A stretch of 58,495 nucleotides of DNA from assembly GCA_943354905.1 (NCBI GenBank), contig CALRDL010000004.1:1-58495 (forward strand), in the 5' to 3' direction. The notes under the pieces are model-generated. The model was not told the origin of the DNA and made no database searches. It worked only from the letters and a program-made list of their open reading frames with translations. A program made the position numbers and the translations under genes. Origin of the DNA: Candidatus Nomurabacteria bacterium. Lineage in GTDB: Bacteria; Patescibacteriota; Minisyncoccia; Phycocordibacterales; UBA9973. Shown one piece after another: positions 1-58,495 of the stretch (positions are counted from its first letter, which is position 1; every line of letters starts with the position of its first letter).

Positions 1-77
1 GATAATTTCAAGAGATTCAAAATAATCAGCTAGCATTTTCAGATATTTCGTGTTATAAATTAAGTGTTTTTTAATAT

Positions 78-148
78 TGGGATATCGTCTAATGGTAGGA
101 CAGAGGCCTTTGAAGCCTTTAATTGTGGTTCGAATCCATATATCCCAG
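78..148 (+). tRNA. tRNA-Gln (anticodon TTG)
   Basis: The sequence folds as a full cloverleaf. A 7-bp acceptor stem pairs TGGGATA with TATCCCA. The D-arm contains TAATGGTA. The anticodon stem GAGGC/GCCTT holds loop CTTTGAA, giving anticodon TTG. The T-arm has TTCGAAT, and the discriminator base is G. TTG decodes CAA (Gln), and the TGGG-type acceptor fits bacterial tRNA-Gln. CCA is not encoded. Confidence 0.93.
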
Positions 149-234
149 CTCGAGGAACGAAGGTGACGAAGATACTGGATTTAGTAAAATTCAGTAAAGA
201 ATTTAAAAACGAATGCGAGGGATAGTAATTTTGT

Positions 235-306
235 ATGACTCATTTCATCTATATTCTTGAATGCTCAGATAAAACTTTATATGTAGGTTGTACAGCTAGG
301 TACTGA
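235..306 (+). pseudogene. GIY-YIG endonuclease remnant (first 23 codons)
   Basis: ATG at 235 opens a 23-codon frame reading MTHFIYILECSDKTLYVGCT and a few more residues before TGA at 304. This matches the N-terminus of small UPF0213/YhbQ-like GIY-YIG proteins, whose core is (Y/F)IYxLxC.D.TLYVGxT. The remaining ~60 residues of the domain, with the catalytic Arg and Glu, are missing. The following ~35 bases give no continuation in any obvious frame. The remnant lies just downstream of the tRNA gene and faces the Nudix gene tail to tail. It is most likely a decayed gene fragment. The rest of 149-339 holds nothing I recognise. Confidence 0.6.
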
Positions 307-339
307 GACCAGTGGGTTGAATGTGCCGAGATAAAAAGA

Positions 340-828
340 TTATTGCGTATATTTGAAGTAACATTTAAAAGCCTCTTTAAAAGGCATACAATATTTATTG
401 GGATGTGAACACAGATCTTTTTTTATTTCTTCCACAGACATTAAGGAAAAACTAGATATTTCATTAGGATCTGGAAAAATTTTCTTCATCTTGCCTATGA
501 AAAGGTGATGTATAGCTCTCTCTTGTTTGTTTACGATATCGAATCGGCCTGCATTTTTTAATGCAGTTACTATTCCAAGTTCTTCTTTTAGCTCTCTTTT
601 TGCCGCAATTATGTAGCTTTCTTTTTGTTCGACATGTCCACCAGCAGAAGAAGTTATTTTATTTGGGTAAGTTTCTTTATTACTTGATCTTTTACATAAC
701 AAAATTTTTCCTTCTTTATTAAGAAGTAGAATATGGACACTTCTTGTAAAAAGTTTCAGCTTTTTCGCTTCTAGCTTTGTTCCAATTTTTATCAACCTAT
801 CTTTTTTATCAACTAAATCGTATTTCAT
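340..828 (-). CDS. Nudix hydrolase
   Basis: The 162-aa protein carries a complete Nudix box at residues 64-86: GHVEQKE, seven residues, then REL.EELGI, fitting Gx5Ex7REUxEExGU. Nudix enzymes split nucleoside diphosphates linked to another moiety using Mg2+. The overall shape, with an early TRSVHILLLN strand and CKRS before the box, resembles the general or isopentenyl-diphosphate-isomerase-like subgroup, but the substrate cannot be read from sequence. The start codon directly abuts the stop of the upstream kinase-like gene (TAA then ATG), so the two are very probably co-transcribed and translationally coupled. A nucleotide or precursor clean-up role is inference. Confidence 0.85.
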   Translation of the reverse strand: MKYDLVDKKDRLIKIGTKLEAKKLKLFTRSVHILLLNKEGKILLCKRSSNKETYPNKITSSAGGHVEQKESYIIAAKRELKEELGIVTALKNAGRFDIVNKQERAIHHLFIGKMKKIFPDPNEISSFSLMSVEEIKKDLCSHPNKYCMPFKEAFKCYFKYTQ

Positions 829-1695
829 TTATTTAATAAGATCTTTTATTTTTTCAGTCACACGTTCAACGCTGTCATTTACAATAAATAAAACATTAAC
901 TCCTTTTTGTATAGATTGAGCGGTTGAATTAAACTCATCTAGCTGTCGTAAATCTAAAGTATTATTTATAGCTAATCTGAAATCACTGCTAGATTTTATA
1001 CATCTATCTGCTAAGCGTGCTGCAAGGTTCGGCAAAACTGGGGAAGGTGGTAGAACATATATTAAAATAAATTCACTACTTTCTTTATCTTTTAAATAAT
1101 CTCGCAAGCTAGTTAAATTTAAAGGATTCTCTTCGATAATAGCTACATTAGTTTTAGTTAAGATTTTTTCTAGATCAGTTTTCTGAATTCCATACTTACC
1201 CCTACCTGGTCTTTCCATATTTATTATAAACCCTCCTTTGGAAAGAATTTCATCAAATTGAATTTCATTTATAAAATTATAATGCTCACCATGACTTTCA
1301 TAAATTCTTCGCTCTCTAGTTGTAGTATTTACAACACTATCAAATCCCAAAGATTTTTTAATAGTTTCTTTACCTACTGCACCTGGGCCAGATATTCCTA
1401 AAATAATTTTTTTTGGTCGCTCTATTAATAATTTAGTTCTTATTTTTTCAAAAGTATCTTTTTCAATCAAACTAGGAATATTATTTAAGTTATTTGCTTG
1501 TACACCCAAACTTTTTGCTACTTGAGGCAGTGCTCTTTGCCATTCTATATAGTGTTGCATAAGAAAATCTATATTACTCTCCACGAGCTCTAAGACTTCT
1601 TTAGAAAAATGTTCTTTCAGGGAATTTAAATTGTTTCTAAATAATGCTTTCAAAGCCGAATTTTCTACATTACCTTCTTGTGTATTATGTATCAT
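829..1695 (-). CDS. Guanylate-kinase-like P-loop protein
   Basis: The 288-aa protein has a P-loop GPGAVGKET at residues 103-111, then TTTRERR (124-130) and GEHYNF (136-141). These mirror the TTRxxRxGExxGxDYxF GMP-binding stretch of guanylate kinases, and YGI near 168-170 matches the family's YG(T/I) turn. The first ~90 residues are an extra helical N-terminal region absent from Gmk (~200 aa). It could be an NMP kinase variant rather than housekeeping Gmk. The Nudix gene follows without a gap, suggesting a nucleotide-metabolism pair. A TATAAT sits about 10 nt upstream of the ATG at 1695, so any 5' leader is very short. Confidence 0.7.
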   Translation of the reverse strand: MIHNTQEGNVENSALKALFRNNLNSLKEHFSKEVLELVESNIDFLMQHYIEWQRALPQVAKSLGVQANNLNNIPSLIEKDTFEKIRTKLLIERPKKIILGISGPGAVGKETIKKSLGFDSVVNTTTRERRIYESHGEHYNFINEIQFDEILSKGGFIINMERPGRGKYGIQKTDLEKILTKTNVAIIEENPLNLTSLRDYLKDKESSEFILIYVLPPSPVLPNLAARLADRCIKSSSDFRLAINNTLDLRQLDEFNSTAQSIQKGVNVLFIVNDSVERVTEKIKDLIK

Positions 1696-1762
1696 AATGT
1701 GTCTGATTATATCATAAATATCTTATTTATTTTTATATCCAAAAGCTTCCATGTGGCTGATT

Positions 1763-1790
1763 TTGTATTTTTGGATTAAATGTGTAATAT
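1763..1790 (+). promoter_or_regulatory. Promoter of the MreD-like/PBP2 operon (leaderless)
   Basis: TTGTAT at 1763-1768, a 16-bp spacer, and TAATAT at 1785-1790. The start codon at 1797 lies 7 nt after the -10 box, where transcription should begin, so the message is predicted to be leaderless. Confidence 0.65.
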
Positions 1791-1796
1791 AAGAAG

Positions 1797-2087
1797 ATGA
1801 CATTTACCCATTCCATAAATTCAATACCGATGAGAATTTTGGCTTCTTTGTTGCTTTTATTATCTATCCTCTTTTTTCCTATTTGGGTTTCTATTCCAAT
1901 AGCTGTTGTAAGTATGATTTATTTCAATATTTTTTTAGAAGCTATATTTCTATTTTTACTATCAGATCTATTGTTTGGAGTAAAAGAAGTGAGGTTCTTT
2001 GATATTACATTCATATCTTTTATCTTTTCAGCTATATTTTTATTTTTGTTAGAAATATTTAAAAGGAAACTTAAATTCTATAATTAA
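1797..2087 (+). CDS. Small integral membrane protein in MreD position
   Basis: The 96-aa protein is almost entirely hydrophobic, with about three transmembrane segments (residues ~12-35, 38-60, 68-88) and a short basic tail (KRKLKFYN). The next gene, PBP2, starts 4 bases after its stop. In many bacteria mreD occupies this position in mre-mrdA operons, and MreD is a short multi-TM protein of the elongation machinery. Sequence similarity alone is too weak to assign mreD, so the call rests on topology and context. Its promoter puts the ATG at the predicted transcription start. Confidence 0.6.
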   Translation: MTFTHSINSIPMRILASLLLLLSILFFPIWVSIPIAVVSMIYFNIFLEAIFLFLLSDLLFGVKEVRFFDITFISFIFSAIFLFLLEIFKRKLKFYN

Positions 2088-2091
2088 AAAT

Positions 2092-3813
2092 ATGATTGTA
2101 AGATTTTTTAAAAAAAATAAAAAAAGAATAATTTCTGATGTCAATCCAGATGAGATATTTCTTGATTCTACAAATTTGGAAAATTTTGATACTCAACAAT
2201 TCGAAGGTCGAATAGAAAAACCCATCTCCGACAAGACTACTTTGATTTTAGGAAGTTTTTTTGTTTGTGTTATTATTATATTCGGTTTTCGTCTTTTATA
2301 TTTACAAATACAAAATGGTGAAGAATACAAGCTTCGAGCTGAGAATAATACTTTAGAGAAAGTTACTATATTTACTGAAAGAGGTATTATTTATGATAGA
2401 AATAAAGTGGAATTAGCCTGGAATAAGAAAACGAACATAGGAGTAGAGTCTACTCAAGAAATATCAGGACCAGTGATCCGTACATATATGTCTCCTGGAT
2501 TCTCTCATGTTTTAGGGTATGTCAGTTATCCCAAAAAAGATGCTGGAGAAAATTATTGGCAATATGAATTCAAAGGCATTGATGGACTTGAAAAAACATA
2601 CAACGACGCAATAAAAGGAGAGAATGGATCTAAAATCATAGAAGTAGATGCTAGAGGGACCATTCATTCAGAAAATATTATAAATGCACCAGCGAGAGGT
2701 GAGGGTTTAGTCACTAGTCTTGATTCAAGAATCCAACAACAATTATTTACTATAATAAAAGATACCTCGACAAAAAATTCGTTTGCTGGAGGAGCAGGAG
2801 TTGTTATGGATGCCACGAATGGAGAAGTCATAGCTTCTACAAGTTTCCCTGAATATGATTCTGAGATTCTGTCTCTAGGTAAAGATAAGGAAATCATAAA
2901 AAGTTACATAACTGATAAAAGAAAATTTTTTATGGACAGAACAATCTCGGGACTTTATACTCCGGGTTCCATAGTTAAACCATTTTTTGCTCTTGGTGCT
3001 TTGATAGAAGGAGTTATCGACCCATTAAAAGAAATTCTTTCTACTGGTTCTATATCTATCCAAAATCCATATGACAAAACTAAAAAGACAGTTTTTAACG
3101 ACTGGAAAGCCCATGGCTGGACAAATATGGCTGAATCTATTGCTGTATCAAGTGATGTGTATTTTTATACCATAGGTGGTGGATTTGAAAATCAAAAGGG
3201 AATAGGGATCTTGAATTTAGAAAAATATGCTCGAATGTTTGGCATTGGAAAAATGACTGGGGTTGATTTACCTGATGAAAAGTCTGGAACAATACCAAAT
3301 CCAGAATGGAAAGCTAAGAATTTTAATGGAGAAATATGGCGAGTTGGAGATACCTATAATACTTCTATCGGACAATATGGTTTCCAGGTGACCCCAATGG
3401 AGATGACTCGTGCAGTCGGAGCTATCGCAAACCTCGGCACACTAATGACTCCCCATTTTATTTTGAATGATAAAAATGCAGAAAATAAAGTAGAGAAAAT
3501 GGAAATAAAAAAAGAATATTACGATGTCGTGTATGAAGGTATGCGGGGGACTGTAACTTATGGCACTGCTACTCTTTTAAATGTACCTTATGTAGAAGTG
3601 GCAGCAAAAACTGGGACGGCGCAAATAGGAGTAGCTAAAGATAGAGTAAATTCTTGGGTTATAGGATTTTTCCCTTATGAAAATCCGAAATATGCTTTTA
3701 CTATAATGATGGAATCTGGACCTTCGAATGGTACAGTAAACGCAGCCAGTGTCATGCGACAACTCTTGGATTGGATGTATTGGAATACTCCGGAATATTT
3801 TTTAGCGAGTTAA
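2092..3813 (+). CDS. mrdA: Penicillin-binding protein 2 (transpeptidase)
   Basis: This 573-aa class B PBP crosslinks peptidoglycan during lateral wall growth. A cytoplasmic tail is followed by one TM segment (residues ~48-68), a pedestal/dimerization domain with ERGIIYDRN, and the transpeptidase domain. The catalytic triad of motifs is clear: S293-x-x-K296 in TPGSIVKP, S353-S354-D355 (the SxN motif in the SxD form common in PBP2), and K506-T-G-T. It follows a small MreD-like protein in one operon. It has no visible Shine-Dalgarno. The 3' end overlaps the convergent pilin gene by 12 bp. It is slightly shorter than E. coli PBP2 (633 aa), mainly in the pedestal. Confidence 0.92.
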   Translation: MIVRFFKKNKKRIISDVNPDEIFLDSTNLENFDTQQFEGRIEKPISDKTTLILGSFFVCVIIIFGFRLLYLQIQNGEEYKLRAENNTLEKVTIFTERGIIYDRNKVELAWNKKTNIGVESTQEISGPVIRTYMSPGFSHVLGYVSYPKKDAGENYWQYEFKGIDGLEKTYNDAIKGENGSKIIEVDARGTIHSENIINAPARGEGLVTSLDSRIQQQLFTIIKDTSTKNSFAGGAGVVMDATNGEVIASTSFPEYDSEILSLGKDKEIIKSYITDKRKFFMDRTISGLYTPGSIVKPFFALGALIEGVIDPLKEILSTGSISIQNPYDKTKKTVFNDWKAHGWTNMAESIAVSSDVYFYTIGGGFENQKGIGILNLEKYARMFGIGKMTGVDLPDEKSGTIPNPEWKAKNFNGEIWRVGDTYNTSIGQYGFQVTPMEMTRAVGAIANLGTLMTPHFILNDKNAENKVEKMEIKKEYYDVVYEGMRGTVTYGTATLLNVPYVEVAAKTGTAQIGVAKDRVNSWVIGFFPYENPKYAFTIMMESGPSNGTVNAASVMRQLLDWMYWNTPEYFLAS

Positions 3814-4296
3814 ACAATATGAGGCACTACCAGAAATAGCTGCTTCAAGATGATTTGGCGCACACACTGTATATCGGCTTAAACTATATTCTATAGTATA
3901 TTTAGTATCTACTGCTGTGCCATTACTAGGGTCCATTGGAAGAGTAGAAGGTATATAAGTAGGTACAAGACAAGAGAGGTTAACATTTGTTGCTGTTGTT
4001 CCAATGTTTTTTACAGTGCTGTTTGGAATATTGTTTATACCAGAACAGTTTGTCGCATCAAGAGGTAACCCTTTATTATCTACAAGATGTTGTCCAATAG
4101 CATTCAAAATTGTACTTACATTAGATTCTCGTTGAGTATTACGAGCCTGAGCAAACTGACGTGCTGGGTTGATAGCAATTATCACAATTCCGGCTAAAAC
4201 TGCAATGATACCTATAACCACCAAGATTTCAATAAGAGTGAAACCTTTATTTTTACTTACATTTCTAAAATTTTTTATTTTTTTATAATAAAACAT
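3802..4296 (-). CDS. Type IV major-pilin-like prepilin
   Basis: The protein carries the class III prepilin signature KGFTLIEILVVIGIIAVLAG: a basic leader, cleavage after Gly, Glu at mature +5, and a ~20-residue hydrophobic helix. The C-terminal globular part has four cysteines able to form the usual disulfide loop. ATG at 4296 is preferred over an in-frame TTG at 4305. It is the last gene of the pilus cluster that begins with pilB at 9709. The major/minor role is inferred from its simple small globular domain and distal position. Confidence 0.85.
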   Translation of the reverse strand: MFYYKKIKNFRNVSKNKGFTLIEILVVIGIIAVLAGIVIIAINPARQFAQARNTQRESNVSTILNAIGQHLVDNKGLPLDATNCSGINNIPNSTVKNIGTTATNVNLSCLVPTYIPSTLPMDPSNGTAVDTKYTIEYSLSRYTVCAPNHLEAAISGSASYCLTR

Positions 4297-4382
4297 TGTA
4301 TTCAACTTATTTCTAATATATTAAAAATAATACTGCATAAAATAAATTTTGTAAAGATTAAAAAGGTCACTGTAGAAAATGT

Positions 4383-4778
4383 TTAAATTTCTTCCCATTT
4401 TATAATAGATGCCGAAGACACAGCTACGATTATTTGTAAATTTGTATAAGAATTGTTATAGATCGCATGTAAAACAAAAGTCCTGTTTGGAGTAGTCGCA
4501 CTCGTGGTATCAATCACACAAGTATCGGTTCCAGAAACTATAACAGGAGAACCTCCTCCGATATAAGTAACATCATTTATTATTTTCAATAAGACTATAT
4601 CCGCGCAAGATTCAGCAATAGCGGAACTTCGTTCCTTCATTTCATAATCAAAAATATTAAATCGGCTATAGAAACCATCAAAACTGGTAGAAGTAACCAC
4701 TAATAATAAAATTACTGAGATTAAAATCACCGAGATCAGAGCAATAAAACCTAAATTTTTATTTTTAAGATTGATCAT
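4383..4778 (-). CDS. PilX-like minor pseudopilin
   Basis: The 131-aa protein begins with a short basic segment (INLKNKNLGF) followed by a 20-residue hydrophobic helix. The leader Gly is present but Glu+5 is absent (GFIALISVIL), as in PilX/GspK-type minor pilins. A KERS.AIAESCAD stretch resembles the helical continuation of those proteins. It overlaps the upstream minor pilin by 4 bp (ATGA), indicating translational coupling. Pseudopilins of this class prime pilus assembly at the tip; that role is inferred from family and position. Confidence 0.7.
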   Translation of the reverse strand: MINLKNKNLGFIALISVILISVILLLVVTSTSFDGFYSRFNIFDYEMKERSSAIAESCADIVLLKIINDVTYIGGGSPVIVSGTDTCVIDTTSATTPNRTFVLHAIYNNSYTNLQIIVAVSSASIIKWEEI

Positions 4779-5260
4779 TTGCGTATGTATTTAGTAATAC
4801 TAAAAGGAAAGTCGACTCCATCTTTAGTAATAATAAAAGATGCAGTTATCCCAAATGGTCCTGAACCAAAAGGAGATATGTATTGGAAATTTAAACTAGA
4901 AGTTTTTACCATAACATTATCTGTATTTAAAGGAAGAAAAACATTTGGTCCTAAGCTTTCTTTCATTTCTATTTTTGTTCCAGTGAGTTTAATATTTATT
5001 TGATTGCCATCATATTTTGTAGCTGTGAGAGTGGGGGAAGATACAGAAGAAGGTGTGATACTGGCAGTAGGATTCACATTTGAAAGTGCCCATCCTAATT
5101 TTCTCATAATAAAAAGTCCTTCATCTTGGGTGGTATTTTTTACATTTAATTTATTTGATCCATCGAAAAGTTGGTAGGCGGTAATAAAAGAACCTCCTAT
5201 TAAGGTGGAGAATAGAGCGATGTATATTATAACTTCTACTAGAGTAAAGCCTTTTTTCAT
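4775..5260 (-). CDS. PilW/GspJ-like minor pseudopilin
   Basis: The 161-aa protein starts MKKGFTLVEVIIYIALFSTLIGG, a canonical prepilin peptidase site with Glu+5. An ~130-aa beta-rich domain ends with an SFxITKDGxDFPFSITKYIRK tail typical of CPR pseudopilins. It starts 2 bases after the stop of the propeller pilin and overlaps the next gene by 4 bp, so it is a central member of the pilus operon. It probably contributes to the tip/priming complex. The exact GspJ versus PilW equivalence cannot be fixed from sequence. Confidence 0.75.
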   Translation of the reverse strand: MKKGFTLVEVIIYIALFSTLIGGSFITAYQLFDGSNKLNVKNTTQDEGLFIMRKLGWALSNVNPTASITPSSVSSPTLTATKYDGNQINIKLTGTKIEMKESLGPNVFLPLNTDNVMVKTSSLNFQYISPFGSGPFGITASFIITKDGVDFPFSITKYIRK

Positions 5261-5261
5261 A

Positions 5262-6866
5262 TTAATTTGATGTAATTACTGATATGTAACCTTTATTGTC
5301 AGAGTTTTTTGATCCAACATATATATAATTTTTTTCACAATCAGTAGCTGTCCCTTGAAGTCCAACCCCACTTCCAGGAGGAAGAATGAGAGGAGTTGCA
5401 TACTGACTGATGTTATTTGGATTACTAATATTCCATGTTTGGAATTGACCATTCGAAGTGATAAAAAAAGTTAAAAAGTCTTTAATTATAATTCCATTAA
5501 TACTACTTGATGAATTTATACCTCCTATTTCTGGTAAAATAATATTTGGATTTGAATTATTTAAAATATGAAAGTCGTTTCCCGCATTGGGTACAGTTTT
5601 TCCGAGGTATAGTTTATTTCCAACCAAAATAATACTTTTTCCGTTTCCAGAGCCAGAAGACGCATTAAAATTACCAGCTGGGCTTGGATTTGATAAATCT
5701 GTAATATTAAAAATCTTTAGTTCTTGGGTATTTGGTGAAATAATGTAAGCATAATTATTTCTTACAAAAATACTATTAATTCCATTTCCTATTTCAATAT
5801 TTGATAAAATAACTGGATTAGTGGGGGTTCCAACACCACTACCACCAACATCTATGATGAAAAATTCTTTACCGTTAGTTGCATTTGCTAAACCTAAATA
5901 AACTATCCCGTCTTTGTAGAATAAACTATTTCCGTTTACTAATTTATTTCCACTTGTAAAACTAGAAATTTTAAAATTCCTAGCGATAAAAGGGTTGTTT
6001 GGATTACTAACATCAATCACTTGTAATTGAGCGCAATTATGATTTTCAACACAAGTACTAGGAGAACTATCGTAAGCATTAGCCACATAGACATATTGTT
6101 TACCATCTACAGCTAAAGCATTTATACCTTCACTTATAGTGCCTGGACTATTGTCGAGCTTACCCAAGACATCACTTAGAGTTAATATCGGATCTGTAAT
6201 ATCTAAAATAAAAAAAGTTTCATCATTATTTCCAGCAACATTATTAACAGCAATATACATTTTCTGATCAAAAGTTTGTATTGCTTTTATTGGAAAATCA
6301 CTCGAAGTATCATTTAATACATCTTTACCAAATTCATAAGAAGTGATCTCTGGATTGGTCCAATCTCCAGTCAAAACAGAACTACAAGTATCTCCGCCAC
6401 TGACTGCTTCTTTATTTGTTAAGAGAGTGCTAAATATTGTATCTAAAGTTCTTCCAGCTGTTTGCCAAGTAACTTTGCTAGTCACTCTTTTAGTCCATAG
6501 ATCTAGAGTAGGATCTGTGTCCGAAGTCACTACATTTAAATTTTTTATGAACACTAAAGAGTTATTTGTCTCGGTGGTGGTAGATGAATTAACTAAATTA
6601 AAATCAAACCGCGAATCAGCTCGAGCTTTTTCCAACATTTCTTGTGCCTTGGTGATGGCTTCGTTCTTTATCTGTGAATCTATGGCAATAGATTGATTAC
6701 CAAAATTAACTATAATAACAGCAGAAATACACAAAATAAATATAGTAAAAGCTATCAGTATTTCGAGTGTGGCTATACCTCCCATAAGAACTCGCGGTCG
6801 TATTTTAGGATCTACTTCTAACGGGACAAGTCTATTTAATCTTTTACCAATTAATTCTGCCTGCAT
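5262..6866 (-). CDS. Prepilin fused to a beta-propeller domain
   Basis: The 534-aa protein has a long leader of about 30 residues ending MGG, then IATLEILIAFTIFILCISAVIIV. Cleavage after GG puts Glu at mature +5 before the hydrophobic helix, so it is a genuine class III prepilin. Residues ~60-170 resemble a normal pseudopilin. Residues ~190-530 contain repeated ~50-residue units of the form YVYVAN..LQVIDVSNPxNP, as in LVIVD-type propellers, covering roughly five to seven blades. It lies between the GspH-like and PilW-like genes, overlapping the former by 23 bp. A tip adhesin analogous to PilY1 but covalently part of a pilin is the likely role (inference). No metal-binding loop is evident. Confidence 0.8.
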   Translation of the reverse strand: MQAELIGKRLNRLVPLEVDPKIRPRVLMGGIATLEILIAFTIFILCISAVIIVNFGNQSIAIDSQIKNEAITKAQEMLEKARADSRFDFNLVNSSTTTETNNSLVFIKNLNVVTSDTDPTLDLWTKRVTSKVTWQTAGRTLDTIFSTLLTNKEAVSGGDTCSSVLTGDWTNPEITSYEFGKDVLNDTSSDFPIKAIQTFDQKMYIAVNNVAGNNDETFFILDITDPILTLSDVLGKLDNSPGTISEGINALAVDGKQYVYVANAYDSSPSTCVENHNCAQLQVIDVSNPNNPFIARNFKISSFTSGNKLVNGNSLFYKDGIVYLGLANATNGKEFFIIDVGGSGVGTPTNPVILSNIEIGNGINSIFVRNNYAYIISPNTQELKIFNITDLSNPSPAGNFNASSGSGNGKSIILVGNKLYLGKTVPNAGNDFHILNNSNPNIILPEIGGINSSSSINGIIIKDFLTFFITSNGQFQTWNISNPNNISQYATPLILPPGSGVGLQGTATDCEKNYIYVGSKNSDNKGYISVITSN

Positions 6867-7335
6867 TGTTTATTTTTATATTAGCTGTTTTAATTCCATC
6901 TTGGATATTTATAATTATTTCATTAGTCGCAGGACTGAGTTCTGGTGTTAGATTACCAGTAAGTTGTTTAAAAATAACAGTGGGAAATGAAGTTGTAAAA
7001 ACTGATACTGTAGCAATATTTAATTCAGCAGGAATAATTTCGCTAGTAGATGCTGTTGGGTTGCAAGTATTACCTCTAAAAATAATGTAATTATTTAAAG
7101 TAGAATCATAGCAAACCCCATGATTCACTTGAAACATATTAGCCATAGCTCGACTGCGAGCTTTTTCTAAAATAGAAACAATTTTTGTTTGTTCAGATCT
7201 GAATATATCCCCCTTAAAAAAATTCAGATCTGTGAGAGTACCAAAACTTATGACCATTCCTATTATCCCCACCACGATTATTATTTCGATCAAGGTAAAT
7301 CCTTTATCTTTGTTGCAAATGTTGAGTGATTCCAT
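6844..7335 (-). CDS. GspH/FimT-like pseudopilin
   Basis: After a short leader (MESLNICNKDKG) the protein reads FTLIEIIIVVGIIGMVISFG, with Glu+5 and a hydrophobic helix, followed by EKARSRAMAN, the typical helix of FimT/GspH minor pseudopilins. The ATG at 7335 is preferred to an in-frame TTG at 7365. Either start lies inside the 3' end of pilC, and the gene overlaps the propeller-pilin gene by 23 bp. This tight packing places it firmly in the pilus operon. Confidence 0.8.
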   Translation of the reverse strand: MESLNICNKDKGFTLIEIIIVVGIIGMVISFGTLTDLNFFKGDIFRSEQTKIVSILEKARSRAMANMFQVNHGVCYDSTLNNYIIFRGNTCNPTASTSEIIPAELNIATVSVFTTSFPTVIFKQLTGNLTPELSPATNEIIINIQDGIKTANIKINNAGRINW

Positions 7336-8452
7336 ATATTGGAGTGATGATAGATATAGCCACAAAGCCGACCAGAAGTCCCATTATTATCATAAGCAAG
7401 GGCTCGATAGAACTAGAGAGATTTTTAGTTAAATCATCAAATTCATTTTCGTAATATTCAGAAAGATAAATGAGTGTATTTGATAAGTTGCCACTTTTTT
7501 CTCCTATGGCTATCATCTGCTCCAACATATCCGGAAATACAATCGATTTTCTAGATATGCTATCGGATATAGTCTTACCTTTCATAACCCCATTAGAAAT
7601 ATCTTCGAAAGCTTTTTTATATTGTAAATTCTCAGTAGTATCTATGGTTATAGCTAGGGATTCATTTAAAGATATACCACTCTCAAGCAATAGACCTAAG
7701 GTTCTAGTAGTATTCGTAAGGTTATAATGTCTTACCACATTTCCAATGAAAGGCAATCTCAGAATCAATTTATGAAAAGTTAATCTAACTCTTGGGATTT
7801 TTTTATTTAACACATAGACAATGATTGTTAATATGAGAAACCCAAAGAAAATATGAATTCCGTAATCTCTAATTACCTCGCTTAAAAAAATCAGGATCTT
7901 AGTAGACAGTGGCAATTGCGCATTTAGACTTTTAAATATTGGAAGTATTTTAGGGAAAATATAGACGATCAAAAGTCCAGTGATTCCGAAAGTTGCTATA
8001 GTTATAATGATAGGGTAGAGCAAGGCACTCATTATTTTTTTTCGCAAAATTTCTTTTTTATTTAATTCATCAGCTAGGTAATTCAAATTTTGCATCAATG
8101 TTCCGCTCGACTCTCCAGCTTTTATAATATTTATAGCGAAATTACCAAATACTCCCTTGAAACGACTGAGACTAGTAGCCAAAGATTGACCATTTGCTAT
8201 ATCGGAAGTCACTTTATTTAAAACTTTAATTTCTGATTTAGATTTTGTTTGTTTTATGAGAACATGAATACTTTCCAGCATGGGCACACCAGCTTTGATT
8301 AAAAAAGAAAGTCTTTTTGCAAAAAATGTTTGCTTTTTAATAGAAAACTTAGAATAAGAAAAAAGGCTGATGTTTGAGATATTGCTTAAATTTATTTTCC
8401 CGATATTTTTGACTTTCTCTTTAAATTTAAAAAAAATAATATATTTATTCAA
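7304..8452 (-). CDS. pilC: Type IV pilus inner-membrane platform protein PilC
   Basis: The 382-aa protein contains two T2SF/GspF domains (residues ~40-165 and ~240-365) with the family motifs FAKRLSFLIKAGVPMLESI, IIKAGESSGTL, GLLLESGISLNESL and IAIGEKSGNL. Each domain is followed by TM segments (~140-165, ~190-215, ~350-372). PilC is the membrane rotor on which PilB drives pilus polymerisation. It starts 3 bases after pilB stops and ends inside the next prepilin gene. The length is near the usual ~400 aa. Confidence 0.93.
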   Translation of the reverse strand: MNKYIIFFKFKEKVKNIGKINLSNISNISLFSYSKFSIKKQTFFAKRLSFLIKAGVPMLESIHVLIKQTKSKSEIKVLNKVTSDIANGQSLATSLSRFKGVFGNFAINIIKAGESSGTLMQNLNYLADELNKKEILRKKIMSALLYPIIITIATFGITGLLIVYIFPKILPIFKSLNAQLPLSTKILIFLSEVIRDYGIHIFFGFLILTIIVYVLNKKIPRVRLTFHKLILRLPFIGNVVRHYNLTNTTRTLGLLLESGISLNESLAITIDTTENLQYKKAFEDISNGVMKGKTISDSISRKSIVFPDMLEQMIAIGEKSGNLSNTLIYLSEYYENEFDDLTKNLSSSIEPLLMIIMGLLVGFVAISIITPIYGITQHLQQR

Positions 8453-8455
8453 TAT

Positions 8456-9709
8456 TTATTCATGGGTAACTCTCAAAACTTCTTCTATTGTAGTTAAACC
8501 TAAGATTACTTTTTTGAAACCATCCTGAAGCATAGTCACCATACCATTTTTCATTGCAATTTTTTTTATCTCACTCGATGATGCTTTAGATAAAATAGCG
8601 GTGCGTATCTCTTCATCCGCCACCAAGACTTCAGCGATAACCAACCTCCCTTTATATCCCGTGCCATTACAAGATTCACAACCTCTACCTTTAAAATAAT
8701 TTCGATTTTCTAAAAGTATTGTATCAGATATTGTTTCGAGTAATCTCTTGTGTTCTTCTTCAGTGATTACTTTTTCTTCTTTGCATTCATTACAAATCTT
8801 ACGCACCAAACGTTGCCCGATGGCGATCGACACAGTGGAGGCTACAAGAAATGGCTCGATCTTCATATCCAGAAGTCTAGGTAGTGTGGTGGAAACATCA
8901 TTGGTATGGAGAGTAGAAAGTAAAAGGTGTCCGGTCAAAGCTATATTCACGGCTATACTTGCTGTTTCTGTGTCTCGAATTTCTCCAACCATAATAATAT
9001 TCGGGTCTTGGCGAAGTATAGAACGAAGTCCATTGGCAAAGGTAAGTCCAGTCCGAGGGTTGACTTGTATTTGTTCCACATTTTCTACCGCATATTCAAT
9101 AGGATCTTCTATCGTAATTATAGATATATCTTTTGAATTTAAAATTTTAATGAGAGTATAGAGCGTGGTAGTTTTTCCTGAACCAGTTGGTCCTGTTACT
9201 AATATCATTCCAGAAGGTTTTCTTATAGCGTTCAAAATCTTCTTTTGATCAGTTCCAGTAAAACCAAGTGCATTTAATGTAAAATTTTCTGAGTTATCAG
9301 AAAGTAGACGCAAGACAGCATTCTCTCCATGATAAGTAGGCACGATAGATACACGCACGTCGACACTACTCGTATTATTTTCAGAATCAGAAATAATACT
9401 TCGAAAACGTCCGTCTTGGGCGGCATTGTGTTCATCGGTGCGAAGTTGAGATAAAACTTTTATGCGTGAAATTATTTCCCCGTGAATTTCTTTTGGTAGG
9501 GAATGGGCATCTTCGAGCACTCCATCGATTCGAAACCTGACCCTGACTATCTTGTCTTGAGGATCGATATGAATATCCGAAGCGTGTATAAGCGAAGCAT
9601 ATCGTAAAAGATGGTCAATCAAATTAATAATCGAAAGATTATTTCCAGCCGATAATTCTTTTTCGATAGTTTTGTTAAACTCCTCCATGAAAATTTTATT
9701 AAAATCCAA
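8456..9709 (-). CDS. pilB: Pilus assembly ATPase PilB (short form)
   Basis: This GspE/PilB-family secretion ATPase has Walker A GPTGSGKT (residues ~173-180), an Asp box with ITIEDPIE, Walker B with MVGEIRD (240-246), a His box STLHTND (265-271) and a zinc tetracysteine (C306, C309, C344, C347). It powers pilin polymerisation from the cytoplasmic face. At 417 aa it lacks the N-terminal N1E domain of ~560-aa PilB proteins, so it starts at the N2E domain. The tetracysteine argues for PilB rather than PilT. It is first in the operon; no pilT, pilD or pilMNO is visible here. Confidence 0.92.
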   Translation of the reverse strand: MDFNKIFMEEFNKTIEKELSAGNNLSIINLIDHLLRYASLIHASDIHIDPQDKIVRVRFRIDGVLEDAHSLPKEIHGEIISRIKVLSQLRTDEHNAAQDGRFRSIISDSENNTSSVDVRVSIVPTYHGENAVLRLLSDNSENFTLNALGFTGTDQKKILNAIRKPSGMILVTGPTGSGKTTTLYTLIKILNSKDISIITIEDPIEYAVENVEQIQVNPRTGLTFANGLRSILRQDPNIIMVGEIRDTETASIAVNIALTGHLLLSTLHTNDVSTTLPRLLDMKIEPFLVASTVSIAIGQRLVRKICNECKEEKVITEEEHKRLLETISDTILLENRNYFKGRGCESCNGTGYKGRLVIAEVLVADEEIRTAILSKASSSEIKKIAMKNGMVTMLQDGFKKVILGLTTIEEVLRVTHE

Positions 9710-9747
9710 ATAAAATGTCTACACATAATACCACGATATCGATAGTA

Positions 9748-9777
9748 TTGCATATTAACCCATTTCTGCGGTATACT
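9748..9777 (+). promoter_or_regulatory. Promoter for the S41 protease operon (leaderless)
   Basis: TTGCAT at 9748-9753, an 18-bp spacer, and TATACT at 9772-9777. The ATG at 9784 is 7 nt from the end of the -10 box, so transcription is expected to start at the start codon. Confidence 0.75.
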
Positions 9778-9783
9778 GTATGT

Positions 9784-10017
9784 ATGCGTAAAGTACGAAT
9801 ACTTTTATTTTTGGGTCTCTGGGTGGCAATCTTGCCGTACCTTGGATTTCCTTATTCTTGGAAAGATATTATAATGACCATCTCTGGTGTATGTCTGATT
9901 GTACTCAGTTATCTTCTTTATCGTGAATCATTAAACAATAAGAATAAAGAGGAGATCTTTGAGAATTTTTCTGAAAATAATATTTTTGAAGAAAGTAAGG
10001 AAGAAGAAATAGAATAA
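9784..10017 (+). CDS. Small two-TM membrane protein
   Basis: The 77-aa protein starts MRKVRILLFLGLWVAILPYLGFPY and has two hydrophobic segments (residues ~5-22 and ~27-46) and a highly acidic C-terminal tail. The in-frame upstream ATG at 9715 was rejected because a good promoter lies between the two. The S41 protease gene starts 11 bases after its stop, so they form an operon. Similar short proteins with this motif are common in CPR genomes, but I know no function. Confidence 0.65.
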   Translation: MRKVRILLFLGLWVAILPYLGFPYSWKDIIMTISGVCLIVLSYLLYRESLNNKNKEEIFENFSENNIFEESKEEEIE

Positions 10018-10028
10018 TAAATTTCATC

Positions 10029-11261
10029 ATGCAAAAATTTTCAAAAACAGGCCTGCCTGCGCAGGCAGGAAATATTCTCACTGTGATGCTATTGGTTGTT
10101 TTGGCTTTCTTTTCTGGTATGTATTTGAATAGAGACAACAGAACAGAGCTAGAAAAAGTTTCCTTAACCAATAAAGAAGTCACTGTGGCTACTGTCGCTG
10201 ATTTTGCTCCATTTTGGGAAGTTTGGAATAGTATAAATGAAAAATATCCGGAAGCTATAAAGACTACTGATCAAGAAAAAATCTATGGGGCTATCTCTGG
10301 GCTGGTAGGATCACTCGAAGATCCATATAGTGTTTTCTTCAGCCCAGAAGAAGCAAAAGAATTCGAGGAACAAATTTCTGGCAATTTCTCAGGTATCGGT
10401 ATAGAAGTCGGAATCAAAGATAAGGTTATGACTGTCATAGCACCACTCAAAAATACTCCTGCTTACAGGGCCGGCCTAAAATCTGGTGACAAGATTTTGC
10501 AAATCGACAAGAAAAATACTTCAGATGTAAGTATTGACCAAGCTATAAAGTTAATTCGCGGAGAAAAGGGTACGTTGATTACTTTGACTATTCTAAGAGA
10601 AGGGGACAAAGAACCTAAAGATATACCCATAATTAGAGACACCATAAATATTCCAACTTTAGATACAGAAATTCGAAATGACGGCATATTTGTTATAAAA
10701 CTCTATAGCTTCTCTGCAAATTCTCTGACTTTATTTCGTAACGCCTTGATAGAATTTTCAAAAGCCAGAACAGATAAATTGATCTTAGACCTGAGAGGTA
10801 ATCCGGGTGGATATTTACATGCTTCTGTTGATATAGCCAGCTGGTTCTTACCTTCAGGGAAGATAGTAGTCACTGAAGATTATGGAAAAAATAAAAATCC
10901 TGAGATTTTCCGAAGCAAGGGCTATGATGTCTTTAAAAGGAAATTAAAATTAGTTATTTTAATAGATGGTGGCTCAGCTTCTGCTTCAGAGATAGTTGCC
11001 GGCGCATTACAAGATCATGGCGTAGCAAAATTAGTCGGAGACAAGAGCTTTGGTAAAGGTTCTGTCCAAGAATTAATCAAAGTTACTGACGACACTCGCT
11101 TGAAAATAACTGTAGCCAAATGGCTTACTCCAAATGGGAATTCTATTTCTGAAAAAGGTCTAACTCCTGATTATGAAGTAAAACTAACTAGAAAAGATAT
11201 CGAGGAAAAGAAAGATTTACAATTAGAAAAAGCTGTGGATTTATTATTAAATTGGAAATAA
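10029..11261 (+). CDS. Carboxy-terminal processing peptidase (S41)
   Basis: The 410-aa CtpA/Prc-like serine protease has an N-terminal TM anchor (residues ~15-35), a PDZ domain around residues 115-195 (FSGIGIEVG ... [13 protein letters not shown]), and the S41 catalytic domain with LRGNPGG, the nucleophile region GGSASASE (314-321) and FGKGSVQ bearing the catalytic Lys. It would act outside the membrane on C-termini of envelope or damaged proteins. Residues 9-14 are LPAQAG, encoded by an 18-bp palindromic element inserted just before the TM segment. It is followed after 7 bases by rplI. Confidence 0.92.
10052..10069. repeat. LPAQAG palindromic element, copy 1 (in S41 protease)
   Basis: Perfect 18-bp palindrome CCTGCCTGCGCAGGCAGG, read in frame as LPAQAG at residues 9-14 of the S41 protease. 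Confidence 0.85.
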
Positions 11262-11268
11262 AAATAAG

Positions 11269-11712
11269 ATGAAAGTAATATTTTTAAAAGACGTACCAAA
11301 AGTAGGGAAGAAATACGACATCAAAGATGTGTCAGATGGCTACGCCATAAATTTCTTAATACCAAGAAGATTGGCGGAAATAGCTACCACTAAAATCGTA
11401 ACTGAAATAGAATTAAAACAAAAAGAAATAATTATAGAAAGAGAAATACAAGAAGATTTACTTTTGAAAAATCTAGAGGAAATAAAAAATAAAACTCTTC
11501 ATATGAAAGGCAAAACTGACGATAAAGGACATTTATTTTCTGGGATTCGCGCACGCGATATTGCCCTTGCAATGCAAATAGAATATAGAGCAACTATAGA
11601 AGAAGGTGCAATAAAACTGCTAAAACCCATCAAAGAAATAGGGGAGTTTGATATTCCGATCGAGATCCAAGGCAAAAAATCTTCGTTTAGGCTGGTGGTA
11701 GAAAAAATATAA
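11269..11712 (+). CDS. rplI: 50S ribosomal protein bL9
   Basis: The N-terminus [40 protein letters not shown] matches the bL9 N domain, including the GYAxNFLxPxxxA signature. A long charged connecting helix (residues ~40-75) and the C-terminal domain follow. The length of 147 aa is normal. The gene follows the S41 protease with a 7-base gap and ends at a strong bidirectional terminator shared with the convergent rpmA. Some CPR lineages lack bL9, so its presence is mildly informative for placement. Confidence 0.95.
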
Positions 11713-11736
11713 AAAACTCTCAGATGAGAGTTTTTT
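11711..11736. terminator. Bidirectional terminator between rplI and rpmA
   Basis: AAAAAACTCTCA, 2-nt loop, TGAGAGTTTTTT: a 12-bp stem with A/T tracts on both sides, at the 3' ends of two convergent ribosomal protein genes. Confidence 0.9.
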
Positions 11737-12007
11737 ATATTACATTTACTATCTTCCTAACTACTGTTTTTCCATTGAAGGAGATCTTGCGTTTTGAGCC
11801 AAATTTGACTGTACCGGGCTTGAGGGCGAAAAGAGTATGATCTTTGCCTAAACCGACGTTTATGCCTGCCATAATGGCTGTACCGCGTTGACGGACTATT
11901 ATAGATCCTGATTCTGCTCCTTGACCATGAGTAAGCTTAATACCTAGGTATTTTGGGTTCGAATCTCTTAAGTTTTTGGCGGTTCCGCCAGCTTTCCTAT
12001 GTGCCAT
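11735..12007 (-). CDS. rpmA: 50S ribosomal protein bL27
   Basis: The 90-aa protein begins [24 protein letters not shown] and continues with [16 protein letters not shown], the classic bL27 sequence. Its N-terminal tail reaches the peptidyl-transferase centre. There is no cleavable N-terminal extension of the Firmicutes type. It is convergent with rplI across a shared terminator. bL21, its usual operon partner, is 32 kb away at 43981-44334. Confidence 0.96.
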
Positions 12008-12094
12008 ATGATTGATTCTCTTGAGAAAAACGATTGATAAAAAAACTCGCTTTACGATCTATTTACTTATATAATATATAGTATACAAAATTCT

Positions 12095-12484
12095 ATGGGA
12101 AAAATCAAGCTATTTATAGAAAGTGAAAAGGGGAAAGATGTTTTGATCATTATTATAGTGATTTTAGTAGGTCTAGCTTCTTTTGAACTTGGTCGACTTT
12201 CTAGAGGCAAACAAAGTTCTGGTGTAAAGATAGAATATCCAAAGAAAGATGTCTATATGGAGGCAAATATTATTTCTGGAATAAATTCTTCTGAAAAAAA
12301 TCAAACTTCAAAATCAAATGCGATTTCTTCTAGTAAAAACTTTTTTGCTTCAAATAGGGGAAGTAAATATTATCCCGTAGGATGTTCCGGAGGTCAAAAC
12401 ATAAACCAAGAAAACAGAATTTATTTTAATACCAGTACTGAGGCCGAAAATGCTGGATATATATTATCAAGTTCGTGTAGATAA
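12095..12484 (+). CDS. Membrane-anchored Ada-like metal-binding domain protein
   Basis: The 129-aa protein has one TM helix (residues ~16-34), an extracytoplasmic Ser/Asn-rich linker and a C-terminal domain reading SKYYPVGCSG...ENRIYFNTSTEAENAGYILSSSC. That resembles the zinc-binding N-terminal domain of Ada, with the Y..xxC...I..EN...F...EA...GY....C pattern. The type is common in Parcubacteria, and the function is unknown. A TATACA at 12082-12087 sits 7 nt before the ATG, suggesting a leaderless message, though no good -35 is visible. Confidence 0.75.
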   Translation: MGKIKLFIESEKGKDVLIIIIVILVGLASFELGRLSRGKQSSGVKIEYPKKDVYMEANIISGINSSEKNQTSKSNAISSSKNFFASNRGSKYYPVGCSGGQNINQENRIYFNTSTEAENAGYILSSSCR

Positions 12485-12506
12485 ATTTTACGAAAATGTA
12501 AGCGTT

Positions 12507-13466
12507 TTATTTTTTTAGTGGATGAAACTTTTTATGAGTAGATTCTGCAAACTTGTCCGAGGCGTGTACGTATCGAGAAGTGGTATCAAGTGATTCGTGA
12601 CCTAGAAGGATCTGAATGGCAGCAGGATTCGCCCCTTGTTCAGCTAAATAAGTCGCAAATCCATGTCTTAAGGAATGAGCACTGGTCGGAATATTGATAC
12701 CCAAAAGTTCTCTGTATTGTTTTATTTTCATTTGTAAATAGTTTGCCGAAATATGTTTATTTTTATTTGAGGCATTACGTCCACGATCAGGAATAAAAAG
12801 ATATGGAAAGTCGTCAGCTCTTTTCTTTAAGTAATTCTCAATGTGACGTTTTGCTCTTTCAGTAAGATAAATAAAACGCTGTTTCCTTCCTTTACCTTCA
12901 ATAAAAATTTTCCCTGATTTATCTAGTTGGATTTTTTTTAAATTAATCAATTCTGAAATACGCATTCCCGATGCGAACAATGTCTCGAGAATCGCACGAT
13001 TTCTAAGTGCGATCATCTGATTTTTTTCAAATTGAGTAGGGGATTCAATTAACTTCTTGAGCTCTTCGAGTTCTGAAACTTGAGGATGTTTTTTTCCCAT
13101 TCGTAATAATTTAATTGATTCGGGTGGAACTGGAACAGGATAGTCCATATCGATAAGATATGTCAGATAACGCCTCAAGGATGTTAAGGTTCGATTTATC
13201 GAGCCACTTGATAAATCTTTCTCAGCTTTTTTACCAGATGCAGTTCTGCGATCATTGGAGTTAAGATAAGCTTTATATTGTTCTATGGTTTTCTTACTAA
13301 TATTCTCAAAAGAGAAATTATTCATCTCATAAGTAAGAAAAAAAGCAAAGGTCTCCAAGTCACGTTCATAGTTGTATAAAGTTTCTTTTGAATAATTATT
13401 GGCACGAACAAAAAGCAGGAAGTCATCATGGTAGGTGAGTGCATTTTTATGATTATTATTGGTCAT
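12507..13466 (-). CDS. XerC/XerD-type tyrosine recombinase
   Basis: The 319-aa recombinase has an N-terminal SAM-like core-binding domain (residues ~8-110) and a catalytic domain with GMRISELINLK (first Arg), SAHSLRHGFATYLAEQG (H-x-x-R), ILLGHESLDTTSRYVHAS (GH...Y). All catalytic residues are present. The size and the lone chromosomal context without an adjacent integrase cassette favour a housekeeping Xer protein that resolves chromosome dimers at a dif site. A single XerH-like enzyme is also possible. Confidence 0.88.
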   Translation of the reverse strand: MTNNNHKNALTYHDDFLLFVRANNYSKETLYNYERDLETFAFFLTYEMNNFSFENISKKTIEQYKAYLNSNDRRTASGKKAEKDLSSGSINRTLTSLRRYLTYLIDMDYPVPVPPESIKLLRMGKKHPQVSELEELKKLIESPTQFEKNQMIALRNRAILETLFASGMRISELINLKKIQLDKSGKIFIEGKGRKQRFIYLTERAKRHIENYLKKRADDFPYLFIPDRGRNASNKNKHISANYLQMKIKQYRELLGINIPTSAHSLRHGFATYLAEQGANPAAIQILLGHESLDTTSRYVHASDKFAESTHKKFHPLKK

Positions 13467-13498
13467 ATTAAACTGAGTATAATATCTCTAACACTCAT

Positions 13499-13527
13499 AT
13501 TATATACAAAAGACATTGTATAGTCAA
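13499..13527 (-). promoter_or_regulatory. Promoter of the xer gene
   Basis: On the minus strand TTGACT (13522-13527), a 17-bp spacer, and TATAAT (13499-13504): close to consensus. The ATG at 13466 gives a ~27-nt leader. A second TATACT nearer the gene could give a shorter one. Confidence 0.8.
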
Positions 13528-13557
13528 TAAATTGTACAGTGTTGGCCAATAGAACGA

Positions 13558-13758
13558 CTACTTCACGCTATTAAAGAGCTCCTTGAGCCAATCTAAGGCG
13601 ACTTTGATGTAGCCGAGGATGTCTGCCCAAGTCAAATTAAAATATTCTAGAGTTCCAGAGATAGTGATACCAAAATATCGCATCAATAGCAAAGCAACAA
13701 CGACAAGTATGATTAATTTTATAAAACCAGCTTCTTTTTTATTTTTATTTATCATCAT
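13558..13758 (-). CDS. Small single-TM protein
   Basis: The 66-aa protein reads MMINKNKKEAGFIKLIILVVVALLLMRYFGI, then an amphipathic, Trp-containing helix (ILGYIKVALDWLKELFNS). It has one TM segment (residues ~12-28). Similar short proteins recur in Parcubacteria. TATGAT at 13765-13770 (minus) is 6 nt from the ATG, so it is predicted leaderless. Function unknown. Confidence 0.65.
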   Translation of the reverse strand: MMINKNKKEAGFIKLIILVVVALLLMRYFGITISGTLEYFNLTWADILGYIKVALDWLKELFNSVK

Positions 13759-13788
13759 ATTAATATCATAACATATTCTAATCTCAAA

Positions 13789-15108
13789 CTAAAGCAAAGG
13801 TATATATTTAGGTAAATAATACATTGGATCGAGATAAGCATTGATAGCTGCAACAGGTTGTTTTAAAATTTTGCCAGGGCAAGAGATGCTCGGCACTGTG
13901 GAGACATTTGCAGCAGTCGAAGCATATAGTGATACATGAAGATGAGGTCCTGTCACCCTTCCTGTGCCTCCAGTATAACCAACCACTTCCCCTCTTTGTA
14001 CTTTTTTACCTTCAGAAACCTTTATAAGTGATAAATGCGCAAACGTACTAGAAAGACCATTGCCGTATTCAATAAAAACCCATTTACCAAAAGATACACC
14101 AGAACAAATAACATCAGTATCTCCGATACCTTTGACTATTCCATCGGCCATAGATTTGACCGGTAATGGAGTTCTGGCACGAAAATCAGTCCCACCATGA
14201 CCACTCACATAAGTTCTGTGAGGTCCAGTTTTTGCTCCAAATTCTTGGGTCACAAAAACTTTATCAAGTGGCCAGCTGAGTACTCCCGCGCTAGGAAGCT
14301 CAGACGGATCGAGAATGAATTGCAATTCTGATTCAAGTTGATACAATTCTTTTTCAAAAATTAATTTCTTAGCTAATTGTTCTTTTACTAATTTTTGATA
14401 ACTCGCTTCACTATTTTTTGTTTGTTGAAGTAATTTACTTTTTTCATTTGCATTCTGTATACTTATTTTTTGCTGATCAGAAAGTTTTGATTTCAAAGCA
14501 AGTAATTCATTTTGTGCAATAATAGTAGTATCTCGAGTGTCCTCTAGTTGTCCTTTTACCTGCTTGAGTCTAATTATATTTTCACGCATCTTCTCGCGTA
14601 GAGTTATTATATTGTCTATCTCATTCCAAATAACCGAGAAATCATTATTAGATAAAATGGTTTCTACTATGGTAATTTGTTCAAATTCATTCGTTTTTCT
14701 AAATTCGAGTTTGATGGATTCAATATAGGTATCTATCACATTTTCTTTGTTAGAAATATCCGAACTTAAATTTCCTATGGCAAGATTCGTCTTGTCTATC
14801 TTTTTTTGAGTGATGAATATATCTGTCTGTAATTTTTTCTTAGTTAGGTCTAATTCTTTAATAGTATTATTCAAAGAATTTTTTTCCTTACCAAGACTTT
14901 CAAGTTGAGTTTGATACACTCTGATCTCGATTTCCAATTTTTCTATATCTGTATCTTTTTGATTTATTTTCTCTCTTATTTCATTTACTGTTTGTGCATA
15001 AGAAAAAAACATTGGCATTAAAACCAAAATTATAAAAAATCTTTTGAGTAAAAAAATTAGAATTTCATTCCATTTCAACTGCTTTTTGTAATCTTGAAAT
15101 TGTTTCAT
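13789..15108 (-). CDS. EnvC-like M23 peptidoglycan hydrolase
   Basis: The 439-aa protein has an N-terminal signal/TM segment (residues ~15-38), a long coiled-coil region (~40-260) and a C-terminal M23/LytM domain. Metal ligands are visible in GHGGTDFRA (HxxxD) and GPHLHVS (HxH), so it should be catalytically active, unlike E. coli EnvC. It would cut peptide crosslinks in peptidoglycan or activate an amidase. The start lies 44 bp inside gltX, an unusually long overlap, but no later Met precedes the signal segment. The downstream neighbour is the small TM protein. Confidence 0.85.
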   Translation of the reverse strand: MKQFQDYKKQLKWNEILIFLLKRFFIILVLMPMFFSYAQTVNEIREKINQKDTDIEKLEIEIRVYQTQLESLGKEKNSLNNTIKELDLTKKKLQTDIFITQKKIDKTNLAIGNLSSDISNKENVIDTYIESIKLEFRKTNEFEQITIVETILSNNDFSVIWNEIDNIITLREKMRENIIRLKQVKGQLEDTRDTTIIAQNELLALKSKLSDQQKISIQNANEKSKLLQQTKNSEASYQKLVKEQLAKKLIFEKELYQLESELQFILDPSELPSAGVLSWPLDKVFVTQEFGAKTGPHRTYVSGHGGTDFRARTPLPVKSMADGIVKGIGDTDVICSGVSFGKWVFIEYGNGLSSTFAHLSLIKVSEGKKVQRGEVVGYTGGTGRVTGPHLHVSLYASTAANVSTVPSISCPGKILKQPVAAINAYLDPMYYLPKYIPLL

Positions 15109-16399
15109 TTTTTCCTAATATTCCGGCTATGGTGAAAGGATCTGGAGATTTATCTCTTCCAGATAGGGCATAGCGAATCGGATGCAAAAAAGAACCTCTG
15201 CCCTCTCCCCTACTAGGCAAATTGTCAGCAATAAACATTAAATTATTTTTAATATTTTCCAAAATAAAATTATTCTCATCGATTTTTTGTAGAGTTTCTA
15301 TGGCTAGATTTATATTTTCTTTTATTTTTTCTGGTATAGTATCTTTGTATATCAATTTTGTTTTTTCAATTTTTGGAGCTTTGAAAAAGAAGTCAAACTC
15401 CCCTGCGATAGCCATCGTGGTTACATCGCTCCATTTGGAAATCCGCTCGAAAATCATCGGCACGAGTCTCGGATCTTTCATATTCAAAGGTTCTTTGGGC
15501 AACCATTCTAAAATATTTTTTTCGATTTCTTCTGGTGGAAGTTTCTTTAAATATTCTCTATTCAGCCAATCAAGTTTCTTTTCATCTAAAATCGCTCCAC
15601 TTTTTCCAATTCTCTCTAATTCAAATTCGGCGATAAGATCGGTAAGTGTGAAAAGTTCTCGATCATTTTTTGGATGCCAAACTAGCAATATAATAAAGTT
15701 TACAATAGCTTCGGGAAGATACCCTTGTTTGATATAATCTTGCAAACTTATAGCACCATTTCTTTTACCCATTTTTTGTCGATTAGACATGAGGACAAAC
15801 GGATAATGAGCATAGATTGGTCTCTCTGCTCCGATCGCTTCTTGTATTAAAATTTGCCGTGGAGTATTTGCCAATCCATCTTCTCCTCTGATAATATGAG
15901 TGACGCCCATCTCATAATCATCCACTACAGCTGTGAGATGATAAAGCGGAGATTCGAGATCTCGGGCAATAACGAAATCTTTCAGGTCTGTCGTGTCGAC
16001 AGATATATCTCCTCGAGCCATATCATGAAAAGTTATAACTTTATTTGGATTTTTAAAACGAACCACATCTCTTGTAACACCCTCCTCATTTGTTTCTCTA
16101 GAAATATAAGCTGTTTTTTCCTCAACCATCTTAGCGATATATCTTTTATAAATATCTGTTCTTTCTGATTGGCGATAAAAAGTATCTGATTTTATCCCTA
16201 TCCATGCTAATCCTTCCTTGATAGCTTCTTCATATTCTTTCTTTGAACGCACAGGATCCGTATCTTCTGAACGCATAATAACCTCACCATCGTTTTGACG
16301 AGCATAAATATAGTTAAGTAAGGCATACATCGCCGTACCCAAATGAGGAAAACCTGTAGGACTCGGGGCAAATCTAGTTACAACCTTTTTTTCTGACAT
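15065..16399 (-). CDS. gltX: Glutamyl-tRNA synthetase
   Basis: This class I synthetase has the HIGH-type motif FAPSPTGFPHLGTA, the SEDTDPVRSKKEYEEAI stretch, and KMGKRNG as the KMSKS equivalent. At 444 aa it is a little shorter than typical GluRS (~470 aa), mainly in the C-terminal anticodon-binding region. TATAAT at 16406-16411 (minus) stands 6 nt before the ATG, indicating leaderless initiation. Whether it is discriminating or also charges tRNA-Gln cannot be read here; no gatCAB or glnS is in the window. Confidence 0.93.
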   Translation of the reverse strand: MSEKKVVTRFAPSPTGFPHLGTAMYALLNYIYARQNDGEVIMRSEDTDPVRSKKEYEEAIKEGLAWIGIKSDTFYRQSERTDIYKRYIAKMVEEKTAYISRETNEEGVTRDVVRFKNPNKVITFHDMARGDISVDTTDLKDFVIARDLESPLYHLTAVVDDYEMGVTHIIRGEDGLANTPRQILIQEAIGAERPIYAHYPFVLMSNRQKMGKRNGAISLQDYIKQGYLPEAIVNFIILLVWHPKNDRELFTLTDLIAEFELERIGKSGAILDEKKLDWLNREYLKKLPPEEIEKNILEWLPKEPLNMKDPRLVPMIFERISKWSDVTTMAIAGEFDFFFKAPKIEKTKLIYKDTIPEKIKENINLAIETLQKIDENNFILENIKNNLMFIADNLPSRGEGRGSFLHPIRYALSGRDKSPDPFTIAGILGKNETISRLQKAVEME

Positions 16400-16447
16400 T
16401 TCTTGATTATAACATATAAATACAATGCTCTGAAACTTTTTTAAATA

Positions 16448-17154
16448 CTAATCCAATAAATGCTTATTTTTAATAAGATACTCTTTAATATTTTCTATTT
16501 CTTTTAATTTTTTAGTTTCAAATGCATATTTTAATTTAATGCAAGTGCTTAAAATAATAGCCGCATGTAAAACTCTTTTATTACAAGGTTCACCTCCAAA
16601 ATATCCTTCAATAATTTGTTCTTGGACTTCTTTTGATCCTTTGCTAAATATAATTGAGAAAAGACTACGCCCTAAATCTATATATCTATTATTAAACCTA
16701 GGATTGGGGTCAAAAACAGTGATCGGATTTGTGGCAAATATATTCTTTTTCCAAGTAATTCTTCATTACTATAAGTATCTGCTAAAATTGGCGCATTTAT
16801 GTATTCCATAAGTGCATAAGAATGTCCGTTCAAAACGCCTTCTTCAAATACATGAGGCACTTTTATTCCTGATGCTTCCCAAATTTTTAGAAACTGTCCT
16901 TCACCAAAAGCGTTATTGGCTATACTCAATCGAATTTTCAAAACTAGTTTTTCTGTGGATGTTTCAATTATACAAACCAATGAGGATACACCTTTATGAG
17001 AAAAAGTTATATCAACTTCTTGTTCCTTAAATCTAGGGTGATTCGAAATAAAATTTTCAACTTGAGGAATTAAATTTCTTTTTCTTTCGTTAAATTTACT
17101 ATCTATTTCATGTTTGGATAATTTGGGCTGATTATTAAAAGTAATTTTATTCAT
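16448..17154 (-). pseudogene. Decayed aminoglycoside-phosphotransferase-like kinase
   Basis: Residues 1-~135 resemble the N-lobe of an APH/choline-kinase fold (LVCIIETSTEKLVLKIRLS ... ALMEYINAPI hinge). The frame then runs into TAG near 16678. The neighbouring frame continues from ~16738 with NPITVFDPNPRFNNRYIDLGRSLF, an APH metal-binding DPxP-type motif, and about 85 more residues to a stop at 16448-16450. The catalytic HGDxxxxN loop is missing between the parts, so there is an internal deletion plus a frameshift. It follows murG by 3 bases. I treat it as a pseudogene; a sequencing error could explain the shift but not the missing loop. Confidence 0.7.
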
Positions 17155-17157
17155 ATT

Positions 17158-18288
17158 TTATTTCTCATGCTTCAAAGCCTCGTCTACTAGAGCCCGAGCT
17201 ATTTTCATAGATGCATCGGGTTTAAAGAAATTTTTGGCGGACTTTGCCATCATTTCATATTCTTTAGTATCTCCTAAAATTCTATCTACTTCTCCACTCA
17301 AAATATTTGCAGTCATATTAGCTTCTTCAATAACACTACAAGCTCCGACTCGAGCGTAACTGAAAGCATTCTTTTTTTGATGATCTAAGTGTGTATTTGT
17401 AATTGGGATTAAAATAGAAGGTGTACCCCAAGCTGCAATTTCAAAAATCATTGATCCAGGCCTAGAGATGATAATATCTGAAACACCTGCCGCCATTTTC
17501 ATAGCTAGTGGATTTAAAAAAGCCATAGATATATATCTACTCTTATACGAACTATCTCCTAGTACTACTTCAGCTTGTTTTTTTACCATTTGATAATTTT
17601 GGACGCCAGTCTGGTGAATGATCTGATAACTTTGGACAAGTCTCGGTAAAGCATCGAGCACGGTATTATTGATGAGTTCAGCTCCCTGAGAACCACCCAA
17701 GATTAAAATAACAGGAAGTTCACTTTCTAATTTAAAATATTTCAGAGCTTCTATTTTTCCAGCTTTTTCTTCTATTTCTTTTCGAACTGGTTGACCAGTC
17801 CAAGCGACTTTTTCTTTTGGAAAAAACTCCGTCGCATTCAAAAAAGACACAGCAATCTTTTTCGCAAAACGCCCCGCCCAAAGATTCACTCGTCCTGGAG
17901 TAGAATCAGATTCGTGAATAATAACAGGAATTCCTAAAACTCTCGCCGCAAATATTGTGGGGAAAGATGCATGTCCTCCTTTTCCAAAAACCACATCCGG
18001 ATAAATCGAGAACATTTTAAAAACAGCGTTAATACTACCAAAAAAAATCTTAAAAATATCCAAAAAATTAAAAAACGAAAAATAAGTTCGCATTTTACCA
18101 GAGATTACTTCTTCATACAAAAGTCCATTTTCAAAAAGCATTTCCTTGTCATAAGGACTATCAGAAATATAATAAAGCTTTACTCCTAAAATATTTTCTT
18201 TATCTATTATTTGATTTACTTTTTGGACGACAGCAATGATCGGATAAAAATGTCCGCCTGTTCCACCGCCCGTGAATACTATTTTCAT
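17158..18288 (-). CDS. murG: MurG, lipid II synthesis glycosyltransferase
   Basis: The 376-aa GT28 enzyme adds GlcNAc to lipid I on the inner membrane face. It has the N-terminal GGGTGGHFYPIIA loop, the HESDSTPGRVNL region, GGSQGAELIN and the UDP-GlcNAc-binding stretch with SRPGSMIFEIAAWGTPSILIPI. The length is standard. The start overlaps the ftsW stop by 4 bp (ATGA), so mraY-ftsW-murG form an operon read on the minus strand. Confidence 0.95.
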   Translation of the reverse strand: MKIVFTGGGTGGHFYPIIAVVQKVNQIIDKENILGVKLYYISDSPYDKEMLFENGLLYEEVISGKMRTYFSFFNFLDIFKIFFGSINAVFKMFSIYPDVVFGKGGHASFPTIFAARVLGIPVIIHESDSTPGRVNLWAGRFAKKIAVSFLNATEFFPKEKVAWTGQPVRKEIEEKAGKIEALKYFKLESELPVILILGGSQGAELINNTVLDALPRLVQSYQIIHQTGVQNYQMVKKQAEVVLGDSSYKSRYISMAFLNPLAMKMAAGVSDIIISRPGSMIFEIAAWGTPSILIPITNTHLDHQKKNAFSYARVGACSVIEEANMTANILSGEVDRILGDTKEYEMMAKSAKNFFKPDASMKIARALVDEALKHEK

Positions 18289-19394
18289 GATTTTTTAACT
18301 TTACTGGTAAATTTTGAAACCTGAAGCACTATGCCTATCATAGTCAGATATATCATAAGCGAAGTCCCTCCATGACTCATAAAAGGAAGTGGCACACCAG
18401 TCAAAGGGAAAACTCCGATGATTGATGCTATGTGCATCAAAGACTGAAACGTAATCAGTATAACAATTCCCGAGACCAAAAGTCTACTGAAAAGATCTGG
18501 TGAATTATTAGCAATCCGAAATCCACGTAAAGCAAAAAGTAAATATAAAAATATCACCGAAGATGTTCCCACAAAACCGAGTTCTTCTCCTAAAACTGCA
18601 AATATTGAGTCCCCTTGCGGTTCTGGTAAATAGGTAAATTTTTGAATACTTTGGCCATATCCTCGCCCAAATATTCCTCCGGACCCGAAAGCAATTAGTG
18701 ATTGTTGGATTTGCCACGAAGAACCTTGTGGATCGTTAGCAGGATTAATAAAAGTTTTTACTCGAGCTTGAAGATATGGAGTAATGAAAACTAAACTCCC
18801 AAGTACAAATACACTCAGAGTTCCAATGCCTAAAATATACCTCATAGGTACTCCAGAAATAAAAAGCATAGATATTCCAGTCACAGTGATTAAGATAAAG
18901 CTCTTTATGTCTGGTTGCTTAAAAAGCACAAGAGCTATAATCGTCAGCATTATTCCAAGAGGCAAAATACCGAATTTAAAATCTTGCACTCGAGTTTTGG
19001 CCCAAGAAAGCCAAGCTGCAAAATAAATAATGAAACTAAATTTTAATATTTCTACTGGTTGAAAAGAAATCGGCCCGATCTTTAGCCATCTTGTAGCTCC
19101 GCCATGACTCCAACCAAAATATGGGATAAACACGCAAGCGGTCAATAATATAGATCCTAGAAAAAGGAGAAATGCATATTTGCGCCAAAATTTATAATCC
19201 ACTTTCAAACAAACATACATACCAAGGATACCCATCCCAAGACCGAGCACTAGCTGATTAAAAATCACGGAATAAAAAGTATTTTCATTCTTTACTAAGA
19301 CTCCCAAAGACGCCGAGATAAAAATAAATACTCCTATAGTTACAAGAAGTCCGAGAATTATTAGAAAAAATCTATCTACTTTTTTTTCTTTCAT
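18285..19394 (-). CDS. ftsW: FtsW/RodA-family lipid II polymerase
   Basis: The 369-aa SEDS protein has about ten TM segments. Family motifs include GGATRWLKIGPISFQPVEILKFSFIIY, LKQPDIKSFILI (FQPD-type motif), PYLQARVKTFINP, QSLIAFGSGGIFGRGYG and the C-terminal PLTGVPLPFMSHGGTSLM. SEDS proteins polymerise lipid II glycan strands with a class B PBP. Its place between mraY and murG favours FtsW (division) over RodA; PBP2 sits elsewhere in the window. Confidence 0.93.
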   Translation of the reverse strand: MKEKKVDRFFLIILGLLVTIGVFIFISASLGVLVKNENTFYSVIFNQLVLGLGMGILGMYVCLKVDYKFWRKYAFLLFLGSILLTACVFIPYFGWSHGGATRWLKIGPISFQPVEILKFSFIIYFAAWLSWAKTRVQDFKFGILPLGIMLTIIALVLFKQPDIKSFILITVTGISMLFISGVPMRYILGIGTLSVFVLGSLVFITPYLQARVKTFINPANDPQGSSWQIQQSLIAFGSGGIFGRGYGQSIQKFTYLPEPQGDSIFAVLGEELGFVGTSSVIFLYLLFALRGFRIANNSPDLFSRLLVSGIVILITFQSLMHIASIIGVFPLTGVPLPFMSHGGTSLMIYLTMIGIVLQVSKFTSKVKKS

Positions 19395-19398
19395 ACCG

Positions 19399-20430
19399 TT
19401 AACGACTAATAATCGCCAAAATTATTCCAATAATTGAAAATATTACTGAAAGGATCCAAAAACGCATAGTCACTTTATAAGCTGGCCAACCAATAGCTTC
19501 AAAATGATGATGAATCGGAGCTAATCTAAATATCCTCTTCCCTCCCCTAAATTTTTTAGAAATCGTTTGCAAAATAACTGAGCCTGATGTGATAACAAGT
19601 GGTATAGCAATGATAGGCAAAATAAGAACCGAATCAGTCAAAAAAGCTAAAGTCACTATGGTTATAGTCAAGCCCATTATCCCAGTCTCTCCCATATAAA
19701 ACCTTGCTGGAGGAACATTGAACCAAAGAAAGGCTAAAGTTGCTCCAGTCAAAACTCCCGAAAAAGCAGCTAGGTCAACTTGGTTATTAGCATAAGCTAT
19801 AGCTGAATATGCTCCGAAAATAGACGCGAGAACTCCACCCGAGAGTCCGTCTATACCGTCGATAACTCCTCCAGAAAAAGTTGCCAGAGCCACAATGATA
19901 AAAAATGGAATAATCAAAATTCCTAAAAATAATTCTCCACCGAAAGGAATATGGATACCTGTCATGCCGAGTTTAAAATAAAACCAGATACCGATTGAAA
20001 AAGAAAATATCATTATCAAGAAAATTTTCCACAAACGCCAAGACTTGTCATCCTGAGCTATCTTGCCTGTCCCATATATTTGCACCAGATCATCGAAAAG
20101 TCCAATAATAGAACCGACAATAAGAGTAAAAAGTGGGATGAGAGTCTGATTTCGACTCAAAAAGTTTAATTTCTCCATACCTATAGAAAAAATAAAAGTA
20201 GTAAGTAGAACAGAAATCCAAATCAATATCCCCCCAACACGAGGAGTTTTTAATTCTTCAGTTTCGTTGTGGATTTTAGAAAAATCAGTAGCTGTAACAT
20301 TTTCATTTCTGGAATACTTCTTCCACATTTTATATTTATAAAAAAAGTGAGTAGCAATCGGGGTCAAAAAAATACCCAAAAAAAAGGCCACAGCCGTCGG
20401 TAAAAATATTTTAACTAAATCCAAATACAT
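19399..20430 (-). CDS. mraY: Phospho-MurNAc-pentapeptide transferase MraY
   Basis: The 343-aa protein has about ten TM helices. It shows TPRVGGILIWISVLL, LIVGSIIGLFDDL, GVIDGIDGLSGG, NVPPARFYMGETGIMGL and the C-terminal RLAPIHHHFEAIGWPAYKVTMRFWI, all diagnostic of MraY. It makes lipid I from UDP-MurNAc-pentapeptide and undecaprenyl phosphate. TATAAT at 20437-20442 (minus, within TGCTATAAT, an extended -10) is 6 nt from the ATG, so the operon mRNA is probably leaderless. Confidence 0.95.
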   Translation of the reverse strand: MYLDLVKIFLPTAVAFFLGIFLTPIATHFFYKYKMWKKYSRNENVTATDFSKIHNETEELKTPRVGGILIWISVLLTTFIFSIGMEKLNFLSRNQTLIPLFTLIVGSIIGLFDDLVQIYGTGKIAQDDKSWRLWKIFLIMIFSFSIGIWFYFKLGMTGIHIPFGGELFLGILIIPFFIIVALATFSGGVIDGIDGLSGGVLASIFGAYSAIAYANNQVDLAAFSGVLTGATLAFLWFNVPPARFYMGETGIMGLTITIVTLAFLTDSVLILPIIAIPLVITSGSVILQTISKKFRGGKRIFRLAPIHHHFEAIGWPAYKVTMRFWILSVIFSIIGIILAIISR

Positions 20431-20461
20431 GTTTGGATTATAGCATAAAAAATCAGAAGTT

Positions 20462-20737
20462 TTAATTTTTGTACTCTGCCGTCATAATTTCAATAGAAGT
20501 TGCCATTTTATCAACAGACACGATAAGACTCTGTAATAATTCCTTAGAATCAGCGATGTCGCTTTTTAGCTCTTGGACATCTTTCTTGGTAGCAAAAATT
20601 TTCAGGCTATTATCGGCCATCTCCTCTAAGTCTTTTTTTGTGGCAAAGATTTTTAGGTTATTTTCTGCCATCTCCTCCAAATCTTTCTTGGTGGACAAAA
20701 CAGCTATTAATTTGTCTATATCTTTATCTTCTAACAT
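20462..20737 (-). CDS. Small coiled-coil repeat protein
   Basis: The 91-aa protein is wholly helical and charged, with internal repeats of the unit TKKDLEEMAxNxLKIFA starting near residues 16 and 33, and a third TKKD unit near 50. No TM segment is evident. Such short heptad-repeat proteins are frequent in CPR genomes and have no known function. TATAAT at 20744-20749 (minus) is 6 nt before the ATG, so this is an independent, leaderless gene. Confidence 0.65.
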   Translation of the reverse strand: MLEDKDIDKLIAVLSTKKDLEEMAENNLKIFATKKDLEEMADNSLKIFATKKDVQELKSDIADSKELLQSLIVSVDKMATSIEIMTAEYKN

Positions 20738-20791
20738 AGTTTCATTATATATCAGTAGCTATAAATAAATCAAGTTGTTTATAGACGTCCA

Positions 20792-20804
20792 ACGTCTACA
20801 GTTA
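20792..20804 (+). repeat. 13-bp direct repeat, left of zinc-ribbon gene
   Basis: ACGTCTACAGTTA; the same 13 bases occur at 22661-22673, bracketing the zinc-ribbon gene and ~100 bp of flank. The left copy also sits in a small AGACGT/ACGTCT hairpin. Confidence 0.55.
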
Positions 20805-20805
20805 A

Positions 20806-22557
20806 TTAGTACACCTCCTGTTGATAACACTTCTCACAATACACGATCTCTGGTCTTTCGGGAGCGTAGCTGGTCTCGAATTCTACTTTACACTCCGCTT
20901 GCCCATGGAAATGATTTTGTTTGTCGCACGGACAAATTCGATTGTATAAATTAGGTAAGTTTCTAAGAGTCAGCCTTTCGTAATGTCGGCAATTTGGACA
21001 TAAACGTGGAAGCGGAATACCCATTCTTTGTAAAAATTCTAATTCTGTTTTAATAATACGAAATGCACCAGTGCATTCTTGCTCGCAGGATCCAAAGTGC
21101 GCACACTCAATAACTTCATTTAAAATATTTTTATCTATGTCTTTTATATCATCCGCTATATTTTTATTGTGCAAACTAATTTTATAACCTTGCTTTGCTG
21201 TCTCATACCAAAGAAAGCCTCTTTCTTTTGCTTCTTTTTCTTTAAGAGGGAAAAATTCTTGAGCTTGGGTTATCTGATAAGGAAAATGCGAGAGAGAAGC
21301 TGGAAAGTATTCGCCATATTTATACACAATTCCATTTTCAATGTACGGCATATCGCTCATGTGCTTTATTATTTTTGGTAGAAGTTCTTCGTACTGTTCT
21401 TTAGTGTATTGTTTATTGAATATACAATACTTCTTTTTGCGAAGAGAAACGCAACCAAACAAATCCGAAGAATTATGGCAAAAAACAGAGTAAGTTATAT
21501 TTTTAACATCATTAAATACCTGAGCAGAAAATTTTACATTTGAAACTCCGACCCCGACGACCATGCATTCATATACAAGCTCTGCATTGTCTCCCCAGTT
21601 TGTATAATCATAGCAATCTTTGACTGGACCGCTCAAAATATTTTGCACAAACTTGCTATCTTCAGTATTTCTGACTCGGTAACAATTTTTAGCATTCTTG
21701 GATTCATAGATGTAATCTCCAGAAACTTCTACATTCTGCCTGCTCCGCATAAACTTTTGTGGATATTTCAACCAATGTTCATATGCTTCTTTTTTTAAGT
21801 TTTCAAAATTCTTAAAAGAACTAAGATTTAATTCAGATAATTTTTTCTGATAGTCCTCTTTACTATACTCGACGTTAAAAATACAATATGATTTATTTCG
21901 AAGCCCCGACGAAGCAATGCAATCATTGCAACCAACGCAATCTCTGCACAGAATCATCTCATGACAGCTGTCGCAATCCACAGAGAAAAATGTTCTGTAA
22001 CAATTTATAGTATTTACATTTCCATATGAAAGCTCGCAAGTATTTGTCATGTGGCTATCCAGACAATTTCGAGATGCTTGATCCCAAATAATGTAAGCGG
22101 AGTCTTCGGTATAGGCTACACCTCTCGAAAAATAACAATTTTTGATATTATTTGCATTGGTGCAATATTTACAATTCACTACAAAATTCATAGACGTAGC
22201 TGGTATTGGAACTTCATTTAAGAACTCTTTATACTGCTCAAAAAATGGCCGAGAAAAATCATAGTCTTTGCCGTAAGCTGTAGAATCCCACTCATCACTC
22301 CACCAATAATCCCGATCATAAATTTTCACAGGACTTTCTTCTGGAAATAAAGAGAATATCATCTCGCCTGTTAAAGCATCTTTCTTTTTAAACATATGCC
22401 AATCATTCCGCCAAGCTGTCCTTCTCTGAAGCCGACATTCAGGACAAAAAGTCGGTGGAGGAACTTTTATTTTCTCATAAAACCCAAAATCGTCAGGGGT
22501 TATATTGAATAAAACTTTACAATTCTGGCAAATTTTGTTTTGAATTTTATGTTCCAT
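20806..22557 (-). CDS. Zinc-ribbon multidomain protein (YCEKCYQQEVY family), copy A
   Basis: The 583-aa protein has an N-terminal zinc ribbon (ICQNCKVLFNIT...FYEKIKVPPPTFCPECR), a conserved WxxDWHMF/DYDFSRPFFEQ region and a Cys-rich centre with pairs such as CKYCTNANNIKNC and CHEMILCRDCVGC. Two YCIFNxxYxKExYE units follow, then a second ribbon (IPLPRLCPNCRHYERL) and the terminal YCEKCYQQEVY. It shares this architecture with the three tandem genes at 51580-56826. No catalytic motif is recognised; a structural or nucleic-acid-binding role is only a guess. The gene stands alone between 13-bp direct repeats. Confidence 0.8.
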   Translation of the reverse strand: MEHKIQNKICQNCKVLFNITPDDFGFYEKIKVPPPTFCPECRLQRRTAWRNDWHMFKKKDALTGEMIFSLFPEESPVKIYDRDYWWSDEWDSTAYGKDYDFSRPFFEQYKEFLNEVPIPATSMNFVVNCKYCTNANNIKNCYFSRGVAYTEDSAYIIWDQASRNCLDSHMTNTCELSYGNVNTINCYRTFFSVDCDSCHEMILCRDCVGCNDCIASSGLRNKSYCIFNVEYSKEDYQKKLSELNLSSFKNFENLKKEAYEHWLKYPQKFMRSRQNVEVSGDYIYESKNAKNCYRVRNTEDSKFVQNILSGPVKDCYDYTNWGDNAELVYECMVVGVGVSNVKFSAQVFNDVKNITYSVFCHNSSDLFGCVSLRKKKYCIFNKQYTKEQYEELLPKIIKHMSDMPYIENGIVYKYGEYFPASLSHFPYQITQAQEFFPLKEKEAKERGFLWYETAKQGYKISLHNKNIADDIKDIDKNILNEVIECAHFGSCEQECTGAFRIIKTELEFLQRMGIPLPRLCPNCRHYERLTLRNLPNLYNRICPCDKQNHFHGQAECKVEFETSYAPERPEIVYCEKCYQQEVY

Positions 22558-22660
22558 AAGTTAATAATCATATGCATTCTCCTTTCTTTCTTTACACCTC
22601 ACACAAACTTTTTTCAGACTTTTTACAACCTCATTTTCTTTTCTATTTATATAAATATCG

Positions 22661-22673
22661 ACGTCTACAGTTA
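22661..22673 (+). repeat. 13-bp direct repeat, right of zinc-ribbon gene
   Basis: ACGTCTACAGTTA, identical to 20792-20804. It lies in the otherwise featureless gap 22558-22681 between the zinc-ribbon gene and the carboxypeptidase gene. Confidence 0.55.
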
Positions 22674-22681
22674 CCTTTTAC

Positions 22682-23581
22682 CTACACATCATACAACACA
22701 TTCACAATCTTTTCCATATCTTGAAATCGTCCTTCGAAAGTAGAGCCGAGTAATGTTACAGCTATTTCTTCTCCTCTTTCATTCTTGAAAATAATCACCA
22801 GATTGCCTCCCGCGATTTCTGTGTACCCTGTTTTAGAAAATAAAAGATTTGGAATCTTGCCGATTAAAATATTTGTATTTTCAAAATTATGTTCGAATCC
22901 AGAAACGGAAGTTAGATTTATTTCTGGTAACGTCGTCACGCTAAATACTTCCGGACGAGCTTTCAGTGCATACATAGCCATAATATTTATGTCGAATGCT
23001 GTGCCAAAAGCACCTGCCTGCGCAGGCAGGCCTGCTTCTTCAAGACTTAGATCTAATCCAGTCGAATTTATGAATAAAGTATTCTCTGCACCGATCTTTT
23101 TTGCTTTCATATTTAATTTATTTACAAAATCTTCATCACCTTCCGCCAAAGCATATGCTCCATCATTTGCCGAAGCGATCAGTGTAAACCGCGCTATATC
23201 GTCTATGTTCCATTTTTCGTTTGCAAAAATTCCAAAATCCCCAGCTTGATCGATAGCTTCTGGTGACACAGAGATAATCTCGTCAACCTTATGTGTATTC
23301 AAACTTTGAGTGACAGTCAAAATCTTGGCCAGAGAGGCTATGGGAAATATCATCTCATCATTTTTCCCATATATTTTTTTATACTTATTTATATTGTAGA
23401 CAGAAACTGCCTTAGCTAAAATTGGTAAATTTTCAAGGGAAATTTTTATACTTTCTTCTCGTTCTTTTTCTAACCTAGAATATTCATTCAGTTTCATATT
23501 ACCAACAAAAAATAACCCCGCAGAAATGGCGATGATAAATAAAATAAAGAATAATAAATTATTGTACGTTCGTGTTTTCAT
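22682..23581 (-). CDS. D-alanyl-D-alanine carboxypeptidase (PBP5-like)
   Basis: The 299-aa S11-type enzyme has an N-terminal TM/signal segment (residues ~9-27) and the three active-site motifs S83-L-A-K86 in PIASLAKILTV, S137-A-N139, and KTG in FSKTGYTEIAGG. It trims the terminal D-Ala of stem peptides outside the membrane. The usual C-terminal beta domain and amphipathic anchor of DacA are absent, so the N-terminal helix is the anchor. Residues 185-190 are LPAQAG from an inserted palindromic element in a surface loop. It overlaps scpB by 23 bp. Confidence 0.9.
   Translation of the reverse strand: MKTRTYNNLLFFILFIIAISAGLFFVGNMKLNEYSRLEKEREESIKISLENLPILAKAVSVYNINKYKKIYGKNDEMIFPIASLAKILTVTQSLNTHKVDEIISVSPEAIDQAGDFGIFANEKWNIDDIARFTLIASANDGAYALAEGDEDFVNKLNMKAKKIGAENTLFINSTGLDLSLEEAGLPAQAGAFGTAFDINIMAMYALKARPEVFSVTTLPEINLTSVSGFEHNFENTNILIGKIPNLLFSKTGYTEIAGGNLVIIFKNERGEEIAVTLLGSTFEGRFQDMEKIVNVLYDV
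23013..23030. repeat. LPAQAG palindromic element, copy 2 (in carboxypeptidase)
   Basis: Perfect 18-bp palindrome CCTGCCTGCGCAGGCAGG, read on the minus strand as LPAQAG at residues 185-190 of the D,D-carboxypeptidase. Confidence 0.85.
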
Positions 23582-24125
23582 CGGCCATTTCGCTCGTCAT
23601 TTCTTTTGCTCCGACTTCCACCATTTTTTTTACTTCTTCATAATCTATTAATTCCTCTATACTCTTCACCCCCATAAAAGACAATAGTTCTAAAGTTGGT
23701 TTATAGATATATTTTCTACTATCTTTTGGATCGCTAGTTTTTTCCACTAACCCTCGGACCGAAAGCGCGCGTAAAGTAAAACTAGAATTTACTCCACGAA
23801 TATAATCTATCTCAGCCCGACTCACTCCAGACTTATATAAAACAATAGATAAAGTCTCCAAACTCGCTTTGGATAAATCTTTATTCAATTCTTCTTTTTG
23901 TAAATTTTCTATCAAAATCGAAAATTCTGGTGCTGTACCCATAGAAATTTGATCTTCTTTCTGTATCAAGACAACTCCTCGGCCAGATAAATTATTTTTT
24001 AAATTAGAAACAGCCTCAGTAATTTCTTCTTTTGAAACTTTCAAGATTTCTTCCAACTTTTTTAGAGTTACTGGTTCACCCTTAAAGAAAAGTATTACTT
24101 CGATTTTATTTTCTAAATTGTTCAT
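23559..24125 (-). CDS. scpB: Segregation and condensation protein B
   Basis: The 188-aa protein fits ScpB: IEVILFFKGEPVTLKKLEEILKVS, then ASLETLSIVLYKSGVSRAEIDYIRGVNSSFTLRALSVRGLVEK, the two winged-helix domains of the family. It pairs with ScpA and an SMC protein in chromosome condensation. The scpA stop overlaps its start by 4 bp (ATGA). The C-terminal tail is acidic and runs into the carboxypeptidase start. Confidence 0.92.
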   Translation of the reverse strand: MNNLENKIEVILFFKGEPVTLKKLEEILKVSKEEITEAVSNLKNNLSGRGVVLIQKEDQISMGTAPEFSILIENLQKEELNKDLSKASLETLSIVLYKSGVSRAEIDYIRGVNSSFTLRALSVRGLVEKTSDPKDSRKYIYKPTLELLSFMGVKSIEELIDYEEVKKMVEVGAKEMTSEMADENTNVQ

Positions 24126-24895
24126 AAATTATTTTCCAAAGTTTTTTCTTCCTCTGTTTTGTGTAAAATTATATCGTCGGTACTTACCTCTTGCACCGCA
24201 TGAATTATTCCCTGCCTGACAAGCTCTAGCATAGCAAGAAATCCAACAATGACAAGTACTTTTTCGGCGCGGGTTGAGACCTTACCATGAAGATCTTTGA
24301 AGTTCATTGACATAGCGTTCCTAACTCGCTCAGTCAGTTTATCGATCATTTCTTCAATACTGATAACTTTTCTTACTTCTACTTCCGGCATGATAACTTT
24401 TTTTGGCATAGCTCCGAACACGTCTCGAGCAAAAGTCATCATTGAATCTTTGGTTATTCGATCGTCGGGTAAGAAAACCAACACATCACTTTTTCGTTCA
24501 AGAGGAGCAAATATTATATTTTTACCAAAATTATTTTTTACATTTATTCCAAGTTTTGCATATATGTCATATAGACGCAATCGGTCTTCTAGATTCTTTA
24601 TATCTCCTTCTTCTTCGAGGGTCATATCGAGATTTGGTAAAAGGGATTTAGATTTAATTAAAATCAAAGTCGAAGCTACGTATATAAAACTAGAAATCTC
24701 ACTTGGGTGTAAATTCCCTGCCTGCGCAGGCAAGCCTGCCTGATTTATATAATTCAAATAGTCTTCAGTAACTTCAGCCAAAGATACGTCATTGATAAAG
24801 AGTTTCCTTTTTTCAATGAGATCGAGTAGTAAACCGAAAGGCCCCTCAAAAGAAGCGGTTCTTATATTAAAAGCCTGATTATTTTGGGTTTCCAC
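24122..24895 (-). CDS. scpA: Segregation and condensation protein A
   Basis: The 257-aa kleisin begins F.GPFGLLLDLIEKRKLFINDVSLAEVTEDYLNYI, the canonical ScpA opening. The middle carries SSFIYVASTLILIKSKSLLPN, and the C-terminus is a winged helix (VIVGFLAMLELVRQGIIHAVQ). Residues 55-60 are LPAQAG, encoded by a palindromic insertion between the first helices. The start codon is GTG, with TAGCAT as -10 6 nt upstream, so leaderless initiation from GTG is implied. It bridges SMC heads with ScpB. Confidence 0.92.
   Translation of the reverse strand: METQNNQAFNIRTASFEGPFGLLLDLIEKRKLFINDVSLAEVTEDYLNYINQAGLPAQAGNLHPSEISSFIYVASTLILIKSKSLLPNLDMTLEEEGDIKNLEDRLRLYDIYAKLGINVKNNFGKNIIFAPLERKSDVLVFLPDDRITKDSMMTFARDVFGAMPKKVIMPEVEVRKVISIEEMIDKLTERVRNAMSMNFKDLHGKVSTRAEKVLVIVGFLAMLELVRQGIIHAVQEVSTDDIILHKTEEEKTLENNL
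24717..24734. repeat. LPAQAG palindromic element, copy 3 (in scpA)
   Basis: CCTGCCTGCGCAGGCAAG, 17 of 18 positions of the consensus. It is read on the minus strand as LPAQAG at ScpA residues 55-60. An extra partial unit GCCTGCCTG follows immediately. Confidence 0.8.
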
Positions 24896-25110
24896 TATTC
24901 TATGCTAACATTTCTACATGAAAAGTAAAAATTCTAAAAATCAGAAGGGTGTACGTCTCTCAAATAATATTATTCCAGAAAAATACGATATCGAACTAAA
25001 ACCGGATCTAAAGAATTTTACTTTTTCTGGCATTGAGACCATAACTCTCTCGATCAAAAAATCCACCAAAGTTTTGACTCTGCACTCCAAAGAAATACAG
25101 ATCGACACCG

Positions 25111-25146
25111 TCTAGGCAATACCTAGTATACTAGGTCTTGCCTCGA
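25111..25146. repeat. 36-bp palindrome carrying the aminopeptidase amber codon
   Basis: Arms TCTAGGCAATACCTAGTA and TACTAGGTCTTGCCTCGA are reverse complements except at two positions. The third base of the left arm is T where symmetry predicts G. That change turns GAG into TAG in the reading frame. Confidence 0.75.
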
Positions 25147-26708
25147 CGCAATTTGCAAAAATTTCTTACGACGAAAAATCTGAGACAGCTACTTTTACTT
25201 TTCCTAAAAATATTCCTGCAACAAAACCAAAAGAAAAAATAAAACTAACTCTTGCTTTCAAGGGAATTTTGAACGACAAAATGCGAGGATTTTATAAAAG
25301 TTCATATCAAATAGATGGCAAAGAACATCATATGGCTACAACTCAATTCGAAGCCACCGACGCTCGTCGAGCTTTTCCATGTTTTGACGAACCCGCCCAT
25401 AAGGCCGTCTTCTACGTCTCGCTTATAGTTCCAAAAGGTAAAACAGCGATTTCAAATACTTTGCCAGTTTCTGTCGCTGAACACGAGAGTGGTTTTGAAA
25501 TAATTAAATTCGCCCCGACACCGAAAATGTCGACTTATCTCCTCGCCTTCATTGTCGGAGATTTTGAATATTTAGAAAAAAAATCAAGTCGTGGTGTACT
25601 AGTACGAGTCTACACAACTCCCGGCAAAAAACATCAAGCCAAATTTGCTCTCGATGTCACGGTAAAAGTTTTAGAATTTTATGAAAAATATTTTGACATC
25701 CCCTATCCTCTCGACACTCTCGACATGATAGCAATACCTGACTTCTCTTCTCTAGCTATGGAAAATTGGGGAGCTATTACTTTTCGAGAAGTAGGATTAT
25801 TAGTAGATGAAAAAAATACTTCACTTAGTTCTAAAGAACTAATCGTAGAAGTCATAGCTCATGAACTCGCCCACCAATGGTTTGGAAACCTGGTCACTAT
25901 GGAATGGTGGACACACCTCTGGCTCAATGAGGGCTTCGCTTCTTATATTCCATATTTAGTTGTAGAAAAATTATTTCCAAAATGGAATATATGGGAAAGG
26001 TTTACTACAGACACCCTTGGTGTCGCTCTCCAGCTCGATTCTCTAAAAAATACTCATCCCATAGAAGTCGAAGTCCATCACCCAGATGAAATCGGAGAAA
26101 TTTTTGATGCAGTTTCATATTCCAAAGGTGCTTCCATCATACGAATGCTCGCAGAATATTTAGGAGAAAAAGATTTCCGCGATGGGTTGCGTTATTATCT
26201 GAAAAAACATAGTTATAAAAATACTAGCACTATTCACCTCTGGGAAGCTTTTGAAAAAATATCAAAAAAGAAAGTGTCGAAAATGATGCACAATTGGACG
26301 AGTAAGCCAGGATACCCTGTCGTGCACGCAGAAATGATAAATGGGGAAATAAATTTCTCTCAAAGTAGATTTTTCGTCAGCCCCATCTCAGCTCAAAAAT
26401 CTAAAGACAATACCAAATGGGAAATTCCGATAATTTATAAAAACAACAAAGTAAATTTTGGTGAGACGGGATTCTATAGGACAGCCTATTCAAAAGAGTT
26501 ACTAGAAAAACTTCGTGAGCCTATACAAAAAAAAGAATTGGGTGCGAGTGATAGACTCGGAGTAATTCGCGATCTCTTTGCTCTATCAGAATCTGGGATA
26601 ATACCGACAACGGACTCATTAGAATTTCTTTCAAACTATAAAAAAGAAGATAATTACACTGTTTGGGTAGAGATAATAAATGGACTTTCACATTTAGACC
26701 AGCTCCTC

Positions 26709-26733
26709 TACCCCGAAGACTTTCTTCGGGGTA
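26709..26733. repeat. Hairpin element CCCCGAAGAC/TTCTTCGGGG in aminopeptidase
   Basis: TACCCCGAAGA, 3-nt loop CTT, TCTTCGGGGTA: a perfect 11-bp stem inside the coding region (residues ...YPEDFLRG...). A near-copy lies in recR at 42948-42971. Confidence 0.6.
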
Positions 26734-27477
26734 ATTTAGATAAATTAGTTATTGATTTATTCTCTCCTACTTTCCACAGATTAGGTTGGAATAACATTAA
26801 AAATGAAAATCATACCGATGCACTGCTCCGCTCTCTCGTTATAAAAATGCTCGGAAAATCTGGTCATAAAGAAATGATACTAGAAGCAAAAAAACAATTT
26901 CAAAAAATGAATACAGGAACGCATATTGATCCAGATATTCGTGGAGCTATGTATTCTATCATCACTACTCATGGCGGAATGAAAGATTATAAAATTTTAA
27001 TTAAAAAATATATTGAGGAACATTTACATGAAGAAAAAAATCGGATTGGAAATTCTCTCGGAAATTTCCAAAATCCACAAATTCTAAAACTTGTTTGCGA
27101 ATTCGCTATGTCTAAAAATGTCCGAGCCCAAGATGCAGTCGGAATTCTCTCCTCTGTCGGAGCCAATCCTCTCGGCCGAGATATCTGGTGGAGTTTCATC
27201 ACCCAAAATTGGAAGACTCTCGTCTCGCGTTACGGCGAAGGCGGACTGACCTTAAGCAGGGTCGTGAAAGCCATATCTGGTAGCGCCGAAGAACACCACT
27301 TCAAAGAATTCAAGAAGTTCTTCTCTACCCACAAAGCTCCAGGTGCCAAACGCGCCATAGACCAAGTCTTGGAACGTCTCGAAGGCAACAATGCTTGGAG
27401 GAAAAGAGACCATAGAAATATAGCTAATTTCCTCAAAAACCTCGAAAAGTAATCTACTTATCCAGACCCCTTTTGTT

Positions 27478-27494
27478 TACTTTACTTGACTAAA
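27478..27494 (+). repeat. 17-bp direct repeat / ACTTTA palindrome site B
   Basis: TACTTTACTTGACTAAA, identical to 29052-29068. It contains ACTTTA-CTTGAC-TAAAAT (27479-27496), a one-mismatch version of the palindrome upstream of the TrpR-like gene. It lies between two convergent gene ends. Confidence 0.6.
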
Positions 27495-27515
27495 ATATAT
27501 TTTACATTAAATATT

Positions 27516-28166
27516 TTACTCTTTAAGAGTGTTCCCTGTGAACAAGAATCTCTTTACTCCGATAGGTTTCCCGTCAAGATCCTGCATTTCAAAAATTAAA
27601 TATATTTTATCATCAATTATTTCTGATTTCATTTTATTAACCCAGCCATTGAAATTAAAATCATGATCAAACCAATCTTGAAAGTTTGTATAAATATTTT
27701 TATTTTCTTTTTGGTCCATATAACTTAAAACACCTAATCTTGTTTCCTTGTTGAAAATATCCACTAAATAAATTCCTTGGCAACTCGTACCACAATACGA
27801 GGTGAAAAAAATATGTCCATTGCCGAGCCAATGCGGGTACCCAATCCTATTGCCAGTGAATAGATAATTCTCTCTTCGAGTCTCCATATCTTTTACTGAA
27901 ATAATTATATTATTATCAAAATATTCATTATAGTAGTTATCGTAGAAACTTGAGTTAAAATCAATACCATAAGAAATAATCTTATTTAAACCATCAAGAG
28001 ATAATTTTTCAAAACCAATAGTTTTTAAGGTTTGTGGTGTAAAATTTTCTACTTGACTATCTTTTTTAATCTCTTGTGAATAGTAAAAAACACCTAAAAA
28101 GATTAAACTTACGGATAAAAAAAGTGTTACAGTTAAGTTATCGCATAATTTATGCCTTAAGTTCAT
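27516..28166 (-). CDS. Signal-anchored protein of unknown function
   Basis: From ATG at 28166 the protein is ~216 aa, starting MNLRHKLCDNLTVTLFLSVSLIFLGVFYY, a single N-terminal TM/signal anchor. The extracytoplasmic part has YLFTGNRIGYPHWLGNGHIFFTSYCGTSCQGIYLVDI, reminiscent of one or two propeller-like strands with a CGTSC pair. An in-frame ATG at 28265 would put the TM segment 40 residues in and overlap the upstream gene by 116 bp, so I prefer the later start. It follows the cell-wall hydrolase gene. I do not recognise the family. Confidence 0.6.
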   Translation of the reverse strand: MNLRHKLCDNLTVTLFLSVSLIFLGVFYYSQEIKKDSQVENFTPQTLKTIGFEKLSLDGLNKIISYGIDFNSSFYDNYYNEYFDNNIIISVKDMETRRENYLFTGNRIGYPHWLGNGHIFFTSYCGTSCQGIYLVDIFNKETRLGVLSYMDQKENKNIYTNFQDWFDHDFNFNGWVNKMKSEIIDDKIYLIFEMQDLDGKPIGVKRFLFTGNTLKE

Positions 28167-28998
28167 AAAAATACATTTCGTCAATTTTAACTTTGAAATT
28201 TTTCTTTGTTGCCCACCAAGGAAAATCTTTTTGTTTTTTGTATGAATGAAAATGTGTAGCTCCAAAAGTTGGATCAGAAATTTCCCAGCGAAGCACCACC
28301 CCAGCTACCTCATAACATTGAGTCCAGATCAATACGCTTACATTTTTATAAAACGGATCTCTAACTTTGTCTTTAGTATCTTTATTCCAAAAAGAATCAT
28401 ATTGAGACTTTTTAAGAATAACTGCATGAATATTATTACCCCAACTTTTTTTATTTTTTTTCACACGATTGAGCACACTAAAGCCAACACCAATTTTTGC
28501 TTCTTCTTTTTGATTCTCTGCTTCACCAAGTATCATTCTTGCTAATATCATCTGCTCTGTATCATCATTTAAATCCCCAGTCCATTCTGGGTCATCCACA
28601 GAAGGAATTTTTTTTGCTTGTTCTATGACTAAAATTACATTAAAAATAGCAGTGACTTTTCTTAGATTTTTGCGCATTTCTTGAACTTTAATTTTAAATT
28701 TAAAATCTTTTGATTTCTCAGACCCTAGATCAATTTTTATTTGATCATTAATCTGACCAATATCATTAAAAATCAAATCTTTTTCCACCACTTTTATAGA
28801 AATTTTTTCTTCAAATATATTTTTGAGTGTTTCAAATTGCGCGATTTCTTCGTTTATTTCTTTAAGACCATTCGGCTTTATTGATTTATTTAAATTATAA
28901 ACCTTATTTTTTATAGAAATTTCCAGTCGAATATTATGGCCGATAGAATCCCCTAAGTATTCAATGTTCTTAAGTTTTATAGAAATTTTTTTAGACAT
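28150..28998 (-). CDS. SleB/CwlJ-type cell-wall hydrolase
   Basis: In this 282-aa protein the C-terminal ~130 residues fit the Hydrolase_2 domain: LARMILGEAENQKEEAKIGVGFSVLNRVKKN, FWN and ATHFHSY. SleB-type enzymes are lytic transglycosylases, and the E in GEAE is the expected catalytic acid. The N-terminal ~150 residues are a beta-rich domain I do not recognise. No signal peptide is evident, so a holin-like route or cytoplasmic storage is possible. TATAAT at 29005-29010 (minus) lies 6 nt before the ATG, implying a leaderless mRNA. The promoter region is shared divergently with the TrpR-like gene. Confidence 0.8.
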   Translation of the reverse strand: MSKKISIKLKNIEYLGDSIGHNIRLEISIKNKVYNLNKSIKPNGLKEINEEIAQFETLKNIFEEKISIKVVEKDLIFNDIGQINDQIKIDLGSEKSKDFKFKIKVQEMRKNLRKVTAIFNVILVIEQAKKIPSVDDPEWTGDLNDDTEQMILARMILGEAENQKEEAKIGVGFSVLNRVKKNKKSWGNNIHAVILKKSQYDSFWNKDTKDKVRDPFYKNVSVLIWTQCYEVAGVVLRWEISDPTFGATHFHSYKKQKDFPWWATKKNFKVKIDEMYFYELKA

Positions 28999-29052
28999 AA
29001 ATTTATTATAACACGAGAGAGAACGAATAAGTTATCCCCAGCTCTTTTAGCT

Positions 29053-29088
29053 ACTTTACTTGACTAAAGTACTTTACTTTGCTAAAGT
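29053..29088 (+). promoter_or_regulatory. Tandem palindromic operator over the TrpR-like promoter (site A)
   Basis: Two abutting perfect palindromes ACTTTA-N6-TAAAGT lie at 29053-29070 and 29071-29088. TTGACT (29060-29065) inside the first and TAAAGT (29083-29088) ending the second are 17 bp apart, so they form the -35 and -10 of a promoter whose start falls on the ATG at 29095. This is an ideal layout for autorepression. The binding protein is inferred. Confidence 0.7.
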
Positions 29089-29094
29089 ATATAT

Positions 29095-29520
29095 ATGAGT
29101 AAAGGAATGAATAGAAATACAAATATCCGCACAATGAAATTGATCCGAGGAATTGGATCGGTTATCAACTGGAAAGATACTAAAAACAAGCAATTAATTG
29201 CTGGAATTTTAGCATTAAAAAATGCTGACGAAGCCAAGCGTTTTCTACGTGACCTTATGACCGAAAAAGAAATAAAAGAATTTGCGAACAGGCTCGAAGC
29301 CGCAACACTCCTTTCACAAAATGTGCAATACAACACCATCAGCGAAGACACAGGGCTTTCTTCTACTACAATTGCTCGTATTGCTAAATGGTTAGGTGGC
29401 TCGCTTGGTGGATATAGATTAATTTTGAATAGAATCATTCCCTCGAATAAACTCGGGACTTCCTCACGTCAGCATACTGCCTCTTCCAAAATTGGGAAAG
29501 GGTTGTATTTGAGTTCGTAA
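29095..29520 (+). CDS. TrpR/YerC-family repressor
   Basis: The 141-aa protein has the Trp_repressor fold: LALKNADEAKRFLRDLMTEKEIKEFANRLEAATLLSQNVQYNTISEDTGLSSTTIARIAKWLGG, with a helix-turn-helix at residues ~79-100. It is closer to the YerC/YecD branch than to classic TrpR and has a ~35-residue C-terminal extension. Its own promoter is covered by tandem ACTTTA-N6-TAAAGT palindromes, and an aromatic amino acid hydroxylase lies two genes downstream. A role in sensing an aromatic amino acid is therefore plausible but inferred. The mRNA appears leaderless. A 12-bp terminator follows. Confidence 0.88.
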   Translation: MSKGMNRNTNIRTMKLIRGIGSVINWKDTKNKQLIAGILALKNADEAKRFLRDLMTEKEIKEFANRLEAATLLSQNVQYNTISEDTGLSSTTIARIAKWLGGSLGGYRLILNRIIPSNKLGTSSRQHTASSKIGKGLYLSS

Positions 29521-29539
29521 TAGAAAATTATTTGAAACC

Positions 29540-29569
29540 AACCCCTTCTCAATTTTGAGAAGGGGTTTT
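29540..29569 (+). terminator. Terminator after the TrpR-like gene
   Basis: AACCCCTTCTCA, loop ATTT, TGAGAAGGGGTT followed by TT: a 12-bp stem with a T-rich 3' side, 20 bases after the stop codon. Confidence 0.88.
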
Positions 29570-29635
29570 GCGTTCTACCCAGATACGCTATGGTTACCCA
29601 CTATTTGGGATGAATTGTTCTTCAAAGGAGAAAAA

Positions 29636-30358
29636 ATGTTTGAAAAAATTGAAAAAATCCGGAGAGATGTAACAAAAGCTCTCCGGACGCTTCCAATCGC
29701 GGGCCCAGCAGCTCGCTATGACCTAGAGTACAGCTCTGCGACCGAACTCGCAGAGCTAACCGGAGTGCGGTGCCAATTTGAAGGCACGCATTACTGGTTT
29801 TGGTCGCCAGTACTCGATGAGATCTTTTTGCAGGAATTCGTCATTCCTGACAAAAAGATTATTGATGTCGGTGCCGGAAACGGCGCCTTAATCAAGGAAC
29901 TCATTTCACTCGGATGCCAGCCCGAGTGCCTTTCTGGAGTCGACATCTCCAGGAGGGCAGTGAGCCGAATTAAGGAAACCGGGGCAAGAGCTTTTCACGG
30001 CTCCCTTTCCGGCATCCCAACCGGCGAAAAATGGGATGTTATTTTTCTTTCGTACTTTGTTGATCGTGATAATGACCAACGAGGTACATTTGAAACAGCC
30101 GTCAGAATCCTCGCTGACGGTGGGGTGATAGTCCTCGAAGGGCTATTCCCCTGCGTTCTCCAAGATTCCATGGGTACAAGCTACGGTACCCAAAATGTCA
30201 CCTTCGGTGAAGATGCCGAGGAGGATATTAGACTGGTAACTGCCGAGTTCGCTCGGCTCGGTATGAAACTTCAAAAACGTAACGATGGGGAACGTTATGT
30301 TTACTCGATGGATGGGCCCGAGACCCTACCGTCGAAAACGCTTGTTTTTTCTCGGTAA
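29636..30358 (+). CDS. Class I SAM-dependent methyltransferase
   Basis: The protein is 240 aa from ATG 29636, chosen because AAAGGAG lies 5 nt upstream; the longer frame from 29555 would run through the terminator. Motif I is IIDVGAGNGALIKEL (residues ~75-89), and VDIS, WDVIFLSYFVD and a GGVIVLEG strand follow the Rossmann methyltransferase order. The substrate is unknown. The gene is clearly richer in G+C than its neighbours and has a strong Shine-Dalgarno, which most genes here lack, suggesting separate acquisition. It is between the TrpR-like and hydroxylase genes. Confidence 0.82.
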   Translation: MFEKIEKIRRDVTKALRTLPIAGPAARYDLEYSSATELAELTGVRCQFEGTHYWFWSPVLDEIFLQEFVIPDKKIIDVGAGNGALIKELISLGCQPECLSGVDISRRAVSRIKETGARAFHGSLSGIPTGEKWDVIFLSYFVDRDNDQRGTFETAVRILADGGVIVLEGLFPCVLQDSMGTSYGTQNVTFGEDAEEDIRLVTAEFARLGMKLQKRNDGERYVYSMDGPETLPSKTLVFSR

Positions 30359-30438
30359 TCGTCGTGGTTGCTCCCTGTAGAATGAAATATGTTTCTGCAG
30401 GGCGCGACTTTAGTATTAAAAAAATTAAAAATAAAAAT

Positions 30439-31158
30439 ATGTATAAAAAATATAGAAAATTAAATCCAAAGATAGACAATAAAAATTGGCAGATATTATT
30501 TACTACCCAATTTCAGAATATGCAAAAATTAAATGCCATAGCAACATTTTGGATAAATGGTTTTTCGAAACTGGGAATTGATAATTCAAGACGACCTAGT
30601 ATAAAAGAAATAAATAAAATATCAGCAAAATATACCGGCTACCGCTATGTGCAAACCAAAATGAATGTAATTATGTCGAAAATTGGTTGGTATGAAATGG
30701 TAGCTCGTTATGAAATGCCTGTGACAAACTTTGTACGCAAACCAAGCGAACTTGACTACTGTGATGAACCCGATAGCTTCCATGAGATAATGGGCCACAT
30801 CGCAATGTATATAGATAAAGAATACTCAGACATGATCCAAACTTTGGCAAAACTATATATAGACGCATATTATGCAAAGCGTGAAGATCTTTTGAAAGAA
30901 ATTGATTTTATAAACGACTATGTGATAGAACTCGGACTTATTAGAGAACCATCTGGAATAAAAGCATTTGGGGCGACATTGTATTCTTCTGGTGAAGTGA
31001 AAGAAGCATTCAAAAAGAAAAATCAAAGAGTTTTGGGAAATAAAATTCCTAATGAGAAAAAGGGGTACGACAGGTCAAAACCACAAGGTAGATATTATAT
31101 TATTGAGTCGATAGATCAAATAAATAAATTACTTGTACAAATACGAAATAGATTCTAA
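30439..31158 (+). CDS. Aromatic amino acid hydroxylase (pterin-dependent), copy 1
   Basis: The 239-aa protein matches the catalytic core of Phe/Tyr/Trp hydroxylases. Iron ligands H115 and H120 lie in SFHEIMGHIAMY, and E164 in YVIELGLIRE; GIKAFGATLYSSGEVKEAF corresponds to the family's AYGAGLLSSxGEL stretch. These enzymes use O2 and tetrahydropterin to hydroxylate an aromatic ring. There is no regulatory domain, and the length is short for PhhA (~260 aa). ATG 30439 is preferred over 30364, because the upstream codons overlap a CCCTG...CAGGG hairpin. Phe versus Trp specificity cannot be read. Tandem palindromes follow the stop. Confidence 0.88.
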   Translation: MYKKYRKLNPKIDNKNWQILFTTQFQNMQKLNAIATFWINGFSKLGIDNSRRPSIKEINKISAKYTGYRYVQTKMNVIMSKIGWYEMVARYEMPVTNFVRKPSELDYCDEPDSFHEIMGHIAMYIDKEYSDMIQTLAKLYIDAYYAKREDLLKEIDFINDYVIELGLIREPSGIKAFGATLYSSGEVKEAFKKKNQRVLGNKIPNEKKGYDRSKPQGRYYIIESIDQINKLLVQIRNRF

Positions 31159-31167
31159 GTATAATTC

Positions 31168-31203
31168 ACTTTAGTTTAATAAAGTACTTTACTCTACTAA
31201 AGT
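31168..31203. promoter_or_regulatory. Tandem ACTTTA-N6-TAAAGT palindromes (site C)
   Basis: Two abutting perfect palindromes (31168-31185 and 31186-31203) share the exact layout of site A upstream of the TrpR-like gene, with different 6-bp centres. They lie between convergent gene ends, where no promoter is obvious. A looping operator, or a boundary repeat of the inserted cluster, are both possible. Confidence 0.65.
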
Positions 31204-31221
31204 AGGTTGTTTAAAATTACA

Positions 31222-31845
31222 CTATTCAATAATTAGAACCTCCCCATCTCGTAAAGTTTTATAAGGAATATTATTCTGCTCGCAAAATTCAATTTCTTTA
31301 TCAACACCTGCTGATTCAGGATGATCGGATTTATAATGAGGCATAAATGCAAAATCAACAAATCCCAAACCTTCCCAGACAGTTTCTTTCAATTCTTCAT
31401 ATGGCATTTCTGTAGAATCATCCACAACAGGATAAGCATGCAAGTCTGGAGCAAGCACACATCCAGCTGCGCTATAGCCAGCATATAGAAAATTTTGATT
31501 ATTGTTTTTTAATTCAGTGAGAATTTCATCTAGCCCACTTAATTTCATAGCTTGGCGTAAGACAAAAACATTCCCCCCACTGATAAATATTGCACCAAGC
31601 TCTTCTAACTTATTTTTTAATTCATCTTTTTTATCAAAATAATCTTGTAAGTCTAATAAATAAACTTCTAAACCAAGATCACGCAATAGTTGCATATCTC
31701 TCTCAGCTTTTTCTTTTCTAGTTTTTGAATCAGAACCAGAATGATCTCTGGCGTTAGGAATATATCCTATTTTTTTATTAGGAATTAACTGTTTAAATTT
31801 TTCAACTTCATTCCCTATTCCGTAGGATGATAAATAGAATTTCAT
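31222..31845 (-). CDS. Peptidase S51 (dipeptidase E-like)
   Basis: The 207-aa protein has FISGGNVFVLRQAM and the nucleophile elbow LYAGYSAAGCVLAPDL, both typical of the PepE/cyanophycinase S51 family, and a DFAFMPHYKSDHPES stretch with the likely catalytic His. PepE-type enzymes cleave Asp-X dipeptides. It starts 3 bases after the pterin dehydratase stop, so the two are co-transcribed. It is intact by length, and no signal peptide is present, so it should be cytoplasmic. Confidence 0.85.
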   Translation of the reverse strand: MKFYLSSYGIGNEVEKFKQLIPNKKIGYIPNARDHSGSDSKTRKEKAERDMQLLRDLGLEVYLLDLQDYFDKKDELKNKLEELGAIFISGGNVFVLRQAMKLSGLDEILTELKNNNQNFLYAGYSAAGCVLAPDLHAYPVVDDSTEMPYEELKETVWEGLGFVDFAFMPHYKSDHPESAGVDKEIEFCEQNNIPYKTLRDGEVLIIE

Positions 31846-31848
31846 AAA

Positions 31849-32205
31849 TTATATTTTACTCGCACCTACTTTCGCCGCGAGGATAAAATCATTTTCAGAT
31901 AGGCCGCCGATGGCGTGGGTGGAGAGAACGAGCTCAACTTTGTTGTAATGAATCTGAATATCGGGATGATGACCTTCTTGTTCAGCAATATCAGCCACAA
32001 GATTTACAAAATTTATCGCTCCGATAAAATCAGAGAATTTAAATTCTTTGGAAATCTTTTTCGCATCCGCATCTAGTATCCAGCCACCTGCCTGCGCAGG
32101 CAGGCTGACTTCATCTAAATAATCTTGCGCATCTTCTCTCGACAAGGGTTTTATTCCCTTGCCTTCGCAAGCAATACATACTTTTTTTAATAAATCATAA
32201 GACAT
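31849..32205 (-). CDS. Pterin-4a-carbinolamine dehydratase
   Basis: The 118-aa protein has the PCD/DCoH signature AEQEGHHPDIQIHYNKVELVLSTHAIGGLSENDFILAAKV. It regenerates the pterin cofactor after each hydroxylase turnover, so its place between two aromatic amino acid hydroxylase genes is functionally coherent. ATG at 32205 is chosen over an upstream in-frame start at 32232, because TATAAT (32212-32217, minus) lies 6 nt before it: a leaderless promoter inside the end of the hydroxylase gene. Residues 35-40 are LPAQAG from a palindromic insertion. The ~20-residue N-terminus with CIACEGKG is unusual and recurs in CPR PCDs. Confidence 0.92.
   Translation of the reverse strand: MSYDLLKKVCIACEGKGIKPLSREDAQDYLDEVSLPAQAGGWILDADAKKISKEFKFSDFIGAINFVNLVADIAEQEGHHPDIQIHYNKVELVLSTHAIGGLSENDFILAAKVGASKI
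32087..32104. repeat. LPAQAG palindromic element, copy 4 (in PCD)
   Basis: Perfect CCTGCCTGCGCAGGCAGG, read on the minus strand as LPAQAG at residues 35-40 of the pterin dehydratase. Confidence 0.85.
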
Positions 32206-32219
32206 ATTTTTATTATACA

Positions 32220-32936
32220 CTACTTTAACCATTTATCGACTATTTTTTCTAATTGATCTAAGCTATCAAGGACAAAAAGCTTCTTGTGAAATTTATGGGC
32301 ACTGCGATTTATTTTACCAACCATATCAGCATCGTAGGGTAATTTTTCTACTTTTTCAGATAAAGCATTATTTAATTCCCCTTCTGAAGAAATGAGTCCT
32401 GTTCCTAAAACTTTTATCTTGCCTTTCACTTTTAAGAAAGAAAACTCAATCCCATACCACCAGTTATTTGCAATTTTCAATTTATCTTTTTTTGTTTTAG
32501 CTTTTACATACGCCAAGCCAAACTTTTGTACGATTCGAGCATATTTTTTATTCGCTAAAAATGGCAAATGTCCGAAAACATCATGAAAAACATCTGGGAG
32601 TGGCGTATATTCTAAATTTTTCTTTGAACGAATATATTCAGTAACTCGGATTTTTCTTTCAGCTAAACTAGAAATCCACGGACCATCTTCTTCGTATTGG
32701 ACACCAGTGCTTGCAACCTGAAAACCAGTTAGACTTTTTAATTTTATATTGATGGCACGAAAGTTCGGTATAGATCTAGCACTCAACCCTAAAAGTTTCC
32801 AGCCTTGCTTGTGCATAGGATGTGCATAGTTTTTTAAACTTTTTATTCTTCTACCAGCCAAGATACTCCAAACTTCGTGTTCTCTGTTTCGAAACTTTCT
32901 AAAAATACTTTTATTTTTTCTATTTTTTAAGTTCAT
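32220..32936 (-). CDS. Aromatic amino acid hydroxylase (pterin-dependent), copy 2
   Basis: The 238-aa protein has the complete hydroxylase core: YTPLPDVFHDVFGHLPFL with H118 and H123, WWYGIEFSFLK with E164, and VLGTGLISSEGELNNAL. It is closer to bacterial PhhA than copy 1 and lacks the regulatory domain. The first ~40 residues are very basic (NLKNRKNKSIFRKFRNREHE), which is unusual. The PCD gene follows on the same strand. A terminator hairpin in a long imperfect palindrome lies ~30 nt upstream of its start, so expression must start after it or pass through it. Confidence 0.9.
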   Translation of the reverse strand: MNLKNRKNKSIFRKFRNREHEVWSILAGRRIKSLKNYAHPMHKQGWKLLGLSARSIPNFRAINIKLKSLTGFQVASTGVQYEEDGPWISSLAERKIRVTEYIRSKKNLEYTPLPDVFHDVFGHLPFLANKKYARIVQKFGLAYVKAKTKKDKLKIANNWWYGIEFSFLKVKGKIKVLGTGLISSEGELNNALSEKVEKLPYDADMVGKINRSAHKFHKKLFVLDSLDQLEKIVDKWLK

Positions 32937-32970
32937 TCTAATTTAAATTAAAGTCTAATAAAAAGAAAAA

Positions 32971-33048
32971 CCGCCCAACAGGGCGGTTTTTCTTTTGTAT
33001 CTTTTGAATTTTTAATTCAAATACAAAAGTCCCCGTCCCGTTGGGCGG
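32971..33048. terminator. Large imperfect palindrome with terminator hairpin
   Basis: CCGCCC-AACA-GGGCGG (32971-32986) has T/A tracts on both sides and acts as a terminator on either strand. The outer arm CCGCCCAACAGGG can instead pair with CCCGTTGGGCGG (33037-33048), enclosing a second hairpin CTTTTGTAT...ATACAAAAG (32992-33029). The two folds exclude each other. The rest of 32937-33130 is AT-rich and holds nothing I recognise. Confidence 0.75.
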
Positions 33049-33130
33049 ATATAGTAATAATTAAAATTATGTATTAAAATCTTCACTTCTTCACATTAAC
33101 ATATCAACTTATTCAAGTCAATTGAATTTA

Positions 33131-34051
33131 TTAAATTAAATTTTTCCTAAGTCGTGCAATCTGATATATAGCAAACACTAACACAAATGAAGCTATCCAT
33201 TGAGAAATACTGAGTGAAATATTATTTACTTTCATATCTATTAAAATAGCAATAAATGGAAATGTTAATTCTAGAATGGTTGAAATATGCACTGGAGTTT
33301 TTTCTAATCCTCGATAATAAATGAGCAGTGCCACCATACCCGTAGATATAGCTATTAAAAATAATAAACCAAATTGGGTAGTAGTAGGTGCAGACAAACT
33401 AGAAATCAAACCAGAATTATTGCCAAACAAAAATAATATTGGAAAAGATATGATTAAAGTTGCTAGAAATCTGTAAAAAGTGCTGACTTTGAAATCCACT
33501 TTTCCGAGAAGCATTTTTGAAAAAGTTGTCGATGACCCCCAAGCGAAAGCTGCACCGAGAGCATAAAGTGCAGCGATGACAGTTCCTTCTCCGGTTGATA
33601 AATTTACGACGCCATTTGGAAATGTTACAAAATAAGCGGAAATAAAAGCAAGTAAAGCCCATTTGATATACCTGTTATCCATTTTTTCTTTCAAGAAAAT
33701 TCGCGCCGTAGTGATAGCAAAAATCGGCTGTAATTTTTGCAAAAGAAAAACAACAGAAAGAGAAATAAAATGTACTTTGCCAAGAGCAGTAGTGAACCAC
33801 AGAGTACCAAGAAGTCCACTCAAAACAGAGATCAAAATAATCAACCACCATTCTCTTTTAGAAAGTCTCGTTGCAAGAACATATTTATAAACAAACGGTG
33901 TCAGAATAATCAGCCCAATCAAATGCTCAAAAAATATGATAGTAATAGGTGGTAAAGAATACAAGTGTTGACGAATCAACCCATCAAAAGCCCAGAGTGT
34001 GGCTGCAATAATAATGAAGATCGGGCCAGTGTATGAATTTTCGATTTTCAT
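33131..34051 (-). CDS. EamA/DMT-family transporter
   Basis: The 306-aa protein has ten TM helices arranged as two EamA repeats (residues ~8-140 and ~155-300), with TLWAFDGLIRQHLYS near the start and TILELTFPFIAILID in the second repeat, a typical EamA pattern. The family exports or imports small metabolites including amino acids. Given the neighbouring aromatic amino acid genes an amino acid substrate is conceivable, but the sequence does not show it. It stands alone, upstream of the palindromic terminator. Confidence 0.88.
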   Translation of the reverse strand: MKIENSYTGPIFIIIAATLWAFDGLIRQHLYSLPPITIIFFEHLIGLIILTPFVYKYVLATRLSKREWWLIILISVLSGLLGTLWFTTALGKVHFISLSVVFLLQKLQPIFAITTARIFLKEKMDNRYIKWALLAFISAYFVTFPNGVVNLSTGEGTVIAALYALGAAFAWGSSTTFSKMLLGKVDFKVSTFYRFLATLIISFPILFLFGNNSGLISSLSAPTTTQFGLLFLIAISTGMVALLIYYRGLEKTPVHISTILELTFPFIAILIDMKVNNISLSISQWIASFVLVFAIYQIARLRKNLI

Positions 34052-34066
34052 GTTTTAGTATTTTTT

Positions 34067-34555
34067 TTATTTAAGCATGCTAAGTTCCAGCGCGGACAGG
34101 GTGGCTTCGCCACCGACATGAACCCTTTTTTTTGCCTGTTTGAGATTATTCACCGTCAAAACACCAAAACCAACCGGAATGTCATCTTCGAGCATAACCT
34201 CAAGCGCTCCTTCTTGCGCCATTTTGCATACATAATCAAAGTGCGGAGTCTCTCCGCGAATAATGCACCCAAGGGCGACCAGAAAATTATACCTGCCCGA
34301 ACGACCTCCGGGTTGAGCGGGTTTTTTAGTCAGTGCCATTTTATGCAAAGCAAAAGGCAGTTCAACCGAACCGGCCACGCGCACCACCCTTATATTTTTC
34401 TTAGACATTTTACATTTTTCCAAAGTTGCAAGCGCATTGTCTAAAAGCTTATCTGTAATTTCGCTATTCCACCTGGCAACAACAATGCAGGCTTTGAGTT
34501 TACTACCGTTTAAATATTTAGCTGTATTATTTTTTTGTTTACTTTTGATTTGCAT
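34067..34555 (-). CDS. ribH: 6,7-dimethyl-8-ribityllumazine synthase
   Basis: RibH condenses the pyrimidine with DHBP in riboflavin synthesis. Motifs seen: VVARWNSEITDKLLDNAL, RVAGSVELPFAL, ALGCIIRGETPHFDYVC and VPVGFGVLTVNN-like VGFGVLTVNNLKQA. The conserved loop before NFLVALGC holds an odd insertion KKPAQPGGRSGRY, encoded by a locally G+C-rich stretch (~34290-34320), which looks like an inserted element. The ATG at 34555 is used; the frame extends to a TTG at 34573. It overlaps ribE by 17 bp. Confidence 0.92.
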   Translation of the reverse strand: MQIKSKQKNNTAKYLNGSKLKACIVVARWNSEITDKLLDNALATLEKCKMSKKNIRVVRVAGSVELPFALHKMALTKKPAQPGGRSGRYNFLVALGCIIRGETPHFDYVCKMAQEGALEVMLEDDIPVGFGVLTVNNLKQAKKRVHVGGEATLSALELSMLK

Positions 34556-35111
34556 ATTTGGCAAGTATATCAAATTCTAAATTAACTAAATCACCGACTT
34601 TTTTATATTTTAAATTTGTGTGGAAGATGGTATACGGAATTATTTTTACAATAAAATTATTTTTAAAAGTTTGTGCCACAGTTAAGCTGATACCTTCAAC
34701 CGCAATCGACCCTTTGTAAACTAATAATTTACAAAATTTTTTATCTGGAATTTTAATTTTAAACACTTTTGAATTTCCCTCCTTTTCTATATCAAGAATC
34801 TTGCCTCGTCCATCAATATGCCCGAGTACCATATGTCCGTCCAGTCTATCACTCATCCTCATCGACTGCTCTGTATTAACTATATCATCTTTTTGCAAAA
34901 AACTTAAATTAGAAAGTTTAAGAGTTTCCGGCATATATTCGAAAAAAATATTTTTCCCCGACTTTTTCACTGTGGAACAGACACCATTAACCGAAATACT
35001 TTCGCCAACTCTCACATCTCGAAAAGGGTTTGTAACTTCCAAAAAAAGTCCACCCTGAGTGGATTTTATGCTTTTCACTTTTGAAGTTTTAGAAATTATG
35101 CCCGTGAACAT
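34539..35111 (-). CDS. ribE: Riboflavin synthase (alpha chain)
   Basis: The 190-aa protein shows the tandem lumazine-binding domains: MFTGIISKTSKVKSI at the start, VGESISVNGVCSTV (first repeat), GHMVLGHIDGRGKI, and GSIAVEGISLTVAQTFKNNFIVKIIPYTIFHTNL (second repeat). It dismutates two lumazines to riboflavin. It overlaps the riboflavin kinase gene by 16 bp and ribH by 17 bp, so the three form one operon. ribA, ribB and ribD are not in the window. Confidence 0.94.
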   Translation of the reverse strand: MFTGIISKTSKVKSIKSTQGGLFLEVTNPFRDVRVGESISVNGVCSTVKKSGKNIFFEYMPETLKLSNLSFLQKDDIVNTEQSMRMSDRLDGHMVLGHIDGRGKILDIEKEGNSKVFKIKIPDKKFCKLLVYKGSIAVEGISLTVAQTFKNNFIVKIIPYTIFHTNLKYKKVGDLVNLEFDILAKYANQK

Positions 35112-35443
35112 TGTTTTATGTCTTCTTTAATTTGAATAATCAATTCTTTTTCAGTGTCAAATTTTTTATATTCTCGTAAAAACTTTTTTATTTCTAGAGT
35201 CACTTCTTTGCCGTATGCATCTCCATTATACCCTATTAAATGCGCTTCTACTTTTTTTGCTGGACCTATTACTATCCCCGCTCTATATTTTTTTTCATTC
35301 AAAGTCGCCTCCCCAACATACACTCCTTCACTCGGTAATTCTTTTTTTTCCTCTTTTCTTCTCTCTAAATTCACCGTCGGAAATCCCAATTTCTTCCCAT
35401 ATCCATCACCGTGTATAACCCGACCTGTGATTTTAATATCCAT
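35096..35443 (-). CDS. Standalone riboflavin kinase domain
   Basis: The 115-aa protein equals only the C-terminal kinase domain of bifunctional RibF: GRVIHGDGYGKKLGFPTVNL, GVYVGEATLNEKKYRAGIVIGPA, and E-x-HLIGYNGDAYGKEVTLEI. It would make FMN from riboflavin and ATP. The N-terminal FAD synthetase half is absent, so FAD must be made by another protein. It heads the ribE-ribH operon. The first gene of the group sits 18 bases after aspS stops, so read-through from aspS is possible. Confidence 0.9.
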   Translation of the reverse strand: MDIKITGRVIHGDGYGKKLGFPTVNLERRKEEKKELPSEGVYVGEATLNEKKYRAGIVIGPAKKVEAHLIGYNGDAYGKEVTLEIKKFLREYKKFDTEKELIIQIKEDIKQCSRA

Positions 35444-35461
35444 CAGAATAATTATTCAAAA

Positions 35462-36847
35462 TTATTTTTGAATTTTAAGACCAAGTTCTTTCAATTGTTT
35501 TTCAGATATTGGGGCCGGAGAACCCATCATCAAATCTTTACCTTCTCCGGTTTTTGGAAATGCAATTACTTCTCGAATATTTGGTTCATTTTGGAGAATC
35601 ATTGCAATACGATCGATACCAGGAGCAAATCCTCCATGTGGAGGTGCACCATAAGTAAAGGCTTCGAGCATGTGTCCAAATTTCTTTTGTTGATCTTCTT
35701 CGGAAATATTTAAAAGTTTAAAAACTTGTTTTTGTAAATCTCTTTCGTGAATTCGAATACTTCCAGAAGAAAGTTCATAACCATTCAAAACCAAATCATA
35801 TGCATTTGCGCGAATAGAAAACAAATCCTCACCCCTCATAAACTTTTCTTTATCTTCTTCTTTGATCGAACAAAATGGATGATGCACTGCTTGTACTTCG
35901 CCTTCATCAGTTTTTTCAAACATTGGAAAGTCTAATACCCAAGCAAAAGCAAGTTCATTTGGATTATTTTTATTTATTCGCATATCTGGCTTATCGGAAC
36001 CATATTTTTCTAAAGATTCTTTGTATGATAATCTAGGAAAAGGGATCTGGGTAAAATGTTTTTCTGGGTAAACATTTTTAACTAATTCGATAAACATCGC
36101 CTCAGTGTATTCGAGCACTTCTTCTTGAGTAACAAAAGACATTTCAAAATCAAGTTGTGTAAATTCTGGTTGTCTATCTCCTCTAGTATCTTCATCTCTC
36201 ATACATCTAGCAATTTGAAAATATTTTTCAAAACCAGCCACCATAGAAAGTTGCTTGAATTGTTGTGGTGATTGTGGCAACACATAAAATTGACCATTAA
36301 AAGTCCGAGAAGGAACCACGTATTCCCTAGAACCTTCAGGCGTACCTTTCATTAATATTGGTGTTTCAATTTCAACAAAGTCGTTCTCATGCATATACTT
36401 TCTAAAAAAAGTAATTATTTTATCTCTCATTCGAATATTTTTCTGCATTCTTTCAGTGCGTAAATCAAGATATCTATATTTCATTCTAATATCTTCGCCA
36501 ACTTCCATAGTATTTTCGTTTATTTGAAACGGTGTGGTCTCTGCTTTGTTTAAAACTTCTATATTCAAAACTTCGATTTCTACCCCTCCACCTTGCTTGG
36601 CATTTTTATCATTTCGCTCTTTTACTAAACCTTGAACTTTCAAAACCCATTCTGGACGGATTTCTTTTGCTGAAGCGATAGCCTCAGGATGGGTTGGTAA
36701 AGTCACACATTGCACTTTCCCAGTCATATCTCGCATATCAAAAAATACCATTTTACCCTGATCACGTCTGACATCCACCCAACCAGCAATAACAATTTCC
36801 TTACCAATATGCTCTTTTAAATCTTTTATATAAATTCTATCTTTCAT
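35462..36847 (-). CDS. aspS: Aspartyl-tRNA synthetase (short, GAD-less bacterial type)
   Basis: The 461-aa class II synthetase has an OB anticodon domain (IVIAGWVDVRRDQGKMVFFDMRDMTG), a flipping-loop region EDIRMKYRYLDLRTERMQKN, motif 2 (FQIARCMRDEDTRGDRQPEFTQLDFEMSF) and motif 3 (GGFAPGIDRIAMIL). The sequence is of bacterial type but lacks the ~120-residue GAD insertion of ~590-aa bacterial AspRS. It is preceded by a T-box-like leader with terminator. Extra hairpins (ACCGCGC/GCGCGGT) lie just before the ATG, and no Shine-Dalgarno is seen. Confidence 0.93.
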   Translation of the reverse strand: MKDRIYIKDLKEHIGKEIVIAGWVDVRRDQGKMVFFDMRDMTGKVQCVTLPTHPEAIASAKEIRPEWVLKVQGLVKERNDKNAKQGGGVEIEVLNIEVLNKAETTPFQINENTMEVGEDIRMKYRYLDLRTERMQKNIRMRDKIITFFRKYMHENDFVEIETPILMKGTPEGSREYVVPSRTFNGQFYVLPQSPQQFKQLSMVAGFEKYFQIARCMRDEDTRGDRQPEFTQLDFEMSFVTQEEVLEYTEAMFIELVKNVYPEKHFTQIPFPRLSYKESLEKYGSDKPDMRINKNNPNELAFAWVLDFPMFEKTDEGEVQAVHHPFCSIKEEDKEKFMRGEDLFSIRANAYDLVLNGYELSSGSIRIHERDLQKQVFKLLNISEEDQQKKFGHMLEAFTYGAPPHGGFAPGIDRIAMILQNEPNIREVIAFPKTGEGKDLMMGSPAPISEKQLKELGLKIQK

Positions 36848-36904
36848 GTGATTTTACGAAATCATACCGCGCAACGACAATTAAAGCGCGGTAATTGAAA
36901 AAGC

Positions 36905-37086
36905 AAAAATCGCCTCTTCAAACTTACCTTATTTGATAAATTTGCAGGGGCGATTCTTGCGCTTGTGGTGAGGCGCTATCGAACCACGGTGCCACCCTAC
37001 TTCGTCACGCTATAGCTCGGTTACGAGCAAAAGCGGATATCTCTTTTAAGCATCTCCAGCCTCCCCGTTGTCAATGGCTCAACAGC
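36905..37086 (-). ncRNA. T-box riboswitch leader of aspS
   Basis: On the minus strand the leader contains AGGGTGGCACCGTGG (36984-36998), the T-box core. Its UGGC would pair with GCCA, matching the G73 discriminator of tRNA-Asp. Upstream, AAGC...GCTT closes a short stem I-like hairpin whose loop holds GAC (37070-37072), a candidate Asp specifier. A GCTCG-TAAC-CGAGC hairpin sits between. Downstream, AATCGCC...GGCGATTTTT (36905-36955) is a terminator. Stem I is much shorter than the standard form, so the specifier is tentative. The leader fills the gap 36848-37125. Confidence 0.78.
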
Positions 37087-37092
37087 TTCTTT

Positions 37093-37122
37093 GTATAATA
37101 ACATGCCTAATTATAAAATCAA
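37093..37122 (-). promoter_or_regulatory. Promoter of the aspS T-box leader
   Basis: TTGATT (37117-37122), an 18-bp spacer and TTATAC (37093-37098) on the minus strand, ~10 nt before the structured leader begins. Confidence 0.6.
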
Positions 37123-37125
37123 ACT

Positions 37126-37668
37126 TTAAAATTTATCTGGAAATTCAAATTCATGCACAGAGCTATTATGAATTACTTCGTGCACTTCTTCGTGCAATAT
37201 ATTATGAAGTAAACGAATAATTCCTCCGGAAGTCACCACTAAAATTTTCTTTTCTTTCGAGTTATTTTGTATATACTCGATAAAAGCAAAAACTCTTTGT
37301 GTCACATCTTCGACTGATTCACCACCATACGGACGATAGTCGTATTTTTGATTTTTATCTTTTTCTTTCATTTCCCCCGTAGTATCCATTTCACTAAATT
37401 TTTTTCCTGCAAGTGCTCCAAAATCTCGTTCTCTTAATCTCACATCAAATTTTATTTCTAAATTAAGTTTTTGATTTAAAATTTCTGATGTTTGTTTACA
37501 CCTCAATAAATCAGAGGAATATATTTCATCGAAGTCATTTTCTATTTCTGATAATGTCTTTTGGGCTTGTTCGATACCTTCTCGGTTCAAAGGACTATCA
37601 ATTTGCCCCGTTACAGCACCAGTTGCATTGTTCACTGTTTTTCCATGACGTAAAAAATACATTTTCAT
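37126..37668 (-). CDS. Histidine phosphatase family protein
   Basis: The 180-aa protein opens MKMYFLRHGKTVNNATG with the RHG phosphohistidine motif. The second part has LRERDFGALAGKKFSEMD, the YGGESVEDVTQRVFAFIEYI region and VVTSGGIIRLL, where a His is often replaced; here SGG stands at the usual (S/T)HG place. The product could be a phosphoglycerate-mutase-like or nucleotide/alpha-ribazole phosphatase. The substrate is not readable. A histidine in the second catalytic position is missing, so activity may be altered. Confidence 0.82.
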   Translation of the reverse strand: MKMYFLRHGKTVNNATGAVTGQIDSPLNREGIEQAQKTLSEIENDFDEIYSSDLLRCKQTSEILNQKLNLEIKFDVRLRERDFGALAGKKFSEMDTTGEMKEKDKNQKYDYRPYGGESVEDVTQRVFAFIEYIQNNSKEKKILVVTSGGIIRLLHNILHEEVHEVIHNSSVHEFEFPDKF

Positions 37669-37708
37669 AATTAATTTTATTATACTTCATAATTTTTAAG
37701 ATTCATAG

Positions 37709-37744
37709 TAAAAAAGGCGGATCGTTATTTAGACAGACCCGCCT
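37709..37744 (-). terminator. Terminator after the ATP-grasp-like gene
   Basis: On the minus strand AGGCGG...CCGCCT encloses a GTC/GAT inner arm and is followed by six T, 25 bases after the gene's stop. Confidence 0.8.
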
Positions 37745-37769
37745 CTTTGTGCGTTGGCTAGACGTGATC

Positions 37770-38801
37770 TTAGCCGATATCCTCCTTCAAACCCACATGG
37801 TAGTTCACGACGCCATTACCACCGTGAACTGGCAGGTTTTTACTTGCCGTTACGGTAAGTTCGGCAAGCTTGCCATTCACAAGATGGACAGCCAGCCGAA
37901 TGAATCTGTCAGCATCTGCGAGTGGGAAGGTTTTTTGCTTTACATACTTCTGGACTACAGTTTCCTTCCCGATGGCATCGAAGTATACCCCTTTTGCCCC
38001 TGAAGAAAATACCTCTTTGGTTACGAACGGACCGTTGTAGGTCGGAGGGATGAACTTTTTCAATTCATCCAACTCCTCACTACTCATTGACCCATAGTTC
38101 TTAAAGAGATACTGATCAAGAAAAGGCAAAGCCATAACTGCCTTGCTTCCCAAGCCGTGACGAGGTGGGTTTATAAAACTATCAGGCCTCTCTTTCCAGC
38201 GAGAAAGAAGCATCCGAGATGCCTTTTCCCCGCAGAGTGGAAAGTCGAGAAAGATTCCATTCTCAGGAAACTTTTGTGCTTCGAGTTGTTCCTCTGAAAA
38301 CACCTTGACTCTTCGGCCAGTGAATTCCGTAAGCTTTTGAGCAAAATACTTCTGCTCGCGAGCGTAAAAACTTTCTTTACGTCCAAGAAAGATGTGAACG
38401 TCATCTGTAACGTACTGGGCGAGTAAAGTGAGCAACTTTTGACGTTCTCCTGCCCCACTTTCGTTGCGACAAGCGAGCGCAAAACCGAGACCATGCTTGT
38501 TGGAAGGATCAATTTCTGCGATCTTCCAATTACCATCCTTGTCAGCCATCACATCCACCCTTACCAACCTCGGAGGGATATGCAGGTGGGTAGTCCCAGC
38601 CTCCAGATAGGTTTCGTTAAGAGTTGCTGAGAGAGACTTGAGCAAAAATCCATCCTGAACTTCAGTGGTAGCGATGAGGAATTTGTTCACCAATTCCCCC
38701 ATTCTAGCCAATTTTACCAGATCCTCTCGAGTAATCCTAAACAAATGCTCATCCAAGATGAACTCATGGGGTTTAGAAACCAAATAATCCAAGTTTTTCA
38801 T
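37770..38801 (-). CDS. ATP-grasp-like protein under TrpR/attenuator control
   Basis: In this 343-aa soluble protein, RVDVMADKDGNWKIAEIDPSNKHGLGFAL and FINPPRHGLGSKAVMALPF resemble circularly permuted ATP-grasp ligases of the glutathionylspermidine-synthase type (R-x-D...D.dG...EiD; npp...gsKa). NGPFVTKEVFSSGAKGV could be an ATP-binding lysine and glycine-rich loop. The assignment is weak, and the substrate is unknown. The start is certain: GGGAGGGGG lies 6-7 nt upstream of the ATG. The gene is richer in G+C than its surroundings. It lies behind a ~240-nt leader with a Trp-Trp leader peptide and attenuator hairpins, so it is expected to be made when tryptophan is scarce. Confidence 0.6.
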   Translation of the reverse strand: MKNLDYLVSKPHEFILDEHLFRITREDLVKLARMGELVNKFLIATTEVQDGFLLKSLSATLNETYLEAGTTHLHIPPRLVRVDVMADKDGNWKIAEIDPSNKHGLGFALACRNESGAGERQKLLTLLAQYVTDDVHIFLGRKESFYAREQKYFAQKLTEFTGRRVKVFSEEQLEAQKFPENGIFLDFPLCGEKASRMLLSRWKERPDSFINPPRHGLGSKAVMALPFLDQYLFKNYGSMSSEELDELKKFIPPTYNGPFVTKEVFSSGAKGVYFDAIGKETVVQKYVKQKTFPLADADRFIRLAVHLVNGKLAELTVTASKNLPVHGGNGVVNYHVGLKEDIG

Positions 38802-38865
38802 TATTAACCCCCTCCCAGAGGCTTTTCAAAGAACAATCTTTCCGTTTCCTCTAGGAAACAAAGAA

Positions 38866-38881
38866 CGGCGCTCTTGCGCCG
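38866..38881 (-). terminator. Attenuator terminator (3:4 hairpin)
   Basis: CGGCGC-AAGA-GCGCCG followed by TTCTTTGTTT on the minus strand. Its 5' arm (CGGCGCAAGAG, 38871-38881) can instead pair over 11 positions, two of them G-U, with CTTTTGCGCTG (38927-38937), which overlaps the end of the leader peptide. Confidence 0.75.
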
Positions 38882-38917
38882 GTTAATGGATTCCTTGTTT
38901 TTAGGTAGAAAAAGAAA

Positions 38918-39001
38918 TCAACAGAACAGCGCAAAAGCCTTGTGCTCTACGCTCCACCAAGAATTTAATATTAATTTGTTTATTTTTAACTTATTCTTCA
39001 T
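38918..39001 (-). CDS. trp-type leader peptide with tandem Trp codons
   Basis: A 27-codon frame runs from ATG at 39001 to TGA ending at 38918. It starts MKNKLKINKLILNSWWSVEH, with Trp-Trp at positions 15-16 (38954-38959). Directly after the TGGTGG, AGCGTAGAG (38945-38953) can pair with TTTTGCGCT (38928-38936) as the 1:2 pause hairpin. Size, tandem Trp, and position before alternative hairpins copy the E. coli trpL design. No Shine-Dalgarno is visible before the ATG. Confidence 0.75.
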   Translation of the reverse strand: MKNKLKINKLILNSWWSVEHKAFALFC

Positions 39002-39036
39002 ATTTTTATAAATTCATACAAAATACTCTTGTATCT

Positions 39037-39050
39037 ATGTACTAGTACAT
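39037..39050. promoter_or_regulatory. TrpR-like operator palindrome, copy 1
   Basis: ATGTACTAGTACAT is a perfect 14-bp palindrome containing the GTACTAGT half-site known from E. coli trp operators. It overlaps the end of the -10 box and the expected transcription start of the attenuator-controlled gene. The extended 20-mer GTTATCATGTACTAGTACAT (minus) recurs at 55135-55154. Confidence 0.72.
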
Positions 39051-39077
39051 GATAACATAAACCAAAATAAAATGCAA
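39049..39077 (-). promoter_or_regulatory. Promoter of the Trp-attenuated gene
   Basis: Minus strand TTGCAT (39072-39077), exactly 17 bp, then TATCAT (39049-39054, five of six consensus bases). Transcription should start near 39042, inside the operator palindrome. Confidence 0.8.
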
Positions 39078-39116
39078 GTATTTTATTAGAGTAATGTGAA
39101 AAACTACTTTTAAGCC

Positions 39117-39413
39117 TTATTTTCCGAACTTTTTTAGCATTTGGTGAAATCCACCATCCTTATTTCGAAGCATTCGAGATCCGCGCGTGACAGTACTGAT
39201 GCCCAGACCCAAATCCCCTGCTACAGATCTATGAGTCTCTTTGTTATTTAATTTCTTTATTATTTGCCAACGCAATGCCAAATTTTCAATCTCATTTGGA
39301 GTAAACATATCTTTTAGAAAAAGTGCGATAAAATCTTTATCTGAATTTAATTTGGAAAAAACTTCTAATAATTCTTTTTTATATTCCGAAATTTTTTTAT
39401 TTATGTGTTTCAT
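39117..39413 (-). CDS. trpR: Trp repressor
   Basis: The 98-aa protein matches classic TrpR over its length: LFLKDMFTPNEIENLALRWQIIKKLNNKETHRSVAGDLGLGISTVTRGSRMLR. The helix-turn-helix is at ~59-82, close to E. coli's [20 protein letters not shown]. It should bind DNA as a dimer with L-Trp as corepressor. A perfect GTACTAGT-containing palindrome lies 67 bp beyond its 3' end at the promoter of the next gene, the obvious target. TATACT is 5 nt before its ATG, so the mRNA is nearly or fully leaderless. Confidence 0.9.
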   Translation of the reverse strand: MKHINKKISEYKKELLEVFSKLNSDKDFIALFLKDMFTPNEIENLALRWQIIKKLNNKETHRSVAGDLGLGISTVTRGSRMLRNKDGGFHQMLKKFGK

Positions 39414-39443
39414 ATTAAAGTATAATGTATTTGGAATAAATCA

Positions 39444-39959
39444 CTACCACTTACTTGGCATTTGTATATCATAACAAAAATCAAAATCTTGAGAAAGATC
39501 CTGGTGATTTTTTAAAATATAAGGAATATTACGAACCCTAGAATTAGGATATATACCTACAATTTTTTTATTTTGATCAGCAACTACAATTATAGAGGAC
39601 TTTCCGGATTCAACTTCTTCCCCCATTAAACCGTAAGCATCGGCACCTACCTCTCCACTAACATTATCAGCAGATAACCAACCACCCATACAAGCAATCA
39701 ATACACCACTCATACCACAATCTTCAAGTGCACAGTAACTCATATACTTTTCCATAGCGTATACATAAAACTTATATTCCAAAGTGTACAGATGTTCATA
39801 CTCTACAACATTTTCTGAAACAATGGGAGCTTGATCTCCTAATTTTAATGGACCAAAAGATTTGACTGAACGTGGTGAAGAAAAAAATAAAACACAAACA
39901 AAAAATAATATGATAATGCATGTACTAACTATTATTTTTATAATATATTTTTTAGTCAT
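39444..39959 (-). CDS. Membrane-anchored protein of unknown function
   Basis: The 171-aa protein has one N-terminal TM/signal anchor (residues ~7-27) and an extracytoplasmic domain. Notable pieces are YMSYCALEDCGMSGVLIACMGGWL, a Cys-rich segment (three Cys), and a terminal YDIQMPSKW. The order trpS, this gene, trpR on one strand suggests co-location in a tryptophan region, but nothing in the protein shows a link to tryptophan. I do not recognise the family. Confidence 0.6.
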   Translation of the reverse strand: MTKKYIIKIIVSTCIIILFFVCVLFFSSPRSVKSFGPLKLGDQAPIVSENVVEYEHLYTLEYKFYVYAMEKYMSYCALEDCGMSGVLIACMGGWLSADNVSGEVGADAYGLMGEEVESGKSSIIVVADQNKKIVGIYPNSRVRNIPYILKNHQDLSQDFDFCYDIQMPSKW

Positions 39960-40005
39960 TTTTAATCAACAAATTCAACACAAACAATGTGTGGATAAAC
40001 ATATT

Positions 40006-40956
40006 TTAATACACATCTACTCCTATTTTCTCTCTAACTTCTTTCATTTTAGCTGAGGCGACGGCTTTGGCGCGCTCGCCACCTGCGTTCAGGATGGCGA
40101 GCGCGCCGTCTATATCTTTCTCATATTCTTTCCTCTTTTCCCGCAGTGGCGCGATAAATTTTTCCAAATCTTCGATCAATAATTCTTTTAATTCTTTATA
40201 CTTACCTGCTTTTTCTTCATAAATTTTTTTTAATTCTTCTTCGGGGCGCAAAAGTTTGTGAATTGCAAAAACATTTTCTGGAATTCCTCCGCTTGAATCC
40301 GTGACAATACTCATCACCGATGATTTTATTTCTTCGTATTCTGCAAAAAGTGGAATAGTGTTTCCATAACTCTTGCTCATCTTGCGTCCGTCTGTACCCG
40401 GGACTACTGCGACTTCTTCCATAATCATTTCTTTTGGTAATTTAAAAGTCTGGCCAAATGTATTGTTGAATTTTTCGGCTGTATCTCGAGCGATTTCTAT
40501 GTGTTGTTTCTGGTCTTGTCCTACTGGCACTATATCAACATCATAGAGTAATATATCAGCAGCCATTAAAAGAGGATAATTAAAAAGTCCGACATTCATA
40601 TCTTTGCCATTATCTCTTGCATCTTTGTAAGCAACAGAACGCTCTAGATAAGCCATAGGGGTTATAGTATCGAAAATCCATGCGAGTTCTGTATGCTCTG
40701 ATACATCAGACTGCTTGAATACAATAGATTTTTTAGGGTCAAGACCTAATGCTAAATAATCAATCAAAACAGCAATGATGTTTTCTTTCATGATTTTAGA
40801 ATTTTTTAAGGAGGTCATGGCATGATAGTCGACAATCATAAAATAAACGTCGTTATCATTTTGTTGGCTTATAAGCTGTTTCATCATTCCGAAATAATTC
40901 CCGATATGGGGTTTACCGGACGGCTGAATACCAGATAATAAGACTTTTTTAGACAT
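40006..40956 (-). CDS. trpS: Tryptophanyl-tRNA synthetase
   Basis: The 316-aa class I synthetase has GIQPSGKPHIGNYFGMMKQ (HIGH-type HIGN) and KMSKSYGN, with DIVPVGQDQKQHIEIARDTAEKFN between. The length is normal for TrpRS. TAATAT (40963-40968, minus) is 6 nt before the ATG, so it is predicted leaderless. No TrpR-type palindrome is seen at its promoter. Near the 3' end a GC-rich 13-bp perfect inverted repeat (40069-40081/40095-40107) lies inside the coding region at residues GALAILNAGGERA. Confidence 0.95.
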   Translation of the reverse strand: MSKKVLLSGIQPSGKPHIGNYFGMMKQLISQQNDNDVYFMIVDYHAMTSLKNSKIMKENIIAVLIDYLALGLDPKKSIVFKQSDVSEHTELAWIFDTITPMAYLERSVAYKDARDNGKDMNVGLFNYPLLMAADILLYDVDIVPVGQDQKQHIEIARDTAEKFNNTFGQTFKLPKEMIMEEVAVVPGTDGRKMSKSYGNTIPLFAEYEEIKSSVMSIVTDSSGGIPENVFAIHKLLRPEEELKKIYEEKAGKYKELKELLIEDLEKFIAPLREKRKEYEKDIDGALAILNAGGERAKAVASAKMKEVREKIGVDVY

Positions 40957-41056
40957 ATTTATATATTATCATAATAAATTTTTATATCCACACATTACCC
41001 ACATCATTACACACTTTTTAACTTTTCTAAAATTTTGACTGTGCTAGAATAACTGA

Positions 41057-42460
41057 ATGGTAAAGAATATAAAAAGTTTCAAATCTGCAAATATTCGCAT
41101 TCCTCCACAAAGCATACCCTCCGAACAAGCGGTCTTGGGTTCTATTATGCTCCGCAAAGATGCTATGCACGAAGTCGAAGACATGGTAACTCCGGATTCT
41201 TTTTATGTAGAAAAACATAAAATAATTTTTCAAGCGATGCTCGACCTTGGAAATAAAAATGAACCGATAGATATGCTTTCTCTTTCTACGAAACTTGGAG
41301 AAAGAAAACTTTTAGAACAAATCGGAGGCAATCAATACTTGGCAGAGATAGTAAATACTGTCCCTTCGAGTACAAACGTAAAACACTATGCAGATATTGT
41401 TCAAAAAAAATATGTCTTGCGTGGACTAATCGAAGCGGCTGATTATATTTCCGAACTTGCTTTCGAGGAAGGCGATGACCATATGGATGACATTCTCGAC
41501 ATGGCCGAGAAGAAAGTTTTTAGCGTAGTCTCTTCTCCAAAGAATCAAAAATTTGTAAATTTAAAAGATGCTCTACCTGAAGCCTATGAAAGACTAGAGA
41601 AACTTCATGAAAATAAAGGTATGATCCGCGGACTACCGACTGGTTTTCGAGATTTGGACACTATGCTTTCTGGTTTACAAAATTCTGATTTAATAATTCT
41701 GGCAGCTCGTCCATCTATGGGTAAAACCACTCTGGCTTTAGATATAGCTCGTATGGCTGGAGTAAAACATGAGAAATCTATTTTAATATTTTCCCTAGAA
41801 ATGTCTTCTCAACAACTCGTAGACCGTATGCTCTCTGCTGAGAGTCGAGTTAATGCTTGGAATCTCCGCACTGGGAACCTTTCTTCGGATCGAGAATTTT
41901 CTCAACTTCGCGATTCTCTCGGTAAACTCGCCAAAGCAAAAATCTACATAGATGATACTCCTGGAAATTCTATAGTTCGTATGAAAGCTTTGGCTCGTAG
42001 AATAAAAGCTGAGAAATCTTTAGATTTGATCGTCGTCGACTATTTACAATTAATGACGACTTCTAAAAATTATGATTCGATGGTGAATCAAGTTACTGAA
42101 ATCTCTAGATCTTTAAAAGGTCTCGCCAAAGAACTCGATGTACCCGTCCTTGCCCTTTCCCAGCTCTCTCGTAATGTTGAATCTCGTGGTGGCAAACCTC
42201 GCCTGTCTGACCTCCGTGACTCTGGATCTATCGAACAAGATGCCGACGTGGTTATGTTCATCCATAGTGAAGATAAAGGAAAAGAAGAATCTGATAAAAC
42301 AAATATAGTTGAAATATTGATCGAAAAACACCGAAATGGACCGACTGGAAAAGTCGAACTTTATTTTGATCTCAAAACTACGACCTTTCTTAATCTTGAA
42401 AAAAGTAATTTGAGTGAATTTTCCGCAGCGAAGGTAAGTAGTGACTTAGATGAGTTCTAA
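41057..42460 (+). CDS. dnaB: Replicative DNA helicase DnaB
   Basis: The 467-aa protein has the N-terminal DnaB domain (PPQSIPSEQAVLGSIMLRKDAMHEV) and the RecA-like C-terminal domain with Walker A ARPSMGKTTLALDIA, Walker B-type LDLIVVDYLQLM, and ALSQLSRNVESRGGKPRLSDLRDSGSIEQDADVVMFI. It unwinds DNA at the replication fork. TGC-TAGAAT (an extended -10, 41045-41050) ends 6 nt before the ATG, implying leaderless translation. No intein is present. Confidence 0.95.
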   Translation: MVKNIKSFKSANIRIPPQSIPSEQAVLGSIMLRKDAMHEVEDMVTPDSFYVEKHKIIFQAMLDLGNKNEPIDMLSLSTKLGERKLLEQIGGNQYLAEIVNTVPSSTNVKHYADIVQKKYVLRGLIEAADYISELAFEEGDDHMDDILDMAEKKVFSVVSSPKNQKFVNLKDALPEAYERLEKLHENKGMIRGLPTGFRDLDTMLSGLQNSDLIILAARPSMGKTTLALDIARMAGVKHEKSILIFSLEMSSQQLVDRMLSAESRVNAWNLRTGNLSSDREFSQLRDSLGKLAKAKIYIDDTPGNSIVRMKALARRIKAEKSLDLIVVDYLQLMTTSKNYDSMVNQVTEISRSLKGLAKELDVPVLALSQLSRNVESRGGKPRLSDLRDSGSIEQDADVVMFIHSEDKGKEESDKTNIVEILIEKHRNGPTGKVELYFDLKTTTFLNLEKSNLSEFSAAKVSSDLDEF

Positions 42461-42464
42461 AATG

Positions 42465-42522
42465 AATTACGAATTAAAAATTAGGAATTACGAATTGGGA
42501 TTAAAATTGATAATTCGTAATT
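42465..42522. repeat. AATTACGAATT intergenic repeat
   Basis: AATTACGAATT occurs at 42465-42475 and 42486-42496, with its inverse AATTCGTAATT at 42512-42522. The whole 42461-42540 gap before recR is made of this AT-rich repeat and can fold into a hairpin. Confidence 0.6.
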
Positions 42523-42543
42523 TGAAATTAATAATTGAATACA

Positions 42544-43170
42544 ATGGATATAATAGATAAATTATCTGAAGTTTTTAAAGAATTCCCTGGGATAGGAGAA
42601 AGACAAGCTAAGCGTTTTGTTTATTTTTTAATGTCTAAAAACGGAAGTTATGCAGAAAATTTGTCTCTGCTTATTTCTGATTTAAAAAAAGAAGTAGCAC
42701 AATGTGGAGAATGTTTTAGATTTTTCATTGTGAAAAATGGTAAAAATAATCTATGTGATATTTGTGCCAATACAAATACAGACACCTCTACTCTCATGGT
42801 CGTTGAGAAAGATTCTGATTTAGAGTCAGTTAAAAAAAGTCGAGTTTATAATGGGAAATATTTTGTTTTGGGTGGGCTCGTACCAATCGTCGAGAAAACT
42901 ACAAAAAGTCGAGTCCGGATTGAAGAATTAAAAAAGAAAATAGGATCTCCCCAGAAGAAAGTCTTCGGGGAATTATGTGAAATTATTCTCGCCTTCTCAC
43001 TCAACCCTCAAGGCAACCACACAGACGAGTACGTTCGTGAACAATTAAATGATTTAGCTCAAAAAAATAATATAAAAATATCTTCTCTTGGTCGTGGCCT
43101 CTCCACCGGCACCGAACTCGAATATTCTGACAACGAAACTTTAAAAAATGCGCTGAAGAATAGACAATAA
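42544..43170 (+). CDS. recR: Recombination protein RecR
   Basis: The 208-aa protein has the N-terminal HhH region (FKEFPGIGERQAKRFVYFLM), a zinc finger CGECFRFF...NLCDIC, and a Toprim domain (LMVVEKDSDLESVKKSRVYNGKYFVLGGLVPIVE). The C-terminal SLGRGLSTGTELEYSDNETLKNAL is highly conserved in RecR. It works with RecO in loading RecA. Between LKKKIG and ELCEIILAF an insertion-like SPQKKVFG is encoded by a hairpin element. ATG 42544 is preferred over TTG 42535. Its last ~45 codons are partly duplicated 815 bp downstream. Confidence 0.93.
   Translation: MDIIDKLSEVFKEFPGIGERQAKRFVYFLMSKNGSYAENLSLLISDLKKEVAQCGECFRFFIVKNGKNNLCDICANTNTDTSTLMVVEKDSDLESVKKSRVYNGKYFVLGGLVPIVEKTTKSRVRIEELKKKIGSPQKKVFGELCEIILAFSLNPQGNHTDEYVREQLNDLAQKNNIKISSLGRGLSTGTELEYSDNETLKNALKNRQ
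42948..42971. repeat. Hairpin element, recR copy
   Basis: TCCCCAGAAGA-AAG-TCTTCGGGGA. Its reverse complement matches the element at 26709-26733 over CCCCGAAGACTTTCTTC plus GGGG, with one extra T. It is in the coding frame of recR. Confidence 0.55.
43100..43126 (+). repeat. recR 3'-end segment duplicated downstream
   Basis: This 27-bp stretch, ending GCACCGAACTCGAATATT, recurs at 43915-43941 with 25 of 27 bases identical. The copies bracket the HEPN-MNT pair. Confidence 0.7.
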
Positions 43171-43213
43171 AAAAAACCTTTGGGTTTGTGGTTTTGTATG
43201 TTACAATACTTGC

Positions 43214-43609
43214 ATGGATCAGGATGCAATTGTTAAATACTGGATAGATGCTTCTGAGGGTGATTTTGAATTATCACAAAATCTTTTTGAAAATAAAAGA
43301 TTTTCTTACTGCCTTTTCTTTGTTCATCTTTCTATTGAAAAATTATTGAAGGGCATAATTGTCAACAAAACATCAAACTCTGCCCCTTATGAACACAATC
43401 TTGTTCGTTTAGCTGAAGCAACAGGTATTAAATATTCAGAGGAACAGCTCGATATGCTGGCAGATATCACAACTTTCAATATCAAAGCTCGATATGATGA
43501 TTACAAAAATCAGTTTTATAAAATAGCCACTGAAGAATATACAAAAAAGTATTTATTACAAGCTGAAGAATTTATATTATGGTTAAAAAGATACTTGGAG
43601 AAGATATAA
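43214..43609 (+). CDS. HEPN-domain protein (toxin-like partner)
   Basis: The 131-aa all-helical protein has the HEPN layout: YWIDASEGDFELSQNLFENKRFSYCLFFVHLSIEKLLKGIIV and later FNIKARYDDYKNQFYKIATEEYTKKYLLQAEEFILWLKRYL. In HEPN/MNT modules the HEPN partner is usually a ribonuclease-type toxin. A clear Rx4-6H catalytic motif is not visible, so this may be the non-nucleolytic subgroup. It overlaps the nucleotidyltransferase gene by 31 bp. TACAAT (43202-43207) is 6 nt before the ATG, so the pair is leaderless. The module interrupts the recR tail region. Confidence 0.82.
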   Translation: MDQDAIVKYWIDASEGDFELSQNLFENKRFSYCLFFVHLSIEKLLKGIIVNKTSNSAPYEHNLVRLAEATGIKYSEEQLDMLADITTFNIKARYDDYKNQFYKIATEEYTKKYLLQAEEFILWLKRYLEKI

Positions 43610-43902
43610 TAAGATTGACTAAATCATTTAGATCGTCACTTGAAAATGATAACATTGAAATTGATTCAATGATTGTTTTTGGTTCTCAGGCAAAAGGAAA
43701 TTCTCGACCAGGAAGTGATATAGACATTTGTGTGGTATCACCTTCTTTTGGAAGTAATGATACCGAAGAAATGCAGATGTTATTTAAAAAAGCTAGACGC
43801 ATTGATTCACGAATTGAGCCTTACCCAATGAACCCAAAAAACTTATCAGAAACTAATAATCCGATAGTTGGCGAAATTCTGCGATGGGGCGTGCTTGTAT
43901 AA
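43579..43902 (+). CDS. MNT-type nucleotidyltransferase (antitoxin-like partner)
   Basis: The 107-aa protein has the minimal nucleotidyltransferase signature MIVFGSQAKGNSRPGSDIDICVV, with GS...(DxD) metal ligands. MntA-type partners can AMPylate their HEPN toxin; activity is likely as both Asp are present. It is coupled to the HEPN gene by a 31-bp overlap. A duplicated recR 3' segment lies 12 bp after its stop, consistent with acquisition as a unit. Confidence 0.87.
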   Translation: MVKKILGEDIIRLTKSFRSSLENDNIEIDSMIVFGSQAKGNSRPGSDIDICVVSPSFGSNDTEEMQMLFKKARRIDSRIEPYPMNPKNLSETNNPIVGEILRWGVLV

Positions 43903-43914
43903 ATCTCTGCACCG

Positions 43915-43941
43915 TCTCCATCAGCACCGAACTCGAATATT
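43915..43941 (+). repeat. Duplicated recR 3'-end segment (downstream copy)
   Basis: 25 of 27 bases match 43100-43126, including GCACCGAACTCGAATATT. Here it is noncoding, in the gap between the MNT gene and the rplU stop. Confidence 0.7.
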
Positions 43942-43980
43942 ATTTTTTTTCTTCTACTTATAGGATCTTCTTCCATCTTT

Positions 43981-44334
43981 TTATTTTATAGAAATTATCT
44001 TCACTTGAAAGAAAGGCTGACGGTGGCCGTTGCGTTTTAGGTAACGAGATTTTTGTTTGTATTTTACTACGAGGATTTTTCGAGCACGGCCAATCTCTAC
44101 TATTTCCGCATCTACTTTTGCGCCTGTGATGTATGGTGTACCTATAGTCGTATCTTTGCCATCATCTACCAAGAGAACTTTATCAAAAGAAATTTTGTCG
44201 CCTTTTTTGTATTCAACTCCTTTAGTGTTTATTTTTTCAATAGAAACAAAGCTCCCCGCGGAAACCTTGTATTGTTTTCCACCTGTATTTATAACTGCAA
44301 ATTCAGATTTGTCTGCCTTTTTCTCTTTTTTCAT
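43981..44334 (-). CDS. rplU: 50S ribosomal protein bL21
   Basis: From ATG 44334 the 117-aa protein reads MKKEKKADKSEFAVINTGGKQYKVSAGSF, then VLLVDDGKDTTIGTPYITGAKVDAEIVE and YKQKSRYLKRNGHRQPFFQVKIISI, the bL21 signature. The longer frame to 44400 crosses the promoter (TATAAT ~12 nt upstream of 44334) and is rejected. The gene is divergent from the permease gene. It lacks an adjacent rpmA, which is at 11735. Confidence 0.94.
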   Translation of the reverse strand: MKKEKKADKSEFAVINTGGKQYKVSAGSFVSIEKINTKGVEYKKGDKISFDKVLLVDDGKDTTIGTPYITGAKVDAEIVEIGRARKILVVKYKQKSRYLKRNGHRQPFFQVKIISIK

Positions 44335-44358
44335 ATTAAGTCTTATATTATATGATAT

Positions 44359-44387
44359 TTCACAAAAAAGCAAATATTTGCTACAAT
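44359..44387 (+). promoter_or_regulatory. Promoter of the AI-2E permease/cysS operon (leaderless)
   Basis: TTCACA (44359-44364), a 17-bp spacer, and TACAAT (44382-44387). The ATG at 44395 lies 7 nt further on, at the expected transcription start. Confidence 0.72.
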
Positions 44388-44394
44388 TAACCCC

Positions 44395-45405
44395 ATGCAA
44401 ACAAAAATTATAGAAAAGTACTTTTTCTTTGGTCTATTACTAGCCACTTTTATCTTTACTTTTTTTATCTTTCGTCCATTTTGGATAGTTCTAGTCCTTG
44501 GTGTTTCTTTTGCAATAATTCTGCATCCGTTACATCTCTGGCTTAATAAAAAATACATACCAAATTGGATTTCGGCTTTTTTGACTGTTTGTATTTTTAC
44601 TATCGTTTTATGCGGTCCTATTCTAGGAACAGGAATACTTATCTTTAAACAAAGTCAAAATGTCTATAATTCTGTAGTAAGCGATGGAAATACAGAACCA
44701 ATTTTGGCGACAATAGGAAATTCCATCAATCAATTTCTTCCAGAAGGAATTGATTTTGATATAAACAAAAAAACAACTGATTTTATCTCGTATATCTCTA
44801 GTAACATTGCCAACATATTCAGTACCACAGTCTCGGCATTTTTCTCTTTCATCTTAATGCTTTTAATTATTTTTTATTTCTTGAAAGATGGAGAAAAATG
44901 GAAAAATTCTCTGGTTATTTTTAGCCCACTTGAAGATAAAGATGACCACAAGATAATCAGCGGACTCGACAATGCCGTAAATGCCGTAATAAAAGGTTCT
45001 TTATTTATTGCTTTTGTCCAAGGAACGCTCATGGGTTTTGGTCTCTGGCTTTTTAATGTTCCAAATCCCGCACTCTGGGGGCTGGTCGCCGCTGTCTGTT
45101 CCCTGCTTCCCACTATCGGTACAGCGATGGTCTCTATACCAGCTATCATTTTCCTATTTTTTAAAGGAGACACTACTTCAGCTATAGGTCTCTTGTTCTG
45201 GGCATTTTTGTTGGTAGGCATGATCGACAATTTCTTGAGCCCCATGATCGTAGGAAAAAAAACAAATATCTCTCCGCTTCTAGTTTTGTTTTCAGTCTTG
45301 GGAGGAATTTCTTTCCTTGGGCCTGTCGGTATCCTAATCGGTCCACTTTCAGTAAGTTTACTCTATACCCTCTTTCTCATTTACCGCAATGAATTCCGAC
45401 AATAA
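44395..45405 (+). CDS. AI-2E family (PerM-like) transporter
   Basis: The 336-aa protein has about eight TM segments: paired helices at the N-terminus (residues ~10-60), a soluble region, and a C-terminal bundle with GLWLFNVPNPALWGLVAAVCSLLPTIGTAMVSIPA and a DNFLSPMIVGKKTNISPLLVLFSVLGG stretch diagnostic for the AI-2E_transport family. Substrates vary (autoinducer-2, Na+/H+). No quorum genes are nearby. The last 17 bp overlap the cysS start, indicating an operon. Confidence 0.88.
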   Translation: MQTKIIEKYFFFGLLLATFIFTFFIFRPFWIVLVLGVSFAIILHPLHLWLNKKYIPNWISAFLTVCIFTIVLCGPILGTGILIFKQSQNVYNSVVSDGNTEPILATIGNSINQFLPEGIDFDINKKTTDFISYISSNIANIFSTTVSAFFSFILMLLIIFYFLKDGEKWKNSLVIFSPLEDKDDHKIISGLDNAVNAVIKGSLFIAFVQGTLMGFGLWLFNVPNPALWGLVAAVCSLLPTIGTAMVSIPAIIFLFFKGDTTSAIGLLFWAFLLVGMIDNFLSPMIVGKKTNISPLLVLFSVLGGISFLGPVGILIGPLSVSLLYTLFLIYRNEFRQ

Positions 45406-46816
45406 AAATCATAAAAAAATATATTTTTTTAACACTCTCACTCGGAAAAAGGAAGAGTTTATTCCTATTGATCCAAATGAAATAAAAATGTATTCTTGTG
45501 GCCCGACGGTAAACAATTATGCTCATATAGGCAATCTGCGTGCCTATGTTTTTGCTGACATCCTTCAAAAAACTTTAGAATATTCTAGTTATGAAGTAAA
45601 ACGAGTTATGAATATAACTGATATCGGAATTCTCTCGAGTGATGCAGACACAGGGGAAGACAAGATGACTGCTGCCCTAGTGCGGGAAGGAAAAGAATTG
45701 ACCCTAAAAAATATGCGTGAACTCGCCGAGTTTTATACAGAAAAATTTAAAGAAGACTTGGTTAAACTAAATATAACTATACCCAGCAACATATATTTCG
45801 CGAGTGATTATATCAAAGAAGATGTAGAACTCGTACGAAAGTTAGAAGAAAAGGGATTTACATATACCACATCTGATGGTATTTATTTTGATACTTCTAA
45901 GGTGTCAGACTATGGAGCACTTACCGGAGGGAAAACTATTCGAGATGAGAGTCATATTCGAATTGCAGAAAATAAAGAAAAGAAAAATGGCGAAGACTTT
46001 GCCTTATGGAAATTTAATAAAGAATTAGGATACGAATCTCCTTGGGGTCGTGGTTTTCCCGGCTGGCATATAGAATGTTCAGCTATAGGTTTAAAATTTC
46101 TTGGAGAACAATTTGATATTCACACAGGAGGAATAGATCTCATTCCTACTCACCATACAAATGAGATAGCTCAGTCAGAAAGTGCTACAAGTAAAAAACC
46201 TTTTGTAAAATTTTGGCTACATAGCGACCACATCGATGTCGGTGGATTAAAAATGGCGAAATCTACAGGAAATTTTTTGAAACTTGAAAGCATTGTGAAT
46301 AAAAATATAAATCCTCTTGCTTATCGTTTTTGGCTCTTGATGGGTCATTATCGTACCAAATTAAATTTTAATTGGGACGCCCTAGAAGCATCAGAAACAG
46401 GTCTAAAAAGGATACAAAATATATATTTGGGGCTTGGGAAGGATGTGGGCCTGCCTGCGCAGTCAGGAAATATAAGTCAAAAATATAAAGAAAAATTCCA
46501 AGAATTCTTAAATAATGATCTCGACACTCCAAAAGCTCTCACAGTATTATGGGATTTAATGAAAGACGAAAATATTTCACCTCCCGACAAAAAAGCTACA
46601 GTGCTGGATTTTGACAAAGTGCTTGGACTCGGTTTTATTGATTTAAAAGAAGAAAAAATTGATGTTCAGGAAGAAGTCTTGAAATTAGTAGAAAAACGCA
46701 AAGATGCTCGTGATAATAAAGATTTTACAAAATCTGACGAACTAAGAAAACAAATAAATTCTTTTGGTTACGACGTTAAAGATACTTCAGAGGGACAAAA
46801 GATTTCTAAGATTTAA
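45389..46816 (+). CDS. cysS: Cysteinyl-tRNA synthetase
   Basis: The 475-aa class I synthetase has CGPTVNNYAHIGNLRAYVFADIL (zinc Cys and HIGN), GRGFPGWHIECSAIGLKFLG, HTGGIDLIPTHHTNEIAQSE and KMAKSTGN (KMSKS). The zinc-binding C and H residues are all visible. The C-terminal DALR-like helical domain contains LPAQSG at residues 355-360 from a palindromic element. It overlaps the permease gene by 17 bp and converges on the small membrane protein gene by 11 bp. Confidence 0.95.
   Translation: MNSDNKNHKKIYFFNTLTRKKEEFIPIDPNEIKMYSCGPTVNNYAHIGNLRAYVFADILQKTLEYSSYEVKRVMNITDIGILSSDADTGEDKMTAALVREGKELTLKNMRELAEFYTEKFKEDLVKLNITIPSNIYFASDYIKEDVELVRKLEEKGFTYTTSDGIYFDTSKVSDYGALTGGKTIRDESHIRIAENKEKKNGEDFALWKFNKELGYESPWGRGFPGWHIECSAIGLKFLGEQFDIHTGGIDLIPTHHTNEIAQSESATSKKPFVKFWLHSDHIDVGGLKMAKSTGNFLKLESIVNKNINPLAYRFWLLMGHYRTKLNFNWDALEASETGLKRIQNIYLGLGKDVGLPAQSGNISQKYKEKFQEFLNNDLDTPKALTVLWDLMKDENISPPDKKATVLDFDKVLGLGFIDLKEEKIDVQEEVLKLVEKRKDARDNKDFTKSDELRKQINSFGYDVKDTSEGQKISKI
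46450..46467. repeat. LPAQAG palindromic element, copy 5 (in cysS)
   Basis: CCTGCCTGCGCAGTCAGG, one base off the consensus palindrome, read in frame as LPAQSG at CysS residues 355-360. Confidence 0.8.
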
Positions 46817-47186
46817 AAAACTTTTTGCGATACAAAATCAAGACAAATACTAGATTCGCTAATACTAAATACACTCCGAAAGAATAAATCGTAAAAGACC
46901 AATCTTTTATGATAAGTAGACCTAGAGTATTACTAAATACACTAGCTATATAAATCCCATAATGTTCTGTTTCAGGAAATTTCCATCCTTTTACATATGT
47001 AGGAATAACAGAGAGCCCTGCTCCAGCTTTAATCTGAAAAAACACACCAAGAAATGGGCCTAGCAACCAAAGAACCCAAGAAACTAAATTCGGTCTTGTC
47101 TGTCCGTAAAAAATATCTTTAAAATAAAAAAAATATCCGATGAAACTAACCAAAACTGCAAGATAAATTATATTTTCTGGTAACAT
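46806..47186 (-). CDS. Internally shortened PQ-loop-like membrane protein
   Basis: The 126-aa protein has about four TM segments. The N-terminal VSFIGYFFYFKDIFYGQTRPNLVSWVLWLLGPFLG and the C-terminal IPTYVKGWKFPETEHYGIYIASVFSNTLGLLII match the two ends of a ~215-aa CPR membrane protein family as I remember it. The central ~90 residues are missing, joined in frame at GAGLSVIPT. It may be a deletion derivative that keeps its frame, or a short paralogue. It starts 3 bases after the dnaJ stop (same strand). Confidence 0.6.
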   Translation of the reverse strand: MLPENIIYLAVLVSFIGYFFYFKDIFYGQTRPNLVSWVLWLLGPFLGVFFQIKAGAGLSVIPTYVKGWKFPETEHYGIYIASVFSNTLGLLIIKDWSFTIYSFGVYLVLANLVFVLILYRKKFFKS

Positions 47187-47188
47187 TT

Positions 47189-48313
47189 TTAAATCCCCTC
47201 TTTTTTAAGTTCTTCGACGAGCTCTCTTTCTTTGCGAGAAAGTTTATTTGGAAGTTTGATGTTGAGTTTTATAAGAAGGTCTCCGCGTTTACTTTTAGAG
47301 GTCGGCACGCCTTTGCCACGAACTCGCAAGATTTCATTGATACCGACGCCTTCCGGAATAGTGACTTCTATCTCTCCATCAAGAGTTTCTATTTTATGTT
47401 TCGTACCGAGTAATGCATCCGAAAGTTTCAAATTTAAAGTCATCAATAAGTCATTACCGTCACGCTTAAATATTGGATGCGGTGCCACATTTATTTTTAT
47501 ATATAAATCTCCGGTGGTGCCTTTGAAAATAGCTTCACCGTGTCCTGTCATCCGGACCATCTCTCCATCACGGACACCAGTCGGTATGACAATAGATATT
47601 TCTTCTTCACGTCGTAGAACACCTTTGCCTTTACACCTTTCACAAACCTCATGAGGAACTTCTCCACCACCAAGACAAGTCTCACATATTTTCGTACTAG
47701 AAATGTTCCCCAAGAATGATCTCTTTATTTCTCGAATCTGACCTTGACCATTACAAGTTTTACATTTCTCTATTTTGCTTCCCACTTTCGCTCCGGTAGC
47801 ATTACAAGTCAAACAAGTAGAAGTTTTTGTAATTAAAATCTTTCTTTCAATTCCAAAAATAGAGTCCGAAAAAGAAATCTGAATTTCTGTAGAAATATCT
47901 CGTCCACGCCTAGCTTGTCTTGAATTTCTTGTACCTCCACCACCCATACCACCACCAAAAAAATCACTGAAAATATCATTTAAATTTCCCATGTCAAAAC
48001 TTGAGCCAAAGTCTGCGCCACCTTGCTGAAAACCAGAAAAGTCAAAACCTTCAAAACCTCCCCTCGGGTCGCCATAGCCACCGGCGGAGGCACCACCCAT
48101 ATTTGCATAATTAGAACCAAATTGGTCGTATTTTGAGCGTTTTTGGTCATCAGAGAGGGTCTGATAGGCTTCATTTACCTCTTTAAATTTAGCCTCATTA
48201 CCTTCTTTTTTATCAGGGTGATATTTGTGGGCCAATTTATAAAAAGCCTTCTTGATTTCATCCTTCGAAGCACCCTTATTTACTCCCAGTGTTTCATAAT
48301 AATCTTTTGACAT
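47189..48313 (-). CDS. dnaJ: Chaperone DnaJ
   Basis: The 374-aa type I J-protein has a J domain ([39 protein letters not shown] present), a Gly/Phe-rich linker (residues ~72-125), and four zinc-finger repeats ([32 protein letters not shown]). The C-terminal substrate-binding domains follow. It is a cochaperone of DnaK. TATAAT (48320-48325, minus) is 6 nt before the ATG, so it is leaderless. No grpE or dnaK is adjacent. Confidence 0.96.
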
Positions 48314-48381
48314 TATTTCATTATAGTTAAATTTTAGTTTGAGTCAATAAATACGTAAAAAATCTTATTTTAGATTAAATA

Positions 48382-49407
48382 TTATCTAGTCTTTCTACTT
48401 TTATAAAGAGCTTCTTTTTTTTCTTGTCTTAAGTTTTCTTCTTTTTCTTTAGCAGTTTTTGTGGGTGTAAGCGCTTTAAATTCTGAATGCAGACTTGGTT
48501 CTATAACTTCATGAGCATCATATTCTAATGTTCCAGGTTCATTGTAACGATGTTTATAACTTTTCTTTATACCTATTTCAATTCTCCTTGATATGGTATT
48601 AATTTGAGGAGTAACAAAATTTGCTTTATTTGATACACCTTCTTTTATTGATTGCAATATTCCCTTAACCGCTAATAAGTTTGAGGAAATTGGATTTTGA
48701 TCAAACTGTTTCCCGTGTGACAATTCAGCTATATAATTAGCTATGTTTGTTTCACTGTCTCTAATATCTATAAAAATAGTATTTGTGTATGGATTGTAAA
48801 AATTTTTACCTAAACTAAATGACCCCAACATACTTGTTTCTCCTGGAGATTTAAAATTAACCTTAGGACTACCACATTTTTTATTTAGTTGCCAAAGGGC
48901 ATCGTACAATTCTGGATCAAAATCGTTTTGAACTGGATTGACTGTGGGCATCTTTAATTTATCAGAATCATTAAATTTCTCCTTTCCGGCTAAAACATTT
49001 ATTGCATGAGTTGTTAGTGGGTCTTCGTGAGCATAAGTTACATCACCATTACTTTCAATTTTTATTTCTACTTTGTACCTTGTAAGTTCATAATCTGCAA
49101 CACCAACCGCACTTGTAAGTAAAGTGGCAAATGAAAGAATACGAACCATTTTTTTAATTTTTCTTTCAAGCCTAGTCCTAAATTTATCTTTTTGTAAAGA
49201 AGAAAGTGGTTTTTTATCTATGAATCCTGCTGTTTCTAAAGCAGCTCCTGTGACTTGTGTGGATGTTTCTTCTATGGAAATTAAGGCTTGTTCAGCTTTA
49301 TGAATAAGGTCAACTTCCTGACTTTCTAAGGGAATAATAGCTTCTTCTGTAGATTTATTGGGAGAAGTTTCATTTTTACTGGGATTTATATTTTCCTGTT
49401 TATTCAT
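48382..49407 (-). CDS. Membrane-anchored protein with AELSHxxQ motif
   Basis: In this 341-aa protein an N-terminal cytoplasmic stretch of ~90 residues with helical TTQVTGAALETAG is followed by one TM segment (~93-108). A larger domain has FIDIRDSETNIANYIAELSHGKQFDQN, recalling the HExxH-like search motif of minimal metallopeptidase relatives, but the Glu-x-x-His pair needed for zinc is incomplete. The C-terminus is highly charged. It overlaps the 45-aa gene by 8 bp and follows the TraG-like gene. I do not know the family. Confidence 0.6.
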   Translation of the reverse strand: MNKQENINPSKNETSPNKSTEEAIIPLESQEVDLIHKAEQALISIEETSTQVTGAALETAGFIDKKPLSSLQKDKFRTRLERKIKKMVRILSFATLLTSAVGVADYELTRYKVEIKIESNGDVTYAHEDPLTTHAINVLAGKEKFNDSDKLKMPTVNPVQNDFDPELYDALWQLNKKCGSPKVNFKSPGETSMLGSFSLGKNFYNPYTNTIFIDIRDSETNIANYIAELSHGKQFDQNPISSNLLAVKGILQSIKEGVSNKANFVTPQINTISRRIEIGIKKSYKHRYNEPGTLEYDAHEVIEPSLHSEFKALTPTKTAKEKEENLRQEKKEALYKSRKTR

Positions 49408-49537
49408 TTTCTTTTTCGGTTAAGGTTTCATCGTTTAAAAGTGACGTTTTAATAACTTCCACTTTTATTTCATCTATTTCTTTTAAATAGCTTTTTAAAT
49501 AATTTTTAATGATAGATTTTACTGTTCCTTGGGTCAT
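49400..49537 (-). CDS. 45-aa protein between TraG-like and AELSH genes
   Basis: ATG at 49537 opens MTQGTVKSIIKNYLKSYLKEIDE, a short charged helical protein ending at TAA 49400. It overlaps the next gene's ATG by 8 bp (ATGAATAA) and starts 18 bases after the TraG-like gene stops, so its spacing is that of an operon member. There is no homology I recognise. It is supported only by frame, overlap and codon use like its neighbours. Confidence 0.45.
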   Translation of the reverse strand: MTQGTVKSIIKNYLKSYLKEIDEIKVEVIKTSLLNDETLTEKENE

Positions 49538-49554
49538 GAATTTAATTTACAATT

Positions 49555-51048
49555 TTATATCATAGGCTCGGCTTCTTGGGAAGCTTTTATTTTTAGTTTT
49601 TCTTCTGTATTTTCCTCTCCTGCCACTGAACCATCTTTATTTTTGCCTTTTCCTTCAATGATAGCTTTCTCTTCTGCACTTCGAATTATTGTCGCTTCTT
49701 CTTCTTCAATAAGTTTTTGGGCATCGCCTTTTGGTAATGCGTATTTTCTGCGAGAAGCATCTATGATCTCTTGTCTATATGAAGGATGGGTTGGTGGTAA
49801 TACTCGCAATGTCTCCGCAGAAAATGGGTCGTATGATTCTCCATCGATTGTCATCTTTACATAAAATTCTGTCACGGCGAGGTTGATCATATCTTTCACA
49901 TCAAAAAGTGGCGCAAATTCTGGTTTCATCTTAACCGCATCGTCGCCACCAATACGAAAAGTTATAATGCTTCCACAATTACCGAGTACGGCTTGGTGAA
50001 CTTTTGGAATAATTTGCCCGACATACTGATGCGCCATGGTTAAATTTAACCCATATTTACGAGCCTCAGACAAAATATTTTCAAAAGTTTGAGTTACTAC
50101 GTTTTGGAACTCATCTACATAAATATAGAAATCCTTACGGGCACTCTCTGGCATTGCCGCTCTCTCCATACCAGCTTGTTTGATCTTAGTTAAAAACATA
50201 GAACCCAAAAAAGAAGAATTTTCTTCTCCGAGGCGACCCTTGGAAAGATTGATGAAAATTATTTTCTGACTATTCATGAGCGAGCTAATATCAATTTTAT
50301 TTTGTTTCTGACCAAAAATATTACGAAGAAGTGGGTCAGAGAGAAATTGTCCAAGTTTATTTACAAGTGGAATGATGGCATCCGTATCAAATTTCTCCGA
50401 CCAATCAGCGAATTCAATAGCGAAGAATCTTTTGACCATATCGTCGGTGATATATTCCACCACTTTCTGTCTATAATTTCTATCAGTCAACATCGAGATC
50501 ATTCCGCGCATAGTCGCATGCGGATAGTCGAGCAAAGCCAGACAAGTAAAACGAAAAACGTGTTCAAGACGAGGAGTCCAATTCGCCCCGAATTGTTTTT
50601 GGAAAACTTCGATGAGTCCTTGAGTAAGTTGAAATTTAAACATCGGATCCACATTGGCGAGTGGATTAAAGGATGCAGGGAAATCAACATCAGACGGATC
50701 AATAATACAGACGTCTTCGATGCGTTCTTTTGGAATATAGTCGAGCATAGCTTCGATGACATCGCCGTGCGGATCGATCAGGCAAAGTCCGTGACCATAA
50801 GTCACGTCTTGTCTCAAAAATAGTTCAAGTAATTTTGTTTTTCCGACTCCAGACTTTCCGATGATATACAAATGCCTACGCCTATCGACACGTTTAAAAC
50901 CAAAAATAAATTTCTTTTCCTCGAGAGAAGCCACATAATTCGTCCGCCCAATAAAAGACACATCTTCAGGTCTTACTTTCCCAAACACCGGTAGCTCTGG
51001 TGGTGGTGGGCCATATTTGATTATTTGAACTCGATTTGGTTTTGGCAT
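49555..51048 (-). CDS. Conjugation-type ATPase (TraG/VirD4/DUF87-like)
   Basis: From ATG 51048 the protein is 497 aa. Walker A GKSGVGKTKLLE lies near residue ~70, followed by GHGLCLIDPHGDVIEAML, VCIIDPSDVDFPASFNPL, and the Walker B stretch FYIYVDEFQNV. This order is typical of the HerA/VirB4/TraG superfamily, and the 'type IV secretory DNA transfer' proteins of CPR match it. It moves DNA or proteins through a membrane channel; no TM helices are in this chain. The longer frame to 51147 would run through a terminator and is rejected. TATAGT (51056-51061, minus) is 7 nt before the ATG. Confidence 0.85.
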   Translation of the reverse strand: MPKPNRVQIIKYGPPPPELPVFGKVRPEDVSFIGRTNYVASLEEKKFIFGFKRVDRRRHLYIIGKSGVGKTKLLELFLRQDVTYGHGLCLIDPHGDVIEAMLDYIPKERIEDVCIIDPSDVDFPASFNPLANVDPMFKFQLTQGLIEVFQKQFGANWTPRLEHVFRFTCLALLDYPHATMRGMISMLTDRNYRQKVVEYITDDMVKRFFAIEFADWSEKFDTDAIIPLVNKLGQFLSDPLLRNIFGQKQNKIDISSLMNSQKIIFINLSKGRLGEENSSFLGSMFLTKIKQAGMERAAMPESARKDFYIYVDEFQNVVTQTFENILSEARKYGLNLTMAHQYVGQIIPKVHQAVLGNCGSIITFRIGGDDAVKMKPEFAPLFDVKDMINLAVTEFYVKMTIDGESYDPFSAETLRVLPPTHPSYRQEIIDASRRKYALPKGDAQKLIEEEEATIIRSAEEKAIIEGKGKNKDGSVAGEENTEEKLKIKASQEAEPMI

Positions 51049-51086
51049 AATAATTACTATAATTTTACTATAAATTAGACAATTAG

Positions 51087-51131
51087 AAAAGGCGCTACGT
51101 GGAGCCTGTTCTAAGCTCCTCCGAGCGCCTT
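51087..51131 (-). terminator. Terminator after the alpha-CTD gene
   Basis: Minus strand AAGGCGCT ... GGAGC/GCTCC inner arm ... AGCGCCTTTTC begins 3 bases past the stop of the alpha-CTD gene. Confidence 0.82.
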
Positions 51132-51133
51132 GA

Positions 51134-51454
51134 TCATTCCGGTTCACCAGCCAGATGTATTCCCCTCTGTTTCAGAACTTCTTTGATTTCTTTCAGAGAC
51201 TTTCGTCCTAGATTTTTCATCCGTAGAAATTCCGGGACCCCTTTTTTCGCAATCGCTTCAAGCGTTAGAAGTTTCTCGTTCTTTAGGCAGTTATAGGTGC
51301 GGGCTGAGAACAAATCGACGACTTCGTCGAAATCTTCTGATCCCGGTTGTTCCCCACCTATCGGAACCACTTTCACTCCGGAACGCCCCTCAAGGTACCC
51401 GAGCACTTCGGACAGACTCTCTGTCGGAACACTCACGAAAAATCTTAGTATCAT
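51134..51454 (-). CDS. Standalone RNA polymerase alpha-CTD-like protein
   Basis: In this 106-aa protein residues ~48-104 read LFSARTYNCLKNEKLLTLEAIAKKGVPEFLRMKNLGRKSLKEIKEVLKQRGIHLAG. This matches the alpha C-terminal domain of RpoA, including the NxxGRKSLxEIKExL helix that contacts UP elements and activators. No alpha N-terminal domain is present; instead there is a ~45-residue beta-alpha-beta-like N-terminus. A role as a transcription factor or decoy is inference. It has a near-perfect promoter (TTGACA), an AGGAG Shine-Dalgarno and its own terminator, and is richer in G+C than neighbours. Confidence 0.82.
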   Translation of the reverse strand: MILRFFVSVPTESLSEVLGYLEGRSGVKVVPIGGEQPGSEDFDEVVDLFSARTYNCLKNEKLLTLEAIAKKGVPEFLRMKNLGRKSLKEIKEVLKQRGIHLAGEPE

Positions 51455-51475
51455 TTGTGTACACTCCTGTAATAG

Positions 51476-51504
51476 GTACTAACATTTTTTACTTTCTTTG
51501 TCAA
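51476..51504 (-). promoter_or_regulatory. Promoter of the alpha-CTD gene
   Basis: Minus strand TTGACA (51499-51504), a 17-bp spacer, and TAGTAC (51476-51481). It gives a ~15-nt leader containing AGGAG 9 nt before the ATG. Confidence 0.75.
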
Positions 51505-51536
51505 GATTTCGTAAGGTACATTCAACATTGAAACGC

Positions 51537-51562
51537 AAGGGCTCAACGCCCGTTGAGCCCTT
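51537..51562. terminator. GC-rich hairpin after zinc-ribbon copy B
   Basis: AAGGGCTCAACG-CC-CGTTGAGCCCTT is a perfect 12-bp stem with no clear T tract. CTAGCC-TAA-GGCTAG follows at 51569-51583 up to the stop of the next gene. It is probably a terminator or processing hairpin. Confidence 0.55.
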
Positions 51563-51579
51563 AATACACTAGCCTAAGG

Positions 51580-53328
51580 CTAGTAAACCTCCTGCTGATA
51601 ACATTTTTCGCAATACAGTATCGGCGCATAATTTTCGTCGTAAACTGTTTCCACTTCAATTTCGCATTTCGTACAATTGCGTTTAATAATTTTTAGTGGG
51701 GGACGTTTTTGTAGTCTACGGGTATGTCTAACATCAAAACAAACTCTAGGGATAGGCAGATCCATTCTCCTGTAAAAGGCTAGCTCGTTTTCTGTAATTC
51801 GATATGCACCGACAGAATATTCTTTATTTTTATCTCCACATTCTATTATTTGAGACAAAATAGAATCGTCTACCTCGGCTATCGTTTCAGGCAAATCTAA
51901 ACTTTTCATTGTTGTATTATAATTTTTCTTTTCTTTGTCTCTCCATTTATAGCCTAGAGCTAGAGCCTCTTTTTTATCTATCGGAAAAAAATCTATCGCG
52001 GCTGTTTCGTTATAAGCAAAATCAAGTAATGCTACGGGAAAATTTTCACCGAAACGATATTCAAGACCCGTAACATCTGTATATGGCATTTCTTTCATTT
52101 GTTTTATTATTTTTTCTTTCAAAGTCTCATATTCTTCCTTGCTATATTTTTTATTAAGAATTGAATACTCTCCTTTTTTTAATCCTATACACCCGAAACA
52201 ATTGCTTGAGCTTGGGCAAGAATTGCAATAAAAAAGATCGTGAGCTCCCATCCAACATTGATTACAAAAATAAATTCGAGAACAATTGATGCCGCAGTTT
52301 TGGGATTCATAAAGAAGCTCGGATTGATTCCCCCACTCAAAAACATCCATAGAATCTTGCGAATCAAAAAATCCAAAAACATACTTACAATCTTTCACAT
52401 TCCAACAATCAAAAGATTGGTGAACATTTTTAGAATTAGAGAACCAATTACCAGAAACACCGTCTGATTTTACAGAAGTTATGGCTCGCACTGGGAATTT
52501 CTTCCTGAATTCTGAAAATTCTTTTTCCATTTTTTCTATACCACTTGTAGTATTTAATTTTAATTCCTGTAATTTTTCAAAATATTTTTCTCGTGTGTAT
52601 TTCTCATTAAAAATGCAATATTCTTGATTGACTAAGTTCACACATCCAACACAACTAGAACAATTTCGACAGGCATAAAGAAAAGACGAATCTCGGCAAG
52701 TAGAACTTTCTTGGGAAAATCTAGTGCTATAACAACCCGAGCAATTTACACATTCATAGCAAAGCTCACACTTGCTTATAAAAATACAATCCGAGCAGTC
52801 GGTGGCTCCTTCCACAATATAGGAATACAAAGTATTCGCACTTTTAGTGGAACGAAAAACCATATAAGAATTTTTCATATCGTGGACGCGATGGGTATAG
52901 TCACTATTGATAGAGAACCCCTGCTTAACCAAAGCCATCCGCGGTACTTTTTTATATAAATCCAATAATTGCTCAAAAAATGGTCGAGAAAAATCATAAT
53001 CCACTCCATATTGATGAGGATCCCAAGCATCAGAATACCAAATGTCTGTTTTATATACAGGGAAATCTGTGCCAACAGGATACATGCTAAAAATATCTTC
53101 GCCTGAAAAATCGCACTTTCTTTTATATAAAATTCTTTCATTTGTACTAGCTAGACGTCTCACAAATCTACACCTCGGACAAAAAGTAGGTGGTGGAACT
53201 TTAATTTTTTCATAGAAATTAAAATCCTCTGGCTCTATCGTAAAATCTTTTTTACAGTTTTGACAGTTCTCAGACATTGAGTTATTCGAATATGTTTTTG
53301 TTTCTTGTTGCATAATTTTTAATAGCAT
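51580..53328 (-). CDS. Zinc-ribbon multidomain protein (YCEKCYQQEVY family), copy B
   Basis: The 582-aa protein shares the copy A architecture: ribbon CQNCKKDFTIEPEDFNFYEKIKVPPPTFCPRCRF, DVDYDFSRPFFEQ-type VDYDFSRPFFEQLLDL, many paired cysteines (CIFISKCELCYECVNCSGC, CRNCSSCVGC), YCIFNEKYTREKYFEKL, and the tail CEKCYQQEVY. The C-terminal ribbon differs: CFDVRH lacks the second Cys of the PxxCPNCRH motif in copies A and C. The initiator could be ATG 53328, 53313 or 53277. It is last in a three-gene tandem array on the minus strand. Confidence 0.78.
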   Translation of the reverse strand: MLLKIMQQETKTYSNNSMSENCQNCKKDFTIEPEDFNFYEKIKVPPPTFCPRCRFVRRLASTNERILYKRKCDFSGEDIFSMYPVGTDFPVYKTDIWYSDAWDPHQYGVDYDFSRPFFEQLLDLYKKVPRMALVKQGFSINSDYTHRVHDMKNSYMVFRSTKSANTLYSYIVEGATDCSDCIFISKCELCYECVNCSGCYSTRFSQESSTCRDSSFLYACRNCSSCVGCVNLVNQEYCIFNEKYTREKYFEKLQELKLNTTSGIEKMEKEFSEFRKKFPVRAITSVKSDGVSGNWFSNSKNVHQSFDCWNVKDCKYVFGFFDSQDSMDVFEWGNQSELLYESQNCGINCSRIYFCNQCWMGAHDLFYCNSCPSSSNCFGCIGLKKGEYSILNKKYSKEEYETLKEKIIKQMKEMPYTDVTGLEYRFGENFPVALLDFAYNETAAIDFFPIDKKEALALGYKWRDKEKKNYNTTMKSLDLPETIAEVDDSILSQIIECGDKNKEYSVGAYRITENELAFYRRMDLPIPRVCFDVRHTRRLQKRPPLKIIKRNCTKCEIEVETVYDENYAPILYCEKCYQQEVY

Positions 53329-53352
53329 AAGTATACTATTATTTATATAATT

Positions 53353-55158
53353 CTAATAAACCTCCTGCTGGTAACATTTTTCACAGTAAATTATCTCAGG
53401 GTAATCAGGAGAATATCCGGTTTTAAATTTTTCTTCACAAGGTTTATCACCATGAAAATGTCTTACTGTATTTTTATATATTTCTGTGGTATCATTTTGC
53501 CCGACACACATGCAAAACCTGTCATATAAATGTAGTGTGAGCCTGTCCCTAATCCTACGTTCATGTCTACACTCATTGCACATTGTTGGAATGGGAATTT
53601 TTTCATTACGTAAAAAAATTAATTCATTTTCTAGTACTCGATAGGGCTTTTTACATTTTCCACATTCAATAACTTCCTCTAAAATTTGATCCATTGCATT
53701 AGTGATTAAATTTGGAATTTCTGACGCTTTTATTGTTATTTTATATTCTCCCCGAAAAGCTTCAATCCAGCCATAACTTTTCGCTCCAGCTTCTTCTTTT
53801 GTAATTGGAAAATGCTCTATGGCAACAGTATTGTTGTACCCAAATGGTGAAAACTCTATCGGAAAAAACTCCCCATATTTATAAATAATACCCTGCGAAT
53901 CAACATACGGCATTTCGTCCATATGTTTTTTTATTTTAGGAACAAGAACTTCGTAATCTTCTTTTGTATATTGTTTATTAAAAATGCAATATTGTTTTTT
54001 CTTTAACCCAGAACAACCAAAACAGTCGGAGGAACTAAATAAATTGATACAATACTCATTGTTTATGCAGGCAGGCCAGCAATTTTTAGAAAATTTATTA
54101 TTATAAGAATTATCCCCGCACTCTATTGTTTCATAGCAAAGTTCAGTGTTGGCTCCCCAAACAGAAACATCGTAGTTGTCTGTACTACTTGGATTTTCAT
54201 CTATGTATTGACAAAAACGCATATCTTCACATTCTCTGACTAAATAACTATCATTTACATTTTTTGAGTCTGTGACGTAAGAACCAGTTGAGTTTAAATT
54301 TTTTACTCCTTGCTGGTGTCTAGTTATTTGAGTTTGCCAAAATTTTCTGGTTTTTTCCCGTGCTTCTTTTATGCCTTGTATAGTATCTAACTTTAATTTT
54401 TTTATTTCTTTCTCATATTCTTCTTTTGTATACTGTTTGTTAAAAATACAGTATGAAGATTGTCTTAAATTTACACAACCAAAACAATCATTACAACCTC
54501 CACAGTCTCTGCAAAAATACATATTTCTAGAATCCCAAGACATTATTGTAAAATAACACTGATAGCAATTTCTAACCCAAAAACATTCGTAACATCTTTC
54601 TGATTGTTTCATATGTGAATTATCCACGCAATCTTTTGAATGATTTACTGAATTCCCATACATGCAATCTTCAGAAAAACTCGAGTTAACAATAAGGTAA
54701 CAATTCTTTAATCCTTGAGCATTGAAAGAGTAGGGACTGTTTATCATTCTACTTATATTAAAACTGAACACAGGAATTTTTTTATCAAGTACAATTAGTT
54801 GTTCTAAAAATGACCTAGAAAAATCATAATCTTGCTGATATTCCATCGCGTCCCAACTATCTCCATTCCATTCTTCTCGAGTTATAATTTTCCTTCCACT
54901 TTCTTGTGGATAAGTCGAAAGAATTTCTTTACCAGTAAAATGATTCAGAACTCTAAAGAGTTTGCGTTCATTTCTGAAAGCAAACCTCCTCTGCGCCCTA
55001 CAGAAAGGACAAAAAGTCGGAGGAGGAACTTTTATCTTTTCATAAAAATTAAAATCTTCCGTTTCGATAACAAAATCTTTCTTACAATTCTGGCATATTC
55101 TGTTTTCATTTTTGTTTTCCATATTTCTATACTCATGTACTAGTACATGATAACGCAT
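53353..55158 (-). CDS. Zinc-ribbon multidomain protein (YCEKCYQQEVY family), copy C
   Basis: The 601-aa protein is the longest member: ICQNCKKDFVIETEDFNFYEKIKVPPPTFCPFCRAQRRF, QQDYDFSRSFLEQL, cysteine pairs along the centre (CYECFWVRNCYQC, CRDCGGCNDCFGC), two YCIFNKQYTKEEYE units, a C-terminal CGKCKKPYRVL...PTMCNECRHERR ribbon pair and the common tail. ATG 55158 directly follows the TAG of copy D, with AGGAGGTG 6 nt upstream inside that gene's last codons, favouring coupled translation. The homologous start is ATG 55122. A TrpR-like palindrome lies between the two starts. Confidence 0.78.
   Translation of the reverse strand: MRYHVLVHEYRNMENKNENRICQNCKKDFVIETEDFNFYEKIKVPPPTFCPFCRAQRRFAFRNERKLFRVLNHFTGKEILSTYPQESGRKIITREEWNGDSWDAMEYQQDYDFSRSFLEQLIVLDKKIPVFSFNISRMINSPYSFNAQGLKNCYLIVNSSFSEDCMYGNSVNHSKDCVDNSHMKQSERCYECFWVRNCYQCYFTIMSWDSRNMYFCRDCGGCNDCFGCVNLRQSSYCIFNKQYTKEEYEKEIKKLKLDTIQGIKEAREKTRKFWQTQITRHQQGVKNLNSTGSYVTDSKNVNDSYLVRECEDMRFCQYIDENPSSTDNYDVSVWGANTELCYETIECGDNSYNNKFSKNCWPACINNEYCINLFSSSDCFGCSGLKKKQYCIFNKQYTKEDYEVLVPKIKKHMDEMPYVDSQGIIYKYGEFFPIEFSPFGYNNTVAIEHFPITKEEAGAKSYGWIEAFRGEYKITIKASEIPNLITNAMDQILEEVIECGKCKKPYRVLENELIFLRNEKIPIPTMCNECRHERRIRDRLTLHLYDRFCMCVGQNDTTEIYKNTVRHFHGDKPCEEKFKTGYSPDYPEIIYCEKCYQQEVY
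55137..55154. promoter_or_regulatory. TrpR-like operator palindrome, copy 2
   Basis: TCATGTACTAGTACATGA is a perfect 18-bp palindrome. The minus-strand 20-mer GTTATCATGTACTAGTACAT is identical to the attenuator-promoter region. No -35 box is evident at this copy. Confidence 0.55.
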
Positions 55159-56826
55159 CTAATACACCTCCTGCTGATAACATTTTTCACAGTACACTAT
55201 CTCAGGTCGGTCGGGGGAATAATTTGTAGTTATAGCTTTGTAGCATTTTGCACAATTCCTCTGCCAAAATTTAAATGGCCCACGTTTTTCTATTCTGTCT
55301 TGATGTCGGCAATAAAAACACTTCCGGGGTATCGGTATGTTCATTTTTTTATAAAAAGATAGCTCTTGGTCAGTGATTTTATAATTCCTATTACAAAAGA
55401 CACAAGCCAAAACTTCTTTTATTATAGAATCTTCTACATCCTTTATATGATCTGGAATATTTTCTGAATTTATTGTCCCATTCCCTTCTGTCTTTTGTAT
55501 ATCATCTTCCCATCTAAAACCCTGTGCTAATGCTTCGTCTTTGGTTATGGGAAAATTGTCTTGAGCAATTGTCTCATTGTATGCAAAAAGTGCGATCACC
55601 TCCGGCATCATGAGTCCGTACAAATCTTTTTCCGTAAGTTCTTTGATTATTATTTCTCGAAGTCTTTCGTATTCTTCTTTTGGATATTGTTTATTTAAAA
55701 TCGAATATTCACCGTGATGCAATGCATCGCAACCTATACAATTTTTACAATTTCTAATACAAAATCCATACAAAATATCACTACAATTTTCCGCACCATA
55801 AGTCCCGACAATATTACTCGAAAGACCAGTAGCCACGACCTCGAGCATTTTTTCTGATTTAAGCCCATGACCGATCACCCCCATAGAATCTTTTATCATC
55901 TTAGAAGAATAAATATACTTACAATCTTCACCCTTGATCACTTCAAAAGAATTGCTTACATTTTTACATTCAAATAAATAATCCCCTGTCGAATCTATAG
56001 TCTTTAAATTATTATTTTCACGAACAGGAAACTGTAACGCAAAACTTTCAAATTCCTTTTTAAATTCTTGTATTTTTTGATAAGATCCAAGTATTTCTCC
56101 CACTTTTTTCTTGTATTCTTCTTTATTCATGTGCTGATTCAAAAAGTGATAGGATTTATTGTTTAAATTCACACAACCAAAACAATTTATCGAACCTTTG
56201 CAATTTAAAACAAAAGCTGAATCTATCGAACTAGAGATATTTTGACCGAAGAGGATGCCTGAAGATTGCTCAACATTTATGGATTCATAGCATCTCTCAA
56301 AGTCTTGTCCAAAATACATATCAGCAGAATCTCTAGAATTTCTAACTCCTCTAGAATACATAGTATCTTCAGAAGACATGGTGTTAAAAACCAAATAGCA
56401 ATTCCTACAACCGCCGGCCATATTTACGTATTCACTATTTATATTTGGACCAATACTGCTAGATAAATAAGTGGTAATCTTTGGAACTTTAATAAAAAGT
56501 TCTTTGACTTGTTCCAAAAAAGATCTACTCTCATTGTAATCCATAGCATAATCTTTCGGATCCCATTTTTCAGAATAAAAACAATCGTGGCAATAGATAG
56601 TGTATGGGGGTTTTGGATTATACATAGAGATTACTCCTTTGCCACACAGTCCGCATTTTCGCCCAGAATAAAGAGTAGTTTCATTTCGAAACATAGCCCG
56701 CATTTTAAAACGACAATCCGGACAGACTTTTGGAGCTGGCACTTTCATCTTTTCATAAAAACCTAGCTCATTCTGATCGAGAATAAATTCTTGGTTGCAT
56801 TTTTGACAAGCTTGCTTTGTTTCCAT
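55159..56826 (-). CDS. Zinc-ribbon multidomain protein (YCEKCYQQEVY family), copy D
   Basis: The 555-aa protein is the most divergent member. Its first ribbon is CQKCNQEFILDQNELGFYEKMKVPAPKVCPDCRFKMR, then an extra CGLCGKGV pair and YTIYCHDCFYSEKWDPKDYAMDYNESRSFLEQV. The centre has fewer cysteines, and the C-terminal pair is CVFCNRNYKIT...RKCFYCRHQDR before CEKCYQQEVY. Its ATG directly follows the ABC transporter stop (TAAA ATG), and its own stop abuts copy C, so at least these genes form one transcription unit with the transporter. Confidence 0.78.
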   Translation of the reverse strand: METKQACQKCNQEFILDQNELGFYEKMKVPAPKVCPDCRFKMRAMFRNETTLYSGRKCGLCGKGVISMYNPKPPYTIYCHDCFYSEKWDPKDYAMDYNESRSFLEQVKELFIKVPKITTYLSSSIGPNINSEYVNMAGGCRNCYLVFNTMSSEDTMYSRGVRNSRDSADMYFGQDFERCYESINVEQSSGILFGQNISSSIDSAFVLNCKGSINCFGCVNLNNKSYHFLNQHMNKEEYKKKVGEILGSYQKIQEFKKEFESFALQFPVRENNNLKTIDSTGDYLFECKNVSNSFEVIKGEDCKYIYSSKMIKDSMGVIGHGLKSEKMLEVVATGLSSNIVGTYGAENCSDILYGFCIRNCKNCIGCDALHHGEYSILNKQYPKEEYERLREIIIKELTEKDLYGLMMPEVIALFAYNETIAQDNFPITKDEALAQGFRWEDDIQKTEGNGTINSENIPDHIKDVEDSIIKEVLACVFCNRNYKITDQELSFYKKMNIPIPRKCFYCRHQDRIEKRGPFKFWQRNCAKCYKAITTNYSPDRPEIVYCEKCYQQEVY

Positions 56827-56827
56827 T

Positions 56828-58495
56828 TTATTCTTCTTTTTTTTGTTCTTGATTCATTTTGTAAAATGCAGCGCTAGAATCATTGATTAATTTACCGTAA
56901 TTTCCCTCTTCGACAACTCGACCTCGTTCCATGACTACTATATTATCAGTATATCGCAATGTACCCAAACGATGCGCAATAATTAAGAAAGTTTTATCTT
57001 CCGAATATTCACCTAATAATTTTTCCATGATTTTTCCTTCAGTCTCAGAATCAAGTGATGACGTCGCTTCATCCAATATTATGATAGAGGCATTTTTATA
57101 AATAGCCCTAGCGATACCGAGACGTTGGCGTTCACCACCAGAGAGCATATAGCCCTTCTCGCCTATCATCGCACTCATTCCTTCTGGTAGGCGATTTATC
57201 ACTTCTTCAAGCTGGGAAATTTTTATTGCTTTATTTAAAAGTTCTTCATTTTCTCCACGCATCATTGTGATATTTTCTCGCAAGGAAAGATTGAAAAGTT
57301 CTGTTTCTTGGAGGACTACTGTGATATTACTCAAAGTCTCATTATGGGCAATAGAATAATAATCTTTCATATTATTTTCTTTGCCTATTTTAAATTCTCC
57401 CTCCTTTAAGGCATACAACCCTAGAATAATTTTTGCCAAGGTGGATTTACCAGAGCCAGAAAGTCCCGCCACTCCAGTTTTTGTATTTCGTTTTAATATT
57501 AAACTGAAATCTTGTAATCCTATCTGATCTGACTGATAATTCATGACTGCATCCTTGATTTCAATTTTTTTCCAATCTTCAGGAAAATGTTCGTTGCCAG
57601 TTTTTATGAATTCTGTCTCTGTAAATATTGGCATCATGTTCCCGATATCAGAACGAATATCTAAAATCTCTGAATGTAAATCGGCAATATCACCTAAGGA
57701 TGATTGTAATTTCCAAAAGTAATTATAAAAAACCATAAATGTCCCGACTGTAATTATATTTGAAACTATAGAAGTACCAAGGAAAAATAAGAAAACACCA
57801 AAAACAATACCATTTAAAACTTGAAATGAGCGCCATTTTAAATTCACAGCATGAGATTTTTTTATAGTTATATCACGAGAAAGTGTCTCCTTATCAGAAA
57901 CACGTCCTAACATTGTTTTTTCCACACCGAGAGCCTTTATAGAAAACATATTACTAGTATTTTCCATATAGATACCGCTAGCTGATTGATTTAAATTATT
58001 AAATTCGTTAGTTAAAGCAAAGATTTTTCTACTAAAGAAAAATTCTATGTACAAAAAAATTACAATATAAGTAAAAATAAGAATAACAAATTTAAGATCT
58101 GTAAATAAAAAAATTAAAGCTACACCTGTAATATTCGCAAAAATTCTTAAAATATCTTTAGTAAGTAGTTTTGATAAATTCCTTATACCATCAGCACCAG
58201 TAAAAATGCGTTGGAGTTTGTTTCCAGTGTTTTCTTTATTGTGCCATTCGAGTGAGAATTCTGTAAGCCTTTCAAACCCTAATATTCTAGCTCTTGTACG
58301 GTTATTTAGACCAATAACATTCAAAACATATTTACTTTTAAGCCTGATCATAGAAGCAATGATGAATGTCACACTGACAAATATAACGTAAAAATAAAAA
58401 GTAGATAAAGATTGACCAGGTTGATATGTAGTAAAGAAATCAATGATTTTACCAACAATATATGCGGGTAGCAAATCGTAGAAAAATATAAAAAG
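56828..58495 (-). CDS. ABC exporter (permease-ATPase), 5' end beyond window
   Basis: The frame stays open to the window edge (reading LFIFFYDLLPAYIVGKIIDFF from the end), so the true start is outside and the protein is >555 aa. An ABC_membrane domain with ~5 visible TM segments is followed by an ATPase with Walker A GLSGSGKSTL, Q-loop VVLQETE, signature LSGGERQRLGIARAI, Walker B IIILDEATSSLD and H-loop AHRLGTL. This is a half-size type I exporter that works as a dimer. The substrate is unknown. It sits upstream of the zinc-ribbon array in the same direction. Confidence 0.9.
   Translation of the reverse strand, partial: LFIFFYDLLPAYIVGKIIDFFTTYQPGQSLSTFYFYVIFVSVTFIIASMIRLKSKYVLNVIGLNNRTRARILGFERLTEFSLEWHNKENTGNKLQRIFTGADGIRNLSKLLTKDILRIFANITGVALIFLFTDLKFVILIFTYIVIFLYIEFFFSRKIFALTNEFNNLNQSASGIYMENTSNMFSIKALGVEKTMLGRVSDKETLSRDITIKKSHAVNLKWRSFQVLNGIVFGVFLFFLGTSIVSNIITVGTFMVFYNYFWKLQSSLGDIADLHSEILDIRSDIGNMMPIFTETEFIKTGNEHFPEDWKKIEIKDAVMNYQSDQIGLQDFSLILKRNTKTGVAGLSGSGKSTLAKIILGLYALKEGEFKIGKENNMKDYYSIAHNETLSNITVVLQETELFNLSLRENITMMRGENEELLNKAIKISQLEEVINRLPEGMSAMIGEKGYMLSGGERQRLGIARAIYKNASIIILDEATSSLDSETEGKIMEKLLGEYSEDKTFLIIAHRLGTLRYTDNIVVMERGRVVEEGNYGKLINDSSAAFYKMNQEQKKEE

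Follow-up and report, generated by a model that had tools for sequence, protein, structure and literature searches.

A predicted TrpR-linked tryptophan attenuator ahead of exchangeable genes in Candidatus Nomurabacteria

Organization of the locus

The window analyzed here, a stretch of 58,495 nucleotides from a Candidatus Nomurabacteria genome, carries on its minus strand, in this order, trpS, a 171-aa ORF, trpR, a promoter with an overlapping operator, a 27-codon leader, the attenuator segments 1 to 4 and a downstream gene that we call the cargo. The trpS gene (40006-40956) encodes a tryptophanyl-tRNA synthetase of 316 aa (TIGR00233, 5.3e-86, above cut-off) and is a conserved upstream neighbor, the order trpS-trpR being common to most relatives. 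The 171-aa ORF (39444-39959, minus strand) has a hydrophobic N-terminal stretch and matched no Pfam or NCBIfam family; most relatives have no ORF at this place, trpR coming straight after trpS. The trpR gene (39117-39413) encodes a Trp repressor family protein of 98 aa (PF01371, 7.6e-18; PDB TrpR, 2.3e-6).

Downstream of trpR, the elements named in the original prediction were all found on the minus strand. A sigma-70-like promoter, TTGCAT-N17-TATCAT (39049-39077), consists of a -35 box at 39077-39072, a spacer of 17 nt and a -10 box at 39054-39049; as trpR ends at 39117, the -10 box lies about 60 bp downstream of it. The palindrome ATGTACTAGTACAT (39037-39050), a putative TrpR operator, overlaps the -10/+1 region, and the leader peptide ORF MKNKLKINKLILNSWWSVEHKAFALFC (38918-39001) has tandem Trp codons at positions 15-16 (38959-38954). 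The segments for three alternative pairings are likewise present: segment 1 (AGCGTAGAG, 38945-38953), segment 2 (CTTTTGCGCTG, 38927-38937), which can pair with 1 or with 3, and segments 3 (38881-38871) and 4 (38871-38866), which together form the terminator hairpin CGGCGC-AAGA-GCGCCG (38866-38881), followed by the T-rich tail TTCTTTGTTT (38865-38856).

The predicted anatomy nevertheless had to be amended. The leader frame reads on through segment 2 to a stop codon 6 nt beyond it, its Shine-Dalgarno sequence is weak, the U-run behind 3:4 is imperfect, and an additional conserved helix, here called the spacer helix, lies between segments 2 and 3 (5' strand GATTTCTT, 38912-38919; 3' strand AAGGAATC, 38896-38889). 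The cargo gene (37770-38801, 343 aa) has its Shine-Dalgarno sequence and start at 38816-38801. At the predicted end of the transcript (37714-37775, minus strand), a pseudoknot-like motif spans the cargo stop codon (GGCTA...CGT CT AGCC A ACG) and is followed by a terminator hairpin; it is similar to the tail motif found in L031 and other relatives and is tentative, since its second helix has only 3 bp here.

Conservation of the leader in related genomes

The single-sequence folding of the window leader was not exceptional (z = -1.9), and a crude single-sequence pattern scan also picked up look-alikes; as neither is decisive, the reality of the attenuator has to be judged from relatives. The genomes compared are metagenome assemblies, and their placement in the Nomurabacteria rests on named orthologous loci; those relatives that have names belong to Candidatus Nomurabacteria and to other Patescibacteria, in line with the CPR origin that had been proposed from the window alone. 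A covariance model, R1, built from 23 leaders (alignment A2), matched a leader in 35 of the 80 genomes of the genus. The window leader was matched with an E-value of 2.9e-20 and, at 109 bits against the family model, scored as well as leaders ahead of trpB or trpE, and most trpR genes of relatives are followed by an ACTAGT-type palindrome, a short leader with Trp codons and a terminator. Rfam includes a trp leader family; no match to the window leader at gathering score was found among its 4227 models. More distant versions of the leader (L057 and, in Harrisonbacteria, L059) are too diverged for safe alignment, and in L064, L102 and L103 the layout is unchanged although most of the stem sequence differs. 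Outside the genus, R1 gave only two weak matches in a broad phylum sample (L112, L113), which were not leader-like on inspection, and antisense R1 matches were set aside as echoes of inverted repeats.

The regulatory codons are strongly conserved, the first more so than the second. All 35 leaders of the alignment have the first UGG, whereas UGG is the second codon in 27 of them and a Phe, Tyr or Arg codon takes its place in the rest, so that the expected conservation of the Trp codons holds in full for the first and for the most part for the second. A short frame with an ATG was present in those leaders that were examined, with the Trp codons just before segment 1. In some relatives there is a single Trp codon, or the operator remains where the attenuator is gone. 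Leaders of the same family also occur with no trpR or operator upstream, in L098 (43-153 and 1123-1228), L108 and L110, with Trp-Phe or Trp-Tyr-Tyr as regulatory codons (SYWFS, NYWFS, FWYYT), a possible drift toward general aromatic sensing.

Covariation and predicted folding

Covariation was assessed in two alignments, A2, made with MAFFT and without structure, and A6, which comprises 35 leaders and was fitted to the 1:2, spacer and 3:4 structure. For these three helices together, 92.4% of cells were paired in A6 against 41-51% in slid controls, and double changes were seen in 61 cells, compared with 17.4 in shuffles (0/500), in an alignment that leans toward these very helices; the structure-free A2 gave 29 double-changed cells against 11.7 (0/500). 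Taken singly, 1:2 was paired in 90.4% of cells, the spacer helix in 95% and 3:4 in 92.1%, with four, three and five pairs, respectively, changed on both sides. As the shuffles keep shared ancestry, these figures are strong but are not probabilities.

The 2:3 pairing was not used in fitting A6. It was paired in 87.5% of cells against 32-58% in slid controls, a value that did not exceed the shuffles (270/500), and it had 16 double-changed cells against 8.2 (17/500); in A2, 2:3 and the spacer helix counted together gave 14 against 6.7 (13/500). The support for 2:3 is thus weaker than that for the other helices but real. Since segments 2 and 3 each take part in two pairings, the clearest signal is the four-way one: at alignment columns 13-56-146-164 all three pairings are kept in 27 of the 35 leaders, against a mean of 18.5 and a maximum of 24 in 2000 shuffles, while the letters at the other four such positions are too invariant to tell. 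The call for covariation across related leaders was therefore answered far beyond shuffles for 1:2 and 3:4 and more weakly for 2:3.

Folding of the window leader with ViennaRNA gave alternative pairings according to which segment was masked. With segment 1 masked, as by a ribosome on the Trp codons, the probability of 2:3 was 0.98-0.99 and that of 3:4 was 0; with segment 2 masked, as by a ribosome at the stop codon, 3:4 reached 0.97. Without a ribosome, equilibrium favored 2:3 (0.71-0.95; helix energies of -9.9, -15.6 and -10.8 kcal/mol for 1:2, 2:3 and 3:4), and default termination would thus rest on kinetics, with 1:2 forming first, or on the position of the ribosome.

TrpR and its putative operator

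The "classic" trpR gene of the original prediction proved to be a clear family member, with 64.8 bits against PF01371 (gathering score 27), that remains below the curated cut-off of the TrpR equivalog TIGR01321 (NCBIfam; 54.4 bits against 67.25); at 30.8 bits against YerC/YecD it is nearer to TrpR than to that family. Of the related genomes searched, about one in three has an orthologue. A further search gave 37 named loci, which belong mostly to Candidatus Nomurabacteria and in a few cases to Harrison-, Uhr-, Peregrini- and Gottesmanbacteria, and residues T38, R48, R77 and G78 are invariant across 15 orthologues. A second, weak TrpR-family match lies at 29173-29433 on the plus strand (25 bits, about 25% identical, in a 144-aa open frame), and such second copies are present in several related genomes.

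An ACTAGT-type palindrome adjoins trpR in nearly all relatives, and in the 750-kb genome the 14-nt palindrome ATGTACTAGTACAT has exactly two copies. The type of palindrome tracks the recognition helix of TrpR in relatives, namely TGTACTAGTACA with GLGIST, TGCACTAGTGCA with GLGMST (two cases) and CATACTAGTATG with an HLGVAT-type helix. Through this joint change, palindrome and TrpR can be connected without recourse to the E. coli rule, and the palindromes are probably TrpR operators. GTACTAGTAC is also the central part of the E. coli TrpR half-site that structural studies have used.

The second exact copy (TATCATGTACTAGTACAT, 55135-55148, minus strand), found by exact 14-mer search, lies between the ORFs 55159-56826 and 53353-55158, which are tandem Cys-rich, treble-clef-like paralogues. 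Because an operator is placed in the same way between the paralogues of three related genomes (L135, L136, L151), this site may be a second conserved TrpR target.

Genes behind the leader

Cargoes were counted behind 37 leaders, the 35 of A6 plus L102 and L103, some members of the cargo families being assigned by BLAST cluster only. Tryptophan biosynthesis genes stand behind 11 of the 37, with trpE in L032, L041, L054 and L105 and trpB in L036, L042, L050, L051, L056, L064 and L065; trpA, trpG and trpC were also found behind leaders. TrpA is encoded in 3 of the 80 genomes of the genus, and all three copies lie directly behind a leader. No TrpA was found in the window genome, which is 96% complete, and the organism is probably a tryptophan auxotroph. 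The cargo differs in almost every genome and includes a PRPP synthetase, an Asp/Glu racemase, an AstE/AspA-like hydrolase, a protein with a tRNA-Thr editing domain, a protein called PPDK-like on the basis of its sequence alone, and small unknown ORFs.

The 343-aa cargo protein of the window had no sequence match in Pfam, NCBIfam or PDB and, as had been proposed, is not a known tryptophan biosynthesis enzyme. Its ATP-grasp-like character, also proposed at the outset, is visible by eye in two motifs only, K..SSG.KG and Q.YV, and found no counterpart in those family searches; a PDB match obtained from cargo profiles was at chance level and was discarded. The protein is possibly an ATP-grasp enzyme. 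In 297 genomes of its order this orphan had a single distant match, and no close relatives were found in viral contigs or named genomes. Distant homologues are known from L002, L115 and L116, and a profile search added further ones in whole genomes. Behind the homologue of L116/L120, from another Patescibacteria family, come genes for a histidine phosphatase and a tryptophanyl-tRNA synthetase, and the window cargo also precedes a histidine phosphatase gene, beyond a terminator. The proximity of a homologue to a tryptophanyl-tRNA synthetase gene hints at a tryptophan-connected role of the cargo.

Other RNA elements

Trp-rich mini-ORFs of 3-14 codons lie downstream of the leader or the cargo in L030, L031, L043, L046, L049, L052, L053, L106, L110, L121 and L125, encoding MWW, MGWDVDWW, MLWDPEWR, MSMAWNIDEDWF and other peptides. 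Most have a near-perfect Shine-Dalgarno sequence (AAGGAGGTGAT), and a pseudoknot-like GGGCC..CGG.TTGGCCCACCG and a terminator usually come next. The mini-ORF pattern was matched 10 times in 124 kb, compared with no match for the reverse strand and a single one in 187 kb of upstream sequence, and the combined element had no match in Rfam. Possible roles are a second sensor of starvation or a gene for a peptide. We dropped the idea that the tail pseudoknot is specific to tryptophan, as other operon ends carry it too, for instance with a Tyr version of the mini-ORF (MYEY) in G300.

Two further elements were observed. Upstream of aspS, a candidate T-box (36897-37091, minus strand) has a AGGGTGGCACCG motif followed by a terminator hairpin; its UGGC would fit a tRNA with a discriminator G such as tRNA-Asp, and its score against the Rfam T-box is 10.8 bits, far below the cut-off of 93. 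In L029, L041, L044 and L105, a recurring GTTTGTGAAAACT...AAAATTCTCAGGTGCNG-ATCTACC...GTGATTC stretch lies just past the leader terminator and before the cargo; it had no Rfam match and is possibly another RNA element.

Discussion

Comparison with related genomes confirmed, at the level of sequence, the observation of a trp-type switch with all its parts, and the proposed reading as a trp-type attenuator with a TrpR operator is borne out by conserved leaders, covariation and the joint change of palindrome and recognition helix. We consider it very likely that the locus is a two-layer tryptophan-starvation switch, consisting of TrpR and a ribosome-mediated attenuator, that originated on trp genes and now has an exchangeable cargo. 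In the first layer, tryptophan-loaded TrpR would bind ATGTACTAGTACAT over the -10/+1 region and block the leader promoter, at which transcription would start, and low tryptophan would lift this repression. In the second, scarcity of charged Trp-tRNA would stall the ribosome on the UGG-UGG codons, where it covers segment 1, so that 2:3 would pair, the 3:4 terminator would be prevented and the polymerase would read into the cargo. With ample tryptophan, the ribosome would reach the stop codon just past segment 2 and cover that segment, whereupon 3:4 would form and terminate transcription. The switch would most likely have been born on tryptophan biosynthesis genes, been retained after their loss and come to drive one cargo after another.

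The same variability of the cargo could mean that the leader is a relic, which once controlled trp genes and is now irrelevant, its cargo having been swapped in by chance. The window genome is without TrpA, as noted above, and the leaders of the relatives L035, L034, L037 and L053 are degraded or lost. In the window itself, however, nothing is missing from the promoter, the operator, the pair of Trp codons or the three pairings, the leader scores as well as those that precede trpB or trpE, and the genome retains another exact operator at a second site, which makes such a decayed state unlikely here. A different objection concerns the level of control, since the imperfect U-run of the window (TTCTTTGTTT) might suit a leader that hides or exposes the cargo start codon and so regulates translation instead of transcription. 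We regard this as very unlikely, because the cargo start and its Shine-Dalgarno sequence lie about 50 nt past 3:4, outside the conserved pairings, and the T-run directly behind 3:4 is longer in most relatives. That the hairpins are a mere trpS-trpR terminator beside an accidental short ORF is hardly credible, even though 3:4, with its T-rich tail, follows the trpR stop at a distance of about 240 nt, given a promoter and operator between trpR and the hairpin, a Trp codon invariant in 35 leaders, covariation among segments 1, 2 and 3 that a simple terminator would not need, and five leaders with no upstream trpR (two in L098, and L106, L108 and L110).

The logic of the proposed two-layer switch is known. 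In E. coli, TrpR and TrpL control trpEDCBA (PMC7755916). As the original prediction held, the window shares with that system the combination of repression, a leader peptide with tandem Trp codons, the 1:2, 2:3 and 3:4 alternatives and an intrinsic terminator, whereas the leader has no sequence relation to trpL, as judged from the lack of an Rfam match, and the cargo is not tryptophan biosynthesis. The E. coli trp leader frame stops between segments 1 and 2, while that of the window continues through segment 2 and is followed by the extra helix between 2 and 3; the window operator is the short overlapping palindrome GTACTAGTAC, and trpR adjoins the leader. In Corynebacterium and Streptomyces, leader peptides with UGG repeats precede trp operons, and actinobacterial attenuators are in some species also found upstream of trpS, according to the excerpts available of PMC1262725, which do not describe TrpR for these attenuators. 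The leader peptides with UGG codons are common to both groups, but the actinobacterial sequences are different, belong to another phylum and head trp operons or trpS, whereas mostly other genes follow here. The LEU element of Actinobacteria, a short ORF with regulatory codons and a pseudoknot preceding leuA (PMC1262725), resembles the Trp mini-ORFs in combining a short ORF with a pseudoknot, while the mini-ORFs stand at operon ends before a terminator. A further comparison is with the trpR-IGR-trpBA locus of Chlamydia trachomatis, where the existence of a cis-acting trpL is in doubt and attenuation is carried out in trans by YtgR, which has a WWW motif (PMC7755916). There, too, trpR adjoins the controlled genes of a host-dependent bacterium with a reduced genome and tandem Trp codons sense starvation, but the window has what appears to be a full cis attenuator.

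In the open-access literature searched we found no published Patescibacteria attenuator of the trpL/TrpR kind, which is not proof of absence. What appears to be new is the phylum, the anatomy of the leader and a cargo that is usually not tryptophan biosynthesis. In a wider, plausible but tentative reading, the attenuator has become a general tryptophan-starvation switch of auxotrophic Nomurabacteria, with a fixed trpS-trpR-operator-leader module and lineage-specific cargo, to which the Trp-Phe and Trp-Tyr-Tyr leaders and, as a second tryptophan-sensing element, the mini-ORF/pseudoknot at operon ends would also belong.

Together, these results would extend ribosome-mediated attenuation with TrpR to the Patescibacteria, whose genomes are minimal, which are mostly uncultured and from which most amino acid pathways are absent, and they suggest that control of the trpL/TrpR kind can outlive the pathway it once served. 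If the cargo is switched on by tryptophan shortage, the module points to unknown genes of host-dependent bacteria. The leader may thus flag genes that are used when the host supplies too little tryptophan, and a covariance model such as R1 would let others find them.
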